From contig NZ_JALTON010000039.1 of NCBI RefSeq assembly GCF_027000115.1, positions 62,001 to 126,000 on the forward strand: DNA of 64,000 bases. Reading direction: 5' to 3'. The notes beneath the pieces are model-generated. The model had not been told where the DNA came from and searched no databases. It saw only the letters and a program-made list of their open reading frames with translations. Of this stretch, positions 1-64,000 are shown in pieces (the first letter of the stretch is position 1; every line of letters starts with the position of its first letter). The position numbers were made by a program, and so were the translations under genes. Source of the DNA: Thiohalobacter sp. Lineage in GTDB: Bacteria > Pseudomonadota > Gammaproteobacteria > Thiohalobacterales > Thiohalobacteraceae.

Positions 1-75
1 GCGGCGCGGCCGCACGCCTTTGCGGCCGCGGGCTGGCCGCGGAACCGTGCTTGCCGTATGGTGGTCGCAGTAGCC

Positions 76-1557
76 ATGACCCACCGCTCCCGAGTTGTGC
101 CCGCAGCCCTCCGCCGCACCCTCCCCGCCCTGCTGATCGGACTGGCCAGCGCCTGCCCGGTACCGGCCGCAGCCGACCCGCTGGCCCTGCCGGACATGGG
201 CGACCCCTCCGGTCAGACCCTGTCGCCCGCCACGGAATCCGCGCTGGGCGAGGCCTTCATGCAGCAGCTGCTGGCGACGACCGAGCTGGTGGAGGACCCG
301 GAACTCGACCGCTACATTGCCGAACTGGGCGCCCGGCTGGTCGCCGCCAGCGACGCGCCGGACCGGGCCTTCCACTTCTTCCTGGTCCGCGACCCCAGCA
401 TCAATGCGTTCGCGGCCCCCGGCGGCCACATCGGCCTCCATACCGGCCTGTTGCTGGCCGCGCGGAGCGAGAGCGAACTCGCGGCGGTGCTGGCCCACGA
501 AATCGCCCATGTCACCCAGCGTCATCTGGCCCGGGCCTACGACAGCGCCAGCCGCATGAGCCTGCCCACTGCCGCGGCCATCCTCGCCGCCATCCTCATC
601 GGCACCCAGAACAGCGAGGCCGGCCAGGCCGCACTCATGACCGTGCAGGCCGGCAACATTCAAAAGCAGATCGATTTCACCCGCGGCAACGAACGCGAGG
701 CAGACCGCATCGGCATGCAAATGCTGGCCCGCACCGGCTTCGATCCGCTGGGCATGCCCGCCTTCTTCGAACGTCTGCAGGCCCAGACCCGCTATTATGG
801 TGACCGGATCCCGCCCTTCCTCAGCACCCATCCCGTCACCCGCGACCGCATCGCCGATGCCCAGGCGCGAGCCGACCAGCTCCGCCCTGCGCGGCCGCGT
901 GACGAACTCGACTTTCACCTGATGCGGATGCGCCTGCGCGTGCTGGAAAGCCGCGACCCGGCCCGGCTGCATGCCGAACTGGCGGCCGGCGAGACCGGAC
1001 TGCCGGAGACCGCCCGAAGCTACGGACTGGCCCTGGCCGAGCTGCGCAACGGCGCCCCCGAGCGCGCGCAGAGTCGACTGGCGGCCCTGCACCGCGCCGA
1101 CCCGGACCGACTCAGCTACCGCCTCGCGCTGGCCAAGGCGCTGGACCGCGCCGGCCGTCGCGACGCCGCGCTGCGCCTGTACCGTGATACCCTCGCGCTC
1201 TACCCGGGAAACCTGATCGTCGCCCGGCAGCTGGCGCGCACATTGCTCGACGGCGGACAGCCCCGTGCCGCCCATGATCTCCTCGACCCGCTCCTGCGCC
1301 AGAATTCCAGCGCGCCCGCATCGGCCTATGCATTGCTCGGCCGCGCCGCCCGCGCCATCGGCCGCAGCGCCGATGCGCACGAGGCCATGGCCGAATACCA
1401 TGCGCGAAAGGGCCAGCTGCACGCCGCCATCGAACAACTGAAGCTGGCCCTGGAGGCAGAAGACGCGGACTTCTACCAGCGCGCACGGCTGGAAGCACGG
1501 CTGGCCGCGCTGGAGCGCCAGGCGCTGGCTCGAAAAAACGCGCTCAAGGGGGAATAA
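76..1557 (+). CDS. bepA: BepA-type periplasmic M48 metalloprotease with TPR region
   Basis: Zinc metalloprotease of family M48 with a helical-repeat C-terminus, the architecture of BepA (YfgC). In E. coli BepA supports LptD assembly at the BAM complex and degrades stalled substrates in the periplasm. The N-terminus is a signal peptide: basic start, hydrophobic core, cleavage near PAAA-DP. The zinc motif HEIAH is at residues 141-145 and the downstream glutamate ligand lies in NEREADRIG. Roughly the last 220 residues are Ala/Leu-rich helices consistent with TPRs. Its 493 residues match the E. coli length (487). The ATG at 76 was preferred to the one at 58 because it gives a normal signal peptide; neither has a clear Shine-Dalgarno. 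It seems monocistronic, and the next gene (soxX) has its own promoter. Confidence 0.88.
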   Translation: MTHRSRVVPAALRRTLPALLIGLASACPVPAAADPLALPDMGDPSGQTLSPATESALGEAFMQQLLATTELVEDPELDRYIAELGARLVAASDAPDRAFHFFLVRDPSINAFAAPGGHIGLHTGLLLAARSESELAAVLAHEIAHVTQRHLARAYDSASRMSLPTAAAILAAILIGTQNSEAGQAALMTVQAGNIQKQIDFTRGNEREADRIGMQMLARTGFDPLGMPAFFERLQAQTRYYGDRIPPFLSTHPVTRDRIADAQARADQLRPARPRDELDFHLMRMRLRVLESRDPARLHAELAAGETGLPETARSYGLALAELRNGAPERAQSRLAALHRADPDRLSYRLALAKALDRAGRRDAALRLYRDTLALYPGNLIVARQLARTLLDGGQPRAAHDLLDPLLRQNSSAPASAYALLGRAARAIGRSADAHEAMAEYHARKGQLHAAIEQLKLALEAEDADFYQRARLEARLAALERQALARKNALKGE

Positions 1558-1712
1558 ACGCGCGCATCCTGCCGTCAAACGGCTAGAGTGCATCTGGATC
1601 GGGATGCACGGCATGGGCGTGAAATGCCGGAAGTCCGTCACATTGCACCCCGGAAGGCCAAAGGCCCACAAAGAACCGTACAACCGGTAAAAGGTGTCGA
1701 GGCGTCGCGGCT

Positions 1713-1741
1713 TTGACTCGCGCAGAGAGCGGGACTATATT
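1713..1741 (+). promoter_or_regulatory. Candidate sigma70 promoter of the sox operon
   Basis: TTGACT (1713-1718), a 17-base spacer and TATATT (1736-1741) form a near-consensus housekeeping promoter about 117 bases upstream of the soxX start. It is the only strong promoter seen in the 300-base stretch 1558-1857, which otherwise holds no gene. The predicted transcript starts around 1748 and has a leader of about 110 bases ending in a GAGGAG ribosome-binding site. No operator was recognised, although sox operons elsewhere are often thiosulfate-controlled. Confidence 0.6.
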
Positions 1742-1857
1742 CGATCCACTAATGCCCGGACCATACACAACGCTGACCCGAAACGGGCCGGGGCTCGTTC
1801 CCCGAAGCAGGCGCCCACGGTTCACAATCGCTTTTTCCATCCACTGAGGAGGCACCG

Positions 1858-2238
1858 ATGCGGCTACGTTCAAGCATCATTTCGACTGCAGCTTCCATGG
1901 CCATCGCGCTGGGAAGCCTCGCCCTTGCCCCCGCTTCGAACGCGGTGGCTGCCGAAGCCGGCAACTCCGTGATCGAGCAGGGCAAGGAGATTGCCTTCAA
2001 TCGCAAGAAAGGCAATTGCCTTGCCTGCCACCAGATTGAAGGCGGCAGCCTGCCTGGCAACATCGGTCCGCCGTTGGTCGCCATGAAGGCCCGTTTCCCC
2101 GACAAGGCCAAGCTGCGCGCGCAGATCTGGGACGCGACTCGCAACAACCCGAACTCGATCATGCCGCCGTTCGGCCGGCACAAGATCCTGTCCGAGGACG
2201 AGATCGACAAGATCGTGGAATTCATCTACACGCTCTGA
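1858..2238 (+). CDS. soxX: Sulfur-oxidation c-type cytochrome SoxX
   Basis: Small periplasmic cytochrome that pairs with SoxA. Together they form the oxidative disulfide bond between thiosulfate and the SoxY carrier cysteine and pass electrons on. The protein has 126 residues: a signal peptide to about residue 36, then a single haem site CLACH near residues 57-61. The C-terminal IMPPFG motif supplies the distal methionine and is typical of SoxX. A GAGGAG site precedes the ATG. It is first in the order soxX-Y-Z-A, and soxY begins 31 bases downstream. Confidence 0.95.
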   Translation: MRLRSSIISTAASMAIALGSLALAPASNAVAAEAGNSVIEQGKEIAFNRKKGNCLACHQIEGGSLPGNIGPPLVAMKARFPDKAKLRAQIWDATRNNPNSIMPPFGRHKILSEDEIDKIVEFIYTL

Positions 2239-2269
2239 ACCCCTTGCGTGATTCTTAGGAGATATCGAA

Positions 2270-2743
2270 GTGACGAGCATCAAACGCAGAACACTCCTGA
2301 AGGGCACCCTTGCCGCTGGCGCCGTGGGCATGGCCGTTGGCACCGGGCTGCTGACTCCCCGCACCGTGCTGGCCGCCTGGCCCAAGGACGCCTTCGACGC
2401 CAAGTCGGTGGATGCGGCACTGAACGCCCTGTTTGGCAACAGCACCCTGGAAGGCAGTGACAAGATCAAGATCAAGGCCCCGGACATCGCCGAGAACGGC
2501 GCCGTGGTCCCGGTCTCGGTCGACGCCGGCATCGACGGCGTGGAGGCCATCAGCATTCTCGCCGAGAAGAATGCCCAGCCCCTCACCTCCACCTATCAGC
2601 TCGGTCCGGGCGCGGAAGGCTACGTTGCCACCCGCATCAAGATGGGCAAGACCTCCAGCGTCATCGCGGTGGTCAAGGCCGGCGGCAAGCTCTACAGCAC
2701 CGGCAAGGAAGTGAAGGTCACCATCGGCGGCTGCGGCGGCTGA
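2270..2743 (+). CDS. soxY: Thiosulfate carrier subunit SoxY
   Basis: SoxY carries pathway intermediates covalently on a cysteine near its C-terminus while SoxXA, SoxB and (where present) SoxCD act in turn. The 157-residue product has a Tat signal peptide: twin arginines at residues 6-7, then a hydrophobic stretch ending VLAA before WPK. It finishes with the diagnostic swinging arm GGCGG, whose cysteine is the sulfur attachment site. The start is GTG, preceded by AGGAGATATC. It forms the SoxYZ heterodimer with the next gene and must be exported as a folded complex. Confidence 0.96.
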   Translation: MTSIKRRTLLKGTLAAGAVGMAVGTGLLTPRTVLAAWPKDAFDAKSVDAALNALFGNSTLEGSDKIKIKAPDIAENGAVVPVSVDAGIDGVEAISILAEKNAQPLTSTYQLGPGAEGYVATRIKMGKTSSVIAVVKAGGKLYSTGKEVKVTIGGCGG

Positions 2744-2788
2744 TCGCCCCTTCCGACGCTAGAGATCAGATTTACAGAGGAATCGAAC

Positions 2789-3103
2789 ATGGCGAATACA
2801 ATCAAGGTTCGCGCAAAGCTGTCTGGCGACACCACGACGGTCAAGGCGCTCATCAGCCACCCCATGGAAACCGGTCAGCGCAAGAACAAGAAGACCGGCA
2901 AGCTCATCCCCGCCCATTTCATCCAGGAAGTGGTCTGCGAGCACAACGGCAAGGCCGTGCTGACCGCAGAGTGGGGTCCGGCGATTTCCAAGAATCCCTA
3001 TCTGTCGTTCCGCTTCAAGGGCGCCGCCAAGGGGGACACCCTCAAGCTGCGCTGGGTCGACAACAAGGGCGAAAGCGACGCCATCGAAACCAAAGTCAGC
3101 TGA
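2789..3103 (+). CDS. soxZ: SoxZ, partner of the SoxY carrier
   Basis: A 104-residue beta-sandwich protein without a signal peptide, as expected for SoxZ, which is exported bound to Tat-targeted SoxY. The start MANTIKVRAKL, the HPMETGQRK segment and the FKGAAKGD region are typical of the family. An AGAGGAAT ribosome site precedes the ATG. It lies 45 bases after soxY and 59 bases before soxA, consistent with one transcript. Confidence 0.95.
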   Translation: MANTIKVRAKLSGDTTTVKALISHPMETGQRKNKKTGKLIPAHFIQEVVCEHNGKAVLTAEWGPAISKNPYLSFRFKGAAKGDTLKLRWVDNKGESDAIETKVS

Positions 3104-3162
3104 GGCGACGGCGGCCCGCGTGCCTGCGCGGGCCCGAGCCAAGTCCAAAGGAGGCAAACTTT

Positions 3163-3999
3163 ATGAAGAAGCTCCTGAGCATCGTCGCGGTGCTGGGTAT
3201 CGTGGCAGCCGCGCCGCAGCCAGCCAGCGCCACCCCGGAACAGGACCTCAAGGAATTCCGCGAATACTTCAAGAAACGGTTCCCCAACGTGCCGTTCGAG
3301 GACTATGTGAACGGCGTGTATGCCGTCGACACTGCCTCGCGGGCCCAGTGGGAGTCGATCGAGGATTTCCCGCCCTATGAAATCAACATCGACAACGGCA
3401 AGAAGCTGTTCAACACGCCTTTCAAGAATGGCAAGACCTATGCCAGTTGCTTCCCCAATGAGGGCATCGGCATCCGCCAGAACTATCCCTACTTCGACAA
3501 GGCCAGCGGCAAGGTGGTGACGCTGGAAAGCGCCATCAACGACTGCCGGGTCAAGAATGGCGAGAAACCCCTGAAGTGGAAGAAGGGTGCGATCGCGGAC
3601 ATCTCCGCCTACATGGCCTACACCTCGCGCGGCAACAAGATGAATATCGTGGTGCCGAACGACCCGCGGGCCATCGAGGCCTACGAGCGCGGCAAGCACC
3701 ATTTCTACGCCAAGCGGGGCCAGCTCAACATGGCCTGTGCGGACTGCCACGTGTACAACGCCGGCAACCGTATCCGCGCTGACATCCTGAGCCCGGCCCT
3801 CGGTCATGTCACCCACTTCCCGGTCTACCGCTCCAAGTGGGGCGAGCTGGGGACGCTGCATCGCCGCTACGGTGGCTGCAACAAGCAGGTGCGCTCCAAG
3901 CCGTTCAAGGCCCAGAGCGACGAATACCGGGCTCTGGAGTACTTCCACTCCTACATGAGCAACGGGCTCGAGGTGAACGGACCCGGCGCACGCAAGTAA
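3163..3999 (+). CDS. soxA: Sulfur-oxidation cytochrome SoxA, single-haem form
   Basis: Catalytic partner of SoxX in loading thiosulfate onto SoxY. The start at 3163 follows a strong AAAGGAGG site and opens a signal peptide (MKKLLSIV... ending ASA before TPEQ). Only one haem motif is present, CADCH in the C-terminal half. Where two-haem SoxA proteins carry an N-terminal CxxCH, this one has a lone cysteine followed by FPNEG. The cysteine in RYGGCNKQVR matches the active-site cysteine that ligates the catalytic haem. At 278 residues it has a usual length. A hairpin terminator follows 17 bases after the stop. Confidence 0.93.
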   Translation: MKKLLSIVAVLGIVAAAPQPASATPEQDLKEFREYFKKRFPNVPFEDYVNGVYAVDTASRAQWESIEDFPPYEINIDNGKKLFNTPFKNGKTYASCFPNEGIGIRQNYPYFDKASGKVVTLESAINDCRVKNGEKPLKWKKGAIADISAYMAYTSRGNKMNIVVPNDPRAIEAYERGKHHFYAKRGQLNMACADCHVYNAGNRIRADILSPALGHVTHFPVYRSKWGELGTLHRRYGGCNKQVRSKPFKAQSDEYRALEYFHSYMSNGLEVNGPGARK

Positions 4000-4016
4000 G
4001 CCCCGGGCACGAACGA

Positions 4017-4055
4017 CGAACCCGGTCTGGTCCCCCAGGCCGGGTTCGTTTCTTT
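4017..4055 (+). terminator. Rho-independent terminator after soxA
   Basis: A stem of about 13 pairs (arms 4017-4030 and 4036-4048, one G-U pair) closes a short C-rich loop and is followed by TTTCTTT. It would end or attenuate the soxXYZA transcript and so lower expression of soxB, which starts 130 bases further on. Confidence 0.75.
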
Positions 4056-4185
4056 CCAGGCCATGGAATAGGCACCCCCTCATGATCGTCTCTCTTCCAG
4101 CGGCCCGCCGAACCGGCTCGGCCCGACGGCCCGGTGGCAGCCGGACAGCCCAGCACAACGAATTGATTCCTGGAGGTCTTTCCCC

Positions 4186-5940
4186 ATGACGATATCGCGC
4201 CGAGAATTCCTGCAGATGCTTGCGGTGGCCAGCGTCTCCGGCATCCATCTCGCTGGCTGCGAATCCGGCTCGGATACCCAGAAGCAACCCGCAGGCATCA
4301 AGCCCAACAAGGCGCCGAGCAATCTCTACGAGGTCCCTGCCTTCGGCAATGTGTCGCTGATGCACTATACGGACTGCCACGCCCAGCTGCTGCCGGTATA
4401 CTTCCGCGAGCCGAACATCAACCTGGGCATCGGCGACATGCGCGGCAGGCCCCCGCATCTGGTCGGCGAGGCCTTCCTCAAGCACTTCGGCATTGCCCCC
4501 GGGACCCCGCAGGCGCACGCCTTCACCTACCTGAACTTCGTCGAGGCGGCCCGCCGTTTCGGCAAGGTGGGCGGCTTCGCCCATCTCAAGACCCTGGTGG
4601 ACAAGATCCGCGACCAGCGCCCCGGCTCGCTGCTGCTGGACGGCGGCGACACCTGGCAGGGCTCCGCCACCTCCCTGTGGACCAACGCCCAGGACATGGT
4701 CGATGCCCAGTTGCTGCTTGGCGTGGACGTCATGACGCCCCACTGGGAGATGACCTTCGGTGCCGACCGCGTCCGCGAGATCGTCGAAAAGGACTTCGCC
4801 GGCAAGATCGCCTTCGTGGCCCAGAACATTGTCGACAACGACTGGGGCGAGGGCGTGTTCGACCCCTATGTGATCCGCGAGATCAACGGCGTGCCCACCG
4901 CCATCATTGGCCAGGCCTTCCCCTACACCCCCATCGCGAACCCGCGTTACATGGTGCCCGACTGGAGCTTCGGCATCCGTGACGAGCGCATGCAGGAAAT
5001 GGTCGACAAGGCCCGTGGCGAAGGCGCCCAGGTGGTGATCGTGCTGTCGCACAATGGCATGGACGTGGACATCAAGATGGCCAGCCGCGTCACCGGTATC
5101 GACGCCATCATGGGTGGACACACCCATGACGCCATTCCACGGCCCACCATCGTCGAAAACACCGGCGGCAAGACCCTGGTCACCAATGCCGGCTCCAACG
5201 GCAAGTTCCTGGCCGTACTCGACCTGGATGTGAAGAACGGCAAGGTGCGGGACTTCCGCTACCACCTGCTGCCGGTCTTTGCCAACATGCTCAAGCCCGA
5301 CCCCGAGATGAGCGCCTACATCGAGAAGGTGCGCGCGCCCTACAAGGACAAGCTGGAAGAACAGTTGGCGGTAACCGACTCCCTGCTCTATCGCCGCGGC
5401 AACTTCAACGGCACCTTCGACCAGCTCATCTGTGACGCCCTGATGGAAGAGATGGGCGCCCAGATTGCCTTCTCGCCAGGCTTCCGCTGGGGTGTCAGCC
5501 TGCTGCCGGGCTCGCCCATCACCTTCGACGACCTGATGACCCAGACGGCCATTACCTACCCGACGGCGACCCTCAACAACATGACCGGCGCCCGCATCAA
5601 GGAAATCCTCGAGGACGTGGCCGACAACCTGTTCAACAAGGACCCCTACTACCAGCAGGGCGGCGACATGGTGCGCGTGGGCGGCCTGAAATACGCGATC
5701 GACCCGACTGCCGACATCGGCCACCGCATTACCGCCATGGAGCTGGATGGCGAACCCCTGGATGCGAACAAGGAATATGCGGTGGCCGGCTGGGCCAGCG
5801 TCGCTCAACCGCTGGAGGGTCGCCCCATCTGGGACGTGGTCGCGACCTGGCTGCGCGACCGGAAAACGGTGACGGTCAACAACCTCAACGTACCGAAGAT
5901 CCAGGGCGTGGACGGCAATCCCGGCCTCGCCCTGCTCTGA
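4186..5940 (+). CDS. soxB: SoxB, S-sulfosulfanyl-L-cysteine sulfohydrolase
   Basis: Di-manganese hydrolase that releases sulfate from the thiosulfate-loaded SoxY cysteine. It belongs to the calcineurin-like phosphoesterase / 5'-nucleotidase superfamily. The 584-residue product has a Tat signal (RREF at residues 5-8). Metal motifs are visible: YTDCHAQ near residue 63, GGDTWQG near 150, SHNGMD and GGHTHDA near 310. The signal peptide ends in LAGC with the cysteine at residue 25, which reads as a lipobox, so membrane anchoring is possible; this is unusual for SoxB and needs testing. GGAGGTC precedes the ATG. It is separated from soxA by a terminator and 186 bases. No soxCD is found in the window. 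Confidence 0.95.
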   Translation: MTISRREFLQMLAVASVSGIHLAGCESGSDTQKQPAGIKPNKAPSNLYEVPAFGNVSLMHYTDCHAQLLPVYFREPNINLGIGDMRGRPPHLVGEAFLKHFGIAPGTPQAHAFTYLNFVEAARRFGKVGGFAHLKTLVDKIRDQRPGSLLLDGGDTWQGSATSLWTNAQDMVDAQLLLGVDVMTPHWEMTFGADRVREIVEKDFAGKIAFVAQNIVDNDWGEGVFDPYVIREINGVPTAIIGQAFPYTPIANPRYMVPDWSFGIRDERMQEMVDKARGEGAQVVIVLSHNGMDVDIKMASRVTGIDAIMGGHTHDAIPRPTIVENTGGKTLVTNAGSNGKFLAVLDLDVKNGKVRDFRYHLLPVFANMLKPDPEMSAYIEKVRAPYKDKLEEQLAVTDSLLYRRGNFNGTFDQLICDALMEEMGAQIAFSPGFRWGVSLLPGSPITFDDLMTQTAITYPTATLNNMTGARIKEILEDVADNLFNKDPYYQQGGDMVRVGGLKYAIDPTADIGHRITAMELDGEPLDANKEYAVAGWASVAQPLEGRPIWDVVATWLRDRKTVTVNNLNVPKIQGVDGNPGLALL

Positions 5941-5955
5941 GTGCAAGGCACCACG

Positions 5956-5995
5956 GCAACAAAAAAGGCCGGGATGTCCCGGCCTTTTTTGTTGC
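5956..5995. terminator. Bidirectional terminator between soxB and the iron permease
   Basis: A perfect 19-base inverted repeat with a 2-base centre. It reads A-run, GC-rich core, T-run on both strands, so it can stop transcripts from soxB (plus strand) and from the convergent permease gene (minus strand). Confidence 0.88.
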
Positions 5996-6016
5996 CCGAA
6001 CCGTCTTTCGGCCCGG

Positions 6017-6048
6017 CCGCTTCCGCCCTGGTGCAATATGCGGGCTAG
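6017..6048 (-). repeat. Terminal fragment of the dispersed TAGCCCGCATATTG element
   Basis: On the minus strand this begins TAGCCCGCATATTGCACCAGG, then GGCGGAAGC, matching the right end of the full-length element at 51306-51567. The TAG at its very end is the stop codon of the iron permease gene. Only the terminal 32 or so bases are present; the soxB terminator follows at once. Confidence 0.75.
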
Positions 6049-7946
6049 CCCGCCTGCGCCGGCGACCGGCGCGGGCCGCGCCCGAACCAGAGATACAGGC
6101 CGAGCGCGATCAGCACCAGCTGGGCGCCGAGCGCCTGCAGATTGGGATAGATCCCCAGCCAGTCGATACGGATGAAGGCCACGGGATTGACCGGAATCAT
6201 CCCGGCCTCCTGCAGCGCGGCCACGCCCTTGCCGGCAAAGATCACCGCCAGCATGAACATGAGCGCGCCCGAGGCCACGAAGAACTGCCGCAGCGGCAGC
6301 CGTACGCTATAGCGAATGACCAGCCAGGCGACCACCACCAGCACGCCGACACCGGCCGCGAAGCCGCTCACGGCCCCGCCGCGCCCCCCTTCCCCGAGCT
6401 GGGTCCAGAGCGCCTGGTAGAAAAGGATGGTCTCGAATACCTCGCGATAGACAGCAATGAAGGCCAGGCCAGCCAGTCCCCAGAGCGTGCCGCTGTCCAG
6501 CGCACGACTCACGGCGCGCTCGATGAACTGCTTCCATTTCAGCGCGCTGGACTTGTCATGCATCCAGAAACCCACGTAGAAGAGGACCAGCGCCGCGACC
6601 AGCGCCGCCACGCCTTCGGTGAGTTCGCGACTGCCGCCGGAGATGTCGATCAGGGTCACGGAGGCCAGCCAGGTCAGGAACCCGGCGGCCAGGGCGCCCA
6701 GCCAGCCGGCATGGATGTAGGGCAGCGCGTCGCGCCGGCCGGTCTTGACGAGAAAGGCCACCAGCGCCGCCACCACCAGCAGCGCCTCGAGCCCCTCGCG
6801 CACCAGGATGAAGAAGGCACCGGAAAACGCACTGGCCGTCGACAGCCCGCCGACGCCCAGCGCGTCTTCCACCCGGTCCAGGTCAGCAAGGATGGCCTCC
6901 ACGCTGGCGGACAGGACCCGCGGCTCGGGCCGGGTGCGCAGCAGATTGCGCAGCTCGAGCATTTTCTGTTCCACCTTCAGGCGCAGCTCGGGATTCACGG
7001 CATTCAGTGCCTGTTCGACCAGCTCGAAGCCCTCCAGATAGGCCTCGATGGCCAGCCTGCGGGCCGCCTTCTGGTCGCCGGCCGCGTAGGCCACGAGCAT
7101 CTGCTGCAGGCGGCCCCGCGCCACGTCGAGCGGCGCATCGCCGCCGTAGACCCTTTCCGGATGGCTACGCAGGTAAGCCACCATGGCGGCCGCCTCGGCA
7201 CCGAAACGTCCCTCGGCCTCGGCCGGCGTCATGGCCGTCAGCACGCGCGAATCGAGAACCGGTGAATCCGGATTGCGGGCCAGCGCCTCGGCACCATTGG
7301 CCTTCAGTTCGGTACTGGGTGCGAGCTGGCCCACGTAGAAGGCCAGGGCCCAGCGGTCCCGGTCGGACAGCTCGGTATAACCGCGCATCCCGGTATCGGC
7401 CACCCCCTGGCTGATGGTGCTGTAGAGGCCATGGAGCGTGCGCTGACGATAGCGCGCGTAGTCGGTGAAATCGGTGGGGGCAGGCTCGAGCGTGGCGGCC
7501 AGTGGCCCGTCACCCCGACCCTCGACACCATGGCAGGCGACGCAGTGTTCGGCAAACAACGCCCTTCCCCGGGCCAGATCGGGCACTCCGCGTGGCCGGA
7601 TGGCCACGTCGAAGGCCTCGATCATCTGCTCGCGAATGCGTCCCGCAAGGGCCTGGATCTCATCTGCTGGCGCCCGCGCCTCGATGCGCGCGGCCAGCTC
7701 GCCGGCCAGTTGCAGCAGCGCGTCGCGCGCCTCGCCCGGCGGCAGCGCCGCGAGCTGTTCGAGAATGGCGCCGGCGAAGTCCTGCATCTCGGCGTACTCG
7801 TCCGGGTTGGCGATGTTGCCGCTCGCGTCCACCGCGCCACCATAGTCCACGGCGACGTAGTCGACCATCTGCAGCGTCTGCTCGATACCGGCCGCGGCCA
7901 GCCCCGGCAACCACAGACACATCGCCAGCAACACCCGCTTCCACAT
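6045..7946 (-). CDS. Cytochrome c / FTR1-family iron permease fusion
   Basis: A 633-residue protein that joins a periplasmic segment to an FTR1-type iron permease. It has a signal peptide (residues 1-20), then a mostly helical extracytoplasmic region containing a haem-binding CVACH near residue 136 with a likely methionine ligand in GMRGY. After a further helical segment comes a multi-spanning membrane domain from about residue 370. This carries both family REXXE motifs, REGLE and REVFE, which bind ferric iron during transport. The fused haem domain suggests that oxidation of Fe(II) is coupled to uptake. The start follows a GAGG site; a GTG one codon earlier is possible. A Fur-box-like sequence lies upstream. 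The TAG stop falls within a dispersed repeat. Confidence 0.88.
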   Translation of the reverse strand: MWKRVLLAMCLWLPGLAAAGIEQTLQMVDYVAVDYGGAVDASGNIANPDEYAEMQDFAGAILEQLAALPPGEARDALLQLAGELAARIEARAPADEIQALAGRIREQMIEAFDVAIRPRGVPDLARGRALFAEHCVACHGVEGRGDGPLAATLEPAPTDFTDYARYRQRTLHGLYSTISQGVADTGMRGYTELSDRDRWALAFYVGQLAPSTELKANGAEALARNPDSPVLDSRVLTAMTPAEAEGRFGAEAAAMVAYLRSHPERVYGGDAPLDVARGRLQQMLVAYAAGDQKAARRLAIEAYLEGFELVEQALNAVNPELRLKVEQKMLELRNLLRTRPEPRVLSASVEAILADLDRVEDALGVGGLSTASAFSGAFFILVREGLEALLVVAALVAFLVKTGRRDALPYIHAGWLGALAAGFLTWLASVTLIDISGGSRELTEGVAALVAALVLFYVGFWMHDKSSALKWKQFIERAVSRALDSGTLWGLAGLAFIAVYREVFETILFYQALWTQLGEGGRGGAVSGFAAGVGVLVVVAWLVIRYSVRLPLRQFFVASGALMFMLAVIFAGKGVAALQEAGMIPVNPVAFIRIDWLGIYPNLQALGAQLVLIALGLYLWFGRGPRRSPAQAG

Positions 7947-7983
7947 CACGCCAACCTCATGCCTGTTTACCCAGATTTCAAAT

Positions 7984-8002
7984 GATAATGATTCGCGTTA
8001 AT
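7984..8002 (-). promoter_or_regulatory. Candidate Fur box upstream of the iron permease
   Basis: GATAATGATTCGCGTTAAT agrees with the classic 19-base Fur consensus at 13 of 19 positions, including an intact left half GATAATGAT. It lies about 40 bases upstream of the permease start in the most A+T-rich part of the gap. Iron repression of the permease would be expected. Confidence 0.6.
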
Positions 8003-8106
8003 TTTAGCAAGCCTCCCGGGGGAACCCTTTGCGCGTCGGAACCGATCGCAAACCCGCCCCGGACCGCAATCCTCACAGGACAGGGCCGGCACGGATCCGG
8101 ACCCGC

Positions 8107-8192
8107 CGGACCATGGGCAACAAACCCGGTTCATTGCCCGCCAACTCAGCTAGTTGCCTGCCGCCCGCTTCCGCCCGGGTGCAATAGGCAGG
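8107..8192 (+). repeat. Partial copy of the dispersed intergenic element (right half)
   Basis: It shares the CCATGGGCAA block, TTCATTGCCCGCCAAC and CCGCCCGCTTCCGCCC with the right half of the 51306-51567 element, in the same order and spacing. The terminal CTAG is decayed. It lies in the 350-base gap between the iron permease and tRNA-Lys, which otherwise contains only the Fur-like site. Confidence 0.7.
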
Positions 8193-8298
8193 CCTGGGAC
8201 AGGCGGCCGCGAGCCACGGCGATACCGGGGCCGTTCCGCGGGACAGATGCCGGTTTATGAGACAGGGGTTGGGAAAGTGCGCTGCAAGCGCTTGATTT

Positions 8299-8374
8299 TG
8301 GTGGGCCGTGAAGGACTCGAACCTTCGACCAGCCGGTTAAAAGCCGGATGCTCTACCAACTGAGCTAACGGCCC
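8299..8374 (-). tRNA. tRNA-Lys (anticodon UUU)
   Basis: A 76-base cloverleaf including an encoded CCA. The acceptor pairs are GGGCCGT with ACGGCCC. The D-arm has TAGCTCAGTTGGTAGAGC, the anticodon loop is CTTTTAA, and the T-arm has GGTTCGAGTCC. The outermost pair of the anticodon stem (27-43) is a T-C mismatch rather than a pair. In gammaproteobacteria tRNA-Lys genes commonly follow the pal-cpoB-queEC region, as here. Confidence 0.95.
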
Positions 8375-8421
8375 CTGTCGTGAAGCGGGGTATGTTACCA
8401 AGGCGCGTGGGGAAATGGCCA

Positions 8422-8454
8422 GCACGGCCCGCCCGGAAGAAACACGGGCCGTGC
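8422..8454 (-). terminator. Possible hairpin terminator after the sulfur transporter
   Basis: A 10-base stem (arms 8422-8431 and 8445-8454) with a 13-base loop lies just downstream of the transporter stop and before tRNA-Lys. There is no good T-run, so it may act as a 3'-end stabiliser or a processing site, not a classic terminator. Confidence 0.35.
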
Positions 8455-8465
8455 GGGACCCTGGA

Positions 8466-9728
8466 CTACATGGCCTCGAGCTTGCGCAGGCCGCCGGGCA
8501 ACAGCCGCAGGTCGACCAGCGCGGTGACCAGCGCCTTGAAGAAGGTGGCCTCGGTGTCGTAGAGCATCTTGTAGTACTGAATCTTCATGGTCAGGGCCGC
8601 GCCGAGCACGATGGCCCCGAAGGCAAGGAAGGAACCGACCGCCAGCGTGGAAACGCCGGTCACACCCTGGCCGATGGTGCAACCCAGCCCCAGCACACCG
8701 CCGAAACCCATGAGAACGGCACCGATGGCGTGATTGAGAAAGTCCCTCCAGGAAGCAAACCACTCGAAGCGGAAGCTGCGGGTGATCAGCGACCAGGCCA
8801 ACGAGCCCAGCACCACCCCGAACACGGCCATCACCCCGAAGGTGAGGTAGCCGGAACCGAACCTGGCGGCCACGTAGCCCAGCATCTGCCCCATGGGGTT
8901 GATGAAGGTATAGGACTGCGGCGCCAGCGGGCGGCTGTCGGCCGGCTTGCCTTCGGGCGAATCGGCAAGGAAATCCCACTGCTGGACGAATTCGCGCAGG
9001 GAATACTGCTCACCGTCGACGTCGATGAAGATGACACTGGAGACATACCAGGCACCGACCACGCCCAGACCGATGGTCAGGCCACCGAGGATGTTATCGA
9101 AACGCCCTCGGAACTCCTCGGCACGAAACACGAACGCCAGCAGCAGCGCACCCAGGGCGAGGCCGATCCAGAGTCGCAGACTGACGGCATTCTCCGCATC
9201 GATGATGGATCCCAGATCCTGGGGCGTGCTCAGGCCGACCGCCAGCGGGCGGATCCAGTCGTAGAAGAGCACGGACATCAGCGTTGCATCGGTCCCCGGG
9301 AAGGGATTGACCATGAAGTAGGCGATCACCGCGATGATGGCAAACACCACCAGAGACTTCATGTTGCCGCCGCCGATACGCACCAGGGTCTTGTTGCCGC
9401 AGCCCGATGCCAGGGTCATGCCGATGCCGAACATCAAGCCACCGAGCAGGTTCTCGGCCCAGATGAGCTGGGAGGCCCGGTAGGGCGGAAAGGCATCAGA
9501 GGCGTTGACCAGACCCCGGCTCTCCAGAACCACCACGCCGATCATCGCCACGGCAATGGCGAACAGCCAGGCCCGCATGCGGCCAGTGTCGCCCATGTTG
9601 ACCATGTCCGAAACCGCGCCCATGGTGCAGAAGTTGGTCTTGTTGACCAGTGCCCCCATCACGAAGGCGATGCCGAAGGCGGACCACAGCAGGGTCTGCC
9701 AGGCTTGCGCAAAACTCTCGAATCCCAT
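8466..9728 (-). CDS. YeeE/YedE-family sulfur-compound (thiosulfate) transporter
   Basis: A 420-residue membrane protein with about a dozen hydrophobic segments, of the YeeE/YedE (TsuA/PmpA) family. TsuA members move thiosulfate through a channel lined by conserved cysteines. Three matching cysteine motifs are present here: NKTNFCTMG near the start, ASGCGNKTL in the first half and LGLGCTIGQG in the second, a pseudo-symmetric pair of repeats. The ATG at 9728 is preceded by GAGGAGGTAG and gives the expected N-terminus; the open frame upstream is ignored. It lies 37 bases after queC and is probably co-transcribed. In this sulfur oxidiser, import of thiosulfate or a related sulfane-sulfur compound is the likely role; the substrate is inferred. 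Confidence 0.85.
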   Translation of the reverse strand: MGFESFAQAWQTLLWSAFGIAFVMGALVNKTNFCTMGAVSDMVNMGDTGRMRAWLFAIAVAMIGVVVLESRGLVNASDAFPPYRASQLIWAENLLGGLMFGIGMTLASGCGNKTLVRIGGGNMKSLVVFAIIAVIAYFMVNPFPGTDATLMSVLFYDWIRPLAVGLSTPQDLGSIIDAENAVSLRLWIGLALGALLLAFVFRAEEFRGRFDNILGGLTIGLGVVGAWYVSSVIFIDVDGEQYSLREFVQQWDFLADSPEGKPADSRPLAPQSYTFINPMGQMLGYVAARFGSGYLTFGVMAVFGVVLGSLAWSLITRSFRFEWFASWRDFLNHAIGAVLMGFGGVLGLGCTIGQGVTGVSTLAVGSFLAFGAIVLGAALTMKIQYYKMLYDTEATFFKALVTALVDLRLLPGGLRKLEAM

Positions 9729-9765
9729 GGGGGCTACCTCCTCGTCTTGATGAACTCGTCGATGC

Positions 9766-10464
9766 TCAGGCGGACTCTGCCTGATAGGCCGTCGGGTCGG
9801 GCACGCCGGCAGCAGCGAATCCGGCTGCCCGCAGCCGGCAGGAATCGCAGCGGCCACAGGCCCGACCCCGGGCATCCGCGGCATAGCAGGACAGGGTCAG
9901 GCCATAGTCAACGCCGAGCCGGACACCGGTACGGATGATCTCCGCCTTGGTCATCCGGATCAGTGGGGCATGCACGCGGATCGCGACACCCTCCACCCCG
10001 GCCCGGGTCGCCAGGTTAGCGAGACGCTCGAAGGCTTCGATATATTCCGGCCGGCAGTCGGGGTAGCCGGAGTAGTCCACGGCGTTCACGCCCACAAACA
10101 GGTCGCGCGCGCCCAGCACCTCGGCCCAGGCCAGCGCCAGGGACAGGAAAATGGTATTTCGGGCAGGCACATAAGTAACCGGAATGCCCTCGCTGGGGCC
10201 CTCGGGCACGGCAATGTCAGGGTCGGTCAGGGCCGAACCGCCAAAGGCGGCGAGATCGATGGGCAGAATGCGGTGTTCACGTACCCCCTGCGCCTCGGCC
10301 ACGCGCCGGGCTGCCTCCAGCTCGGCGCGATGGCGCTGGCCATAGTCCAGGCTGAGGGCATGACAATCGAAACCCTGCTCACGGGCGATGGCCAGCGCCG
10401 TGGCCGAGTCCAGGCCGCCGGACAGCAGCACCACCGCCGGGCGGCTGTCAGCGCCCCGGCTCAT
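9766..10464 (-). CDS. queC: 7-cyano-7-deazaguanine synthase QueC
   Basis: ATP-dependent enzyme converting 7-carboxy-7-deazaguanine plus ammonia to preQ0, a precursor of queuosine in tRNA. Visible features are the PP-loop [10 protein letters not shown] near residue 14 and the C-terminal zinc cluster with cysteines in [18 protein letters not shown]. Its 232 residues are standard. It overlaps the end of queE by 17 bases, so the two are translationally coupled. Confidence 0.95.
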
Positions 10465-11131
10465 CGCCCCACAGCAGCTTGTGCAGCTGCAGCTGAAAAC
10501 GCACCGGCAGGCGATCCTCGATGATCCAGTCGGCCAGCTCGCGCGGCGCCAGGCCGCCGGCCACCGGCGAGAAAAGCACGGTGCAGATCCGGTCCAGTTC
10601 CCGCTCCCGCACCTGGGCGCGCGCCCACTCGTAGTCGGCGCGGTCGCAGATCACGAACTTGATCTGGTCATCGGGACTCAGATGCTCGATGTTGCAGTAG
10701 CGGTTGCGCTCGCATTCCCCCGAGGCCGGCGTCTTCAGGTCGACCACCTTGATCACCCGCGGGTCGATGCCGTTCACGTCCAGCGCGCCGCCGGTTTCCA
10801 GAGACACCCGGTGGCCGGCATCGCACAGCCGCGTCAGCAGCTCGCGGCAGCCCTTCTGGGCCAGCGGCTCGCCGCCGGTCACGGTCACGTGACGGACGCC
10901 GTATTCCGCCACCTGCGCCAGCACCTCGTCCAGGGTCATGGCTTCGCCGCCGCTGAATGCATACTCGGTATCACAGTAGCGACAGCGCAGGGGGCAGCCG
11001 GTCAGGCGCACGAACGCCGTGGGCCAGCCGACGCTGTCGGCCTCGCCCTGCAGCGAGAGAAAGATCTCGGTCACGCGGAGCCGCGCGGGCTCCCGTTCGG
11101 GATCGGCAATCCGGGGGGATGGGGCAGCCAT
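10448..11131 (-). CDS. queE: 7-carboxy-7-deazaguanine synthase QueE
   Basis: Radical-SAM enzyme that contracts 6-carboxytetrahydropterin to 7-carboxy-7-deazaguanine in queuosine synthesis. The cluster motif is CPLRCRYCD (CX3CX2C) near residues 47-54, followed by VTGGEPL for SAM binding. FLSLQGE near the N-terminus is family-typical. The start at 11131 may be slightly early because family members begin close to LRVTEIF. The 228-base gap to cpoB upstream contains one copy of a 32-base repeat. Confidence 0.93.
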
Positions 11132-11295
11132 GGCCCGATTTTACACCAGCCCATCACCCCGTCCCGCCTTTCCCGGCCAAAGAGCAGGGTTTGCGCTGCC
11201 TGTCAGACCGGGTGACTGGAAGGCAAGAGCGCCACAGCATCCACTGAATCCTCGGAAGGCATCAAGGTGCGAAGGCAGCGCGCGGTGAGAAATGC

Positions 11296-11327
11296 CCGTG
11301 GATACGGTGGATTCCGTGGCCATGCGG
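11296..11327 (+). repeat. Copy 1 of a 32-base inverted repeat pair
   Basis: It matches the reverse complement of 14011-14042 with three mismatches (core GGTGGATTCCGTGG). The two copies face each other and bracket cpoB, pal and most of tolB. This copy is in the gap between cpoB and queE; the other lies in the 5' part of tolB. Confidence 0.7.
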
Positions 11328-11359
11328 GCTTGTTGGGACCGCCAGGGCCGGAAACCGTC

Positions 11360-12133
11360 TCAGTGCCCCTCGCGCTTCATGCGTGCCAGCCGTTCCGCGG
11401 CCAGCCGCGCCGCGGTGGTACCCGGATGCTCGGCCACCACCTGCTGCAGGGCCTGGCGGGCCTGGTCCCAGTTGCCCTTCTCGTAGTGGATGAAGCCCAT
11501 CTTGAGCCGGGCATCAGCCGTCTTGCTGCTGCCCGGGTACTGCTTCAGCACCTTCTCGAACTCTGCCAGCGCGGTATCGAACTGCCGCGTGACGTAATAG
11601 GTCTCGGCCAGCCAGTACTGCGCATTGTCGGCATAGGCACTGTCGGGATGCGCCTTGAGGAAGGCCCGGAAGGTCTCGCCCGCCTGCCGGTAGCGACCCT
11701 CGCGCAGGATATCGAGCGCGCGCTGGTAATCGGCACGTGCGGCATCGGCAGCGGCCGCCGACGGCGTGGCGGGGGGCGCGGCTGGCTGCTCGGGCGCAGA
11801 CGGCATGGCGGGCGATCCCGTAGCCGGAGCGGCCGGCGCGGGCGCGGCGGCACCGGCCTCCAGCTGCTGCAGGCGACGGTCGAGATCGACATACAGATCC
11901 CGCTGCCGTGCCTTGAGCTGCTGGAGCGCATGCCCCTGCAGCTCGACCTCGCCACGCAGCGCCTGCACCTCGCGCTGCAGCTGCTCGAGCTGGGTCAGCA
12001 TCTCCACCAGGCCGCGGCTGTTCAGGAGCCGTTCCAGGCGGGTGACCCGGTCTTCCAGCCGAGGCTGCGCCTGCCCCGGCAGACTGGCCAGCATCAGGCA
12101 GGCCGCTGTGATGCCAAGTACCCAGGTGCGCAT
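11360..12133 (-). CDS. cpoB: Cell-division coordinator CpoB (YbgF)
   Basis: Periplasmic Tol-Pal-associated protein that couples outer-membrane constriction to septal peptidoglycan synthesis by PBP1B. The 257-residue product has a signal peptide ending GQAQ. Residues 25-85 form a coiled coil rich in Leu, Glu and Gln that trimerises in E. coli. An Ala/Pro-rich linker follows, then TPR repeats from about residue 135 (DYQRALDILREG..., AQYWLAETYY). It follows pal by 2 bases at the end of the tol operon. Confidence 0.93.
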   Translation of the reverse strand: MRTWVLGITAACLMLASLPGQAQPRLEDRVTRLERLLNSRGLVEMLTQLEQLQREVQALRGEVELQGHALQQLKARQRDLYVDLDRRLQQLEAGAAAPAPAAPATGSPAMPSAPEQPAAPPATPSAAAADAARADYQRALDILREGRYRQAGETFRAFLKAHPDSAYADNAQYWLAETYYVTRQFDTALAEFEKVLKQYPGSSKTADARLKMGFIHYEKGNWDQARQALQQVVAEHPGTTAARLAAERLARMKREGH

Positions 12134-12135
12134 GC

Positions 12136-12696
12136 TCAGCGCTCCGGATAGACGATCTCGACACGGCGGTTGCGTGCCCAGGCCGTCTCGTCATGGCCGG
12201 GATCGACCGGCTTCTCCTCGCCATAGCTCACCGTGCGCAGCTGCTGCGGCGAGGCGCCCTGGAACTCCAGCAGCCGGCGCACGGCCTGCGCGCGACGATC
12301 ACCCAGCCCGATGTTGTACTCGCGCGAACCGCGCTCGTCGGCATGGCCCTCCAGGGTGACGGTGACTTCCGGATGCGTTGCCAGGTAACGGGCGTGGGCC
12401 TCGAGCACGGCACGATCCTCGGGGCGCACCTCGCTGCTGTCGAACTCAAAGTAGATGGTGCGCTGCGCCAGCGGACTGGCCGGATCATCCAGGGCCATGC
12501 CCGAGAACGTGTCGCCCGTGCCCAGCCCGCGGCTCTCGGCGCCACCGGCCATGCCGCTGTCCGTCCCGGCCGGCTGTCCCTGGTCCTCGACCACCGCCGG
12601 ACCCTGGTCCTGGCCGCTGCGTGTACCCAGGCTGCCGCAGCCGCCGAGCAGCACCCCCAGCGCAAGGACCATCAGAAAACGCATTGTGTTGTTCAT
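12136..12696 (-). CDS. pal: Peptidoglycan-associated lipoprotein Pal
   Basis: Outer-membrane lipoprotein that binds peptidoglycan through an OmpA-like domain and interacts with TolB. The 186-residue product has a lipobox LGGC with the lipidated cysteine at residue 20. A Gly/Ser/Asp-rich linker follows, then the OmpA fold with FDSSEVRP and EGHADERGSREYNIGLGDRRA, the diaminopimelate-binding region. The start at 12696 was chosen for its GGAGAG site and signal length over the longer open frame. Confidence 0.96.
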   Translation of the reverse strand: MNNTMRFLMVLALGVLLGGCGSLGTRSGQDQGPAVVEDQGQPAGTDSGMAGGAESRGLGTGDTFSGMALDDPASPLAQRTIYFEFDSSEVRPEDRAVLEAHARYLATHPEVTVTLEGHADERGSREYNIGLGDRRAQAVRRLLEFQGASPQQLRTVSYGEEKPVDPGHDETAWARNRRVEIVYPER

Positions 12697-12736
12697 GTCT
12701 TCAGTCTCTCCTGTGAAGAAGCCGTGATCCATTCAC

Positions 12737-14119
12737 TCACTGCGCCGCAAACGGCGACCAGGCGGGCTCACGTACGTCTCCCGACTGGAACCGCAATCGC
12801 TGCGCCACCCGCCCGTCCACGGCCGCCGCCGCCAGCACACCCCTTCCGCCCGCCTCGGTGGCGTAGAGCAGCATCCGCCCGTTGGGGGCAAAGCTGGGTG
12901 ATTCGTCGAGCCGGCCATCGCTCACCACGCGCAGGATACCGCGCTCGCGATCCAGTACCGCGATGCGGTAGGCACCATCGCGGGTACGATGCACCATGGC
13001 CACCCGGCGACCGTCCGGCGAGATGTCGGGACTGGCATTGTAACCGCCTTCGAAGCTGACCCGCTGTGCCCGTCCGCCGGCAACCGGAATCTCGTAGATC
13101 TGCGGCCCGCCCCCCCGGTCGGAGGTGAACAGCAGGCTGCGTCCGTCCGGGGTCCATACCGGCTCGGTATCGATGGCCGGGTTGCGGGTGATACGGTCGA
13201 GCCGGCCATCGGCCAGATGCAGCACATAAATCTCGGGATTGCCGTCTCGCGACAGCGCCAGCGCCAGCCGCCGGCCGTCCGGTGACCAGGCCGGTGCGCC
13301 GTTGATGCCGGGGAAGGCCGCCACCCGCTGCCGCGCGCCGGTGGCCAGTGTCTGCACGTATACCGCCGCCCTGCGGTTCTCGAAGGAGACATAGGCGATG
13401 CGGCGACCGTCCGGTGACCAGGCCGGCGACATCAGCGGCTCTCGGGAACGCACGATGGTCTGCGGCGCATGCCCGTCGGCATCGGCGACCTGCAGCTCGT
13501 AGTCGCGCTGGGCACCGGCCCCGGATACGGTGACATAGGCGATGCGGGTCTGGAACACGCCCCTGACGCCGGTCAGCGCCTCGTAGATGCGGTCGGCGAC
13601 ATAGTGCGCGGCCTGGCGCAGCTGGCCGGCACGCGCGGGCAGGCTGTAGCCGGCGATCTGGTTGCCGCGGAACACGTCCAGCAACTGGAACTGCACCAGG
13701 AAGCGGTCGCCTTCCCGCCGCACCCGGCCGATGACCAGGTTGTTCACGCCCAGTGCGCGCCAGTCGCGGAAATTGACCGCCGCGGCCTCGCTGGGACGGG
13801 CCAGCAGATCACCGCGCGGCAGGGGCGCGAACTCGCCACTGCGCGCCAGGTCCTCCGCCACCACCGCCGCAACGTCCAGCCCGGCCGCAGGGTCCTGGGC
13901 AAAGGGCACGATGGCGATCGGCTGCGCCCCCTGCTGCCCCGAACTGATCTCTATGGTCAGTTCGGCCATTGCAGGCCGCCACATGAGCAGCACCAGCAGC
14001 AGCCAAAGAACCGGATAGCCACGGAATCCACCGCATCCACGGCAGGGACCCACCCCGAGTCGGCAAGCCGGCTTGCGGCTTCCTCCCTGCATCCGTACGA
14101 CACACGCCTCACGCCTCAC
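12737..14119 (-). CDS. tolB: Tol-Pal translocation protein TolB
   Basis: Periplasmic beta-propeller protein that links Pal with the TolQRA motor. The mature part begins near AELTIEISSG (residue 52), with an N-terminal alpha/beta domain and then propeller repeats of the SPDGRRIAYVS and SPDGRRLALAL type. The start is uncertain. GTG at 14119 has the best ribosome site (AAGGAG, 6-base spacing) but gives a 51-residue leader. ATG at 14092 or GTG at 14053 would give more normal signal peptides. The leader-encoding DNA consists of two repeat families: tandem GTGAGGC units and a 32-base inverted repeat. Repeat insertion may therefore have rebuilt the 5' end of the gene. Confidence 0.9.
   Translation of the reverse strand: MRREACVVRMQGGSRKPACRLGVGPCRGCGGFRGYPVLWLLLVLLMWRPAMAELTIEISSGQQGAQPIAIVPFAQDPAAGLDVAAVVAEDLARSGEFAPLPRGDLLARPSEAAAVNFRDWRALGVNNLVIGRVRREGDRFLVQFQLLDVFRGNQIAGYSLPARAGQLRQAAHYVADRIYEALTGVRGVFQTRIAYVTVSGAGAQRDYELQVADADGHAPQTIVRSREPLMSPAWSPDGRRIAYVSFENRRAAVYVQTLATGARQRVAAFPGINGAPAWSPDGRRLALALSRDGNPEIYVLHLADGRLDRITRNPAIDTEPVWTPDGRSLLFTSDRGGGPQIYEIPVAGGRAQRVSFEGGYNASPDISPDGRRVAMVHRTRDGAYRIAVLDRERGILRVVSDGRLDESPSFAPNGRMLLYATEAGGRGVLAAAAVDGRVAQRLRFQSGDVREPAWSPFAAQ
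14011..14042 (-). repeat. Copy 2 of the 32-base inverted repeat, inside the tolB leader
   Basis: Its reverse complement matches 11296-11327 at 29 of 32 bases. It encodes part of the poorly conserved leader of TolB, upstream of the mature protein. Confidence 0.7.
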
Positions 14120-14140
14120 GCATCACTCCTTACGCCTCAC
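14106..14140 (-). repeat. Degenerate GTGAGGC tandem repeat at the tolA/tolB junction
   Basis: Five 7-base units read as GCCTCAC on the plus strand, three exact and two with substitutions. They span the tolA stop, the intergenic gap, the tolB ribosome site (AAGGAG arises in a diverged unit) and the first tolB codons. The same unit recurs at 19703, 54150 and 58066. Confidence 0.75.
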
Positions 14141-15081
14141 CCTTCCGGCGCAAACCGGAACTTCAGGTTGCGAAACCGCTCGAACAGCCGCGCGTCTTCC
14201 GGCAGCGGCAGCGGCGCGGCCTGGTACACGGCCGCCTCCACCGAGCGGTCGAAGGCCAGGTCGCCGCTGCTGCGCACGATGCGCACGTCCAGCACCTCGC
14301 CGCCCGGGATCAACCGCACCTGCACCTCGCAGGCGAGCCCCGGCCGACTGCTGGCGGGCTGGATCCAGTTGCGCTCCACCTTGCGGCGGATGGCCTCCAC
14401 ATACTGGTCGATGAGCTGGCGATCGCGCTGCGCCTGCGCCTCCGCGAGCCGCGCCTGTTCCTCGGCCAGCTGTGCCCGCAACGCCGCCTCTTCCGCCTTG
14501 CGACGCGCCGCCTCCTCGGCCTTCCGTTTCGCCTCGGCCTCGGCCTTGCGGCGGGCGGCCTCTTCGGCCTTGCGTTTCGCCGCTTCTGCCTTGCGCCTTT
14601 CCTCGGCCCGCTTGCGGGCGGCCTCTTCCGCCTTGCGACGCGCCTCGATTTCGGCAAGGCGCGCCTCCTCGGCCTTGCGCTTCTCCGCCAGCGCCTTCAG
14701 CCGTTTCGCCTCCTCGGCCTTGCGTCGTTCCAGCGCCGCCTTGCGCTTCGCCGCCTCGGCCCGCTGCTTCTCCAGTGCGGCGATGCGCCGCTGCTCGGCG
14801 CGACGCTTCTGCTCGGCGGCGCGGGCGGCCTCTTCCAGCCGTCGCAGCCGCGCCGCCTCGGCCCGCGCCTTCGCTGCTTCGGCGGCCTTGAGCGCGGCCA
14901 GTTCCTCGTCCACGCGCCGGGCATCCACCGCCACGGCCTGTATCGCCTGCTCCGGCTGGGCCGGCGCCCCGGCCGGCTCGATGTTCCAGTCCAGGCTGAA
15001 GGCCAGCAGGCCCACCAGGGCCAGATGCACCAGCAGCGAGTACAGGATCGCCTGCGGATACTCGCGCAGCAGCGCCTTCAT
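14137..15081 (-). CDS. tolA: TolA, transperiplasmic Tol-Pal protein
   Basis: Inner-membrane protein that spans the periplasm and transmits proton-motive energy from TolQR. The 314-residue product has one N-terminal transmembrane helix (residues 11-30). A long Ala/Lys/Glu/Arg helical domain follows (about 60-215), with many AAKRKAEEA-type repeats. The C-terminal TolA/TonB-like domain contains the SxxxRPGLACEVQVRLIPGGEV region. It lies 6 bases after tolR. Confidence 0.95.
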   Translation of the reverse strand: MKALLREYPQAILYSLLVHLALVGLLAFSLDWNIEPAGAPAQPEQAIQAVAVDARRVDEELAALKAAEAAKARAEAARLRRLEEAARAAEQKRRAEQRRIAALEKQRAEAAKRKAALERRKAEEAKRLKALAEKRKAEEARLAEIEARRKAEEAARKRAEERRKAEAAKRKAEEAARRKAEAEAKRKAEEAARRKAEEAALRAQLAEEQARLAEAQAQRDRQLIDQYVEAIRRKVERNWIQPASSRPGLACEVQVRLIPGGEVLDVRIVRSSGDLAFDRSVEAAVYQAAPLPLPEDARLFERFRNLKFRFAPEG

Positions 15082-15087
15082 CCGCGC

Positions 15088-15516
15088 TCAGCCTCCTGCC
15101 GGCGGTTCGGTCACCAGCCCCACACTCGGCGCCCCGGCCTGCTGCAGCAGCACCATCGCCCGCATCACCGCGCCATAGTCGACATTGCGATCGCCGCGCA
15201 CCAGCACCGGCGTCTTCGGCCGGTGTCTGAGCACGGCCGCGACCCGCGCCTGCAGGGTGGCCTCGTCGACCGGCCGGTCGGGCTGCTCGCCGACATTCAG
15301 GTACAGCCGGCCCTGGGCGTCCACCGTCACCTGCAGCGGCTCGGGGGTCTCGGCCGGCAGCGGATCGGCCGCGGCGCCGGGCAGCTCCACCTGCACGCCC
15401 TGGGTGAGCAGCGGCGCGGTGACCATGAAGATCACCAGCATGACCAGCATCACGTCGATATAGGGGACGACGTTGATCTCGGCCATGGGCCTGCGCTTGC
15501 GGCGGTTGCGGGCCAT
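15088..15516 (-). CDS. tolR: TolR, Tol-Pal motor subunit
   Basis: ExbD/TolR family protein, one transmembrane helix plus a periplasmic domain, forming the proton channel with TolQ. The helix segment VPYIDVMLVMLVIFMVTAP contains the essential aspartate. The 142 residues match the family. It lies 5 bases after tolQ. Confidence 0.95.
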   Translation of the reverse strand: MARNRRKRRPMAEINVVPYIDVMLVMLVIFMVTAPLLTQGVQVELPGAAADPLPAETPEPLQVTVDAQGRLYLNVGEQPDRPVDEATLQARVAAVLRHRPKTPVLVRGDRNVDYGAVMRAMVLLQQAGAPSVGLVTEPPAGG

Positions 15517-15521
15517 GGCGC

Positions 15522-16196
15522 TCAGCCGTGCACCTGCCGGTGCAGCAGGTTGGCGAATTCCTCGACGAAGGTGTCGTAGCGGTTCACCAGCCGCTCGACA
15601 TCGTTCGAGAAGCGGTTGTAGGCGACCACGGCGGGAATGGCCGCGAACAGGCCCATGGCGGTGGCGATCAGCGCCTCGGCGATGCCCGGGGCGACCATGC
15701 CCAGCGTGGCCTGGTGCACGTTGCCCAGCGAGCGGAAGGCGTTCATGATACCCCAGACAGTGCCGAACAGCCCGATGTAGGGGCTGGTGGAACCCACCGT
15801 GGCCAGGAACGAAAGGTGCTGCTCCAGCCGGTCCTCCTCGCGCGCCAGCGCCACGCGCATGGCACGCTGGCTGCCCTCCAGTACCGCGGCGGACTCGGCG
15901 CGTGGCTGCGTGCGCAGGCGGGTGAATTCGTGGAAACCGGCCTCGAAGATATCCTCCATGCCGTCGGCCGCCTCGCCCTTCTCAGTGATCTCCCGGTACA
16001 GGGCGCTCAGCTCGCCCCCGGACCAGAAGCGCCGCTCGAAGGCGTCCGCCTCGACCCGGGCACGTCCCAGCACCTTCCATTTGTGGAAGATCATCGCCCA
16101 GGACACCAGCGACAGGCCCAGCAACAGCAGCATGACCAACTGCACCAGCGGGCTGGCGCCCAGGATCAGGTGCAGCATGGACAGGTCAGTCGACAT
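15522..16196 (-). CDS. tolQ: TolQ, Tol-Pal motor subunit
   Basis: ExbB/MotA-like proton-channel protein with three transmembrane helices: one near residues 15-37, and two after residue 125 flanking the conserved VGSTSPYIGLFGTVWG and GIAEALIATAMGLFAAIPAV regions. Its 224 residues are standard. The start overlaps the end of ybgC by 11 bases, implying coupled translation. Confidence 0.95.
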   Translation of the reverse strand: MSTDLSMLHLILGASPLVQLVMLLLLGLSLVSWAMIFHKWKVLGRARVEADAFERRFWSGGELSALYREITEKGEAADGMEDIFEAGFHEFTRLRTQPRAESAAVLEGSQRAMRVALAREEDRLEQHLSFLATVGSTSPYIGLFGTVWGIMNAFRSLGNVHQATLGMVAPGIAEALIATAMGLFAAIPAVVAYNRFSNDVERLVNRYDTFVEEFANLLHRQVHG

Positions 16197-16596
16197 CTAC
16201 GATCTCCCCGAGTATGGCCGGCGGGATGGCCCGCGGCCGGAAGCCTTCGGCGTCCAGGCAAGCGAGTCGCACCCGGGCGGTACACAGGGGATCGGCTTCG
16301 CCGGCCCGGTACACCGCCTGGTCGAAGGCGAGACTGGCGCGCCGCTTCTCGGTCACGCGCACGCTCACCTCGAGCCGGTCGTTGAAACGCGCGGGCGACA
16401 GAAATTCCAGGCTCGCGCTTCTGACTGCGAACAGGATGCCGAGTTCCGCGCGCAGGGCGTCCTGTTCGAAGCCGAGATCGCGCAGCCATTCGGTCCGGGC
16501 CCGCTCCATGAACCGCAGGTAGTTCGCGTAATAGACGACGCCGCCACTGTCCGTGTCCTCGTAGTAGACACGCACCGGCCAGCGGAATTCGCGCAC
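16186..16596 (-). CDS. ybgC: Tol-Pal-associated acyl-CoA thioesterase YbgC
   Basis: Hotdog-fold thioesterase encoded at the head of tol operons. Visible are the YYEDTDSGGVVYYANYLRF signature with the catalytic aspartate (residues 11-29) and the RARTEWLR segment. A GTG at 16596 with GGGGAG upstream gives a 136-residue protein of normal length; the open frame extends 16 codons further without support. Confidence 0.92.
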   Translation of the reverse strand: MREFRWPVRVYYEDTDSGGVVYYANYLRFMERARTEWLRDLGFEQDALRAELGILFAVRSASLEFLSPARFNDRLEVSVRVTEKRRASLAFDQAVYRAGEADPLCTARVRLACLDAEGFRPRAIPPAILGEIVDVD

Positions 16597-16680
16597 CGAG
16601 TCTTCTCCCCTGTGTGTCGATCCGGACGCGTCGTCGCGCGTCACCTTAGCGAGTGAAGGACGCGGGAAGCGTGATGCGAG

Positions 16681-17733
16681 TCACACCCCCTCGTCGAACA
16701 GCGGCAGCGGACGATCGCCCTCCACGCTGGCCTCCGGCGGTGTCAGCCCGAAGTGCAGATAGGCCTGACGTGTCGCCACCCGGCCGCGCGCGGTGCGCAT
16801 CATGAAGCCCTGCTGGATCAGGTAGGGCTCGATCACGTCCTCGATGGTGCCGCGCTCCTCGCCGATCGCCGCCGCAATGCTGTCGATGCCCACCGGACCG
16901 CCGTCGAACTTCTCGATCAGTGCGGCCAGCAGCTTGCGGTCCATGACGTCGAAGCCGTGACTGTCGACCTTGAGCAGGTCCATCGCCTGGCAGGCAATAT
17001 CGCCGTCCACGCGGCCCTGCGCCTTGATCTGTGCAAAGTCGCGCACCCGGCGCAGCAGCCGGTTGGCGATGCGCGGCGTGCCGCGGGACCGCCGGGCCAG
17101 CTCGGCGGCACCCTCGTTCGTCATCTCCAGCCCGACGATCGAGGCAGATCTTCGAATGATCGATGCAAGATCCTGGACGCTGTAGAACTCCAGCCGCTGC
17201 ACGATGCCGAAGCGGTCACGCAGGGGCGAGGTCAGCAGGCCGGCGCGGGTGGTCGCCCCCACCAGGGTGAAGGGCGGCAGGTCGAGCTTGATGGAACGCG
17301 CCGCCGGTCCCTCGCCGATGATGATGTCGAGCTGGTAGTCCTCCATGGCCGGGTACAGGACCTCCTCGACCACCGGACTCAGGCGATGGATCTCGTCGAC
17401 GAAGAGCACGTCGTGGGGCTCGAGGTTGGTCAGCAGCGCGGCCAGATCGCCGGGCTTCTCCAGCACCGGTCCCGAGGTGTGGCGCAGGCTGACCCCCATT
17501 TCGTTGGCAATGATGTGGGCCAGCGTGGTCTTGCCCAGCCCCGGGGGGCCGAAAATGAGGACATGGTCCAGCGCCTCGCCGCGCTCGCGGGCGGCACGGA
17601 TGAAGATGTCCATCTGTTCCCGCACCTGCGGCTGACCGGCATAGTCGGCGAGCTTGCGCGGACGCAGGGCCCGGTCGATGTGGGCCTCGTCGCCGGATTC
17701 GAGGTCGGGGGAGACGATGCGGTCCTGATCCAT
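16681..17733 (-). CDS. ruvB: Holliday junction branch-migration ATPase RuvB
   Basis: AAA+ hexameric motor that drives branch migration with RuvA. Walker A is [10 protein letters not shown] near residue 65, Walker B is LFVDEIH, sensor 1 lies in VGATTRAG, and the C-terminal winged helix contains [13 protein letters not shown]. 350 residues. It lies 4 bases after ruvA in a ruvC-ruvA-ruvB operon. Confidence 0.97.
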
Positions 17734-17737
17734 GCGC

Positions 17738-18343
17738 CTACTTTACCGCTGCCTGCAATGCCAGGCGAATGATCTCCTCGGCGGAACGGTCGGCGGTCTC
17801 GACACCGCGCACCATGCGGCTGGCCTCGGGCGGCCTGTAGCCCAGCGCGATGAGGGCGCTGACCGCTTCCTCCACCGGGCTGGCCGGCGCGGCGGGCGCG
17901 GCACCGGTGGGTGGCGGCAGGCTGGCGCCGGCGGTGGTGCCGGACTGGAGGCGGTCGCGCAGTTCCACCACCAGCCGCTCGGCGGTCTTCTTGCCGATGC
18001 CCGGGATGCGGGTCAGGGCCTGGCTGTCGCCTTCCTGGACGCAGCGCACGAAGTCCTCGGCGGACATGCCGGAAAGGATGGCCAGGCCCAGTCGCGGACC
18101 GACGCCGCTGGTGCGGATGAGTTCGCGGAACAGGTTGCGATCGCCGAGGCGCGCGAAGCCGTACAGGCTGTGGGCGTCCTCGCGCACCACCAGGTGGGTG
18201 TGCAGGGTGACCTCGGCGCCGGTCTCGGGGAGATCGTAGAAGGTGGTCATGGGCGCCTCGATCTCGTAGCCCACGCCCTGCACGTCGATCAGCAGCTGCG
18301 GCGGCTGCCGGACCAGCAGGCGGCCGCGGATGCGCCCGATCAC
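17738..18343 (-). CDS. ruvA: Holliday junction DNA-binding protein RuvA
   Basis: Tetrameric junction-binding subunit of RuvAB. The protein begins VIGRIRGRL with a GTG start preceded by GGAGGG. It has the OB-fold domain, helix-hairpin-helix segments ([32 protein letters not shown]) and, after an Ala/Pro linker, the C-terminal UBA-like domain that contacts RuvB. 201 residues. It overlaps ruvC by 4 bases. Confidence 0.96.
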
Positions 18344-18843
18344 GACCGCCCTCCGGCGCGTCCGATGCGCGCCATGCTGCTGGCGGTATGGGCATGGCAC
18401 AGGGCCACGGCGAGGGCATCGGCGGCATCGGCCGGGACCGGCCCGCGCAGGCCGAGCAGGGCACGGATCATGTGCTGGATCTGGGCCTTGTCGGCAGCGC
18501 CGGTCCCGACCACGGCCTGCTTGATCTCGCGGGGGCTGTATTCGCTGACCGCCAGGCCGCGGGTGACGCCGGCGCAGATGGCCGCGCCCCGGGCCTGGCC
18601 GAGCTTGAGGGCCGAGGCGGCATTGCGCGCCATGAACACGTCCTCGATGGCCAGCACCGCGGGCTGGTGGGTCTCGACCACCTCCAGCACCCGGGCGAAG
18701 ATGCGCCCCAGCCGCTCCGGCAACTCGCCGGCGCCGACCGCGATCGCGCCGTGGGCGACATGGACGCTGCGCCGCCCGTCGCTGTCGATGACGCCGAAGC
18801 CGGTCACCCGGGAACCGGGGTCGATGCCGAGGATGCGGGTCAT
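18340..18843 (-). CDS. ruvC: Crossover junction endodeoxyribonuclease RuvC
   Basis: Holliday-junction resolvase. The first acidic residue is in [15 protein letters not shown], and further catalytic acids are in AIEDVF and the C-terminal [12 protein letters not shown]. The start was set at MTRILG, as in other RuvC proteins (167 residues). An ATG 7 codons upstream is also possible. Confidence 0.95.
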
Positions 18844-18899
18844 GCCGCTCATGCGGGGCATCATCTCACGCCGCGCGAAGCGGGGCGAGCCTCCCGGCC

Positions 18900-19652
18900 T
18901 CAGGCCATCGCCTCCAGCACCTCATCGGGGATGTCGGCGTTGGTGTAGACCTCCTGCACATCGTCGAGGTCCTCCAGCATCTCGATCAGGCGCATGACCT
19001 TCTCCGCGGTTTCGGCATCCACGGGGGCCAGCGTTCCAGCCCGCAGGGTGACCTCGGCGTTGTCGGGCTCTAGCCCCGCTCCGACCAGCGCGGTCCGGAC
19101 TGACTCGAAGTCCTCCGGCGCCGTGATCACGTCGATGGAACCGTCATCGTTGACCAGCACGTCTTCGGCACCGGCCTCCAGCGCGGCCTCCATGACCGTA
19201 TCCTCGTCGGTGCCGGCAGGGAAACTGATGATGCCGTTCTTGCTGAACAGGTAGGCGACCGAGCCGTCGGTCCCCAGGTTGCCGCCCATCTTGGTGAAGG
19301 CATGGCGCACCTCGGAAACGGTGCGATTGCGGTTGTCGGTCATGCAGTCGACCAGGATGGCCACGCCGCCCGGCCCGTAGCCCTCGTAGCGCACCTCCTC
19401 GTAGCTGGCCGCGTCGCCCAGCTCGCCGGCGCCGCGCTTTGCGGCCTTGTCGATGGTGTCCTTGGGCATGTTGGCGCCCAGCGCCTTGTCGACCGCCAGC
19501 CGCAGCCGCGGGTGGGCATTGGGATCGGAGGTCTTGCCCTCGCGGGCCGCCACCGTGATTTCACGAATAAGCTTGGTCCAGACCTTGGCCCGCTTCTTGT
19601 CGTTCGCGGCCTTCTTGTGCTTGATGTTCGCCCATTTGCTGTGTCCCGCCAT
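18900..19652 (-). CDS. yebC: YebC/PmpR-family transcription or translation regulator
   Basis: A 250-residue YebC/TACO1-family protein beginning [18 protein letters not shown], the family hallmark, with [21 protein letters not shown] in the middle. Members have been described as DNA-binding regulators and, more recently, as ribosome-associated factors easing translation of proline stretches. It sits upstream of ruvC as in many gammaproteobacteria. Confidence 0.95.
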
Positions 19653-19702
19653 GACTGCCTCGCGCCTGACTGCCGGTAAATTGGCGGAATTCTAGCATGG
19701 GG

Positions 19703-19732
19703 GTGGGAGGCGTGAGGAGTGAGGCGTAGAGG
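19703..19732 (+). repeat. Degenerate GTGAGGC tandem repeat
   Basis: Three to four 7-base units (one exact GTGAGGC, others with one or two changes) upstream of yebC. It is the same family as at 14106, 54150 and 58066. Confidence 0.55.
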
Positions 19733-19768
19733 CAAGCCCGGGTGGGGCGGCGCGCACCCCGGGATTCC

Positions 19769-19817
19769 GGGCCGGACCGTAGGGCCCGGTCCGGCCCTGG
19801 CGCAACATGCCGGCTAG
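19769..19817 (-). repeat. Hairpin plus terminal fragment of the dispersed element at the FadL-like gene stop
   Basis: On the minus strand the FadL-like gene stops at TAG and runs into CCGGCATGTTGCGCCAGGGCCGG, a diverged copy of the element end (compare TAGCCCGCATATTGCACCAGG). It is followed by a 10-base-pair hairpin (arms 19769-19778 and 19788-19797). There is no T-run, so a terminator role is uncertain. Confidence 0.5.
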
Positions 19818-21256
19818 AAGCGATGGCTGTAGATGAACTGGAAGTTCCACTGCGCGTGGGTCGAGGTCACGGCCGGGATGGTGGCGCCGTTGCCGGGATT
19901 GGTTGCACTGATCCTGAGGCCGCGCTGGACCGAGACGTCGATCGACTGCAGGTCATTGAAGGCGTAACCGAAGCCGGCCGTCACGTGCTGTTCGATGATG
20001 GCCGGGAACAGGGCATTCAGGTACTGGTCGGGTACCGGATTGTCGGCGACGTTGATGCCCGCGCGCAGCGTGAGCTGGCGGTTCCAGGCATAGGCAGCGC
20101 CGAGCTGGTAGACGGTCTGGTCCTTCCAGCGCTGGTAGAGGGCGGCGTCTATGGTCTGGCCCGCGAAACCGGCGGCCAGCGGATTGGCCTGGCTGCCATC
20201 GGCGGTAAATACCATGCGGAAGGCCTGCATGGTATCGGCCCACGCGATGCGCTTGATGTCACCCACCAGCAGCAGCCGGTCGGTCGCCTGGAGGGCAGCG
20301 CCCAGACTCCAGGTCGCAGGCCACTGGAAGTCCTTGACGCTGAGCCTGCCCGTTACCGGAATGTCATAATTCTGTGAACCCGCGCCGAAATCTGCGGTAA
20401 CCCCCATCCGGACAACGGCCTGATCCGTGCTCATGTCTCCGAGGCGGGTTTCCGAATGATAGGAGGCGCCGAGGGTCAGGCGGTCATTGACACGGAAGGT
20501 CGCGCCAAGCTTGCCGGCATAGCCATAGCCACGCGCCTTGCCGGAAAAGCGGCTGCCGTTACTGAAGTCGAAATAGGCAAAGTTCAGCGCACTGATGGGC
20601 GCACCCGGCCCGGCCAGTGGCTGATACATGCCCGAGAAGGCGGTCACCAGGCTGCCCGATGCCGTCCCGCCCCTGCGCGTGGTGATGAGATCGCCGAATT
20701 GCGCCTCGCTCATCGCCATGCGGAGGTCCAGTCCCGCCCAGACGAAATCCAGGCTCGCGCCGAGGGACAGGCGATCTGTTGCCTGAAAGGCGATGGGCAG
20801 GATCACCCGACCGACCGACAGCTCGGTACGATTCTCCAGCCCGTAACCCATGCTCATGAAGCTGCCATCGCCGTATTCGGTGCCCATGCCCCCCTGACCG
20901 TACAACCCCAGGCCGAGGGTCACGCCATCGCGCTTGCGCACGAATCCTGCGGCGGGCATCCAGTAGGCGGTGCCGCCGGAGTTGGCGGTCTGGCCGCCGG
21001 CGGCGGCATCGACATCGGGACCCAGAAAACCGAAGAACACGTCCAGCCGGCTGCCCTCTTCCATCAGGCCGAGGGTGGCGACGTTGTTCATCATGGCGGC
21101 GGTGCCGTTGTCATAGCCCATGGAGGCACCGCCCATCGCGGTGGCGATGGGGCCGTAGCCCTCCATGTTCATGCCGTTGGTGGCATGGGCGGAAAGGGGC
21201 AGGAGGGTGAGGAGCGCAGCGGACAGGGCCGCGCGGCGCGCGTTGATCTTCGTCAT
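19814..21256 (-). CDS. OmpP1/FadL-family outer-membrane transport protein
   Basis: A 480-residue outer-membrane beta-barrel of the FadL family, which takes up long-chain fatty acids or other hydrophobic compounds. The signal peptide ends SAHA and the mature protein starts TNGMNMEGYGPIATAMGGAS, the N-terminal hatch sequence of the family. The C-terminus FIYSHRF ends in phenylalanine as BAM substrates do. GGAGAAACG precedes the ATG. The substrate cannot be judged. The TAG stop lies in a degenerate repeat end. Confidence 0.88.
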   Translation of the reverse strand: MTKINARRAALSAALLTLLPLSAHATNGMNMEGYGPIATAMGGASMGYDNGTAAMMNNVATLGLMEEGSRLDVFFGFLGPDVDAAAGGQTANSGGTAYWMPAAGFVRKRDGVTLGLGLYGQGGMGTEYGDGSFMSMGYGLENRTELSVGRVILPIAFQATDRLSLGASLDFVWAGLDLRMAMSEAQFGDLITTRRGGTASGSLVTAFSGMYQPLAGPGAPISALNFAYFDFSNGSRFSGKARGYGYAGKLGATFRVNDRLTLGASYHSETRLGDMSTDQAVVRMGVTADFGAGSQNYDIPVTGRLSVKDFQWPATWSLGAALQATDRLLLVGDIKRIAWADTMQAFRMVFTADGSQANPLAAGFAGQTIDAALYQRWKDQTVYQLGAAYAWNRQLTLRAGINVADNPVPDQYLNALFPAIIEQHVTAGFGYAFNDLQSIDVSVQRGLRISATNPGNGATIPAVTSTHAQWNFQFIYSHRF

Positions 21257-21459
21257 TTTTTCGTTTCTCCAGATGGCCTCTGCTCCGAGGCACGACAGCT
21301 TCCGTAACGGGACACCGCATGGCGGCCCCCCGTTGATCGGCCATCATGGCGCGGGCTTGAGAGCCCACGTGCGGTTCAGGGTTTCAGGGCATGGATCTGG
21401 CAGGCATGCACGTGGACCCGCGAGCAGTCCGCATCGGTCGACCCACGCGTAATTCCGTA

Positions 21460-22560
21460 TCAGGGAGAGACTTCCAGCATGCGCTCGAGTGCGATGCGGG
21501 CCTGCTCGGCCTCGGCCTCGGGGACCTGGATGCGGTTGACCACCTGCCCTTCGACCAGGTTCTCCAGTGTCCAGGCCAGGTGCTGGGGATCGATGCGGAA
21601 CATGGTCGAGCACATGCATACCATCGGCGACATGAAATGTACCTGCTTGCCCTCGGCCTTGTGACGCTCGTGCAGCCGGTTCACCAGGTTCAGCTCGGTA
21701 CCGACCAGCCAGCGGGTGCCGGGGGCGCTCTCGGCGATGGTACGGATGATGTACTCGGTGGAGCCCACGTAGTCCGACTTCCGGCACACCTCGAAGCTGC
21801 ATTCGGGGTGCGAGATGACCTTGCCCTCGGGATACTTGGCCCGGAAGGCATCGATGTGCTCGGGGCGGAACATCTGGTGCACGGAGCAGAAGCCCTTCCA
21901 GAGAATGATGCGCGCCTTGCGGATCTGCTCCGGCGTCAGCCCCCCCATGGGCTGGTCGAAGTCCCACTCCACCATTTCCTCGAGCGGGATGCCCATGCCG
22001 TAGCCGGTATTGCGGCCGAGGTGCTGGTCGGGGAAGAACAGCACCTTCTCGCGGCGACCGAAGGCCCACTCCAGCACGTGGCGGGCATTGGTGGAGGTGC
22101 AGACGATGCCACCATGGCGGCCGCAGAAGGCCTTCAGATCGGCGGCGGAATTGATGTAGGTGACGGGCGTGATCTGCTCGTCGGGGTCGAGCACCTCGCT
22201 CAGCTCGCGCCAGGCCCGCTCCACCTTGGCCAGGTTGGCCATGTCGGCCATGGAACAGCCGGCGGCCATGTCGGGCAGGATGGACACCTGGTCGGGCCGC
22301 GACAGGATGTCGGCCACCTCGGCCATGAAGTGCACGCCGCAGAACACGATGAACTCGGCATTGGAGCTGGCGGCCAGCCGCGACAGTTTCAGCGAATCGC
22401 CCGAGTAGTCGGCATGCCGGAACACCTCCTCGCGCTGGTAGTGATGCCCGAGGATGACCACTCGGTCGCCGAGCTGCTCGCGGGCGGCGACGATGCGCGC
22501 CTCGCACTCGGCGTCGTCGAGCTTCACATAGGGTTGCAGGGCGATGGCGGTGGCGGACAT
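21460..22560 (-). CDS. nadA: Quinolinate synthase NadA
   Basis: Iron-sulfur enzyme condensing iminoaspartate with dihydroxyacetone phosphate to quinolinate in NAD synthesis. It has 366 residues with the substrate-binding LGHHYQREEV near residue 43. Cluster cysteines are in FCGVHFMAE, CTSTNARH and the C-terminal MCMCSTMFRI. GGAGAGAACC precedes the chosen ATG; an in-frame GTG four codons earlier is less likely. It stands alone between the FadL-like gene and nudB. Confidence 0.96.
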   Translation of the reverse strand: MSATAIALQPYVKLDDAECEARIVAAREQLGDRVVILGHHYQREEVFRHADYSGDSLKLSRLAASSNAEFIVFCGVHFMAEVADILSRPDQVSILPDMAAGCSMADMANLAKVERAWRELSEVLDPDEQITPVTYINSAADLKAFCGRHGGIVCTSTNARHVLEWAFGRREKVLFFPDQHLGRNTGYGMGIPLEEMVEWDFDQPMGGLTPEQIRKARIILWKGFCSVHQMFRPEHIDAFRAKYPEGKVISHPECSFEVCRKSDYVGSTEYIIRTIAESAPGTRWLVGTELNLVNRLHERHKAEGKQVHFMSPMVCMCSTMFRIDPQHLAWTLENLVEGQVVNRIQVPEAEAEQARIALERMLEVSP

Positions 22561-22632
22561 GGTTCTCTCCACTGCGGCCGGCGGGAAACGGCCACCAATA
22601 TATCGGACCGGCGCCGGGGCGGCAGTATTCCT

Positions 22633-23070
22633 TTATGAATAGCCGCCTACGTAATTGAGGATAGCCTGCCGATTGGTCTGGGAGGCTACCCGGCGTGCCG
22701 CCTCGTCGGCGGGAAACCACTGATACGTATGGTGTTCCCGGGGATCGATTTCAACGGGGATCGGCGCCGGAAGTTCGACGCGAAACAGGTGTTCCAGGTT
22801 TTCCGACACGTCCGGCGCATAGCGCGCACGCCAGGCAGGGTGGATGGGAAAGGCCGTGGATTGTCGGCAGTCCTCGATCCGGGGCGGTGCGAGCCCGGTT
22901 TCCTCGCGCAGTTCCCGCAGCGCGGCCTCGAGCGGCGTCTCGCTCCACTCCAGGCTTCCGGTGACCGACTGCCAGTAGCCGCGCGGCTCGCGCCGCTCCA
23001 GCAGCAGCACCTGCCCGCCGGCGTGCACCAGCACCAATACCGATTCGGGCCGCTTCCAGGGCGGCACCAT
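22633..23070 (-). CDS. nudB: Dihydroneopterin triphosphate pyrophosphohydrolase NudB
   Basis: Nudix hydrolase of 145 residues. The Nudix box starts at GSLEWSETPLEAALRE and continues LREETGL, matching GX5EX7REUXEEXGU. Adjacency to aspS is the classic nudB context and supports a role in folate synthesis (removal of pyrophosphate from dihydroneopterin triphosphate). It lies 6 bases after aspS. Confidence 0.92.
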   Translation of the reverse strand: MVPPWKRPESVLVLVHAGGQVLLLERREPRGYWQSVTGSLEWSETPLEAALRELREETGLAPPRIEDCRQSTAFPIHPAWRARYAPDVSENLEHLFRVELPAPIPVEIDPREHHTYQWFPADEAARRVASQTNRQAILNYVGGYS

Positions 23071-23076
23071 GATCTC

Positions 23077-24870
23077 TCAGTCTCCGGCTGCGCTCTCGGC
23101 GGCCCGGGGCTTGCGCAGGCGCAGGCCCAGCTCGCGCAGCTGGGCGTCAGAGGCCGGCGACGGGGCGTGGGTCAGCGGACAGGCGGCGCTCTGGGTCTTG
23201 GGGAAGGCCATCACGTCGCGGATGGACGGCGCGCCGGCCATCAGCATCACCAGCCGGTCCAGCCCGAAGGCCAGCCCCCCGTGTGGCGGGCAACCGTAAC
23301 GGAGCGCATCGAGCAGGAAGCCGAACTTGTCCCGCGCCTCTTCCTCGCCAATGCCGAGCTGGCGCAGCACCTCGACCTGGACCTGGTGACGGTAGATACG
23401 CATGGAACCGCCGCCGACCTCGGTACCGTTGAGTACCATGTCGTAGGCACGTGACCGGCAATTGCCCGGGTCCGAGGCCAGGCGCTCGATGTCCTCCTCG
23501 CGCGGGGCGGTGAAGGGATGGTGCAGCGAGAACCAGCGGCCCTCCTTCTCGTCCCACTCGAACATCGGGAAGTCGACCACCCACAGCGGCCGCCAGCCAT
23601 GCTCGACCATGCCCAGATCGTGACCCAGCTGAACGCGCAATGCGCCCAGCGATTCGTTGACCACGGTCGCCGAATCGGCACCAAAGAAGATCAGGTCGCC
23701 GTCCCCGGCACCGGTGCGTTCGATAATGCCGCTCACTGCCTCGTCGGGCAGGAACTTGAGGATGGGCGACTGCAGCCCCTCGCGTCCCTTCGCGACCTCG
23801 TTGACCTTGATGTAGGCGAGGCCCTTGGCACCATAGCGCGCAACGAATTTGGTGTACTCGTCGATTTCCTTGCGCGTCAGGCGGCCGCCACCCGGCACGC
23901 GCAGGGCCGCGACCCGCCCGCGCGCATCCTTCGCCGGGCCGGAAAACACCTTGAACTCCACGTCCTGCATCAGGTCGCCGACATCCGCCAGCTCCAGCGG
24001 AATGCGCAGATCCGGCCGGTCGGAACCGAACCGCCGCACGGCCTCGGCGTGGGTCATGCGCGGGAAGGGGTCGGGCAGCGCGACCTCCAGCACCTCGGCG
24101 AACAGCTCGCGAATCATGGCCTCCATCAGGCCCATGATCTCGTCCTCGTCGAGGAAGCTGGTCTCGATGTCGAGCTGGGTGAACTCGGGCTGACGGTCGG
24201 CGCGCAGGTCCTCGTCGCGGAAGCAGCGCACGATCTGGTAGTAGCGATCGATGCCGCTCATCATCAGCAGCTGCTTGAACAGTTGCGGCGACTGCGGCAG
24301 GGCGTAGAAATGGCCCGGATGCACCCGGCTGGGGACCAGGTAGTCTCGCGCGCCCTCGGGGGTGGTGCGCGTGAGCATGGGGGTTTCCATGTCCATGAAG
24401 CCTTCCCGGTCGAGGAAGGCGCGCAGGCGGCGGGTGACCTCGGAGCGCAGCCGCATGCGTTCGAACATCTCCGGCCGGCGCAGGTCGATGTAGCGATGGC
24501 GCAGGCGCAGCTCCTCGCTGACCTCGTCCTCATCGACCTGGAAGGGTGGCGTCTCGGCGACGTTGAGGATCTCCAGTCCGGTGCCCAGCACCTCGATCTG
24601 GCCGGTGGCCATGTCCGGGTTCTCGGTTCCCTCGGGACGCCGGCGCACCCGACCCCGGACCCTGAGCACGTACTCGCTGCGCACCCGCTCCGCCTGGGCA
24701 AAGGCCTCCGGGGTATCCGGGTCGTAGACCACCTGCACGATGCCGCTGCGGTCGCGCAGGTCGAGAAAGATGACGCCACCGTGGTCGCGGCGCCGGTGCG
24801 CCCAGCCGCAGACGCTGACCTCGGCGTCGATGTGCGCCTCGTTCAGTTCTCCGCAGTAGTGCGTGCGCAT
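23077..24870 (-). CDS. aspS: Aspartyl-tRNA synthetase
   Basis: Class II aminoacyl-tRNA synthetase of 597 residues. It has an N-terminal OB-fold anticodon domain ([20 protein letters not shown]), catalytic motif 2 ([20 protein letters not shown]), a GAD insertion domain and motif 3 ([13 protein letters not shown]). The start MRTHYCGEL equals the family start and is preferred to the frame opening three codons earlier. An FmdB-like gene lies 151 bases upstream in the same direction. Confidence 0.97.
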
Positions 24871-25021
24871 GGAACCCATGGGAAGCCCTCAAGACGTACG
24901 GGAAAGGCGGGAATGGTACGGGCTGCGCACAGGCCACGCAACCGCGGACAGGGCCCCGAAACCAAGCGCGGCGGGCGCCTTGGCCAGGCTGCCCGCCGCC
25001 GACAGGTGCCGGAAGGGAAGA

Positions 25022-25303
25022 TCAGTGGCAGCCGCAGCTGCCGGAGCCGCAGCCGCCGGAGCCGCCGCTGTCCTTGCTGGCGCTGCCGGCGCTGTCGCTC
25101 TGGGCGACGTTCTTCTTCGAGCCGGACTTGAAGTCGGTCTCGTACCAGCCGCCGCCCTTCAGCCGGAAACCGGCCGCCGAGATCTTCTTCTGCAGGCTGG
25201 CCTCGCCGCACTCCGGGCAATCGGTCAGGGGCGGATCACTGATCTTCTGGAGGCTTTCCAGTTCATGACCACACTGGTTGCACTGATATTCATAGATCGG
25301 CAT
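25022..25303 (-). CDS. FmdB-like zinc-ribbon protein
   Basis: A 93-residue small protein with the FmdB/CxxC-CxxC regulatory-type zinc ribbon: MPIYEYQCNQCGHE and TDCPECGE. A low-complexity Ser/Gly tail ends in several cysteines and a histidine (GGCGSGSCGCH), possibly a metal-binding tail. Such genes are often found beside aspS. No specific function is established. Confidence 0.85.
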   Translation of the reverse strand: MPIYEYQCNQCGHELESLQKISDPPLTDCPECGEASLQKKISAAGFRLKGGGWYETDFKSGSKKNVAQSDSAGSASKDSGGSGGCGSGSCGCH

Positions 25304-25356
25304 GTCACACCACCATAAATCATAGGGTTATGCCCACATGGGCGAATATGGTGCCC

Positions 25357-25380
25357 AAAATGGGGGCTACAGCCCCAAAA
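25357..25380 (-). terminator. Possible terminator after the small conserved protein
   Basis: A short GC-rich hairpin (GGGGCT/AGCCCC) followed on the minus strand by CATTTT. It lies immediately downstream of the 91-residue gene. The loop is very tight, so the call is weak. Confidence 0.35.
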
Positions 25381-25381
25381 G

Positions 25382-25657
25382 TCAATTGGACGAGCCCAGG
25401 CCCAGGTCGATCCGGTCCTCGGCGGTATCATCGAAATGGCGCACCGCCTCGATGGCGCGCACCAGTTCCCGGTGCTCGCTCTCGTCCATGCCGAACTTCA
25501 CGAACCGTTCCGCCACGCGGAAAACGCGGTCGAGCAGTTCATGGCGGCCGGCCAGATAGATCAGCGACCGGGCCACGAACTCCGGATCCTCGTCGGCCTC
25601 GCGCAGGCGTTCAGCGGCGGCCAGGGCCGTTTCGAGTTGCGTCTTGTTGGGCTTCAT
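25382..25657 (-). CDS. Small conserved protein of unknown function
   Basis: A 91-residue acidic, mostly helical protein (MKPNKTQLETALAAAERL...). The start has a good GGGAGAGG site. It contains no cysteine, signal peptide or membrane segment. I do not recognise a named family. It is divergent from the ABC transporter with an 83-base gap, so the two may share a control region. Confidence 0.7.
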   Translation of the reverse strand: MKPNKTQLETALAAAERLREADEDPEFVARSLIYLAGRHELLDRVFRVAERFVKFGMDESEHRELVRAIEAVRHFDDTAEDRIDLGLGSSN

Positions 25658-25740
25658 GGGCTTGCCTCTCCCTTCGGGTTGCCGTCCCGCCGGCGAACTG
25701 TGGGACAATTCTCCCCCTTTTCAGCGACCGGAATACACCC

Positions 25741-27573
25741 ATGCTGAACACCCGACCGACCCAGGTACCCCAGACCGGCGCCCAGGACCTGCGCACCCTG
25801 CGTGCCCTCCTGCCCTTCCTCTGGCGCTACCGGGGCCGGGTGCTGCTGGCACTGGGTTTCCTGATCCTGGCCAAGGCGGCCAATGTGGGCGTGCCGCTGG
25901 TGCTCAAGGACATCGTCGATGCCCTGGACGTCTCCGCCCATGCCGAGCTGATCCTGCCGCTGGGGTTGCTGCTGGCCTACGGCGCGCTGCGGCTGGCCAG
26001 CGCCGCCTTCAACGAGCTGCGGGACTCGGTGTTCGCACGCGTCCGCCACGGCGCCATGCGCAGCGTTTCGCTGCGCATGCTGGACCACCTGCACGCCCTG
26101 TCGCTGCGCTATCACCTGGAGCGCAAGACCGGCGCCATCTCCCGCGACATGGAGCGCGGCACCCGGGCGGTCAGTTCGCTGCTCAACTACATGGTGTTCA
26201 ACATCGTGCCCACGCTGGTCGAGGTTGCAATGATCGGCGGCCTGCTGCTCGCCAAGTACGACCCCTGGTTCACCGTGGTGACCTTCGCCTCGGTCATCGG
26301 CTACATCCTCTACACCTTCGTCATCACCGAATGGCGGATGAAGTACCGGGTGGAGATGAACCGCATGGACTCCATCGCCAACACCCAGGCGGTGGACAGC
26401 CTGCTCAACTACGAGACGGTGAAGTACTTCGGCAACGAACGCCATGAGCTGCGGCGCTACGACCACAGCCTCGCCGCCTGGGAGGAAGCCGCCGTCAGGA
26501 GCCAGACCTCGCTGTCGGCCCTGAACGTCGGTCAATCCGGCATCATCGCCCTGGGCGTGACCCTGATCATGGTGCTGGCGGCCCGCGGCGTGGTGGCCGG
26601 CGAAATGAGCATCGGCGACCTGGTGCTGGTCAACGCCCTGATGCTGCAACTGTTCATCCCGCTCAATTTTCTCGGCATCGTCTACAGCCAGCTCAAGCAC
26701 GCCCTGGCCGATCTGCGGCAGATGTTCGACGTGCTGGAAACCGAGCCCGAGATCCGCGACGCCCCGGACGCGCGGCCGCTGGAGGTGGGGAACGGCGAGG
26801 TGCGGTTCGAACACGTCTCCTTCGCCTACGACCCGGATCGTCCCATCCTGCACGACGTGGACTTCGTGATCCCGCCCGGCCAGAAGGTGGCGGTGGTCGG
26901 CCCCAGCGGCGCCGGCAAGTCCACCCTCGCCCGCCTGCTGTTCCGCTTCTATGACGTGGACGGCGGCCGCATCCTGATCAACGGCCAGGACATCCGCGAG
27001 GTGACCCAGCAGAGTCTGCGCGCGGCCATCGGCATCGTTCCGCAGGACACGGTGCTGTTCAACGACACCCTCTACTACAACATCAGCTATGCCCGCCCGG
27101 ACGCCACGCGCGAGGAGGTGATCGAGGCGGCCCGACTGGCCAACATCCACCACTTCATCGCCAGCCTGCCCCAGGGCTATGACACCCTGGTCGGAGAACG
27201 CGGCCTGAAGCTCTCCGGTGGCGAAAAACAGCGCGTGGCCATTGCCCGCGTCATCCTCAAGCGGCCCCGCATCCTGGTATTCGACGAGGCGACCTCCAGC
27301 CTGGATTCGCATTCCGAACGGGTCATCCTCGAGGCCCTGCGCCAGGTCGCCGCCGACCACACCACGCTGGTCATCGCCCACCGGCTGTCCACCATCGTCG
27401 ATGCCGACCGTATCCTGGTCATGGAGCACGGCCGCATCGTCGAACAGGGCACCCATGCCGGCCTGCTCGCCCACGACGGCATCTATGCCCACCTCTGGAC
27501 CCTGCAGCAGGAGGAACAGCGGGTGGAACGGCTGGAAGAGGCCGCGGACCGAACCGGTCCCGCTCAGCGCTGA
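25741..27573 (+). CDS. ATM1/HMT1-type ABC exporter (membrane-ATPase fusion)
   Basis: A half-transporter of 610 residues with a six-helix ABC membrane domain (about 25-330) fused to an ATPase. The signature NYETVKYFGNE is characteristic of the ATM1/HMT1 group, which exports glutathione-conjugated sulfur species or metals; in bacteria it confers metal tolerance. The ATPase shows Walker A GPSGAGKST near 398, the LSGGEKQR signature, Walker B ILVFDEATSSLD and the H-loop AHRL. The start at 25741 fits the family; the longer open frame upstream is antisense to the small gene. The 3' end overlaps the convergent GGDEF-EAL gene by 10 bases. Confidence 0.92.
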   Translation: MLNTRPTQVPQTGAQDLRTLRALLPFLWRYRGRVLLALGFLILAKAANVGVPLVLKDIVDALDVSAHAELILPLGLLLAYGALRLASAAFNELRDSVFARVRHGAMRSVSLRMLDHLHALSLRYHLERKTGAISRDMERGTRAVSSLLNYMVFNIVPTLVEVAMIGGLLLAKYDPWFTVVTFASVIGYILYTFVITEWRMKYRVEMNRMDSIANTQAVDSLLNYETVKYFGNERHELRRYDHSLAAWEEAAVRSQTSLSALNVGQSGIIALGVTLIMVLAARGVVAGEMSIGDLVLVNALMLQLFIPLNFLGIVYSQLKHALADLRQMFDVLETEPEIRDAPDARPLEVGNGEVRFEHVSFAYDPDRPILHDVDFVIPPGQKVAVVGPSGAGKSTLARLLFRFYDVDGGRILINGQDIREVTQQSLRAAIGIVPQDTVLFNDTLYYNISYARPDATREEVIEAARLANIHHFIASLPQGYDTLVGERGLKLSGGEKQRVAIARVILKRPRILVFDEATSSLDSHSERVILEALRQVAADHTTLVIAHRLSTIVDADRILVMEHGRIVEQGTHAGLLAHDGIYAHLWTLQQEEQRVERLEEAADRTGPAQR

Positions 27574-29660
27574 CCGTCCCGATCGCCGGCGAGCCAGCGC
27601 CGGGCAAAGGCATCGGCAGGCAAGGGACGCCCGAACAGATAGCCCTGGGCATGTCCGGCACCCAGTCGTCGCAGGGTATCGGCCTGGGCATCGGTCTCGA
27701 CGCCCTCGGCCACCGTCGTCAGCCCCAGTTGCCGGGCCATGGCGACGATGGCCGTCACCAGCCCCTGTTCCTGGCGATGCGCCAGCATGCGCTGCACGAA
27801 GGACAGATCGATCTTCAGCCGGTCCACCTCGAAGCGGCCGAGATAGGCCAGCGAGGAATAGCCGGTTCCGAAGTCATCGATGGCAAGTGCAAATCCGGCA
27901 TCCGACAGGGTGCGCAGCATGACCACGGCCGCCTCGGGATCCTCGGCCAGCGCGGACTCCGTCAGCTCGAGTTCGAACAGTTCGGGCGCCAGCCCGGCTT
28001 CCTTCACGATCGCCTCGGCCTGGCGGGCAAAATCGGCGTCGCCGAACTGGCGCGCCGAGACGTTCACGGCCAGCCGTCCGGGCAGGGCCAGCCCCGCCTC
28101 CCGCCAGTCCAGAAGGATCCGGCACGCACGGCGCAGAACCCAGGCGCCCAGCGTCTCCATCATCCCCCGCTCCTCCGCCACCGGTATGAATTCCGAGGGT
28201 GCGATGGTTCCCAGGACGGGCTCCTCCCAGCGCAGCAACGCCTCGGCACCCGACAGCGCCCCCGTCGCCAGCTCGATCTGTGGTTGCAGATGAAGCCGGA
28301 GCTGGTCGCCGGTTTCCAGCGCGCGGGCCAGACTGGCCGCGATATCGACCTTGCGCGCGAAACGCGTTTCCAGTTCCGGATGATAGAAGGCGACGGCATT
28401 GCGGATGGCCTTGGCGCGGTACATGGCCATGTCGGCAAAGCGCATCAGATCGCCAGCGGCCTCGGCATCGTTCGGGTAGAGGGCGACGCCGATGCTGGCA
28501 TCAATGGAAACTGCATGCCCATCGAACTCCACCGGATCGATCACCGCCTCGCGCAGGCGTTCGGCGATGCGCATGGCCGCATCCTGGTCAGCGCCCTCGG
28601 CGATCACCGCGAACTCGTCACCACCCAGTCGGGCGACGGTCTCTTCCTCGCGCAGGACCTTGAGCAGACGATGTCCGATGATGGCCAGCGCCTGGTCACC
28701 GGCCCCATGCCCGAGGGTATCGTTGATTTCCTTGAAGTGGTCGAGATCAAGATACAGCAGCGCCAACGGCCGACGATGGCGGCGGGCGCCGGCCAGCCCC
28801 TGCTCCAGCCGCCGCAGACACAGGGAGCGGTTCGGTAGCCCCGTGAGTTCGTCGTGAAAGGCCAGGTGCCGGATACGCTCCGACTGCAACCGTTGCTCGG
28901 TGACATCCGTGAAGAAGATGGTCAGGCCATCCGGGGACGGGTAGATGCGACTCTCGAACCAGCGATCACAGGGCGGGTAGTATTCGGTCAGCGTGGTATA
29001 GCGCTGTGTGCTCATGGCCTCGACATAGGCCTGATGGAAGGGCTGTCCGACCCCTTCCGGGAATTCTTCCCAGATGTTGTGCCCGATCAGGTCCTCGGGC
29101 TGCCGCCGGTCGAGCATGCGCGCGGCCTGCGGGTTCAGGAAGGTGTAACGCCAGTCGCGATCGAGCGCCACCACACCATCGGTGACCCGTTCCAGCACCG
29201 TCTCCAGCAGCTGTCGCGCAGATTCGCTCTGTCGCAGCAGCCGGGCGCGCTCGGCCTCGAGCATGCGTTCGGCCTCGATGCTGCGCGTCACCGAAAGCAC
29301 ATGGGGCTCGCCGCCCAGGCGGATGATGTTCGACGCCACCCGCCCCGGCACCAGCCGTCCATCCTTGAGCCGAAACTCCGCCTCGAAGGCCTCCACGTGC
29401 CCGTACTGCTGGACGATCTCCGCCAGTCGCTCGCGGTCCCCGGGATCGGCCCACAACCCGATCTCGTTTGAAGTGCGGCCTATCACCTCCTGGGGCGCGT
29501 AACCGGTCAGCCGGCAGAAGCCCTCGTTGACCTCGACATACCGGCCGTCGGCAATCCGAATGATGCTGATGGCGTCCGGATGGGTATGGAAGGCCACACG
29601 AAAGCGTTCCTCGCTCTCGCGCAGGGCACTGATAACATCGATGTCGGGCGCAAGCGGCAT
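27564..29660 (-). CDS. PAS-PAS-GGDEF-EAL cyclic-di-GMP signalling protein
   Basis: A 698-residue sensor for cyclic-di-GMP turnover with no transmembrane segment, so likely cytoplasmic. Order: PAS domain (about 15-130), second PAS (about 145-260), GGDEF domain with an intact RLGGDEFAVI site, then EAL domain with intact GAEALLRW, DDFGTGYSSLAYL and AEGVET motifs. There is no RxxD inhibitory site just before GGDEF. Both catalytic motifs are intact, so net activity cannot be predicted. GGAGGGGACGGT precedes the ATG. A PilZ receptor gene and motAB lie 4 kb away. Confidence 0.92.
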   Translation of the reverse strand: MPLAPDIDVISALRESEERFRVAFHTHPDAISIIRIADGRYVEVNEGFCRLTGYAPQEVIGRTSNEIGLWADPGDRERLAEIVQQYGHVEAFEAEFRLKDGRLVPGRVASNIIRLGGEPHVLSVTRSIEAERMLEAERARLLRQSESARQLLETVLERVTDGVVALDRDWRYTFLNPQAARMLDRRQPEDLIGHNIWEEFPEGVGQPFHQAYVEAMSTQRYTTLTEYYPPCDRWFESRIYPSPDGLTIFFTDVTEQRLQSERIRHLAFHDELTGLPNRSLCLRRLEQGLAGARRHRRPLALLYLDLDHFKEINDTLGHGAGDQALAIIGHRLLKVLREEETVARLGGDEFAVIAEGADQDAAMRIAERLREAVIDPVEFDGHAVSIDASIGVALYPNDAEAAGDLMRFADMAMYRAKAIRNAVAFYHPELETRFARKVDIAASLARALETGDQLRLHLQPQIELATGALSGAEALLRWEEPVLGTIAPSEFIPVAEERGMMETLGAWVLRRACRILLDWREAGLALPGRLAVNVSARQFGDADFARQAEAIVKEAGLAPELFELELTESALAEDPEAAVVMLRTLSDAGFALAIDDFGTGYSSLAYLGRFEVDRLKIDLSFVQRMLAHRQEQGLVTAIVAMARQLGLTTVAEGVETDAQADTLRRLGAGHAQGYLFGRPLPADAFARRWLAGDRDGQR

Positions 29661-29761
29661 ACCGTCCCCTCCGGCCGTGGTGGTAGCGAAAGTCACGGCC
29701 TGCCGGCGTGCAGACGCCCCGCGAGCGTCGCGCCTGCCATCGTTTGAGGAAAGTATAGCCT

Positions 29762-29920
29762 GCATCTTGCCGCAAGGGCCGCGGATGATGACGGATTTGC
29801 CGCGGAAAGCGGGCGGTCGCAAAGCGACTCCGGACCATGGCGGAGAAAGCCGCTTCATCGCCCGCCAGCACAACGACTTACCCGACGCCCGCCTCCGGGT
29901 TGAAGCAACATGCAAGCCAG
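29762..29920 (+). repeat. Copy of the dispersed intergenic element
   Basis: It aligns end to end with the 51306-51567 element but is shorter (about 159 bases). The left end is GCATCTTGCCGCAAGGGCC then GCGGATGATGACGGA. The middle has AAAGCGGGCGGTCGCAAAG, and the right half has CCATGGCGGAGAA, TTCATCGCCCGCCAGCACAAC and CGCCCGCCTCCG. The central hairpin of the full element is missing. It fills much of the 361-base gap between the cyclic-di-GMP gene and the anti-sigma gene; nothing else was seen there. Confidence 0.75.
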
Positions 29921-30021
29921 GCGGCGGGCACAGATACCTCGCCCCGGATCTCCGGGACACGCAACATACTGACGATGGGTGGAAACCGTGTCGATGGACG
30001 GCCCGGACGGGCCGCCACCGA

Positions 30022-30729
30022 TCAGACCTTGATGTAGGACCAGCCCTCGCGCAGGCGCTGAATCACGTGCTCGACGGCGGTGGAATCGGTATGGGTGCCG
30101 TTGATCAACAGCGCCTTCTGACCCCGTTCCTGCACCCGCTTCACGGCATTGCTGCAGGCGATGAAGGTGAGATTGTCGTACTCGTTCATCATGCGCGCGA
30201 CCCGGGCCGCATAGGGGGAAACATCCACTCGCAGCATGTCCAGGCCGCCGGCATTGGCCAGCACCTCGACCTTGATGCCCTGCTCCCGATACTGTCGCAA
30301 CAGCTTCTCGGCGTCGTCGAGAACGGTCTCGAACTTGCCGGGATCCGCCTCGGCGATATGCAGTACCACCCGGTACCGACTGGCCACCACGTCCTGCAGC
30401 ACCACGCTGTTGACGCCAGCCTCCGGGACCGGGCGCAGGTGCCAGCCGGCGAAGAAACTGACCGCCAGGAAGACCAGCCCCGCGGCGACGCCGCCCAGTC
30501 GCACCCGCCGCCGCGGCCGTTCGCCGCCATGTCGGGGCGGATGTGCCTCCCCGAAGGCGAGATGCATCCATTCCTTGGTGCGGCGAAGCTCGCAGACCTG
30601 CTCGCGCAACCGGGGATCGGCCTCCATCGCCGCCAGCAGGCGCTCGCGGCCATGCGTATCCAACTGGCCGTCGACGAAGGCGTGCAGCTCGTCGTCACTG
30701 AAGGCAGGGGTCCTGTTGATCCTGTTCAT
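30022..30729 (-). CDS. Membrane anti-sigma factor with extracytoplasmic DsrE-like domain
   Basis: A 235-residue protein in three parts. Residues 10-60 resemble an anti-sigma domain (DDELHAFVDGQLD then helices), without a full zinc H-x3-CxxC site. One transmembrane helix (about 77-98) separates it from a periplasmic domain of about 135 residues. That domain resembles COG1416/DsrE-type proteins: IAEADPGKFETVLDDAEKLL, then FIACSNAVKR with a single cysteine, ending GWSYIKV. The exported protein at 31512 has the same layout (FSACDNTFAK, ending GYHLIKP). The gene follows the ECF sigma gene by 28 bases. A GTG one codon upstream is an alternative start. The sensing role is inferred. Confidence 0.8.
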   Translation of the reverse strand: MNRINRTPAFSDDELHAFVDGQLDTHGRERLLAAMEADPRLREQVCELRRTKEWMHLAFGEAHPPRHGGERPRRRVRLGGVAAGLVFLAVSFFAGWHLRPVPEAGVNSVVLQDVVASRYRVVLHIAEADPGKFETVLDDAEKLLRQYREQGIKVEVLANAGGLDMLRVDVSPYAARVARMMNEYDNLTFIACSNAVKRVQERGQKALLINGTHTDSTAVEHVIQRLREGWSYIKV

Positions 30730-30757
30730 CACAACTGCTTATACCACTCCATACAGG

Positions 30758-31333
30758 CTAGCGCACGCGCCGCAGGCGGGCGGGTTCGGCCGCCCCTTCC
30801 TCTTCGGCCAGGCCTTCGGGCCGGGGCCGGATGGCCCTGAGCGAGCGCTGCAGGGCCTTGCGCGCACGGTTCAGACGGCTCATTACGGTGCCGATCGGTA
30901 TTTCAAGAATTTCCGCGACTTCGGCGTAGGTCAAGCCCTCCAGATCGACCAGCGTGACGACCTCGCGCTGTCCCACCGGCAGGCGAGCGACGGCGGCACG
31001 CACCCGTTCCACGATCTCGATGCGGCTGGTCAGGCCCTCGACGCTCGGCCCGCCCGGCATCTGTTCCTCGTCGAGCTGGCAGCTTGGACGCTGGCGACGC
31101 AGATACTGGCGCCAGCAGTTGTGCAGCACCGAGTACATCCAGGCATGGAGGCGGTCGGGATCGCGCAACTGATGGCTCTTCTGCAACGCCAGCGCCATGG
31201 CCTCCTGGACCAGATCGTCCGCGACCATTTCGTCTCCACACCAGGCAAAAGCCACCTTGTACAGGCGGCCACGGCTGCGGGCAATGCGGTCGCGCAGCGT
31301 CAGCGCCGCACAGAGTCGGGTTACCAGTTTCAT
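30758..31333 (-). CDS. ECF-type RNA polymerase sigma factor
   Basis: Sigma-70 family ECF factor of about 191 residues with only regions 2 and 4. Region 2 has DDLVQEAMALAL and LHAWMYSVLHNCWRQYLRR. Region 4 has the helix-turn-helix GLTYAEVAEILEIPIGTVMSRLNRARKAL. An Arg/Glu/Ala-rich tail of about 25 residues follows. The start was set at MKLVTRL. The ribosome site is poor (AGG directly at the ATG), so a leaderless or alternative start is possible. It is followed by its anti-sigma gene and is divergent from a DsrE-like and a porin gene. Confidence 0.88.
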   Translation of the reverse strand: MKLVTRLCAALTLRDRIARSRGRLYKVAFAWCGDEMVADDLVQEAMALALQKSHQLRDPDRLHAWMYSVLHNCWRQYLRRQRPSCQLDEEQMPGGPSVEGLTSRIEIVERVRAAVARLPVGQREVVTLVDLEGLTYAEVAEILEIPIGTVMSRLNRARKALQRSLRAIRPRPEGLAEEEGAAEPARLRRVR

Positions 31334-31362
31334 CCTGTCCGTGTAGATGCACCCTGCGCCCG

Positions 31363-31443
31363 TTTTATTTCCTCTATTTCGAACCTGCGACACCAAACTC
31401 GTCCGGGCCATGCCCCGGCGGAATAAAACCACCCGCCAGGTTC
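31363..31443. promoter_or_regulatory. Inverted-repeat control region between the ECF sigma gene and the DsrE-porin genes
   Basis: GAACCTG at 31381-31387 is mirrored by CAGGTTC at 31437-31443, and TTTTATT at 31363 by AATAAAA at 31422. The near-palindrome CCGGGCCA/TGCCCCGG (31403-31418) lies between them. GAACC resembles the -35 element of many ECF promoters, and CGTC follows 14 bases after GAACCTG's GAACC on the plus strand. The region could hold facing ECF promoters or an operator; the exact elements are unproven. Confidence 0.45.
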
Positions 31444-31511
31444 TCTATGGGGCCAGGCAGACGACACGCCGTCCGCCTGGCAATCAGAGAACCCGAACGA
31501 GGAGGATGTTC

Positions 31512-31967
31512 ATGTCCGATCACAAGCAGTGGTGGCACTGGCTGTGGGCCCTGTGTCTGGCCCTCGGCCTTGCCGGCAACACACTGGCCGCCGAAAACCC
31601 CAAGCCCTTCGCTGAAAAACGCATTGTGCTGCAGATCAGCGATCCCGATCCCTTCAAGCAGACGCTGGTCCTCAACGTGGCCAGCAACCTGGTCAAGTAC
31701 TACGGACCGGACAAAGTGGACATCGAGATCGTCGCCTTCGGGCCCGGGCTGCGCCTGCTGCTGGCCGAGAACGCCAACGCCGGTCGCATCGACTCGCTCG
31801 CCGAAGGCGCCGGTGTGCGCTTTTCCGCCTGTGACAACACCTTTGCCAAGTACACCAAGGCACTGGGCCGGGAACCGGCCCTGAACCCGCGTGCACGGCA
31901 TGTCAAGGCCGGGGTCGTGCGCATCATCGAATTGATGAAGCAGGGCTACCACCTGATCAAGCCCTGA
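31512..31967 (+). CDS. Exported DsrE-like (COG1416-type) protein
   Basis: A 151-residue protein with a signal peptide (MSDHKQWWHWLWALCLALGL, cleaved near NTLAAE). The mature part resembles the DsrE/COG1416 fold: IVLQISDPDPFKQTLVLNVAS, FGPGLRLLL, GVRFSACDNTF and the C-terminal GYHLIKP. One cysteine remains in the mature protein, in the position where the family keeps a reactive cysteine. GAGGAGG with 6-base spacing sets the start at 31512. Its fold matches the periplasmic domain of the neighbouring anti-sigma factor. A role in binding or sensing periplasmic sulfane sulfur is inferred, not shown. Confidence 0.82.
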   Translation: MSDHKQWWHWLWALCLALGLAGNTLAAENPKPFAEKRIVLQISDPDPFKQTLVLNVASNLVKYYGPDKVDIEIVAFGPGLRLLLAENANAGRIDSLAEGAGVRFSACDNTFAKYTKALGREPALNPRARHVKAGVVRIIELMKQGYHLIKP

Positions 31968-32017
31968 TTCGGGTGACCTCCACACAGAACAGCTACACTG
32001 CAGCGAAGGAGCATTCC

Positions 32018-33310
32018 ATGAAATCACTCAACACCGCGATCAAGATGTGCCTGGCGACCGCCGCGCTGGCCAGCGCGCCGGGTCACGCCGCCAACTGGCT
32101 GATGCTTCAGGGCACCGAGCCAGCCGGCTCCGCCGCCCGCGCCAAGCTCTGGGGCTTTGTCCAGGCCCAGTACCAGAAGGACTTTTCGGAGCCCTTTGTC
32201 AATGCCGGCACGGAGGTCTACATTCCGCCCAAGCTGATCGGTCCCAACCTCGACGACCAGTCCCAGTTCAATGTCAACCGGGCGCGTATCGGCGTACGCG
32301 GCACGGGCTTCCCGCTGGACAGCAACGTCAACTACTTCGTGCTCGTGGAAATGGGCAACAACGCCATCACCAACGGTGCCAATTCCTTTGCCCATCTGAC
32401 CGATGCCAGCATCACCCTGAATCACATCGAGGGGGCGCGTGTCCGCGCCGGCCTGTTCAAGTATCCGGGCTCCGAAGAGGGCCTGCAGGCCATTCACGTA
32501 TTCGACTACATCAATTTCACCAATGTGACCAACCAGTTGCTTCTCGAGCGTTTTCCGGATGCATCGGACACCAACCAGGCAGCGACGCCCACGCCCAACG
32601 CCGACATGAACCAGATCTCCAATCCGGTCGGTGCCTTCCGTGATGTCGGCGTGCAGGTCTTCGACACCTTCAGGAACGGGGAGTGGGAGCACAGCTACGC
32701 GCTGATGTATGGCAACGGCAATGGCCTGAACTTCGGCGACGGCAACGGCAACGGCAAGGGCAACCTCTACGCCTACTGGGCCTCGGAGAAGGTGTTCGGC
32801 GGCAAGGGTGGCCGGCGCGAGGGCTGGAAGACCTTTGCCTGGTGGCAAAAGGGCAAACGCGTGAACGCCTACGACACCAGCCAGGAGCAGAACCGCACCC
32901 GCTGGGGCGCAGGCACCAAGTATCTGAAGAAGCCCTGGCGCGTGACCGCCGAGTACATGAAGGGCAAGGGCATGATCTTCCAGGGACCGCACCGCCCGCA
33001 GCATCTGTTCAACGATCTCGAGGCGAGCGGCTGGTATGTCGAGGGCGGCTGGTACATCCCGCAGACCGCCTGGGAAATCGACCTGCGCTATGACTACTAC
33101 AAGCGCGACGAGAACCATCCCACCTCGGCCGCAGGCGACCAGACGGAGTTCAAGACCTGGACCATCGGCGCCCAGTACCACTTCAACAAGAAGACCCGGG
33201 TGAACATCGAGTACGCCGCGCGCGACAACAGCTCCGACACCACGGCCATCGACAACCAGAACAAGGACGTGAAGGGGCGCCTTGCCATCCAGCTCACCGC
33301 GATCTTCTGA
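32018..33310 (+). CDS. Outer-membrane porin (OprP/O-like family)
   Basis: A 430-residue beta-barrel protein with a signal peptide ending GHAA. Features are alternating aromatic/charged strands, the NVNRARIGVRGTGFPLDSNVNYF segment typical of OprP/OprO-like porins, a Gly/Asn-rich loop (GNGNGLNFGDGNGNGKGN, about 240-260), and a C-terminal phenylalanine (LAIQLTAIF) for BAM recognition. AAGGAG precedes the ATG. It lies 50 bases after the DsrE-like gene with no terminator between, so the two are probably co-transcribed. The selectivity is unknown. Confidence 0.83.
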   Translation: MKSLNTAIKMCLATAALASAPGHAANWLMLQGTEPAGSAARAKLWGFVQAQYQKDFSEPFVNAGTEVYIPPKLIGPNLDDQSQFNVNRARIGVRGTGFPLDSNVNYFVLVEMGNNAITNGANSFAHLTDASITLNHIEGARVRAGLFKYPGSEEGLQAIHVFDYINFTNVTNQLLLERFPDASDTNQAATPTPNADMNQISNPVGAFRDVGVQVFDTFRNGEWEHSYALMYGNGNGLNFGDGNGNGKGNLYAYWASEKVFGGKGGRREGWKTFAWWQKGKRVNAYDTSQEQNRTRWGAGTKYLKKPWRVTAEYMKGKGMIFQGPHRPQHLFNDLEASGWYVEGGWYIPQTAWEIDLRYDYYKRDENHPTSAAGDQTEFKTWTIGAQYHFNKKTRVNIEYAARDNSSDTTAIDNQNKDVKGRLAIQLTAIF

Positions 33311-33331
33311 GCCAGACGCCCCGAAGGCGCG

Positions 33332-33361
33332 AAGGCCCCGCCATGGCGGGGCCTTTTCTTT
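33332..33361 (+). terminator. Rho-independent terminator after the porin
   Basis: An 11-base perfect stem (AAGGCCCCGCC / GGCGGGGCCTT) followed by TTCTTT, starting 21 bases after the porin stop. It closes the DsrE-porin transcript. Confidence 0.88.
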
Positions 33362-33386
33362 CAGTGGACAACCCGAAAGCAGGTGA

Positions 33387-34007
33387 CTATTCCTCCTCGG
33401 CACCCTGCTGTTCCCGCTGTTGCCGCAGCAGTTCGGTCTCGCGGCTCATGATGTGCGCACAGAGCAGGTCGCGATCGGTTTCGCGAATACACTCGTATTC
33501 CACGGCAACCTGCCACGGATGGTCGGGATGACCGGTGGCGGCACGCTCGCAGTACACCACCCGCGCTGCCGCCAGCACGCCGATCATTTCCGGCAACAGG
33601 GCGAAACGCAGTTCGAGCAGGGCGCCAGGCTCGATCTCGCTGCGGGCCGGAAACACCATGCCACCGGCACTGAGGTTGACCCGCAGAGCGGACTCCACGC
33701 CCAGCGCCATTTCCTCCATGACGAACAGCCGCGCCAACTGGTTCAGCTTCTGGTCCATGATGCGAAGGTAGCGCGCCAGCTCCGGAGAGCGGGCCGAGAA
33801 ACCGTGCAGGATGCGGTTCATGGCGCGCGAATGGGTGGCGAAATTGGCCGCCACCGTGAAACGGTCGGGGATGCGGTCGGCCAACCGCAGGCGCAGGGGC
33901 TCAAGCTCCGCCTCGCCGATCGGACGATGCTCCAGCAGCACCTGGTCCTCGATACGGAAATACTCGCGGCGCTCCTCTTCGGTCGGCCGGATCTGCCGGT
34001 CACTCAT
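33387..34007 (-). CDS. PilZ-domain cyclic-di-GMP receptor protein
   Basis: A 206-residue cytoplasmic protein. RREYFRIED near residue 12 and LRVNLSAGGMVF in the middle resemble the RxxxR and (D/N)xSxxG cyclic-di-GMP-binding motifs of PilZ domains, although they are widely spaced by a helical insert. The start overlaps the motB stop (ATGAGTGA), so translation is coupled to the flagellar stator. A flagellar brake or motility-switch role is a reasonable inference. Confidence 0.75.
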   Translation of the reverse strand: MSDRQIRPTEEERREYFRIEDQVLLEHRPIGEAELEPLRLRLADRIPDRFTVAANFATHSRAMNRILHGFSARSPELARYLRIMDQKLNQLARLFVMEEMALGVESALRVNLSAGGMVFPARSEIEPGALLELRFALLPEMIGVLAAARVVYCERAATGHPDHPWQVAVEYECIRETDRDLLCAHIMSRETELLRQQREQQGAEEE

Positions 34008-35100
34008 CCTTGTTGCCCTCCGAGGCCCGGGGTTGCCCGCCCGCATGCCCGTCGGCAGCCTCGGGGGATGCCCGCTCGGCCACCTCGCTGGCGGCGATCT
34101 GGCCCGAGGCCACGAGATCGTCACCCTGTTCCAGAATGATCTCCACCCGGCGGTTACGAGCACGGTTCTCGGGACTGTCGTTCGGCACCACAGGCTGGGT
34201 ATCGCCATGCCCCTCGATGGCGACGCGGGCGGCCTCGATGCCCGCCTCGTCGATCAACTCGTGCACCACCGAGACGGCGCGCGAGGACGACAGCTCCCAG
34301 TTGGAACGATAACGCTCGGTGAAGATGGGCAGGTCATCGGTGTGGCCGGCCACCACGATGTTCCCTTCCACACCCTTCAGAATCCTGCCGACCCGGACGA
34401 GCACCGGCCGGAAGGATTCGCGCAGATAGGAACTGGCCGGACCGAACAGGGCCTTGTCGCGGATGCGGATGAGAATGCGCTGGTCGGTGGTCTCGACATC
34501 CACCGTACCCTTGTCGATCTCCCTGGCCAATGCGGCACGGATCTCGCGGGCGGCATTCTGCAGCTTTTCCCTGCGCGCCTCGGCGGCCTGTTTCGCCTTG
34601 AGCATCTCCATCGCATCCGCCTTGGGCACCACCACCAGTTCCTCCTGGGTGGTCGCCATCTGCCCCTGCTCCTTCAGCGCGCCCTTTTCGTTGCCGTCGT
34701 GACCGGATTCATTCTTCGGCCCGCCACCCTTGCGCCCCTTCTCGCCTTCGTTGCGCTTGCGCTTCTTGTCACCGGTATCCAGATACATCTTCATGGTATC
34801 GGTGGTCATCTGCTCGACGATATTGAAGGGCGTGGGATCGGGGCGTCCGGCGCTGAATTCCTGGGCGATGATGTTGATACCCTTCGGCGGCTCCTTGACC
34901 TTGTGCTTGCGCTGGACGCCAAAGGCTTCACGCATGGAACCGGCGATCTGCTTGTACTTGGCCACGTCCATCTCGGAGAAGGACAACAGCAGCACAAAGA
35001 AGCACATCAGCAACGACATCAGATCCGCGAAGGTCATGACCCAGGCGGGTGCGCCGGCATCCTGTTTCTTCTCGGGTGGTGCTTCGTCGTCCATCGGCAT
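34000..35100 (-). CDS. motB: Flagellar stator protein MotB/PomB
   Basis: A 366-residue stator protein. The single transmembrane helix contains the ion-binding aspartate in TFADLMSLLMCFFVLLLSFSE (Asp26). A linker unusually rich in Lys, Glu and Gly follows (about 105-150), then a helical stretch and an OmpA-type peptidoglycan-binding domain (VAGHTDDLPI, SSSRAVSVV, NRRVEIIL). The helix sequence resembles sodium-driven PomB; the coupling ion cannot be fixed by reading alone. It starts 24 bases after motA. Confidence 0.92.
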   Translation of the reverse strand: MPMDDEAPPEKKQDAGAPAWVMTFADLMSLLMCFFVLLLSFSEMDVAKYKQIAGSMREAFGVQRKHKVKEPPKGINIIAQEFSAGRPDPTPFNIVEQMTTDTMKMYLDTGDKKRKRNEGEKGRKGGGPKNESGHDGNEKGALKEQGQMATTQEELVVVPKADAMEMLKAKQAAEARREKLQNAAREIRAALAREIDKGTVDVETTDQRILIRIRDKALFGPASSYLRESFRPVLVRVGRILKGVEGNIVVAGHTDDLPIFTERYRSNWELSSSRAVSVVHELIDEAGIEAARVAIEGHGDTQPVVPNDSPENRARNRRVEIILEQGDDLVASGQIAASEVAERASPEAADGHAGGQPRASEGNKDE

Positions 35101-35124
35101 GCGCGCCAGGCCGGAACCTCAGCC

Positions 35125-35892
35125 TCAGGCGGCCTCCTCGTTCAGACTGTCGCGCTTGCTCGGCGGCAGGTAGGTCTTGAGCAACTCTTCCATGACGCGC
35201 GGATTGATGCCTTCCTGGATGCCGTTGATGGCCTCCAGGATCAGGTTCTTGTTCAGCCGTTCCTCCATGGTACGGTGCGCCAGCTTGTCCGCGATGGGCA
35301 GGGCAAAGGCGTTGGCAATGATGGCTCCGTAGAGGGTGGTCAGCAGGGCCACGGCCATGGCAGGGCCGATCTTCTTGGGATCGTCCATGGACGAGAGCAT
35401 CTGTACCAGGCCGATCAGCGTGCCGATCATGCCCATGGCCGGCGCCATGTCGCCCAGGGCCTTGAAGATGGCCTGGCCGCGCTCGTGGCGCTCGATGGTG
35501 AGATTGATGTCCTTGGTGAGCATGCTGCGCACGAACTCGGGCTCGTGCCCGTCGACGCAGAACTGGATGCCGCGCTTGAGGAACTCGTTGCTAATCTCCT
35601 GGTTCTCCAGCCCGAGCACGCCCTCCTTGCGGGCGACATTGGCCAGCGCGACACCCTCGCGGATCAGGTCATCGGGGTTCTCGGCCTTGTGGAAGAAGGC
35701 CTTGAGTGCGACCTTGAAGGCGCTCAGGAAATGGCTCAACGGAAACTTGATCAGCACCGCCATGATGGTGCCGCCGATCACGATCAGCAGCGAGGGGACG
35801 TTGATGAAGACCAGGGCGCTGCCACCAATGACAATGGCGCCGACAATGATACCGAAGGCACCAATGAGGCCGATGAGTGTTGCCAGATCCAC
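35125..35892 (-). CDS. motA: Flagellar stator protein MotA/PomA
   Basis: A 255-residue stator channel protein with four transmembrane helices. It starts VDLATLIGLIGAFGIIVG, close to PomA. Conserved charged residues of the cytoplasmic loop are present, as are the MGMIGTLIGLVQML and LLTTLYGAIIANAFALPIADKL helices. GTG at 35892 with GGAG nine bases upstream was chosen; the open frame upstream lacks similarity. It is divergent from the AMP phosphorylase gene. Confidence 0.92.
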   Translation of the reverse strand: MDLATLIGLIGAFGIIVGAIVIGGSALVFINVPSLLIVIGGTIMAVLIKFPLSHFLSAFKVALKAFFHKAENPDDLIREGVALANVARKEGVLGLENQEISNEFLKRGIQFCVDGHEPEFVRSMLTKDINLTIERHERGQAIFKALGDMAPAMGMIGTLIGLVQMLSSMDDPKKIGPAMAVALLTTLYGAIIANAFALPIADKLAHRTMEERLNKNLILEAINGIQEGINPRVMEELLKTYLPPSKRDSLNEEAA

Positions 35893-36077
35893 CGTGGTTT
35901 GCTCCGAGGGGTTACGGTTGTCCGTTTCCGGGCCGGTCGGGGTTTCGGGGCGCCGGCGCCTTGCTTCATAAGGATGTATCGCTCGGCAAGCAGGAATCTT
36001 GAGTGTCGGCGCAACCTCAGGCATGGTGGGGACATGGCTGCCGGCGCCCCCGGCAAAATGGTCTCAAGAGATTGATC

Positions 36078-37664
36078 ATGAAGAAGAAACAGAGCAGCAG
36101 CAAAGCCCCGCAGAATGGCGTGCACGCCCCGCGCCTGAAGCTGCGCCGGGTGGGCATCGACACCTACCGCGAGAACGTGGCCTACCTCCACCGCGACTGC
36201 GCTCTGTACCGGGCCGAGGGCTTCCAGGCCCTGTCCAAGATCGAGATCACCGCCGACGGTGGCCGGATTCTGGCGGTGCTGAACGTGGTCGACGATCCCG
36301 GCCTGGTGGCCATCGACGAGCTGGGCCTGTCCGAGCCGGCCTTCGAGCAGTTCGGTCACACCGAGGGCACGCGGGTGCGTGTCGCCCATGCCGAGCCGCC
36401 GGTGTCCATGGACGCCGTGCGCCGCAAGATGGCCGGCGAGCGCCTGGGCCGGGAGGACTTCCTGGCCATTGCCCGGGACATCGCCGACAACCGCTATTCC
36501 AAGATGGAAATGGCCGCCTTCCTGGTCGCCTCCGGCCAGACCGGGCTGGACCGGGACGAGATCCTCTGGCTTACGGAGTCCATGGTCACCACCGGCGACC
36601 GGCTGGACTGGGAGGAACCGCTGGTCGCGGACAAGCACTGCATCGGCGGCATCCCGGGCAACCGGACCTCGATGCTGGTGGTGCCCATCGTCGCCGCCCA
36701 CGGCATGCTGATCCCCAAGACCTCCAGCCGCGCCATCACCTCGCCCGCGGGCACCGCCGACACCATGGAAGTGCTGGCGAACGTGGAGCTGGACCCGGAT
36801 GCACTGCGCCACCTGGTGCGGGTGCACCGGGGCTGCCTGGCCTGGGGCGGCACGGCGCGACTGGCCCCGGTCGATGACATCCTGATCTCGGTGGAACGGC
36901 CGCTGGGCATCGATTCCCAGGGCCAGATGGTCGCTTCCATCCTGTCCAAGAAGGTCGCGGCCGGCTCCACCCATCTGCTCATCGACATCCCGGTCGGTCC
37001 GACCGCCAAGGTCCGGCACATGCGCCAGGCGCTGGCCCTGCGCAAGCTGTTCGAGTTCGTGGGCGATCACATCGGCCTGCACCTGGAGGTGGTCATCACC
37101 GATGGCCGCCAGCCGGTGGGGCGCGGCATCGGCCCGGTGCTGGAGGCCCGCGACGTGATGCAGGTGCTGGAGAACGACCCCGACGCACCCGCCGACCTGC
37201 GCCAGAAGGCGCTGCGGCTGGCCGGTCGGGTGCTGGAGTTCGACCCGGACGTGCGCGGTGGCCAGGGCTATGCCATCGCCCGTGACATCCTCGAGTCCGG
37301 CCGCGCGCTGGACAAGATGCGCGCCATCATCGAGGCCCAGGGCCGGCAGCCGCACCCGCCGCGCCCCGGACGGCTGCAGTTCGAGATCACTGCCCCCGCG
37401 GACGGCTACGTCACCGCCATCGACAACTACCAGCTGGCCCGCGTCGCTCGACTCGCCGGCGCCCCGATGGAAAAGGGGGCGGGGGTGGATCTGCTGAAGA
37501 AGGTCGGCGATCCCGTGCACCGGGGCGAACCCTTGTACCGGGTCCATGCCGAGATCCGGGCCGACTTCGAGTTCGCCCGCAGCCACTGCCGGCGCGACAG
37601 CGGCTATACGGTGGCAGCCGACATGCCGGAGGACTGGGAGCGCCGCGGGGACTTCCCGGCATGA
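36078..37664 (+). CDS. AMP phosphorylase / thymidine phosphorylase family protein
   Basis: A 528-residue member of the DeoA superfamily, of the long form resembling archaeal AMP phosphorylase (AMP + phosphate to adenine + ribose 1,5-bisphosphate). An N-terminal domain of about 85 residues precedes the catalytic core. Core motifs are [33 protein letters not shown] and [20 protein letters not shown]. The family is often annotated as putative thymidine phosphorylase, so the nucleotide substrate is uncertain. It overlaps the next gene by 4 bases and is divergent from motA. Confidence 0.85.
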
Positions 37665-38536
37665 CGGCACTGCTGCTGGGCTTTCCCGAATACGCCGCGC
37701 AGGCACGGGCACTGGCCCAGGCGGCCGGGCTGGCGCATGGCGAGATCGACATCCACCATTTTCCCGATGGCGAGAGCCGGGTGCGGCTGCCGCCGGCGCT
37801 GCCGGACCGGGTGGTGCTGGTGCGCAGTCTCAACGCCCCCAATGACAAGCTGGTGGAGCTGCTGCTGGCCGCGGCCACGGCCCGCGAGCTGGGCGCCCGC
37901 CACCTCACCCTGGTCGCGCCCTATCTCTGCTACATGCGCCAGGACACGGCCTTTCACGCCGGCGAGGCGGTGAGCCAGCGCATCGTCGGGCGCTGGCTCG
38001 CAGAACACTTCGATCGTCTGGTGACGGTCGACCCGCATCTCCACCGCACCCCCGAGCTGGGCGCGGCGGTACCTGTGACCCAGCCGGTGCGGCTGAGCGC
38101 CGCGGCCCTGATCGGGAGGGCGGCGGCGGAAAACTACGCCGAGCCGGTGCTGCTCGGTCCGGATGCCGAATCGGCGCAGTGGGTGTCCGAGGCCGCCGCG
38201 GCGGCGGGCAGCGAATGGGGCGTGGCCACCAAGGTGCGCCGCGGCGACCGCGAGGTGGCGATCAGGCTGCCGGAGCGGTCCTGGCAGGGGCGCACGGTGG
38301 TGCTGGTGGACGACGTGGCCGCCAGCGGCATGACCCTGGCACGGACCGCCGAGGCCCTGCACGCCGCGGGCGCGACGCAGGTCCATGCCATGGTCACCCA
38401 CGCCCTGTTCGATGCCGAGACCGAACGGCTGCTGCACGAGGCCGGCATCGCCGACATCGCCAGCACCGACAGCGTGCCCCACCCCAGCAACCGGCTGTCG
38501 CTGGCGCCGCTGCTGGCACCGGCGGTGACCGCCTGA
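37661..38536 (+). CDS. Ribose-phosphate pyrophosphokinase-like protein
   Basis: A 291-residue member of the PRPP synthetase family. [13 protein letters not shown] near the N-terminus, [10 protein letters not shown] in the first half, DPHLHR as the metal/ribose motif and [15 protein letters not shown] as the PRPP-binding loop are visible. It is shorter than housekeeping Prs (about 315) and closer to archaeal-type enzymes. Tight coupling to an AMP phosphorylase-like gene suggests that it works on ribose phosphates from nucleotide breakdown, not as the main Prs. Confidence 0.85.
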
Positions 38537-39198
38537 TGCTGTCGCCCCTGTACCTGCTGCTGGTGCTGGTCGGCCTCGGGCTGGCCCTGTTCCTGCTGCA
38601 GATCGGGCTGCTGGGACTCGCCTTCGAGAAGCTCGGGCTGTCGCCTGCCTCCGGCTTCACCCTGTTCCTGCTGTCGCTGTTCGGCAGCCTGATCAATATC
38701 CCCATCCGCCGGTTCACGGCCGAGGCGCCGCCGCCCGAGGCGGCCGTGCCGGTGGCGCTGCGCGGCCTGCTGCGCCAGATCCGCCGCGAATTCACCGGCG
38801 AGACGGTGCTGGCCGTGAACTTCGGCGGCTGCGTGGTGCCGACACTGTTCTCCCTGCACCTGATGCGCCGGCACGACCTGCCGCTGTTCGACGTGCTGGC
38901 CGCAGTGGGCCTGGTGAGCGGCATCGCCTACGGCTTCAGCCGACCCGTCCCCGGGCTGGGGATCGCCATGCCCATGTTCGTGGCCCCGGTGGCGGCGGCC
39001 CTGGCAGCCCTGCTCATCAACCCGGATCAGGCCCCGGCGCTGGCCTACATGAGCGGCACCCTGGGGGTACTGATCGGCGCCGACCTGCTGCATCTGCGCG
39101 AGATCCCCCGCCTCGGTGCCCCGGTCGCCTCCATCGGCGGCGCCGGCACCTTCGACGGCATCTTCATGGCCGGCATTGTTGCCGTGCTGCTGGCCTAG
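38536..39198 (+). CDS. DUF1614-like membrane protein
   Basis: A 220-residue integral membrane protein with about six hydrophobic segments (residues 5-30, 38-55, then four more after 95). It resembles DUF1614 proteins: INIPIRRF, NFGGCVVPTLFS, and the C-terminal GGAGTFDGIFMAGIVAVLLA. The start shares an A with the preceding stop (TGATG), so it is coupled to the PRPP-synthetase-like gene. Function unknown; a transporter or enzyme acting with the two upstream proteins is possible. Confidence 0.78.
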   Translation: MLSPLYLLLVLVGLGLALFLLQIGLLGLAFEKLGLSPASGFTLFLLSLFGSLINIPIRRFTAEAPPPEAAVPVALRGLLRQIRREFTGETVLAVNFGGCVVPTLFSLHLMRRHDLPLFDVLAAVGLVSGIAYGFSRPVPGLGIAMPMFVAPVAAALAALLINPDQAPALAYMSGTLGVLIGADLLHLREIPRLGAPVASIGGAGTFDGIFMAGIVAVLLA

Positions 39199-39223
39199 CC
39201 CGCCTTGCTATCATGCCCTCCCC

Positions 39224-40075
39224 ATGACCGACGCATCCCGCACCCTGCTGATCACCGGCTGCTCCAGCGGCATCGGCCACCACTGCGCCCATGCGCTCAA
39301 GGCACGCGGCTGGCGCGTGTTCGCCACGGCCCGCCGTGCCGAGGACGTGGCCAGGCTGCGCGAGGAGGGGCTGGAGTCGCTGCCGCTGGACATCGCCGAC
39401 CCGGTTTCCATCCGCGCCGCAGTGGCAGAGATCCTGGCCCGCTGCAATGGCCGCCTCGACGGCCTGTTCAACAATGCCGGCTTCGGCCTGCCGGGCGCGG
39501 TGGAGGACCTGTCCCGCGCCGCCTTGCGCGAGCAGTTCGAGACCAATGTCATGGGCACGCTGGAGGTCACCAACGCCGTGCTGCCCGCCATGCGCCGTGC
39601 CGGACAGGGCCGCATCCTGGTCAACAGCTCGGTGCTGGGCTTCATCTCCCTGCCCTACCGCGGTGCCTACAACGCCAGCAAATACGCCCTGGAAGCCCTG
39701 TTCGACGCCCTGCGGCTGGAGCTGGCGGATACCGGCATCCGGGTATCCCTCATCGAACCCGGCCCCATCCGTTCCCGCTTCCGTGACAACGCCCATGCCG
39801 CCTTCCGCCGTCACATCGACCCGCAACAGAGTCGCCATCGGGCCGTCTACGAGGGCATGATCCGGCGCCTCGAGCGGCCAGGACCGGCGGCCCCCTTCAC
39901 CCTCGGCCCGGAGGCCGTGACCGAACGGGTGATCCATGCCCTGGAGAACCGCCACCCCCGCCCCCGCTACTTCGTCACCTTCCCCACCTGGCTGTTCGCC
40001 GGCCTGCGCAGGGTGCTGACCACGCGCATGCTGGACCGGGTGCTGCTGGCGGTGTCGCGGCGGGAGAATCGCTGA
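39224..40075 (+). CDS. Short-chain dehydrogenase/reductase
   Basis: A 283-residue classical SDR. It has the cofactor motif TGCSSGIG near residue 12, NNAG near 83, catalytic Ser in VNSSVLG and the YNASK motif (Tyr, Lys) near 150. The Arg pair after the first strand (ATARRAED) suggests NADP preference. A C-terminal hydrophobic stretch (FPTWLFAGLRRVL) may touch the membrane. The substrate cannot be named. The ribosome site is weak. It starts 25 bases after the DUF1614 gene and may share its transcript. Confidence 0.88.
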   Translation: MTDASRTLLITGCSSGIGHHCAHALKARGWRVFATARRAEDVARLREEGLESLPLDIADPVSIRAAVAEILARCNGRLDGLFNNAGFGLPGAVEDLSRAALREQFETNVMGTLEVTNAVLPAMRRAGQGRILVNSSVLGFISLPYRGAYNASKYALEALFDALRLELADTGIRVSLIEPGPIRSRFRDNAHAAFRRHIDPQQSRHRAVYEGMIRRLERPGPAAPFTLGPEAVTERVIHALENRHPRPRYFVTFPTWLFAGLRRVLTTRMLDRVLLAVSRRENR

Positions 40076-40592
40076 GGCGGCGAGCCCGCATATTGCACCA
40101 GGGGCTGCGGATGATGGCGGACCCTTCCGGCCGGCTGGGCAGGTGCTTCAGAAAAAACCGGCGACCACGCCGGAGTTTTCCGGTTCGTGCGGGGCACCAT
40201 TCTCCGGACGCGAGGGGGCGCAATCGGCTCGCGGACCGGGCATAGAGGTAGACCCAGGCGGTCACTTCGACCAGCCCCTCGACCTGAACGGCGCGCAGCA
40301 CGCGCCGGAACTCCGGATTCGGAAAACCCGGCCCGGCCTGCTCGTAGCGATCCAGTTTCGCCAGCACGGCCCGCGGTCTGTCCAGCGCCAGCAGTTCGCC
40401 CCACACGCGCGCATCCGGCGCCTCGGCATCCACCAGGGCGGGATACCCGGGCAGCGCGTACAGCCGCCCCGCGATCCAGGCCCGGCCCAGCGAACGGGAT
40501 CGCCGCGCCAGCCAGCGCGCCATGGGATGCGGATTGCCGGGGCGCAGGCTGCCGTAGACGAACAGATAGGGCAGGATCCGATGCCGGCTCAT
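39975..40592 (-). CDS. Gamma-glutamylcyclotransferase-like (AIG2-type) protein, extended C-terminus
   Basis: The core is a GGCT/AIG2-like fold: LFVYGSLRPGN near the N-terminus, then LPGYPALV, WGELLALD, the catalytic glutamate region LDRYEQAG and VTAWVYLYA. Family members usually end soon after the LASGEW point (about residue 130). Here the frame continues about 75 residues through a dispersed repeat and 100 bases antisense into the SDR gene, with low-complexity Arg/Pro/Ala sequence. The natural stop was probably lost. It overlaps the phosphodiesterase gene by 4 bases. Residues 1-130 are reliable; the tail is not. Confidence 0.72.
   Translation of the reverse strand: MSRHRILPYLFVYGSLRPGNPHPMARWLARRSRSLGRAWIAGRLYALPGYPALVDAEAPDARVWGELLALDRPRAVLAKLDRYEQAGPGFPNPEFRRVLRAVQVEGLVEVTAWVYLYARSASRLRPLASGEWCPARTGKLRRGRRFFLKHLPSRPEGSAIIRSPWCNMRARRLSDSPAATPPAAPGPACAWSAPCAGRRTARWGR
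40084..40121 (+). repeat. Left-end fragment of the dispersed element
   Basis: CCCGCATATTGCACCAGGGG followed by CTGCGGATGATGGCGGA is identical to the left end of the 51306 element. The terminal TAG has become GAG. It begins nine bases after the SDR stop and lies inside the C-terminal extension of the convergent GGCT-like frame. Confidence 0.8.
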
Positions 40593-41746
40593 GTCTCGAT
40601 CGCCACCAGTGGCACCCGCAGTTCCGCCTCGGTCAGCCCGCCATGGATACCGGCAAAGAAGAAAGCGTCCTCGCCGGGCAGCGGATCGCGGATGACCCGG
40701 TTGTCTTTCATCAGCAACAGATAGTCACCGATACGGTCCGCCAACGCCGGATGCGGAACACCGCGACCGAACCAGCCGGCCTCGATGATTTCTTGAGCGG
40801 GATACAGTTCGCACCAGTCGCCCAGCTCTTGCGCGACCAGGCGCTCGAAGGCCACCGCCTGCCCGGCGCGCACATGGGCACAGGCCACGCGCGGTTCGCC
40901 GCTGAGCGGCAGCGCCAGCAGCCGGCGCAGTTCCGGGCAGGCATCCAGAGACAGGTGACGCTCCGGGGCCGTATCGATGAAACCATGGTCGGCGGTGACC
41001 AGCAGCAGGCTACCGCTGCCGGCCAGCGCGCCCGCCAGCGCGGCAAGCCCTGCATCCAGCTCCGCGAACAGCATCCGGGTCTCGGCATGGCCCGTGCCAT
41101 GGCGGTGGGCACAGGCGTCGAGGCCGGCCCAGTAGGCGTGCACGTAGCGTGGCGGCGGCTCGGCTCGCGCCAGATCGAGCAGGCGCTCGAACAGGCCGGG
41201 CAGATCGCGGTAACCGACACGCGGCGTGGCACCCGCCAGCGCCCGGCTGTAGGCCGAATCGACGATCGCGGACTCGCTGACCCAGGCCCGCTCGACTGCC
41301 AGCCGCGCATGCAGCGAAGGCGCACCGATCACGGCCTCGGGTGGCAAGGCCGGCACCGCGTCACGCTCACCCCCGCGCACCCGGTAGGGCAGAATCACGC
41401 TGGTCAGCCCCAGCTCGCGCAGCCAGACGAACCAGCCGGTGATGGCATGCTGCTGCGGTCCGACGCCGGTGGCCAGACTGGTCACGGCCGTGGCCGTGGT
41501 GGTCGGAAACACCGAGGTCAGGCCACCGATGGCATGACGGGCGAGAAAGCTGTCCGGGTGCCGGTCGAGAAAGACACTGCCCAGGCCGTCGACCACCAGC
41601 AGTATCACCTGGCGCGCCGCGGCAACCCGCGCGGGCGGCAGCAGTTCCGCGGGCGGATAGTCCGCGTGCGGCGGCAGACCCAGGCCCTGGCCGATCGACT
41701 GGACCAGATTGACCAGGCTGCCGGAAGCGTAATCGGGCAGAAGCAT
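40589..41746 (-). CDS. Nucleotide pyrophosphatase/phosphodiesterase-like (alkaline phosphatase superfamily)
   Basis: A 385-residue protein of the type I phosphodiesterase fold. The first metal motif is LVVDGLGSVFLD, the threonine nucleophile lies in SVFPTTTATAVTSLATG, and later metal ligands are in AYWAGLDACAHRHGTGH, VTADHGFID and GIHGGL. No signal peptide is visible, so it is probably cytoplasmic. The substrate is unknown. It is encoded with the GGCT-like gene in a two-gene unit. Confidence 0.82.
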   Translation of the reverse strand: MLLPDYASGSLVNLVQSIGQGLGLPPHADYPPAELLPPARVAAARQVILLVVDGLGSVFLDRHPDSFLARHAIGGLTSVFPTTTATAVTSLATGVGPQQHAITGWFVWLRELGLTSVILPYRVRGGERDAVPALPPEAVIGAPSLHARLAVERAWVSESAIVDSAYSRALAGATPRVGYRDLPGLFERLLDLARAEPPPRYVHAYWAGLDACAHRHGTGHAETRMLFAELDAGLAALAGALAGSGSLLLVTADHGFIDTAPERHLSLDACPELRRLLALPLSGEPRVACAHVRAGQAVAFERLVAQELGDWCELYPAQEIIEAGWFGRGVPHPALADRIGDYLLLMKDNRVIRDPLPGEDAFFFAGIHGGLTEAELRVPLVAIET

Positions 41747-41862
41747 GATGGCAGTCTACGCCCTGCCGACGCCCGCGAGCGAATCCGCCGACGCCAGCCC
41801 GCATGCTGCCGGCGAAGACAGCAACCGGCACGGGCTCAGGGGGAAAGGAAATACCGCGCCTG

Positions 41863-42396
41863 TCAGGAGCGGGGCACTTCCACTGCGGACTTGAGCAGCT
41901 TCTCGATCTCGGGATTGGATTCGACGGCACCGCCGGCCTCGACCTCTTCTTCCGTCGCATCACGAACGGTGCAGATCTCGAGGCGGAAGATCAGGTCACG
42001 ACCGCAGAGGGGATGATTGCCGTCGAAGGTCACGATACCACCCTGGTTGCGGGTGACAATGAACTTGCGGGTATCGCCCTTTTCGTTCTCCGCGACGATG
42101 GTGGTGCCGACTTCGCGATAGGCCTTGGGCACGTTTTCCACGCGATCGGAAAATACCAGACTCTCGTCGCGGGGGCCGAAGATGGCCTTGCCGTCGATGG
42201 GCACTTCCACCACATCGCCGGCCTTGTGCCCTTCGAGGACATCCATGACATCCTCGGCAAGGATGTCGTTCACCCCGTGGACATAGCCGATAGGATAGTC
42301 GACCCGGGTCAGTGCGCTGCCCGTCTTCTGGTCGAGGACCTGATACTTCAGCTCGACGTACTTGCCATCGGCGATTTTCTCGCTTGGGTTATCCAT
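41863..42396 (-). CDS. FKBP-type peptidyl-prolyl isomerase, SlyD-like
   Basis: A 177-residue SlyD-like protein: isomerase half-domains (YVELKYQVLDQKTG, FDGNHPLCGRDLIFRLEI) around an insert-in-flap chaperone domain. The metal-binding Cys/His tail of E. coli SlyD is absent. It has no signal peptide. It follows an unrecognised gene by 9 bases, both downstream of aprMBA on the same strand but behind the aprA terminator. Confidence 0.85.
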   Translation of the reverse strand: MDNPSEKIADGKYVELKYQVLDQKTGSALTRVDYPIGYVHGVNDILAEDVMDVLEGHKAGDVVEVPIDGKAIFGPRDESLVFSDRVENVPKAYREVGTTIVAENEKGDTRKFIVTRNQGGIVTFDGNHPLCGRDLIFRLEICTVRDATEEEVEAGGAVESNPEIEKLLKSAVEVPRS

Positions 42397-42405
42397 TCAT
42401 TCCAC

Positions 42406-42789
42406 TCAGAACAGGGTCGCGCCGAAGATCTTGGGTTCGCCGTCCTCGAAGCCGAGGACCAGGCGGCCCAGCCACTCGCCGTCGGACTTCTTGCTGAACT
42501 GACGGTACAGCACGGTCACGTAGTCACCACGACGAATGATACCCAGATAGTCGCGTCGTTCCGCCAGGTTGCGCGCCAGCTCACTGCGCGCAAACTGCTT
42601 GCCGACTTCCATTTCGTTCGCGGCCTCACGAAAGGCCTTCGAAAAATTCTTTATGAACTTCAAGTAGTTGGCGTTGTTCGAATACTTCACCAACTCGTCC
42701 CACCAGGGATCCGCGATAGCGAGGATCTCCTCGTCGGACAGCTCGGTAATGCGAACGGAACCGGTATCCGCTGTCGTTTCGGACGGCAT
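42406..42789 (-). CDS. Conserved-looking protein of unknown function next to slyD-like gene
   Basis: A 127-residue soluble protein, start set by GGAGTGAGAG before the ATG. It is rich in aromatic and charged residues: WWDELVKYSNNANYLKF, FSKAFREAANEMEVGKQF, and a beta-rich end FGATLF. There are no cysteines and no membrane segment. I do not recognise the family. It is coupled to the SlyD-like gene and separated from aprA by 208 bases containing a terminator. A chaperone or maturation partner is only a guess from context. Confidence 0.75.
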   Translation of the reverse strand: MPSETTADTGSVRITELSDEEILAIADPWWDELVKYSNNANYLKFIKNFSKAFREAANEMEVGKQFARSELARNLAERRDYLGIIRRGDYVTVLYRQFSKKSDGEWLGRLVLGFEDGEPKIFGATLF

Positions 42790-42943
42790 GGGTTCTCTCA
42801 CTCCTCGGACTTTCCCGGAAAGATGCCGAGGCCCGGGAGGCCTCGGACTGGAATCTGGATCGGTGCTCCGAAGGACCCGGACCTCACGGGCCGAGGCGGG
42901 ACCTCCGTCGACACACCACGCACAACAAACTGAAGTTTACCGA

Positions 42944-42975
42944 GAAAAACGGGCCCACGCACACGCGTGGGCCCG
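42944..42975 (-). terminator. Rho-independent terminator after aprA
   Basis: On the minus strand an 11-base perfect stem (CGGGCCCACGC / GCGTGGGCCCG) with a GTGT loop is followed by TTTTT, 22 bases after the aprA stop. It ends the aprMBA transcript. Confidence 0.9.
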
Positions 42976-42997
42976 CCTGTTGCCTTGCCTACCTGGC

Positions 42998-44896
42998 TCA
43001 GCCAGTCGCGGCATCACCACCGGACGCCGGCTCATCCTCGACCAGGTGATAGAGCGGTGCCTTCTCCATGGTGTACTCACCGGTTTCCGGATCGCGACGC
43101 GATACCGTCAACACATGCCAGTTCTCGTCGTCCAGCTTCATGAAGTCGCCACGATAGTAGTAGCCTGGCCAGCGCGTTTCCTCGCGGAACAGCGTGTGCT
43201 GGATCACCGCCTCGGAGGTGAGGATGCGATGCTTCAGCTCCCAGGCACGCAGCAGCTCGTGGATGTTCTCCGCGGCGATGCCGTTCTCCCAGTCTTCCTC
43301 CAGGATCTTGAGCTTCTTGAGGCCGATCTTGAGGAGATTCTCGTTGGTCATGTAGTTGACCGTGACGCCGCCAGCATACTCATCCATCAGCTTCTGCAGG
43401 CGATCGAGGCCCTGACGCGGGTTGATGTAGTGCGGGTTCACCGTACCTGCGGTGATCGCATTGCGATACACCCGGTAGGTCTCCATCGGCTTGTAGATCT
43501 CCTCCCGGCGCTTCGCGATCTGGGCATCGGTCACGCGGATGCCCTCGGCCTTGCCGTCGTCGATGTACTTGCAGGCCGCCTTGGCCGCCAGCCGACCCTC
43601 GGTGAAGGAACCGGAAGAGAAGGCGTGCGGCGTGCCGCCCGCGGCGTCACCGGCACCGAACAGGCCTTCCACCGTGGTCATGCGGTTGTAGCCCCAGAAG
43701 TACTCCGGCGGAGACACGTCTTCCGGACCGGACACCCAGGCGCCGCAACCGGTGGCGTGGGATCCCATGACATAGGGCTCGGAGGTGGTGAGCTCGGGGT
43801 TCTCGTACTTGGGATCCACATCGGTGGCGGCCCAGAGCACGGCCTGACCCACGGTCATGCCGAGGAAGTTGTGCCAGCCGATCTCTTCCAGATGCGGGTC
43901 CTGGAAGGCCTCCATGGTCACCATGCGGATGGGACCGCGGCCGGCGTTCACCTCCTGGATGAAGGCGTGGTTGCGCAGGCAGGTCGGGATGGGACGATGG
44001 GTACGGTGCGAGGCCTCGGGATCGAGATAGGCCTTGCCGACCATCTCCTGCAACGAGGGCCACCACTTGGACTCGTACTCCTCGCCCAGGCCATTCTGGG
44101 TATAGGTCTTGAGGTGCAGGAAGTAGGCACCCACCGGACCGTAGCCGTCCTTGAAGCGGGCCAGCACGATGCGGTTTTCCATCTGCGTCATCTTGGCACC
44201 GGCGCCGATCAGCAGGCCATAGGCCGAGCCGGAGGACCAGGGCGCATACCAGACGCGGCCGGCACCCTCGCCCACGGAGCGGGGCTTGTAGATGTTGGAG
44301 GCGCCGCCGGCGGAGACGATCACGGTCTTGGACTTGAACACGTGATAGTCGCCGGTACGCACGTTGAAGCCCACGGCACCGGCCACCCGGTTGGGGCGGC
44401 TTTCGTCCATGAGCAGGTGGGTCACGCAGATGCGGTTGTAGACCTTGTCGGCGGACTTCTTGGCCGCCTCGGCCACGATCGGCTTGTAGGACTCGCCGTG
44501 GATCATGATCTGCCAGCGGCCTTCACGCTGGTAGGTGCCCTTCTTCTCGTTGCGCATGATCGGCAGGCCCCATTCCTCGAACTGGTGCACAGCCGAGTCC
44601 ACGTGGCGGGCCATGTCGAACAGCAGGTCCTCGCGCACCATGCCCATCAGGTCGATGCGGGCATAACGCACATGGTCTTCCGGCTGGTTCTCGCCGAACC
44701 GGGTACCCATGTAGCAGTTGATGGCGTACAGACCCTGCGCCACGGCGCCGGAGCGGTCGATGTTGGCCTTTTCGGCGATGACGATCTTCTTGTCCGGACC
44801 CCAGTAACGCGCCTCGAACGCCGCGCCCGTGCCGGCAAGGCCGGCGCCCACGACCAGAACGTCGATGTTGTCTTCAACTACCGTTTTGAATTTCAT
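42998..44896 (-). CDS. aprA: Adenylylsulfate reductase, alpha subunit
   Basis: FAD-containing catalytic subunit (632 residues). In sulfur oxidisers it works in reverse, oxidising sulfite with AMP to adenosine 5'-phosphosulfate in the cytoplasm. It has the dinucleotide motif VVGAGLAGTGAA near residue 14, the RSGAVAQGLYAINCYMG substrate/FAD region and the family C-terminal capping region. The start shares bases with the aprB stop (TGATG), so the two are translationally coupled. A terminator follows. Confidence 0.97.
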   Translation of the reverse strand: MKFKTVVEDNIDVLVVGAGLAGTGAAFEARYWGPDKKIVIAEKANIDRSGAVAQGLYAINCYMGTRFGENQPEDHVRYARIDLMGMVREDLLFDMARHVDSAVHQFEEWGLPIMRNEKKGTYQREGRWQIMIHGESYKPIVAEAAKKSADKVYNRICVTHLLMDESRPNRVAGAVGFNVRTGDYHVFKSKTVIVSAGGASNIYKPRSVGEGAGRVWYAPWSSGSAYGLLIGAGAKMTQMENRIVLARFKDGYGPVGAYFLHLKTYTQNGLGEEYESKWWPSLQEMVGKAYLDPEASHRTHRPIPTCLRNHAFIQEVNAGRGPIRMVTMEAFQDPHLEEIGWHNFLGMTVGQAVLWAATDVDPKYENPELTTSEPYVMGSHATGCGAWVSGPEDVSPPEYFWGYNRMTTVEGLFGAGDAAGGTPHAFSSGSFTEGRLAAKAACKYIDDGKAEGIRVTDAQIAKRREEIYKPMETYRVYRNAITAGTVNPHYINPRQGLDRLQKLMDEYAGGVTVNYMTNENLLKIGLKKLKILEEDWENGIAAENIHELLRAWELKHRILTSEAVIQHTLFREETRWPGYYYRGDFMKLDDENWHVLTVSRRDPETGEYTMEKAPLYHLVEDEPASGGDAATG

Positions 44897-45378
44897 CAGT
44901 AATACACCCCTTCCTTAAATTTGGCGCCCGTGTCGGCGATCGTGCGGAGCCCGCCGTCGTCGAGGCGGATGTACTTGGGCTCGTTGTAGAGCAGCTGGCT
45001 GTTACGCTGCTCGGGGGCCGGCGGCGGCACTTCCTTTAGATTCGGAATCCCGGTACCCCACGGCTTGGTCGTGATGGGCGCCAGCAGATCCCAGTCCTTC
45101 TTGCCATTGCGGAAGATGATGCGCCAGGCGATGACACCCTTCTCCTCGTCACGACGCACGCGCACCGAGTGGCCCAGCGGCGCGAAGTCGGCATAACCGC
45201 GAACGTCGATGGCGTTCATGGGGCAGGCCTTGACGCAGGAGTAGCACTCCCAGCACATGTTGGGCTCGATGTTGTAGGCGCGCCGGGTGACCTCGTCGAT
45301 GTGCATGATGTCGGAGGGGCAGATATCGACGCAGTGCCCGCAACCGTCACATCGTGTCATGTACACAAATGTAGGCAT
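44896..45378 (-). CDS. aprB: Adenylylsulfate reductase, beta subunit
   Basis: A 160-residue iron-sulfur subunit carrying two [4Fe-4S] clusters. The first cysteine set is CDGCGHCVDICP at residues 10-21 and the second CWECYSCVKACP near 42-53. A beta-sheet and a tail that wraps around AprA follow. It passes electrons between AprA and the membrane partner. AGGAGAAG precedes the ATG. It sits between aprM and aprA. Confidence 0.97.
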   Translation of the reverse strand: MPTFVYMTRCDGCGHCVDICPSDIMHIDEVTRRAYNIEPNMCWECYSCVKACPMNAIDVRGYADFAPLGHSVRVRRDEEKGVIAWRIIFRNGKKDWDLLAPITTKPWGTGIPNLKEVPPPAPEQRNSQLLYNEPKYIRLDDGGLRTIADTGAKFKEGVYY

Positions 45379-45405
45379 GATTTCTTCTCCTGTACCAAAT
45401 CCAGA

Positions 45406-46251
45406 TCAATAGTGGTTCGGCGGCTCACGCTTGATGCCGAGCCCCATGTAGGGGGGATTCTTGCCCATGTACTTGGGGATGTCCGGGAAGCGCTGATGCG
45501 TTTCCGGGCTGCTCAGGTCCGGAATGTCGGGCAGCTTCTCGCGGGAACCGTCCGCCCAGGCGATCTTCTTCTGATACGCGGCGGCGGGCTTGAAGAACAT
45601 GTGCGCAAACTTGGACCACAGGATGGTGGAGAACAGGAAAGTGGCCGAAGCCAGGAACAGCCCAAAGAAGATGTTGGACCAAAGGCCGGGCTCCCCGGAC
45701 TGCGCCAGCGACCACAGCAGGCCGAACACCGAGGTGGCGATCAGGCCGAGCACGAAGATATCGCGCTGCTTGAAGTCGATGGGGTCATTGCCCTCGGACA
45801 CAAGATCCACGCGGATGCCGAACCAGAACCACAGGGTTCCGACGGCCAGCGACAGCGCGCCCAGGTGCCAGAGCAGACTCCAGAGCACGGGCGATTCCTT
45901 GGCATCGCCGTAGCCGAACACCAGCACGACCGTGGCCAGGGTCATCACGATGAACCCGTACATGGTCAGCAGGTGGGACAGGCGGCGCTTGGGATTGCAG
46001 AACTCGGAGGAGGTCAGCACTTCGTTGGTGATCGTCTTGATCAACAGCCCCGTGCGTTCGCTCGAGCTGACCTGGCGCTTGGCCAGCTTCTTCTGCTCTT
46101 CTTCAAGCTGGAAAAAGTACTTGGCGCTCTTCTTGTGGATGACGTCGGCCAGGGTTCCGGCGATGACCAGCAGCACCATCAACACCAGCCAGCCTTGCAT
46201 GAAAGCCGGAGAAACCAGATCCAGCGCGGCAAAAGGGTTTGTTACAAACAT
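45406..46251 (-). CDS. aprM: AprM-type membrane anchor of adenylylsulfate reductase
   Basis: A 281-residue membrane protein with about five to six hydrophobic helices (residues 15-40, 95-115, 125-145, 165-185, 195-220). It matches the AprM anchor encoded upstream of aprBA in phototrophic and other sulfur oxidisers such as Allochromatium. It is thought to link AprBA to the quinone pool in organisms lacking QmoABC. The start MFVTNPF was chosen because GGAG lies about ten bases upstream; the open frame continues 27 codons without support. The order aprM-aprB-aprA is conserved. Confidence 0.88.
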   Translation of the reverse strand: MFVTNPFAALDLVSPAFMQGWLVLMVLLVIAGTLADVIHKKSAKYFFQLEEEQKKLAKRQVSSSERTGLLIKTITNEVLTSSEFCNPKRRLSHLLTMYGFIVMTLATVVLVFGYGDAKESPVLWSLLWHLGALSLAVGTLWFWFGIRVDLVSEGNDPIDFKQRDIFVLGLIATSVFGLLWSLAQSGEPGLWSNIFFGLFLASATFLFSTILWSKFAHMFFKPAAAYQKKIAWADGSREKLPDIPDLSSPETHQRFPDIPKYMGKNPPYMGLGIKREPPNHY

Positions 46252-46649
46252 CGCATGCGATCTCCTCAGGTGAACAGAAACACGCCCTCGATCGGCTGCC
46301 TGACGCGGCCGCTCGACGAGCGCGAGCCCCAAAAATTGCGACCGCCCATCGGGCGACGGATGCGGCCTGCCCGAATGCTCGGCGATCTTCCCCGCTGAGT
46401 CAATAACTTCACGGCCTCTGGGGCCATAAAATCATGCGACGGTAGCCATAAAAAACCGCCCGCACCGCCCCCGCCAGCGCCTTCGGGGAGACGCTGTCAG
46501 GAGCCGTCGGGGCGCGGTCCCGGGCGTCAGCGAGCGCCGCCGACCGTGGCGATGAACCCAGTCTAAGCATGTGAATTTCATCAGAACAAATACCCCTCAA
46601 GGGGAGCCGGGACGTGTCGACTGCACAGAATGGACGGGGCGTGCAGACC
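46252..46649. other. Intergenic region upstream of aprM
   Basis: No convincing gene was seen. The minus strand holds a TTGACT-like -35 (around 46400) upstream of aprM, but the matching -10 is poor. An open frame across 46409-46738 reads through a terminator and is not credible. Confidence 0.5.
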
Positions 46650-46676
46650 AAAAAAAACCCCGTCGGGGCGACGGGG
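46650..46676 (-). terminator. Rho-independent terminator downstream of clpB / candidate sRNA
   Basis: On the minus strand an 8-base perfect stem (CCCCGTCG / CGACGGGG) with a 3-base loop is followed by eight T residues. Confidence 0.88.
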
Positions 46677-46737
46677 CATGCCTGATGCTCGGCGAGGTGG
46701 AGGAGTTCCATTAATCTTGCTGATCCATCCACAATCA
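46650..46737 (-). ncRNA. Candidate small RNA between clpB and aprM
   Basis: A strong terminator (46650-46676) lies 256 bases past the clpB stop. A promoter-like pair lies just above this segment: TTGCCG, 16 bases, TATATA on the minus strand at 46743-46770. Together they would give an RNA of about 88 bases. It contains several GGA triplets, including GGATGGATCA and ATGGAACTCC, and an SD-like AACTCCTCC region. No protein start with a ribosome site is present. It could instead be a processed clpB 3' end. No known RNA family was recognised. Confidence 0.35.
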
Positions 46738-46742
46738 TGTCT

Positions 46743-46770
46743 TATATAGATAGTCCCTTCTCATCGGCAA
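46743..46770 (-). promoter_or_regulatory. Candidate promoter for the small RNA
   Basis: Minus strand: TTGCCG (46765-46770), 16-base spacer, TATATA (46743-46748). It lies in an AT-rich patch unusual for this GC-rich genome and points toward the terminator, not at a coding gene. Confidence 0.4.
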
Positions 46771-46828
46771 ATCAAGTATCGGCCGCAAAAAACCCGGCTT
46801 GTACCACCCTGGGAAGTTCGGACGCTTG

Positions 46829-46931
46829 ACCCGCATATCGCACCCGGGGCCGAGCCAAAATCCGCCAGCGGCGCAACGGAAAGCGGGCGGGCACAAACGC
46901 GCCGTCGATCGGCCCTAAGCCCGATAGGCTG

Positions 46932-46934
<3 letters not shown>
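46829..46934 (+). repeat. Diverged copy of the dispersed element at the clpB stop
   Basis: The left end ACCCGCATATCGCACCCGGGG and the inner block GGCCGAGCCAAAATCCGCCAG then GCGGGCGGGCACAAA match the 51306 element in order. The right end is eroded (CTATCGGGCTTAGGGC on the minus strand). Its last bases include the TAG stop codon of clpB. Confidence 0.6.
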
Positions 46935-49529
<2,595 letters not shown>

Positions 49530-49570
49530 GATGATCGGTCTCCGAAGCCTGAAATTCTCGTTGTCAGAGC

Positions 49571-49599
49571 ATGTGGGGGGAGCCGGCGGGCATTTCAAG
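49571..49599 (-). promoter_or_regulatory. Sigma32 (RpoH) heat-shock promoter of clpB
   Basis: Minus strand: CTTGAAA (49593-49599), 14-base spacer, CCCCACAT (49571-49578), a close match to the RpoH consensus (CTTGAAA, 13-17, CCCCATnT). The predicted start point is about 30-35 bases upstream of the clpB ATG. Confidence 0.88.
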
Positions 49600-49627
49600 G
49601 CCGGCCGACGGGGAAATTCGGCTTTAT

Positions 49628-49772
49628 TAACCCGGCAACCGAAATGTGTCGTGTTCCGCCGGGTTATTGAACGTTACGGGGCATCCTGCAGCCCCGATGA
49701 AGGCCCGAAGGGCCGGAATCCGGGAAAGCGCGGCCTGTTCCCGGATGTCGCTTCGCGCCATCCAGGCTACGA
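49628..49772. repeat. Hairpins and REP-like palindrome between the caspase-like gene and clpB
   Basis: TAACCCGGC (49628) pairs with GCCGGGTTA (49658) around a 21-base loop. GGGGC/GCCCC forms a second small hairpin near 49680-49696. CCGGAATCCGGG together with CCCGGATGTCGCTTCGCGCC then ATCCAGGCTACG (49715-49772) resembles the short extragenic palindromes common in proteobacteria. They fill the gap between the caspase-like gene's stop and the clpB promoter; no gene is seen. Confidence 0.55.
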
Positions 49773-49800
49773 AAACCTCGGGCGTTTATGTAATCCTCAA

Positions 49801-51246
49801 TCAATAGTCGCCCAGCGGGGTGCGTTCGCAGGCGTTGAGACGCGTATAGGCGGCCCAGGCGGGGGCATCGGGGCGGGCGGCGAAATGGTCGAAGCGCCGC
49901 GCCAGGGCGTCCAGGTGCTGGAGGCGGTCGAGCAGCGCGAGCTGGCGCTCCAGCTCCAGCCGTGCGCCGTCCAGGCGCCAGTAGGCGTCCTGGTCCTCGC
50001 GCATGGGCACATACAGGGGATGGCTGCGGACCAGGGCCTGTGCCTCGGCGAGATCCTCGCGCAGGAAGCGCGCATAGCCGAGGGTGTGGGGCCAGCGCAC
50101 CTGCGGAAAGCGCGCGACCAGTTCCCGCGCAATCACGCCACGGGCGCCGGCGGCCGCCGCCCGGTGACGGTCCTGGCGGTCGCTCAGGACCTTCAGCCGG
50201 GCCGACCAGGCCAGCCGCCGCGGATGGATGGCGCGGCGCAGGGGTCGCACCGCGGGGTCGATGCCCAGGGTGCGCGCCAGCTCGATGACCAGCGGCCGGA
50301 AGGGATTGTCGGGCGCGGGTGTGACCGGAACCAGTGGCAGGTACCAGGGTGCCTGGTCCAGCAGCCATTGCTCGGAGGTACTGCGCGGGATGTCGGTGGA
50401 ACGGGCGGCGACCAGGGTATAGAGATGCGCCTCGTAGGGGTCGACCCGGCCATCGCCGTTGCCATCGGGATCGAAGGCCAGCGGCGCGCCGTCCCGCGCC
50501 CTGCCGGACAGGGCGGCGAAGAAATAGGTGCTGTAGCCACGGTAATTGCCCGCGTCCAGATCCGCCGTACAGCCCTCCGCGAGCCCGTCCTCGGACACCG
50601 CCATGAAACCGCAGACACGGCCGTCGGGCGGCCTGCCGTCCGGCCAGGCCAGGCGGGCAAAAGCGCCCGCATGGCACTGGGTCATGACGAAACGGAAGCG
50701 GCTGCCGGGGGGCGGGCCCGCGCGCGCGACGACCCCCTGCAGGTCGGCCACGGTCACCCGCTCGTGATCCCAGAGATCCAGCCGGCTGCCGCCTTCCGCG
50801 CGCGCGGCGGGCGAGCCGTGACCGGCGTACACCAGCCAGCCCTCCTCGCCTGCGCCCAGCGCGGGCAGGCCCCGCGCCAGTGCCTCGAGCACTGCCCTGC
50901 GACTGGCCGGTCCGTCCACGTCCGCCAGCCGGTGATTGCGATAGCCGTTGCCGTTGAGCATGTAGGTGTCCAGCACCCGCGCCAGCGGCTGCAGCGCGGC
51001 GTCGGCCTCGTCGGGGCGGCGCCACTCCTTGACGTCGGGGCGGGGATCATCGCCGTCGGTGAACCATGTCCCGATGCGGGCCCGGGGCAGGCGTTCGGCC
51101 ATGACCCGGCGCGCAAAGGCGACATTGCGTTCGATCTGGACCTGGGAATGTTCCAGCTCCGGACCGCCTCCGACGATCCAGACCCGATCGGCGGCCACCG
51201 CGGACAGCGGCAGCAGACAGCACAGAAAGGGCAGCAGGCGACGCAT
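49801..51246 (-). CDS. Secreted caspase-like (clan CD) protease with an EF-hand-type loop
   Basis: A 481-residue protein with a signal peptide (MRRLLPFLCCLLPLSAVAA). A predicted His/Cys dyad is visible: His in WLVYAGHGSPAA near residue 144 and Cys in RFVMTQCHAGAF near 193, the spacing and flanks of caspase/legumain-type peptidases. About 70 residues later a calcium loop DGNGDGRVDPYE matches the EF-hand pattern and is predicted to bind Ca(II). The C-terminal 200 residues are helical and not recognised. It is probably periplasmic. Target unknown. It appears monocistronic. Confidence 0.72.
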   Translation of the reverse strand: MRRLLPFLCCLLPLSAVAADRVWIVGGGPELEHSQVQIERNVAFARRVMAERLPRARIGTWFTDGDDPRPDVKEWRRPDEADAALQPLARVLDTYMLNGNGYRNHRLADVDGPASRRAVLEALARGLPALGAGEEGWLVYAGHGSPAARAEGGSRLDLWDHERVTVADLQGVVARAGPPPGSRFRFVMTQCHAGAFARLAWPDGRPPDGRVCGFMAVSEDGLAEGCTADLDAGNYRGYSTYFFAALSGRARDGAPLAFDPDGNGDGRVDPYEAHLYTLVAARSTDIPRSTSEQWLLDQAPWYLPLVPVTPAPDNPFRPLVIELARTLGIDPAVRPLRRAIHPRRLAWSARLKVLSDRQDRHRAAAAGARGVIARELVARFPQVRWPHTLGYARFLREDLAEAQALVRSHPLYVPMREDQDAYWRLDGARLELERQLALLDRLQHLDALARRFDHFAARPDAPAWAAYTRLNACERTPLGDY

Positions 51247-51305
51247 GCCCCGATGGTAACCGGGGGGGCACAGTCAGGTCATCCGGGAACGCGGCGCGAT
51301 GCGGG

Positions 51306-51567
51306 CTAGCCCGCATATTGCACCAGGGGCTGCGGATGATGGCGGATTTGCAGCCGGGCTCGGGGCGGGCTGGCGCTCAAGCCGTAGCCGTCGCTACGGC
51401 TTGAGTGAAGCACCTCCGAGGCCGAGCGAAAATCCGCCAGGGCCGCAGCAGGATGCGGGCGGGCGCAAGTTGTCCTCAGGGCCATGGGCAAGAACTCCGG
51501 TTCATTGCCCGCCAACACAACAGGTTGCCTGCCGCCCGCTTCCGCCCTGGTGCGATATGCGGGCTAG
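51306..51567 (+). repeat. Full-length MITE-like intergenic element with 23-base inverted ends
   Basis: The left end (51306-51328) and right end (51545-51567) are inverted copies (CTAGCCCGCATATTGCACCA and three more bases) with one mismatch. A 13-base-pair hairpin (51376-51405) lies inside. The 262-base element contains no credible gene. Copies or parts occur at 6017, 8107, 19791, 29762, 40084 and 46829. The right end supplies the TAG stop of the NlpC/P60 gene. It occupies nearly the whole 317-base gap. Confidence 0.85.
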
Positions 51568-52070
51568 AAGAAGCTGCCGGCCCCGATCAGGTGACGGCGC
51601 CAGTAGGGATTCTCGAGGCTGGCCCTGGACACCCGCTTGCCCGAGGCGGGCGCATGGATGAACTGGCCGTCGCCGGCATAGATGCCAACGTGGGAGATCC
51701 GGGTCCCTGCCAGCCGGAAGAACAGCAGATCGCCCGGACGGATGCGCGACAGCGGCACCCTGCGCGCCGCACGCCACTGGGCCTGGGCGGTGCGCGGCAC
51801 CTGCACACCGGCGCGGCCATGGCTGTAGCGCACCAGCCCGCTGCAGTCGAAGCCGCGCGGATCGCTGCCGCCGTAGCGATAGGGCGCGCCCAGCTGGCGG
51901 GCCGCCGTCTCCAGCACCAGCCGCCGCGGGCCACTGACGGTGCGCGCCGGCGCCGGCCGCCCGGATGCCGGCTCGACCGCAGGCGCGACTGCCGCATCGC
52001 GCGACGGGCTGGCGGCGCAGCCGGCCAGCAGCCAGACGGTCAGGGCCAGCAGGACTGCAGTGATTCGCAT
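51564..52070 (-). CDS. NlpC/P60-family lipoprotein (cell-wall endopeptidase)
   Basis: A 168-residue lipoprotein with lipobox LLAGC (cysteine at residue 18). The NlpC/P60 catalytic domain has Cys in FDCSGLV, His in ISHVGIY and the third polar residue in FIHAPA. It is expected to cut peptide bonds in peptidoglycan at the outer membrane. GGAGGTCGAG precedes the chosen ATG. The stop codon is provided by the dispersed element. Confidence 0.9.
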   Translation of the reverse strand: MRITAVLLALTVWLLAGCAASPSRDAAVAPAVEPASGRPAPARTVSGPRRLVLETAARQLGAPYRYGGSDPRGFDCSGLVRYSHGRAGVQVPRTAQAQWRAARRVPLSRIRPGDLLFFRLAGTRISHVGIYAGDGQFIHAPASGKRVSRASLENPYWRRHLIGAGSFF

Positions 52071-52173
52071 CTCGACCTCCGTGCGAGGGTCCTGGCCCTG
52101 AAGGCGTCCGCCCGGCGCCGATTCTTGAGACCACCGCGCGCGAAGCGTGAACCGGCGCACAGGACCGGAGCGC

Positions 52174-52680
52174 CTACTTCTTGTAGACCTTCCTGCGAAA
52201 CAGGTCGTTGCGCCGGCTCACCAGCCGGTCCAGGAACAGCAGGCCATCGAGGTGATCCATCTCGTGCTGCACGGCGCGCGCCTCGAAGCCCTCCATGTCG
52301 AACGACAACGGCCGGCCGTGCCGGTCCAGGGCCTCGAGGTGGATCTTCTCGGCCCGGATCACGTTGCCGGTATAGTCCGGCACCGACAGACAGCCCTCGC
52401 GGCCGACGGCATAACCCTCCCATTCGGTGATTTCCGGATTCACCAGGATCAGGTGGCCATGATTGGGCACCGGCCGCTTCATGTTCGAGACATCCACGAT
52501 CACGATACGCTGGAAACGCCCCACCTGGGGCGCGGCAATGCCGACCGCGCCGGGACCGGCGAGGCGGGTCTCCTCCAGGTCGTCTATGAAGGCCTGCAGC
52601 GCACCGTCGAATTCGGCAACCGGCTCGGAGACCGTTTTCAGGCGCGGGTCGGGATAGACCAGGATGTCCAGCACCGCCAT
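52174..52680 (-). CDS. def: Peptide deformylase
   Basis: Removes the formyl group from N-terminal methionine. 168 residues with all three motifs: GIAAPQVG, GREGCLSVP (metal cysteine) and QHEMDHLDG (HExxH). The start MAVLDILVYPDPRLK fits the family; the very long open frame upstream is an antisense artefact. It lies 5 bases after the ACT-domain gene. Confidence 0.96.
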   Translation of the reverse strand: MAVLDILVYPDPRLKTVSEPVAEFDGALQAFIDDLEETRLAGPGAVGIAAPQVGRFQRIVIVDVSNMKRPVPNHGHLILVNPEITEWEGYAVGREGCLSVPDYTGNVIRAEKIHLEALDRHGRPLSFDMEGFEARAVQHEMDHLDGLLFLDRLVSRRNDLFRRKVYKK

Positions 52681-52685
52681 GGGCT

Positions 52686-53207
52686 TCAGCCGATCAGGGT
52701 CTCGATGGGCTGGATGTCCACTTCGATGCCCTCCTGGGCGACGATCTCCAGCGCCGACTCCAGGGCCTCGATGCCCTCCTGCGCCTGACCCTCGATGGTC
52801 ATGATGTAGACCGGCGCCGCCTCGCTGCCGCCGACATCCGACTGCAGGTCGGTGATGTTCATGCCCGCCTCGGCCAGCGCGCCCGTGACCTGGGCCACGA
52901 TCCCCGCACGATCGGCCCCGAACACCGTCACCCGCACGTCGGGAATGACATGCCGATGCAGATGGCCCTCGATACGATCCACGTGCAGATGCAGACCGAG
53001 GGAATCGACCACGGGTTCGAGGAGACCCTCGAGTTCCCGGCCCCGGCCCTCGAACCGCACCATCATCATAATGGCGAAGTTGCCCCCCAGTCGCATCATC
53101 GCGGCCTCGCCCAGATTGGCGCCGCCCTGATAGAGCGCTGCGGTGACCTTGGCGACGATACCCGGCCGGTCCTCGCCGACCAGAGTGAGCATGTACCAGT
53201 GACTCAT
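52686..53207 (-). CDS. ACT-domain regulator, GcvR-like
   Basis: A 173-residue protein made of two ACT domains (VGEDRPGIVAKVTAALY near the start and FGADRAGIVAQVTGALAEAG near 95), as in GcvR, the accessory repressor of the glycine cleavage operon. It has no DNA-binding domain. Amino-acid-responsive control is likely; the partner is not encoded nearby. Confidence 0.82.
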   Translation of the reverse strand: MSHWYMLTLVGEDRPGIVAKVTAALYQGGANLGEAAMMRLGGNFAIMMMVRFEGRGRELEGLLEPVVDSLGLHLHVDRIEGHLHRHVIPDVRVTVFGADRAGIVAQVTGALAEAGMNITDLQSDVGGSEAAPVYIMTIEGQAQEGIEALESALEIVAQEGIEVDIQPIETLIG

Positions 53208-53291
53208 GTGCCTGCCCTCCCCTCGCTCGCCCCATTATGCACGGCCGGCAGGGGGATGCCATGCCTGGCCCGCACATTTGGAAAGGGTGGC

Positions 53292-54077
53292 TCAGTGCAG
53301 GGTGGCGTGTGCCAGATAGATGGTGAGGACACCGGCCAGAATGAGCGCCATCTGCTGAGCGGTGGCAGCCGGGTGGGCGCGACGGTGCAGGGTGGGGATC
53401 AGGTCCGCGACCGCGATGTAAATGAAACTGGCGGCAGCCAGCGCCAGTACGTAGGGCACCAGCATCTGGGCGGCACCCAATGCGTGATAGGCCGCCAGGC
53501 CACCGATCACGGTGGTCAGGCTGGAAAGCATGTTGAAGGCAAAGGCCCGCACCCGACTGTAGCCACTGTGCAGCAGGATGGCGAAGTCCCCCACCTCCTG
53601 CGGGATCTCGTGGGCCGCCACTGCCACTGCGGTGACGATGCCGAGATGGATGTCGGTGAGAAAGGCGGCGCCGATGAGCACGCCGTCGACCAGGTTGTGG
53701 ATGGCATCGCCGATCAGGATCAGGGTTCCGGCTGCCGGCTTTGCGTGCCCGCCATGCTCGGCATCGCCGTGCACCTCGCAGTCCGCCTCGTGACAGTGAC
53801 GCCAGAGCACCAGTTTCTCCAGCAGGAAGAATCCCAGCACGCCGATCAGCACGGTTCCGGTGACCCGATGCGGGTCCGTGACCCCCGGCCCCTCCAGGGC
53901 ATGCGGCAACAGCGCAAGAAAGGCTGCACCCAGCAACGCACCGATGGCGAAGCTCACGAAATGCGGCAGCAGGCGCACCCGCAGCGATTCCGGAAAGGCC
54001 AGGAAGGTCGCCGCGGCCAGCACGCTGAGCACGCCACCCAGCAGACTGAACAGCAGGATCCAGGTCAGAAGGGACAT
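53292..54077 (-). CDS. ZIP-family metal transporter
   Basis: A 261-residue inner-membrane protein with about eight helices. Metal-site motifs are HNLVDGVLIG and AHEIPQEVGDF in the central helices. A His/Asp/Glu-rich loop (WRHCHEADCEVHGDAEHGGH) precedes them, as is common in zinc importers. Zinc or another divalent metal is the likely substrate. Confidence 0.88.
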   Translation of the reverse strand: MSLLTWILLFSLLGGVLSVLAAATFLAFPESLRVRLLPHFVSFAIGALLGAAFLALLPHALEGPGVTDPHRVTGTVLIGVLGFFLLEKLVLWRHCHEADCEVHGDAEHGGHAKPAAGTLILIGDAIHNLVDGVLIGAAFLTDIHLGIVTAVAVAAHEIPQEVGDFAILLHSGYSRVRAFAFNMLSSLTTVIGGLAAYHALGAAQMLVPYVLALAAASFIYIAVADLIPTLHRRAHPAATAQQMALILAGVLTIYLAHATLH

Positions 54078-54149
54078 CGGGGCCGGGGCCTCCAGTCAGG
54101 CGGAACCGGCGATGATAAAGGAGCGGGGTGCGGGGTGCCAGGTGGGCGC

Positions 54150-54177
54150 GTGAGGCGTGAGGCGTGAGGCGTGAGGC
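54150..54177 (+). repeat. GTGAGGC tandem repeat, four exact units
   Basis: Four perfect head-to-tail copies of GTGAGGC in the gap between the ZIP transporter and pgeF. The same 7-base unit, in the opposite orientation, is at 58066-58106 and 14106-14140. Confidence 0.9.
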
Positions 54178-54242
54178 GTTCAGAGTGTGGCTCGGGTGAA
54201 GCGAAGCGAAACCCGGGGCACTGCCCGGTGGCGCACCGCCCT

Positions 54243-54980
54243 TCACGCCCGCCACACCAGGGTCGCCATGCGTCCGGTCACACCGTCGCGGCGATAGGAA
54301 TAGAAGCGCTTCGCATCCGCGAAGGTGCACTCGCCACCCCCATGCACGCTGCCCACCCCCGCGCGCGCCAGCCGCTGCCGGGCGAGCAGGTAGAGATCGG
54401 CAAGAAGATGGCCGGGGCGGGCCGCGGGGCGGAAGGCGGCCGCCGCGCCGGCGTCCGCGGCCAGGAAGGCATCCCGCACCTCGGGGCCGACCTCGAAGTG
54501 ATCGGGACCGATGGCCGGCCCCAGCCAGGCAACGAGGCCGGCACCGCCACCCAGCGCAGCGACGCCGGCCTCCAGCACGCCGGCGGCCAGGCCGCGCCAG
54601 CCGGCGTGCAGCGCAGCCACCGCCGAACCGTCGCGCCGCGCCAGCAGTACCGGCAGGCAGTCTGCGGTGAGCACCACGCAGACCCGGCCCGGCCGGTCCG
54701 TCCAGCTGCCGTCGGCAGGCCCGGCAGCCGGTCCCTCACCGGCCGGAATGACGCCGCGTCCATGGACCTGCAAAAGCCAGCAGGGCTCGGCGGGCAGGCC
54801 CGCCGCCCGCCGCAGCAGCGCCCGGTTGGCGGCCACCGCTGCCGGGTCGTCGTCGACATGATCGGCCAGATTGAACTCGGCGAAGGGGCCGCGACTGACA
54901 CCGCCGCTGCGCAGGGTGGACAGCGCCCGCACGCCGGGCGGCGCCGGCCAGTCGGGTTCGATCCAGAGTCCAGCGGTCAC
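54243..54980 (-). CDS. pgeF: Peptidoglycan editing factor PgeF (laccase-domain protein)
   Basis: A 245-residue YfiH/PgeF protein that removes mis-incorporated serine-containing peptidoglycan precursors. It has the family motifs TADCLPVLL, ALHAGWRGLAAGV and VHGGGECTF, whose Cys and His residues form the metal-binding site. GTG at 54980 overlaps the rluD stop (GTGA), indicating coupled translation. Confidence 0.93.
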   Translation of the reverse strand: MTAGLWIEPDWPAPPGVRALSTLRSGGVSRGPFAEFNLADHVDDDPAAVAANRALLRRAAGLPAEPCWLLQVHGRGVIPAGEGPAAGPADGSWTDRPGRVCVVLTADCLPVLLARRDGSAVAALHAGWRGLAAGVLEAGVAALGGGAGLVAWLGPAIGPDHFEVGPEVRDAFLAADAGAAAAFRPAARPGHLLADLYLLARQRLARAGVGSVHGGGECTFADAKRFYSYRRDGVTGRMATLVWRA

Positions 54981-55942
54981 GACGCATCCCCGGCGTCGCC
55001 ACGCAGCGCCGCCAGCAGGGCCGCGAAGTCCTCCGGCAGGGGCGCCTGCCAGCGGCAGGCCTCCCCGGTCAGCGGATGCACCAGTCCCAGCTCGGCGGCG
55101 TGCAGCGCCTGGCGGCGGAAACCCTGCAACGCCGCGCGCAGGGCCTCGCCCGCGCCCTTCGGCAGCCGCGGGCGCCCGCCATAGACGGGATCGCCGACGA
55201 TGGGGTGGCGGATGTGGGCCATGTGTACCCGGATCTGGTGGGTGCGCCCCGTTTCCAGCTTCACGTCGAGCAGGGTATGCGCCGGGAAGCGCTCGGCGAT
55301 GCGGTAGTGGGTCACCGCCGGCCTGCCGCCGCTGCGCAGCACCGCCTGGCGCTTGCGGTCCACGGGATGGCGACCGAGGGGCGCATCGACCGTGCCGCCG
55401 GCCGTCATCGTCCCCTGTACCAGTGCCAGGTAGCGCCGACTCATACTGCGTTCCGCCAGTTGTGCCACCAGCGACTGGTGCGCGGCAAGGGTACGGGCGA
55501 CCACCAGCAGGCCGCTGGTGTCCTTGTCGAGGCGGTGGACAATGCCGGCGCGCGGTATGGCGGCCAGTTCGGGGGCATGGTGCAGCAGCGCGTTCTGCAG
55601 CGTGCCCGCCCAGTTGCCGGCGGCCGGATGCACCACCAGCCCGGCGCGCTTGTCGATCACCAGCAGCGCCTCGTCCTCGTGCACGATGCGGAGCGGCAGG
55701 TCCTCGGCCGCGACCTCCGGCGCCCGCTCCAGCTCGGCATCGACGGTCACGGCCTCGCCGCCGACCACCTTGATGTTGGGGCGGGTCACCGCCCGACCGT
55801 CGACGCGCACGGCACCGGCCCGCACCCACTGTTGCAGCCGGCTGCGGGAGTAGTCGGGGAACAGCGCCGCCAGTGCCTGGTCGAGGCGCTGGCCGGCCTG
55901 CTCGGGGGCGATTTCGGCGGAGAGTCGGATGCGATCGGACAT
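54977..55942 (-). CDS. rluD: 23S rRNA pseudouridine synthase RluD
   Basis: A 321-residue pseudouridine synthase with an N-terminal S4 domain (GQRLDQALAALFPDYSRSRL) and the catalytic HRLDKDTSGLL motif with the essential aspartate near residue 139. Placement between pgeF and divergent bamD is the conserved gammaproteobacterial arrangement of rluD. Confidence 0.95.
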   Translation of the reverse strand: MSDRIRLSAEIAPEQAGQRLDQALAALFPDYSRSRLQQWVRAGAVRVDGRAVTRPNIKVVGGEAVTVDAELERAPEVAAEDLPLRIVHEDEALLVIDKRAGLVVHPAAGNWAGTLQNALLHHAPELAAIPRAGIVHRLDKDTSGLLVVARTLAAHQSLVAQLAERSMSRRYLALVQGTMTAGGTVDAPLGRHPVDRKRQAVLRSGGRPAVTHYRIAERFPAHTLLDVKLETGRTHQIRVHMAHIRHPIVGDPVYGGRPRLPKGAGEALRAALQGFRRQALHAAELGLVHPLTGEACRWQAPLPEDFAALLAALRGDAGDAS

Positions 55943-56066
55943 GAATGGCGGGCAGTGCGCTCAGGCTGCGAGTGTAGCCGATTGCGCCGGGCGGGGCGAC
56001 GCACACGGCTTCGGGTATACTGTCGCGACCCGGCCGCAAGGCCATAGTCCAAGGACCGATCGCCCC

Positions 56067-56831
56067 ATGACCCGACTGTTCGCTCCCCTGCTGGCCCTGC
56101 TCCTGGCACTCACCGGCTGTTCGCTGCTGCCGGACCAGATCGACGAAACGAAGGGCTGGTCGGCACAGAAGCTGTATGCCGCGGCCAAGGACGCACTGAA
56201 CAGCGGCAACTACGAGCGGGCCATCGATCTCTACGGCAAGCTGGAGGCCCGCTATCCCTTCGGCCGCTATGCCCAGCAGGCGCTGCTGGAATCGGCCTAT
56301 GCCTATTACAAGTACGACGAACCGGATACGGCCATCGCCACCCTGGACCGATTCATCCGTACCTACCCGCGCCATCCCAACCTGGCCTATGCCTTCTATC
56401 TGAAGGGGCTGGCGAACTTCAACCGGGGGGAGAGCTTCATCGATCGCTACCTGCCGCGCGATCCCTCCGAGCGCGACGCCGGGGCGGCACGCCAGTCCTT
56501 CTTCGACTTCCAGGAACTGGTGCGCCGTTTCCCCGACAGCCCCTACGCGCGCGACGCGCGCCAGCGCATGATCTTCCTGCGCAACAACCTGGCGCGCTAC
56601 GAAATCCATGCCGCGGACTACTACATGCGCCGTGGCGCCTACGTGGCAGCGGCCAACCGTGCCCGCTACGTGATCCAGAAGTACCCTGGCACGCCTGCGG
56701 TGCCCGATGCGCTGCAGATGCTGGTGCGCGCCTACCGGGCACTGGGACTGGACGATCTCGCCGCCGATGCCGAACGCGTCTATCGCCTCAACTACCCCGA
56801 CCGCCCGCTGCCCTCGCCCGACCATGGCTGA
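56067..56831 (+). CDS. bamD: Outer-membrane assembly lipoprotein BamD
   Basis: Essential lipoprotein of the BAM complex that inserts beta-barrel proteins. 254 residues with lipobox LALTGC (cysteine 18). TPR helices follow (YAAAKDALNSGNYERAIDLYGKLEARYPFG and onward). AAGGA precedes the ATG at 56067. Divergent from rluD; argE follows 12 bases after its stop. Confidence 0.96.
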   Translation: MTRLFAPLLALLLALTGCSLLPDQIDETKGWSAQKLYAAAKDALNSGNYERAIDLYGKLEARYPFGRYAQQALLESAYAYYKYDEPDTAIATLDRFIRTYPRHPNLAYAFYLKGLANFNRGESFIDRYLPRDPSERDAGAARQSFFDFQELVRRFPDSPYARDARQRMIFLRNNLARYEIHAADYYMRRGAYVAAANRARYVIQKYPGTPAVPDALQMLVRAYRALGLDDLAADAERVYRLNYPDRPLPSPDHG

Positions 56832-56843
56832 TCGGGGCGACCC

Positions 56844-58001
56844 GTGAACGCCGGACCACCGCCATTGCCCGACATGCTCGCCGCCCTGATCGGCACGCCC
56901 TCGGTGAGCAGCGTCAACCCGAACCTCGACCAGGGCAACCGCGCGGTCATCGAGCTGCTCGCTGCCTGGCTGGACGATCTCGGCTTTGCGGTCGAGATCC
57001 GGCCCCTGGCCGGGCGACCGGACAAGGCCAACCTGATCGCCACCCTCGGCCGCGGGCCAGGCGGGCTGGTGCTCGCCGGTCATACCGATACCGTGCCGTG
57101 GGACGAGGGCCGCTGGCGCAGCGATCCCTTCCGACTCACCGAACGCGACGGCCGCCTCTACGGACTCGGCACCGCTGACATGAAATCGTTTCTCGGCCTG
57201 GCCATCGAGGCCGCCCGCGAACTGCGGCCGGAACGGCTGGCCGCGCCGCTGGTGATCCTCGCCACCGCCGACGAGGAGTCCTCCATGAGTGGCGCCCGTG
57301 CCCTGGTGGACGCCGGCCGGCCACTGGGTCGCCACGCGGTGATCGGCGAACCCACCGGGATGCGGCCGGTACGCATGCACAAGGGCATCCTGATGGAGGC
57401 GATCCGCCTGCGCGGCCGCTCCGGACACTCCAGCGACCCGAGCCTCGGCAACAGCGCGCTCGACGGCATGGCTGCGGTGCTGCAGGCGCTGCTCGCCTGG
57501 CGTGCCGAACTCCAGGCACGCCACCATGAACCGGCCTTTGCGGTGCCCGTACCCACGCTCAACCTGGGCCACATCCATGGCGGTGACAATCCCAATCGCA
57601 TCTGCGCCGAATGCGAGCTGCACATCGACCTCAGACCGCTGCCGGGCATGGACCTGGAGGCACTGCGTGCCGAGCTGCGGGCGCGCGCCGAGGCCGCGGT
57701 GGCCGGCACCGGCCTGGCGGTGGAAACCTTCCCGCTGTTCGAGGGCACGCCGGCCATGGCCACGCCGGCGAGCACCGAGATCGTGCGCACTGCCGAGGCC
57801 CTCACCGGCCACGGCGCCGAGGCGGTCGCCTTCGGCACCGAAGGCCCCTATCTCACCGAACTGGGGATGGACACCGTCATACTCGGCCCCGGCGACATCG
57901 ACCAGGCCCATCAGCCCGACGAGTACCTCGCCCTCGAACGCATCGACCCCATGCTGCGCATCCTGCGGGAACTGATCGCACGCTTCTGTCTGCGGGCCTG
58001 A
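56844..58001 (+). CDS. argE: Acetylornithine deacetylase
   Basis: M20-family di-zinc amidohydrolase (385 residues) releasing ornithine from N-acetylornithine. Metal ligands are in LAGHTDTVPWD, GTADMKS, ADEESSMSG and EGPYLTELG; the dimerisation domain has GRSGHSSDPSLGNSALDGM. The start is GTG. It is followed by argA, so two steps of arginine synthesis are encoded together. The tandem repeat in the 172-base gap may separate the transcripts. Confidence 0.93.
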   Translation: MNAGPPPLPDMLAALIGTPSVSSVNPNLDQGNRAVIELLAAWLDDLGFAVEIRPLAGRPDKANLIATLGRGPGGLVLAGHTDTVPWDEGRWRSDPFRLTERDGRLYGLGTADMKSFLGLAIEAARELRPERLAAPLVILATADEESSMSGARALVDAGRPLGRHAVIGEPTGMRPVRMHKGILMEAIRLRGRSGHSSDPSLGNSALDGMAAVLQALLAWRAELQARHHEPAFAVPVPTLNLGHIHGGDNPNRICAECELHIDLRPLPGMDLEALRAELRARAEAAVAGTGLAVETFPLFEGTPAMATPASTEIVRTAEALTGHGAEAVAFGTEGPYLTELGMDTVILGPGDIDQAHQPDEYLALERIDPMLRILRELIARFCLRA

Positions 58002-58065
58002 CGTCTGCAGGGCGGGAACGGTGCAGTGAAATGACGAGCACGGCCTGCGGCCTTTGTCACCTTCT

Positions 58066-58106
58066 CCTCACGCCTCACGCCTCACGCCTCACGCCTCACG
58101 CCTCAC
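58066..58106 (-). repeat. GTGAGGC tandem repeat, five exact units plus a partial
   Basis: On the plus strand GCCTCAC is repeated five times exactly (58072-58106) after a partial unit. It lies between argE and argA, 67 bases before the argA start. Copy number may vary between strains. Confidence 0.92.
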
Positions 58107-58173
58107 GCAATGTTTTACCCACCGCCCCGTTTGGGTTACAAATGCACGCTGACCCCAGGGGAATGCCGTCACC

Positions 58174-59505
58174 GTGAACAGAAAACAGCCCGCCTGCAGC
58201 TTCGTCGAGGCCTTTCGCCATTCGGCACCCTACATCCATGCCCATCGCGGGCGGACCTTCGTGGTGTCCTTCACCGGCGAGGCGGTTGCCGATGATGAAA
58301 GTTTCCCGGCGCTGACCCATGACATCGCCCTGCTGCACAGCCTGGGCATCCGCCTGGTGCTGGTGCATGGCGCCCGCCCCCAGATCGAGCGGCGCCTGCA
58401 ACAGCGCGGCATCGAGCTTCAATATGCCAACGGACTGCGCATCACCGACGACGCCGCCCTCGAATGCGTGAAGGAGGCTGTCGGCACGGTGCGGGTGGAG
58501 ATCGAGGCCCGGCTGACCACCAGCATGGCGGCCTCGCCACGACCCGGCCTGCGCCTGGGCGTCAGCTCCGGCAACTTCGTCACCGCCCGCCCGCTGGGCA
58601 TCCGCGACGGCATCGACTACTGCCATACCGGCGAGGTGCGCCGCATCGACGGCGAGGCCATTCGCGAGGAACTGGCGCGCCAGCGCATCGTACTGCTGTC
58701 GCCGCTCGGCTATTCGCCGACGGGCGAGGTCTTCAACCTGCACGCGGAAGAAGTCGCCACCGCGGCCGCCACCGAGCTGCGGGCGGACAAGCTCATCCTG
58801 CTGGTCGAGGGCCGCGGCCTGCTGGACGGCCGCCGGCGGCTGATCCGCCAACTGGATCCCGCCGGTGCCGAGGCCGTACTCGCCGGCCGCCGGCGGCTGG
58901 ACGAGGACATGCGTCGCCACCTGGAAAGCGGGCTGACCGCGCTCAAGCGCGGCGTGCGCCGCGTGCACCTGGTCGGCCGCGCCGTCGACGGCGCCCTGCT
59001 GCAGGAGCTCTTCACCCGCGACGGCGCAGGCACCCTGGTCACGGCGGAGACCTACGAGGGCCTGCGCCAGGCCGGCATCGACGACGTTGGCGGCATCCTC
59101 GAGCTGATCGAGCCGCTGGAGGCCGAGGGCGTGCTGGTCAGGCGCTCGCGCGAGCTGCTGGAAATGGAGATCGACCGTTTCATGGTCATGGAACGCGACG
59201 GCATGATCATCGCCTGCGCCGCCCTGTATCCCTTCGGCAAGGTGGGCGAGCTGGCCTGCCTGGCGGTGCATCCCGACTACCGCAGCGAGGGCCGCGGCGA
59301 CCAGCTGCTGGAGGCCATCGAACGCCGCGCGCGGCAGCAGGGCATCCAGCGCCTGTTCGTGCTCACCACCCGCGCCGCGCACTGGTTCCAGGAACGCGGC
59401 TTCCGCAGGGGCGAGGTCGGCGACCTGCCGGTCCGGCGCCGCAGCCTGTACAACTATCAGCGCAACGCCCGGGTACTGATCAAGCCGCTGGACGGCGCGC
59501 GATGA
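58174..59505 (+). CDS. argA: N-acetylglutamate synthase ArgA
   Basis: First enzyme of arginine synthesis (443 residues): an N-terminal amino-acid-kinase-like domain (LVLVHGARPQIERRL, GVSSGNFVTARPLG), which is the arginine-feedback site, followed by a GNAT acetyltransferase domain (CLAVHPDYRSEGRGDQLL near 372). The start is GTG at 58174. cpdA follows 22 bases after its stop. Confidence 0.95.
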   Translation: MNRKQPACSFVEAFRHSAPYIHAHRGRTFVVSFTGEAVADDESFPALTHDIALLHSLGIRLVLVHGARPQIERRLQQRGIELQYANGLRITDDAALECVKEAVGTVRVEIEARLTTSMAASPRPGLRLGVSSGNFVTARPLGIRDGIDYCHTGEVRRIDGEAIREELARQRIVLLSPLGYSPTGEVFNLHAEEVATAAATELRADKLILLVEGRGLLDGRRRLIRQLDPAGAEAVLAGRRRLDEDMRRHLESGLTALKRGVRRVHLVGRAVDGALLQELFTRDGAGTLVTAETYEGLRQAGIDDVGGILELIEPLEAEGVLVRRSRELLEMEIDRFMVMERDGMIIACAALYPFGKVGELACLAVHPDYRSEGRGDQLLEAIERRARQQGIQRLFVLTTRAAHWFQERGFRRGEVGDLPVRRRSLYNYQRNARVLIKPLDGAR

Positions 59506-59527
59506 CCGGCCCGCAGTGCTCCCCGGC

Positions 59528-60307
59528 ATGCCGCTGACCCTGTTGCAGATCACCGACGCCCACCTGTTCGCCGATCCCGGCGGCCGGCTCAAGGGGGTGT
59601 GCACGGACGACTCGCTGGCGCGGGTGGTCACCGAGGCCCGCCGGCGCTGGCCGCGCGTCGATGCCGTTCTGGCCACCGGGGATCTCGCCCAGGACGGCTC
59701 GGCCGACGGCTATCGCCGTTTCCTCGAACGGGTGGCTGCCTGGGACGCGCCGGTGCTCTGCCTGCCCGGCAACCACGACCGGCCGACGACCCTGTTCGAG
59801 GCTGCGGGTGGCCCCTCGCAGTCGCGCCGGCTCGTGCTCGGCAACTGGGACCTGCTGGGACTGGACAGTGCGCTCGCCGGCAGCCCGGCGGGGCATCTCG
59901 CCGAAGCGGAGTTCGAGCGCCTGTCCGCCTGGCTGTCGGACAGGGATGACCGCCACCGGCTGCTTTGCATCCATCATCCGCCGCACGCAGTCGGCAGCCG
60001 CTGGCTGGATACCATGCGCATCGACAATGGCGACGCACTCCTCGCGCGCTGCCGCGACCCGCGCGTGAAGGCGCTCGTGTTTGGCCATGTGCACCAGACG
60101 CACGACAGCCCGCACGGCAGGCTGCGCCTGCTGGGCGCGCCCTCGACCTGTTTCCAGTTCCTGCCCGGCTCCGACGACTTCGCGCTCGATCCGGTTCCGC
60201 CCGGTTACCGCTGGCTGCGGTTGCACGAGGACGGCCGGATCGACACCGGTGTGGAGCGCATCGCCGAACTGCCCGAGGGCCTGGACCTTTCGCCCGAGGG
60301 CTATTGA
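59528..60307 (+). CDS. cpdA: CpdA-type cyclic-AMP phosphodiesterase
   Basis: Calcineurin-like metallophosphoesterase of 259 residues. The metal motifs are ITDAHLF, ATGDLAQDG, GNHDRP, IHHPP and FGHVHQ. Length and motif order match CpdA (Icc), which hydrolyses 3',5'-cAMP. The start MPLTLLQITD was chosen; the ribosome site is weak. Confidence 0.85.
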   Translation: MPLTLLQITDAHLFADPGGRLKGVCTDDSLARVVTEARRRWPRVDAVLATGDLAQDGSADGYRRFLERVAAWDAPVLCLPGNHDRPTTLFEAAGGPSQSRRLVLGNWDLLGLDSALAGSPAGHLAEAEFERLSAWLSDRDDRHRLLCIHHPPHAVGSRWLDTMRIDNGDALLARCRDPRVKALVFGHVHQTHDSPHGRLRLLGAPSTCFQFLPGSDDFALDPVPPGYRWLRLHEDGRIDTGVERIAELPEGLDLSPEGY

Positions 60308-60356
60308 GCGGCGACGGCCGGACCCGTTCCCCGGATTGCGCCGCGCGGCATCGGGA

Positions 60357-61553
60357 TCACGGCCTGGCCCGCATGGCTCGCCGGAAGCCGATGGCGGCTG
60401 CCAGCACCACCAACCCCAGCACCGCCGCGGTCAGGCGCACGCCCAAGCCCTCGGCGATACTGCCGGCGAGCAGGTTGCCGAGCGGCGACAGGCCGATGAA
60501 GATCACCGAGAACAGCGACATCACCCGGCCGCGCAGGGCATCGGGGGCGTGCAGCTGCAGGAAGGTGTTGGTCGCCGCCACCAGCGAGGTGAGCGAGAAG
60601 CCGACCAGGGCCAGCACCGGCAGCGCCAGCACCAGCACCGGGGTCCGGGAGAACAGCAGCAGCGCGGCGCCCAGCGACAGGCCGGCCAGCCCGATCATCC
60701 CTTCCAGGCCGTCGGTGCCCTCGCGCCGTGCCAGCCGCAGCGCGCCCAGCAAGGCACCCAGCCCGGCCGCGCCCACCAGCAGGCCGAGCTGTTCCGCGGC
60801 ACCGCCGAACACCTCGCGGGCAAACACCGGCATCAGCACCAGGTAGGGGTTGGCGAACAGTGCCACCGCCCCGACCAGCAGCAGCGGCCGCCGCAGGGCA
60901 TCGGTCCGCCAGGCAAGGCGCAGACCGTCGAGCACGCCGCCCCGCCGCAACCCTGCCGGCCGGTCATCGGCGAGATCGGTACGCAACAGGGCCGCAATGA
61001 CGAACAGGAAGCTGGCGGCATTGATGACAAACACCCAGCCCTCGCCGACCAGACCGACCAGCCAGCCCGCGGTGACCGGCCCCAGACTGCGGGCCAGATT
61101 GAAGGTAGCGGAGTTGAGCGCCACCGCGTTGGGCAGATCCTGGCGCGGCACCAGCTCGGCCACCAGCGCATGGCGGGCCGGGATTTCGATGGCGTGCACC
61201 AGCCCCAGCAGGGTGGCGAGCAGCAGGATGTGGCCGACCTCGATGGTGCCGGCGAGCGTGAGCATGCCCAGTGCCAGCGCCTGCAGGGCGGCCAGGGCCT
61301 GGGCCCAGACAAACAGCCGGCGTCGCGGCAAGTGATCGGCGACGGCGCCGCCGAGCAGACCGAACAGCAGCACCGGCGCCAGCGACAGGAAACCGACCAG
61401 GCCGAGCATGAAGCTGGATTCGGTCAACCGGTACACCAGCCAGGCCTGGGCGAGGTTCTGCATCCAGGTGCCGTGCAGCGACACCAGTTGTCCCAGGAAG
61501 TACAACCGGTAGTTGCGATGGCGCAGGGAACGAAACAGGCGGAGTCCGGGCAT
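60357..61553 (-). CDS. Major facilitator superfamily transporter
   Basis: A 398-residue protein with about 12 hydrophobic helices. The N-terminal FRSLRHRNYRLYFLGQLVS and the loop ADHLPRRRL are typical of the EntS-like/MFS_3 group of exporters. The substrate is unknown. It converges on cpdA. Confidence 0.86.
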   Translation of the reverse strand: MPGLRLFRSLRHRNYRLYFLGQLVSLHGTWMQNLAQAWLVYRLTESSFMLGLVGFLSLAPVLLFGLLGGAVADHLPRRRLFVWAQALAALQALALGMLTLAGTIEVGHILLLATLLGLVHAIEIPARHALVAELVPRQDLPNAVALNSATFNLARSLGPVTAGWLVGLVGEGWVFVINAASFLFVIAALLRTDLADDRPAGLRRGGVLDGLRLAWRTDALRRPLLLVGAVALFANPYLVLMPVFAREVFGGAAEQLGLLVGAAGLGALLGALRLARREGTDGLEGMIGLAGLSLGAALLLFSRTPVLVLALPVLALVGFSLTSLVAATNTFLQLHAPDALRGRVMSLFSVIFIGLSPLGNLLAGSIAEGLGVRLTAAVLGLVVLAAAIGFRRAMRARP

Positions 61554-61576
61554 GGCGTGCGGAGGACGCCCCCGGG

Positions 61577-62803
61577 TCAGCGCACCAGCTGGTTGAGCTC
61601 GAAGATGGGCAGCAGGATGGCGAGCACGATGACCAGCACCATCAGGCCCATGGCAACGATCAGCAGGGGTTCCAGCAGGCCCATCAGGGTAGCGATCAGG
61701 GACTCGATCTCGCGTTCCTGGGCCACGGCCGCGCGTTCCAGCATGTCCTCGAGATTGCCGCTGGCCTCGCCGCTGGCGATCAGGTGCAGGGTCAGCGGCG
61801 GGAAATAACCGCCGGTCTCCAGCGCCGACTGCAGGCTGGCGCCCTCGCGCACCCGGCGCGCACCGGCCTCCACCGCCTCGCGCATGACCAGATTGCCCAT
61901 GACCTGGGCGGCGATGCGCAGGCCTTCCAGTACCGGCACGCTGCTGGCGGTGAGGATGCTGAAGGTGCGCGCAAAGCGCGCCGCGTTCACCCCCCGCACC
62001 AGACGCCCGATCAGCGGCAGCCGCAGCAGCAGGGCATGAAAGGCGCGCCGCGGCCCCTGCCGCCGCAGCAACAGCGCCAGGCCGATGCCGCCCGCGACCA
62101 GCGCCAGCAGCAGCCAGATGCCCTGGTGCTGCAGGAACTCGCTGACCGCGATCAGGGCGCGGGTCAGCCAGGGCAATTCCTGGCCGATGTTCTCGAACAC
62201 CTGCACCACCTGCGGCACCACGTAGGTGAGCAGCAGCACGGCGACGGCCAGCGCCATCACCGTCAGCAGCACGGGATAGAAGAGTGCGAGCTGGATCTTC
62301 TGGCGCAGGGCCTGGCGGCTTTCGGTGTAGTCGGCCAGCCGCTCCAGCACCAGGTCGAGATGGCCGGACTGCTCGCCGGCCGCGACCGTGGCCCGGTAGA
62401 GTTCAGGAAACACGCCGGGGAAATCGGCCAGACCGCGGGCCAGGCTGTGCCCTTCCAGCACCCGTGCGCGTACCCCCAGCAACATGCTCGACAGTGCCGG
62501 CTTCTCGGTCTGCCGGGCCACGGTGCGCAGTGCCTCCTCCAGCGGCAGGCCGGACCGCACCAGGGTCGCCAGCTGCCGGGTCAGCAGCGCAAGGTCGCCG
62601 GCGCTGGCGCGGAAGCGCCTGCGCGGACGGCCGCCCTTCTGCTCATGGCCTGCCGCCGGCGCACCGGCGACCGGCTCGACACGGAGCGGGGTGAGCGACT
62701 GCTCGCGCAGGGCCTGGCGCACCTGGCGCGCGCTGTCGCCCTCCAGCACGCCCCTGCGCTCGCGGCCGCGCGCATCCAGCGCCCGGTATTCGAAGGCGCT
62801 CAC
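61577..62803 (-). CDS. gspF: Type II secretion inner-membrane protein GspF
   Basis: A 408-residue platform protein of the type II secretion system. The start MSAFEYRALDARGRERRGVLEG is typical. Two homologous cytoplasmic GspF domains are separated by three transmembrane helices (about 170-190, 220-245, 375-400). The GTG start has GGGAGGG upstream. It follows gspE by 72 bases. Confidence 0.93.
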   Translation of the reverse strand: MSAFEYRALDARGRERRGVLEGDSARQVRQALREQSLTPLRVEPVAGAPAAGHEQKGGRPRRRFRASAGDLALLTRQLATLVRSGLPLEEALRTVARQTEKPALSSMLLGVRARVLEGHSLARGLADFPGVFPELYRATVAAGEQSGHLDLVLERLADYTESRQALRQKIQLALFYPVLLTVMALAVAVLLLTYVVPQVVQVFENIGQELPWLTRALIAVSEFLQHQGIWLLLALVAGGIGLALLLRRQGPRRAFHALLLRLPLIGRLVRGVNAARFARTFSILTASSVPVLEGLRIAAQVMGNLVMREAVEAGARRVREGASLQSALETGGYFPPLTLHLIASGEASGNLEDMLERAAVAQEREIESLIATLMGLLEPLLIVAMGLMVLVIVLAILLPIFELNQLVR

Positions 62804-62875
62804 GCCACGCCCTCCCGGGAGTGACGGCCGCTGGTCCGCTGCTGCAAGGCGAGAAGGAACATGGCCCCCGAGGCG

Positions 62876-64000
62876 TCAGTCGCTGCGCGTCACGCGCAGG
62901 ATTTCCTCGACCGTGGTCTCGCCGGCAAGCACCTTGCGCACGCCATCGGCCTGCAGGCCGGGAAGGCGTTCGCGCGCCCTGCGTTCCAGGGCCTGCTCGC
63001 CGGCGCCGTCATGGATCATCTGCGCAAGCGTATCGTCCACCTCGACCAGCTCGTAGATGCCGGTACGACCCTGATAGCCGAGCTGGGCACAGGCCTCGCA
63101 ACCGACGGCACGATACAGCGTCGGCGGCTGGTCCGCCGGCACGCCCAGCCAGGCACAGTCGGTTTCGTTGGCGGTGTAGGCCGTCTTGCACTGCGGGCAG
63201 AGCACGCGCACCAGCCGCTGCGCGAGCACGCCGATCAGGCTGGACGACAGCAGGAACGGCTCCACGCCCATGTCGCGGAGGCGGGTGACGGCCCCGACGG
63301 CGCTGTTGGTGTGCAGCGTGGACAGCACCAGATGGCCGGTGAGCGATGCCTGGACCGCGATCTCGGCCGTCTCCAGGTCACGGATCTCGCCGACCATGAC
63401 CACGTCCGGGTCCTGGCGCAGGATGGCGCGCAGGCCGCGGGCGAAGCTCATGTCCACCTTCGTGTTGACCTGGGTCTGGCCGATGCCGTCGAGGTAGTAC
63501 TCGATCGGATCCTCGACGGTGAGAATGTTGCGCGAGCGGTCGTTGAGCCGCGACAGCACGGCATACAGGGTCGTGGTCTTGCCGGACCCGGTCGGACCGG
63601 TCACCAGGATGATGCCGTGCGGCTTGCGGATCAGCCGCTCCATGGCATCGAGCGTCTCGCAGCCCATGCCCAGATGCTCGAGATCCAGCCGCCCGGCCTG
63701 CTTGTCCAACAGCCTGAGCACCACGCGCTCGCCCTGCCCGCTCGGCAGGGTGGACACGCGCACGTCCACCGCGCGGCCCGCCAGCCGGAGCGAGATGCGG
63801 CCGTCCTGTGGCAGCCGCTTCTCGGCGATGTCGAGCTTCGCCATCACCTTGATGCGGGACACGATCAGCGGCGCCAGCACCCGGGGCGGCTGCAGCACCT
63901 CGCGCAGCACGCCGTCGACGCGGAAGCGCACCACCAGCCGGTTCTCGTAGGTCTCGATATGAATGTCGGAGGCGTTCTCGCGGATGGCCTCGGTGAGCAG
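62876..64000 (-). CDS. gspE: Type II secretion ATPase GspE, 5' part beyond the window
   Basis: The C-terminal 374 residues of the secretion ATPase; the frame stays open to the right edge. Walker A is [12 protein letters not shown], the Asp box region is [10 protein letters not shown], Walker B is VVMVGEIRD, and His/Arg catalytic residues are in [16 protein letters not shown]. The zinc-binding CPQCKT and CEACAQLGY pair near the C-terminus is characteristic of GspE. Pairs with gspF in the same direction. Confidence 0.95.

Follow-up and report, generated by a model that had tools for sequence, protein, structure and literature searches.

The ECF26 sigma factors RpoE4 of Sinorhizobium meliloti and SigE of Starkeya novella respond to sulfite and target sorT/sorAB (PMC3511301, PMC6527743). 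In Hyphomicrobium denitrificans, SoxR and sHdrR are sulfane-sulfur repressors that act through cysteines, with SoxR controlling sox (PMC12423496). Furthermore, a DsrE-family protein carries thiosulfonate on its cysteine and hands it over (PMC4175335). The sox regulators that we met in the literature searched are cytoplasmic repressors or two-component systems. To our knowledge, little is understood about how thiosulfate and other reduced sulfur compounds are perceived beyond the cytoplasm in sulfur-oxidizing Gammaproteobacteria like Thiobacillus and Thiohalobacter. A literature search for DsrE domains in connection with anti-sigma or ECF factors yielded no relevant description, in line with the initial annotation, which knew of no regulator with such a sensor. 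The DsrE anti-sigma switch presented here is probably an undescribed way of sensing reduced sulfur.

The window (the whole stretch of 64,000 nt analysed here, from a Thiohalobacter contig) holds the four genes of the locus exactly where the initial annotation had placed them, and the motifs quoted there (FIACSN, FSACDN, GWSYIKV and GYHLIKP) match the sequence letter by letter. The ECF sigma factor gene (sigma1, 30758..31333, minus strand) encodes 191 aa comprising regions 2 and 4 only, both of which score above the Pfam cut-off (Sigma70_r2 2.6e-12, Sigma70_r4_2 1e-18). The anti-sigma factor gene (30022..30732, minus strand) has orthologues or paralogues with 38-52% identity in 11/11 genomes of the order. 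Its product consists of a cytoplasmic anti-sigma domain (~aa 12-60), a membrane helix (~aa 81-99) and a periplasmic C-terminal DsrE/COG1416 domain (aa 119-236, 30025..30378, minus strand), which was assigned by profile and Foldseek matches. On the plus strand, a gene for a stand-alone DsrE/COG1416 protein with signal peptide, recognised by profile and fold (31512 or 31506..31967), is directly followed by an outer-membrane porin gene (32018..33310, plus strand; Porin_4 9e-11, above the Pfam cut-off). This order of DsrE and porin recurs in many related loci. Since AGGAGG directly abuts the ATG at 31506, the exported DsrE gene most likely starts at the ATG at 31512.

The anti-sigma DsrE domain and the exported protein align with 28% identity across 116 aa (BLASTP E 3e-10), and the exported protein itself matches the sequence of MTH1491 (PDB 1l1s) at 6e-7. 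Pfam DsrE (PF02635) assigns 18.1 bits to the exported protein, below the gathering score of 22.7, and does not match the window anti-sigma at all. Among the homologues it is detected at E <=0.01 in 28/34 exported proteins (best 5e-14) and in 2/38 anti-sigmas. Profiles built from the two homologue families do match MTH1491, with 9e-19 for the anti-sigma family and 8e-28 for the exported one. Annotation by Pfam and NCBIfam names alone was discarded: both libraries overlook the anti-sigma DsrE domain and a name-based annotation would therefore hide it. The AlphaFold2 models (pLDDT 87 for the anti-sigma, 92.7 for the exported protein) share 1l1s as top Foldseek match with a TM of 0.90 by target length, and the DsrE chain 2hy5_A is also among the matches of the anti-sigma domain. 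According to these models, the C-terminal domain of the anti-sigma and the exported protein both have the DsrE/COG1416 fold. The DsrE-type sensor domain and the matching exported protein proposed earlier from the letters are thus borne out, the two predicted folds agreeing rather than differing.

In all anti-sigmas of the 80 retrieved loci (81/81), the periplasmic domain contains a single cysteine, and its site is always the same. In the window this is Cys193 (codon 30154..30156, minus strand), the position of which is conserved in all 38 sequences of the anti-sigma alignment. The exported protein likewise has an invariant cysteine (Cys109 counting from 31506, within FSACDNT; codon 31830..31832, plus strand), which is conserved in 34/34 aligned homologues. 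The conserved position lies at the end of the strand preceding the last helix pair. A conserved cysteine, the loss of which in homologues would have spoken against the initial annotation, is retained in all these sequences. Being invariant in the exported homologues and present in MTH1491, it is, as judged from the alignments, a feature of the DsrE fold family and no proof of sensing. The N-terminal domain of the anti-sigma shows weak sequence likeness only, with zf-HC2 in 9/38 members and E values of 0.15 and 0.3 to MucA and RseA, respectively. Because C47 (30/38) is the only conserved cysteine in this cytoplasmic part, a zinc-binding redox switch of the ZAS type is unlikely.

Our main reading, which we hold with a probability of roughly 60%, is that sulfur-oxidizing Gammaproteobacteria possess an envelope-signalling switch responding to periplasmic reactive sulfur. 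We infer as follows how sigma is released, what the signal is and how the two DsrE proteins communicate. The membrane anti-sigma would hold the ECF sigma factor via its cytoplasmic domain while the DsrE-type domain faces the periplasm. Here a reactive sulfur species (sulfane sulfur, polysulfide, or a thiosulfonate derived from tetrathionate or thiosulfate) would arrive either directly or via the exported DsrE protein or SoxYZ, and modify or occupy the Cys193 site. This event may weaken the grip on sigma through a shape change or regulated proteolysis. The released sigma would transcribe its own operon as well as the exported DsrE-like carriers and their porin, and in several lineages such sigmas may also transcribe sox/sor genes. 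The periplasm would in this way be fitted out for import, carriage and oxidation of reduced sulfur. The initial annotation proposed that the anti-sigma domain may read sulfane sulfur or a persulfide carried by the exported protein.

The sigma/anti-sigma(DsrE) pair was found in 69 of 369 sampled Gammaproteobacteria genomes, and anti-sigmas with a DsrE sensor occur across 41 sampled families. In a sample of 399 genomes of the phylum, matches outside the class resemble DsrE-only proteins, and nine of them inspected further have no homologue of the window sigma alongside. Full-length DsrE anti-sigmas hence seem to be confined to Gammaproteobacteria. The sigma gene adjoins the anti-sigma gene in 81/81 cases, in the window in the same direction. 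In 66/81, an exported DsrE gene in divergent orientation is located no more than 2 kb away, and the complete four-gene arrangement, for which a search across genomes had been suggested, is kept in 7/11 genomes of the order and in most of the 80 named loci, which argues against chance. That exported DsrE genes are the most constant partner and member of the predicted regulon, with further DsrE types found elsewhere, fits a carrier feedback in which the DsrE domain binds exported DsrE proteins without itself reacting with small sulfur species, so that carrier load or amount sets the grip on sigma in a manner similar to RseB/RseA. The formation of hetero-oligomers by the common fold in DsrEFH (PDB 2hy5, among the matches) points the same way. 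However, some anti-sigma loci lack a neighbouring exported DsrE gene, and the paralogue on contig C18 and its orthologues retain the DsrE sensor in this situation. We thus regard such a feedback as possible, yet rather unlikely.

The consensus promoter signature GGAATAA-N15-CGTC precedes sigma and exported-DsrE genes and occurs in the window with the variants TCTC and CATC. For the DsrE-porin unit, the predicted ECF promoter is GGAATAA-N15-TCTC (31420..31445, plus strand; 2 matches in the 64 kb, 0.07 expected), for the sigma/anti-sigma operon it is GGAAATAA-N15-CATC (31346..31372, minus strand; chance expectation in the window 0.01). With CGTC, the signature has 107 matches compared to ~1.6 expected. 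The sigma region accounts for 103 of them, and three of the remaining four precede exported DsrE genes. The spacing between GGAATAA and CGTC is 15 in 94 cases. A relaxed motif is present on at least one strand in 76/81 loci and on both strands in 47. The sigma operon is accordingly predicted to be autoregulated from an ECF-type promoter with a GGAA -35 element, and the predicted signature shared by both units supports the view of the initial annotation that the sigma factor controls the DsrE-porin unit.

Outside these loci, genome-wide matches to the motif are found ahead of further exported DsrE genes, soxX, soxB, soxA, sorA (sox and sor targets named by NCBIfam) and porins, the latter in L256, L258 and L280. 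In Pandoraea, soxC takes the place divergent from the sigma gene. Several matches without a convincing downstream gene (e.g. L249, L260, L275, L287, L293) are probably due to chance. The sorA-like sulfite dehydrogenase and soxC among the targets, as well as the sulfite response and the control of sulfite oxidases known for the ECF26 factors of Sinorhizobium and Starkeya (PMC3511301, PMC6527743), would suit a sensor of sulfite (S-sulfonation of the cysteine) or of oxidants in general, with detoxification instead of substrate recognition as the response. Sulfite enzymes are however not the only predicted targets, most of which are DsrE carriers and soxXAB, and a DsrE domain is not mentioned for ECF26 anti-sigmas in PMC3511301 and PMC6527743. 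Hence this explanation appears doubtful.

The window also harbours sox genes on the plus strand: soxX (1858..2238; TIGR04485 99.7 bits, cut-off 61), soxY (2270..2743; TIGR04488 172.7 bits), soxA (2971..3999; TIGR04484 256 bits) and soxB (4186..5940; TIGR04486 888 bits). A predicted ECF promoter, GGAATAA-N15-CGTC (1551..1576, plus strand), precedes soxX, a putative regulon member. It is conserved ahead of this gene throughout the order (11/11 genomes, that of the window being one of them). The genome carries a second sigma/anti-sigma(DsrE) pair (sigma2) on contig C18. The sigma1 clade features -10 elements of the type TCTC/CATC, whereas soxX has CGTC like the sigma2 clade, and genomes without the four-gene cluster still have the soxX motif. 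The idea that sigma1 controls sox in this genome is thus weakened. Based on the -10 types, sigma1 probably drives the DsrE-porin unit and the paralogue sigma2 probably drives soxX. That the predicted regulon includes sox genes, and that the promoter type of the second pair fits the sox promoter better, goes beyond the initial annotation.

The soxX motif was also considered as a general mark of anti-sigma genomes, which was not upheld outside some lineages; in the wider class, the strict motif occurs in 4/18 genomes with the anti-sigma vs 0/10 without (p 0.27). SoxX itself is present in 66/69 genomes with the anti-sigma vs 95/300 without, phylogeny being handled by a family-level count only. 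The three anti-sigma genomes without SoxX have DsrA, such that SoxX or DsrA is found in all 69. Together with the motif ahead of sox genes, this co-occurrence upholds the assumed link to sulfur oxidation. The great diversity of anti-sigma outer domains, and porins (that of the window and those preceded by the motif) as typical targets of envelope stress, could speak for an ordinary envelope-stress system of sulfur oxidizers with the DsrE domain as structural or protein-contact module free of sulfur chemistry, but the single cysteine in 81/81, the abundance of sox and DsrE genes in the predicted regulon and SoxX or DsrA in every anti-sigma genome render this highly improbable.

On computational grounds, the architecture and the predicted regulon are well supported, and so are the folds, the invariance of the cysteine, the promoter signature common to the units and the association with sox and dsr. 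More tentatively, and at slightly less than even odds, the switch responding to periplasmic reactive sulfur may represent a broad and so far undescribed class of transmembrane sulfur sensors across sulfur-oxidizing Gammaproteobacteria, in which a sulfur-carrier fold recruited into anti-sigmas would read the sulfur load of the exported paralogue and switch on sox and DsrE carrier genes. A candidate sensor with a single cysteine as target for mutation, a testable promoter signature and a small predicted regulon can now be named. The exported DsrE proteins, located near the sensor in most loci, gain a likely role in periplasmic sulfur trafficking.

The window DsrE domains share their fold with MTH1491 (1l1s), ST0148 (2pd2) and DsrE of DsrEFH (2hy5), and the cysteine of MTH1491 aligns with that of the exported protein (FxACxNT). 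Those three are stand-alone proteins, whereas the sensor domain of the window is fused to an anti-sigma domain. The layout resembles RpoE/RseA/RseB of E. coli with a sigma factor, a one-helix anti-sigma, whose N-terminal domain is weakly similar to MucA and RseA, and a periplasmic modulator. In contrast, the periplasmic part is here of DsrE type and carries an invariant cysteine, and the sensor domain has its homologue in the periplasmic protein predicted to be co-regulated. RpoE4 and SigE of the ECF26 group likewise combine an ECF sigma with an adjoining anti-sigma and, as predicted here, autoregulation and control of periplasmic sulfur (sulfite) oxidation genes. Compared by description, their anti-sigmas have no reported DsrE domain, while the window sensor has the DsrE fold. 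Their targets are sorT/sorAB, here they are predicted to be exported DsrE proteins, porin and sox. A sulfite-oxidase gene alongside, as in ECF26, is absent, the window neighbours being exported DsrE and porin, with soxC in Pandoraea only. With SoxR and sHdrR the system would share sulfur-oxidation genes under the control of a sulfur-responsive regulator. Both are however ArsR-type repressors that bind DNA in the cytoplasm and depend on sulfur import (SoxT1B), whereas sensing in the window would be periplasmic and act via a sigma factor. If true, this would represent a periplasmic route of reduced-sulfur sensing distinct from the known cytoplasmic sox repressors.

The window has the four-gene layout described in the initial annotation: genes for the anti-sigma factor (30022-30732) and the ECF sigma factor sigma1 (30758-31333; regions 2 and 4 over the Pfam cut-offs), both on the minus strand, stand back to back with plus-strand genes for an exported DsrE-like protein (31512-31967) and a porin (32018-33310, matching Porin_4). 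In Pfam searches the DsrE parts of anti-sigma factor and exported protein were under cut-off or undetected. They are nonetheless real, since they match each other (3e-10), the exported protein matches MTH1491 (PDB 1l1s; 6e-7), and so do the family profiles (9e-19 for the anti-sigma factor, 8e-28 for the exported protein). AlphaFold2, using 38 and 34 homologues respectively, gave good models (mean pLDDT 87 and 92.7). The shared DsrE fold proposed earlier is borne out by MTH1491 as top structural match of both models (TM 0.90 by target length), followed by ST0148 and other DsrE proteins including DsrEFH chains.

Common to 18 anti-sigma factors of the order Thiohalobacterales are an N-terminal domain, one membrane helix and a DsrE domain with an invariant cysteine. 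The set was widened to 81 anti-sigma factors (80 named loci) spanning Thiohalobacter, Thiogranum, Thiobacillus, Hydrogenophilales, Sulfuriferula, Gallionellaceae, Pandoraea and others. The last 135 residues hold a single cysteine at a constant site in all 81; further invariant residues of the domain are H125, L138, G163, R168, A192, G230, W231 and Y233. The exported proteins keep one cysteine too, mostly within FxACxNT or FxVCxNT. Two loci (L059, genome G006 contig C49; L060, genome G000 contig C55) encode short anti-sigma-like proteins with the N-terminal domain only and no DsrE domain; at L059 a divergent sigma-like gene adjoins.

Full-length forms occur in 69 of 369 genomes sampled evenly from the Gammaproteobacteria and, among 399 genomes across the phylum, only inside this class. 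The suggested co-occurrence with sox was found: SoxX scored over the cut-off in 66/69 of these genomes versus 95/300 others (by family 39/41 versus ~40/141, with family labels transcribed by hand). DsrA is present in 55 of the 69, including all three lacking SoxX, so that no anti-sigma genome is without both sox and dsr. In the window a soxX, soxY, soxA, soxB cluster (1858-5940; NCBIfam equivalogs) with the promoter signature upstream of soxX lies 28 kb from the DsrE/sigma locus. The window also holds aprA (adenylyl-sulfate reductase alpha, 43001-44896), and contig C46 of the same genome dsrA; the organism is thus a sulfur oxidizer in which Sox, Apr and Dsr occur together. Minus-strand genes encode an EfeU/Ftr1-like iron permease whose N-terminal part is cytochrome-like (6048-7949) and a relative of the thiosulfate transporter TsuA (8469-9884), which scores 77 bits against a cut-off of 400 and is probably a sulfur transporter of the SoxT/YeeE type.

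A sigma gene adjoins the anti-sigma gene in 81/81 cases. In 66/81 an exported DsrE gene is found in divergent orientation no more than 2 kb away, with several loci ending at contig edges; a porin gene comes next in many of the named loci. Within the order the four-gene arrangement, which the initial annotation proposed to search for, is present in 7 of 11 genomes. The intergenic regions carry a predicted ECF promoter signature, GGAATAA followed by 15 bases and CGTC (TCTC, GCTC or CATC in the window-sigma clade), facing the sigma gene, the DsrE gene or both. It matched 107 times in 0.86 Mb versus ~1.6 expected, with a spacing of 15 in 94 cases; 103 matches fall in the sigma region, and of the remaining four, three precede exported DsrE genes. 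With a relaxed pattern 76/81 loci are positive, 47 on both strands. GGAATAA-N17-TC occurs twice in the 64-kb window (0.07 expected), once before the exported DsrE gene and once before soxX; the sigma-side variant occurs once, at the expected place. Only ~13 nt (31333-31346) separate the predicted sigma-promoter -10 from the start codon, similarly in Thiobacillus, and this closeness suggests nearly leaderless sigma transcripts.

A paralogous second sigma/anti-sigma(DsrE) pair is present in 11/11 genomes of the order, with no DsrE or porin gene adjoining it; here it is on contig C18 (sigma2). In the sigma tree the window-sigma clade is separate from a large clade with sigma2 and the Thiobacillus factors, to which the -10 CGTC belongs. 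This CGTC is found in the order's soxX promoters, which persist in genomes with sigma2 only; GGAAT[AG]N-N15-CGTC precedes soxX in 11/11 at similar distance, and is not general there beyond such lineages. We infer that in this genome sigma1 probably drives DsrE-porin and sigma2 soxX. Thiohalobacter sigma2 loci L129 and L140 show a second GGAATAA-N15-CGTC upstream of sigma2, on the opposite strand and directed into the neighbour gene's 3' end. It may be left over from a divergent DsrE gene that has been lost, or it may serve an antisense transcript; similar sites are present at L092 and L116.

Across this genome, the pattern matched seven times (reversed control 0): at sigma2, the window DsrE gene, soxX, another exported DsrE gene (contig C44), a lipoprotein and two unclear sites. 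The search was extended to 8, then 50 named anti-sigma-carrying genomes. Matches beyond the known loci precede soxX in 7 genomes, soxB in 2, soxA (sox identities verified with NCBIfam), a sorA-like gene, porins, a thioredoxin-like gene and, in ~10 Thiobacillus-like genomes, a third exported DsrE type. Some will be chance, as the reversed control of the 50-genome search yielded ~1/3 as many. In Pandoraea terrae soxC is the gene divergent from sigma. The third DsrE type (VIQVSDxNPATWNLALNN) is found at L264, L267, L270, L274, L281, L188, L189 and L203. The signature also stands before SoxB-like 5'-nucleotidase genes of Thiobacillus-like genomes (L261, L265, L276) and, in three different genomes (L250, L295, L299), before a periplasmic binding-protein-like gene (DYRTFxxxGxIxYGxIxDSYxADLVMYLAGNQFMVMEDL), of which the one member tested had no NCBIfam match. 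At L178 (P. terrae) it precedes a small secreted protein that, judged by eye, resembles the lipoprotein-15-repeat family reported from the rpoE1 operon of S. meliloti (PMC3511301).

In DsrE3A, a DsrE family member of Metallosphaera, the cysteine accepts thiosulfonate from tetrathionate and hands it on to TusA (PMC4175335). We therefore propose that a periplasmic reactive sulfur species may act on Cys193, the sole periplasmic cysteine of the window anti-sigma factor, directly or via the exported DsrE protein; this, we think, would free sigma by conformational change or proteolysis. Alternatively, the sensor might recognise the exported DsrE protein itself, or the signal might be sulfite or an oxidant, as in the sulfite-response group ECF26 (PMC3511301, PMC6527743). 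The role of the DsrE domain might also be purely structural. The cysteine of sensor domain and exported proteins is likewise present in MTH1491, and hence its presence alone is no proof of sensing.

In the open papers searched we found neither an anti-sigma factor with a DsrE domain nor control of sox by a sigma/anti-sigma system of this type, though supplements to ECF classification papers may already mention it. ECF/anti-sigma signalling is known, and its sensor fold and regulon here are undescribed in the literature searched.
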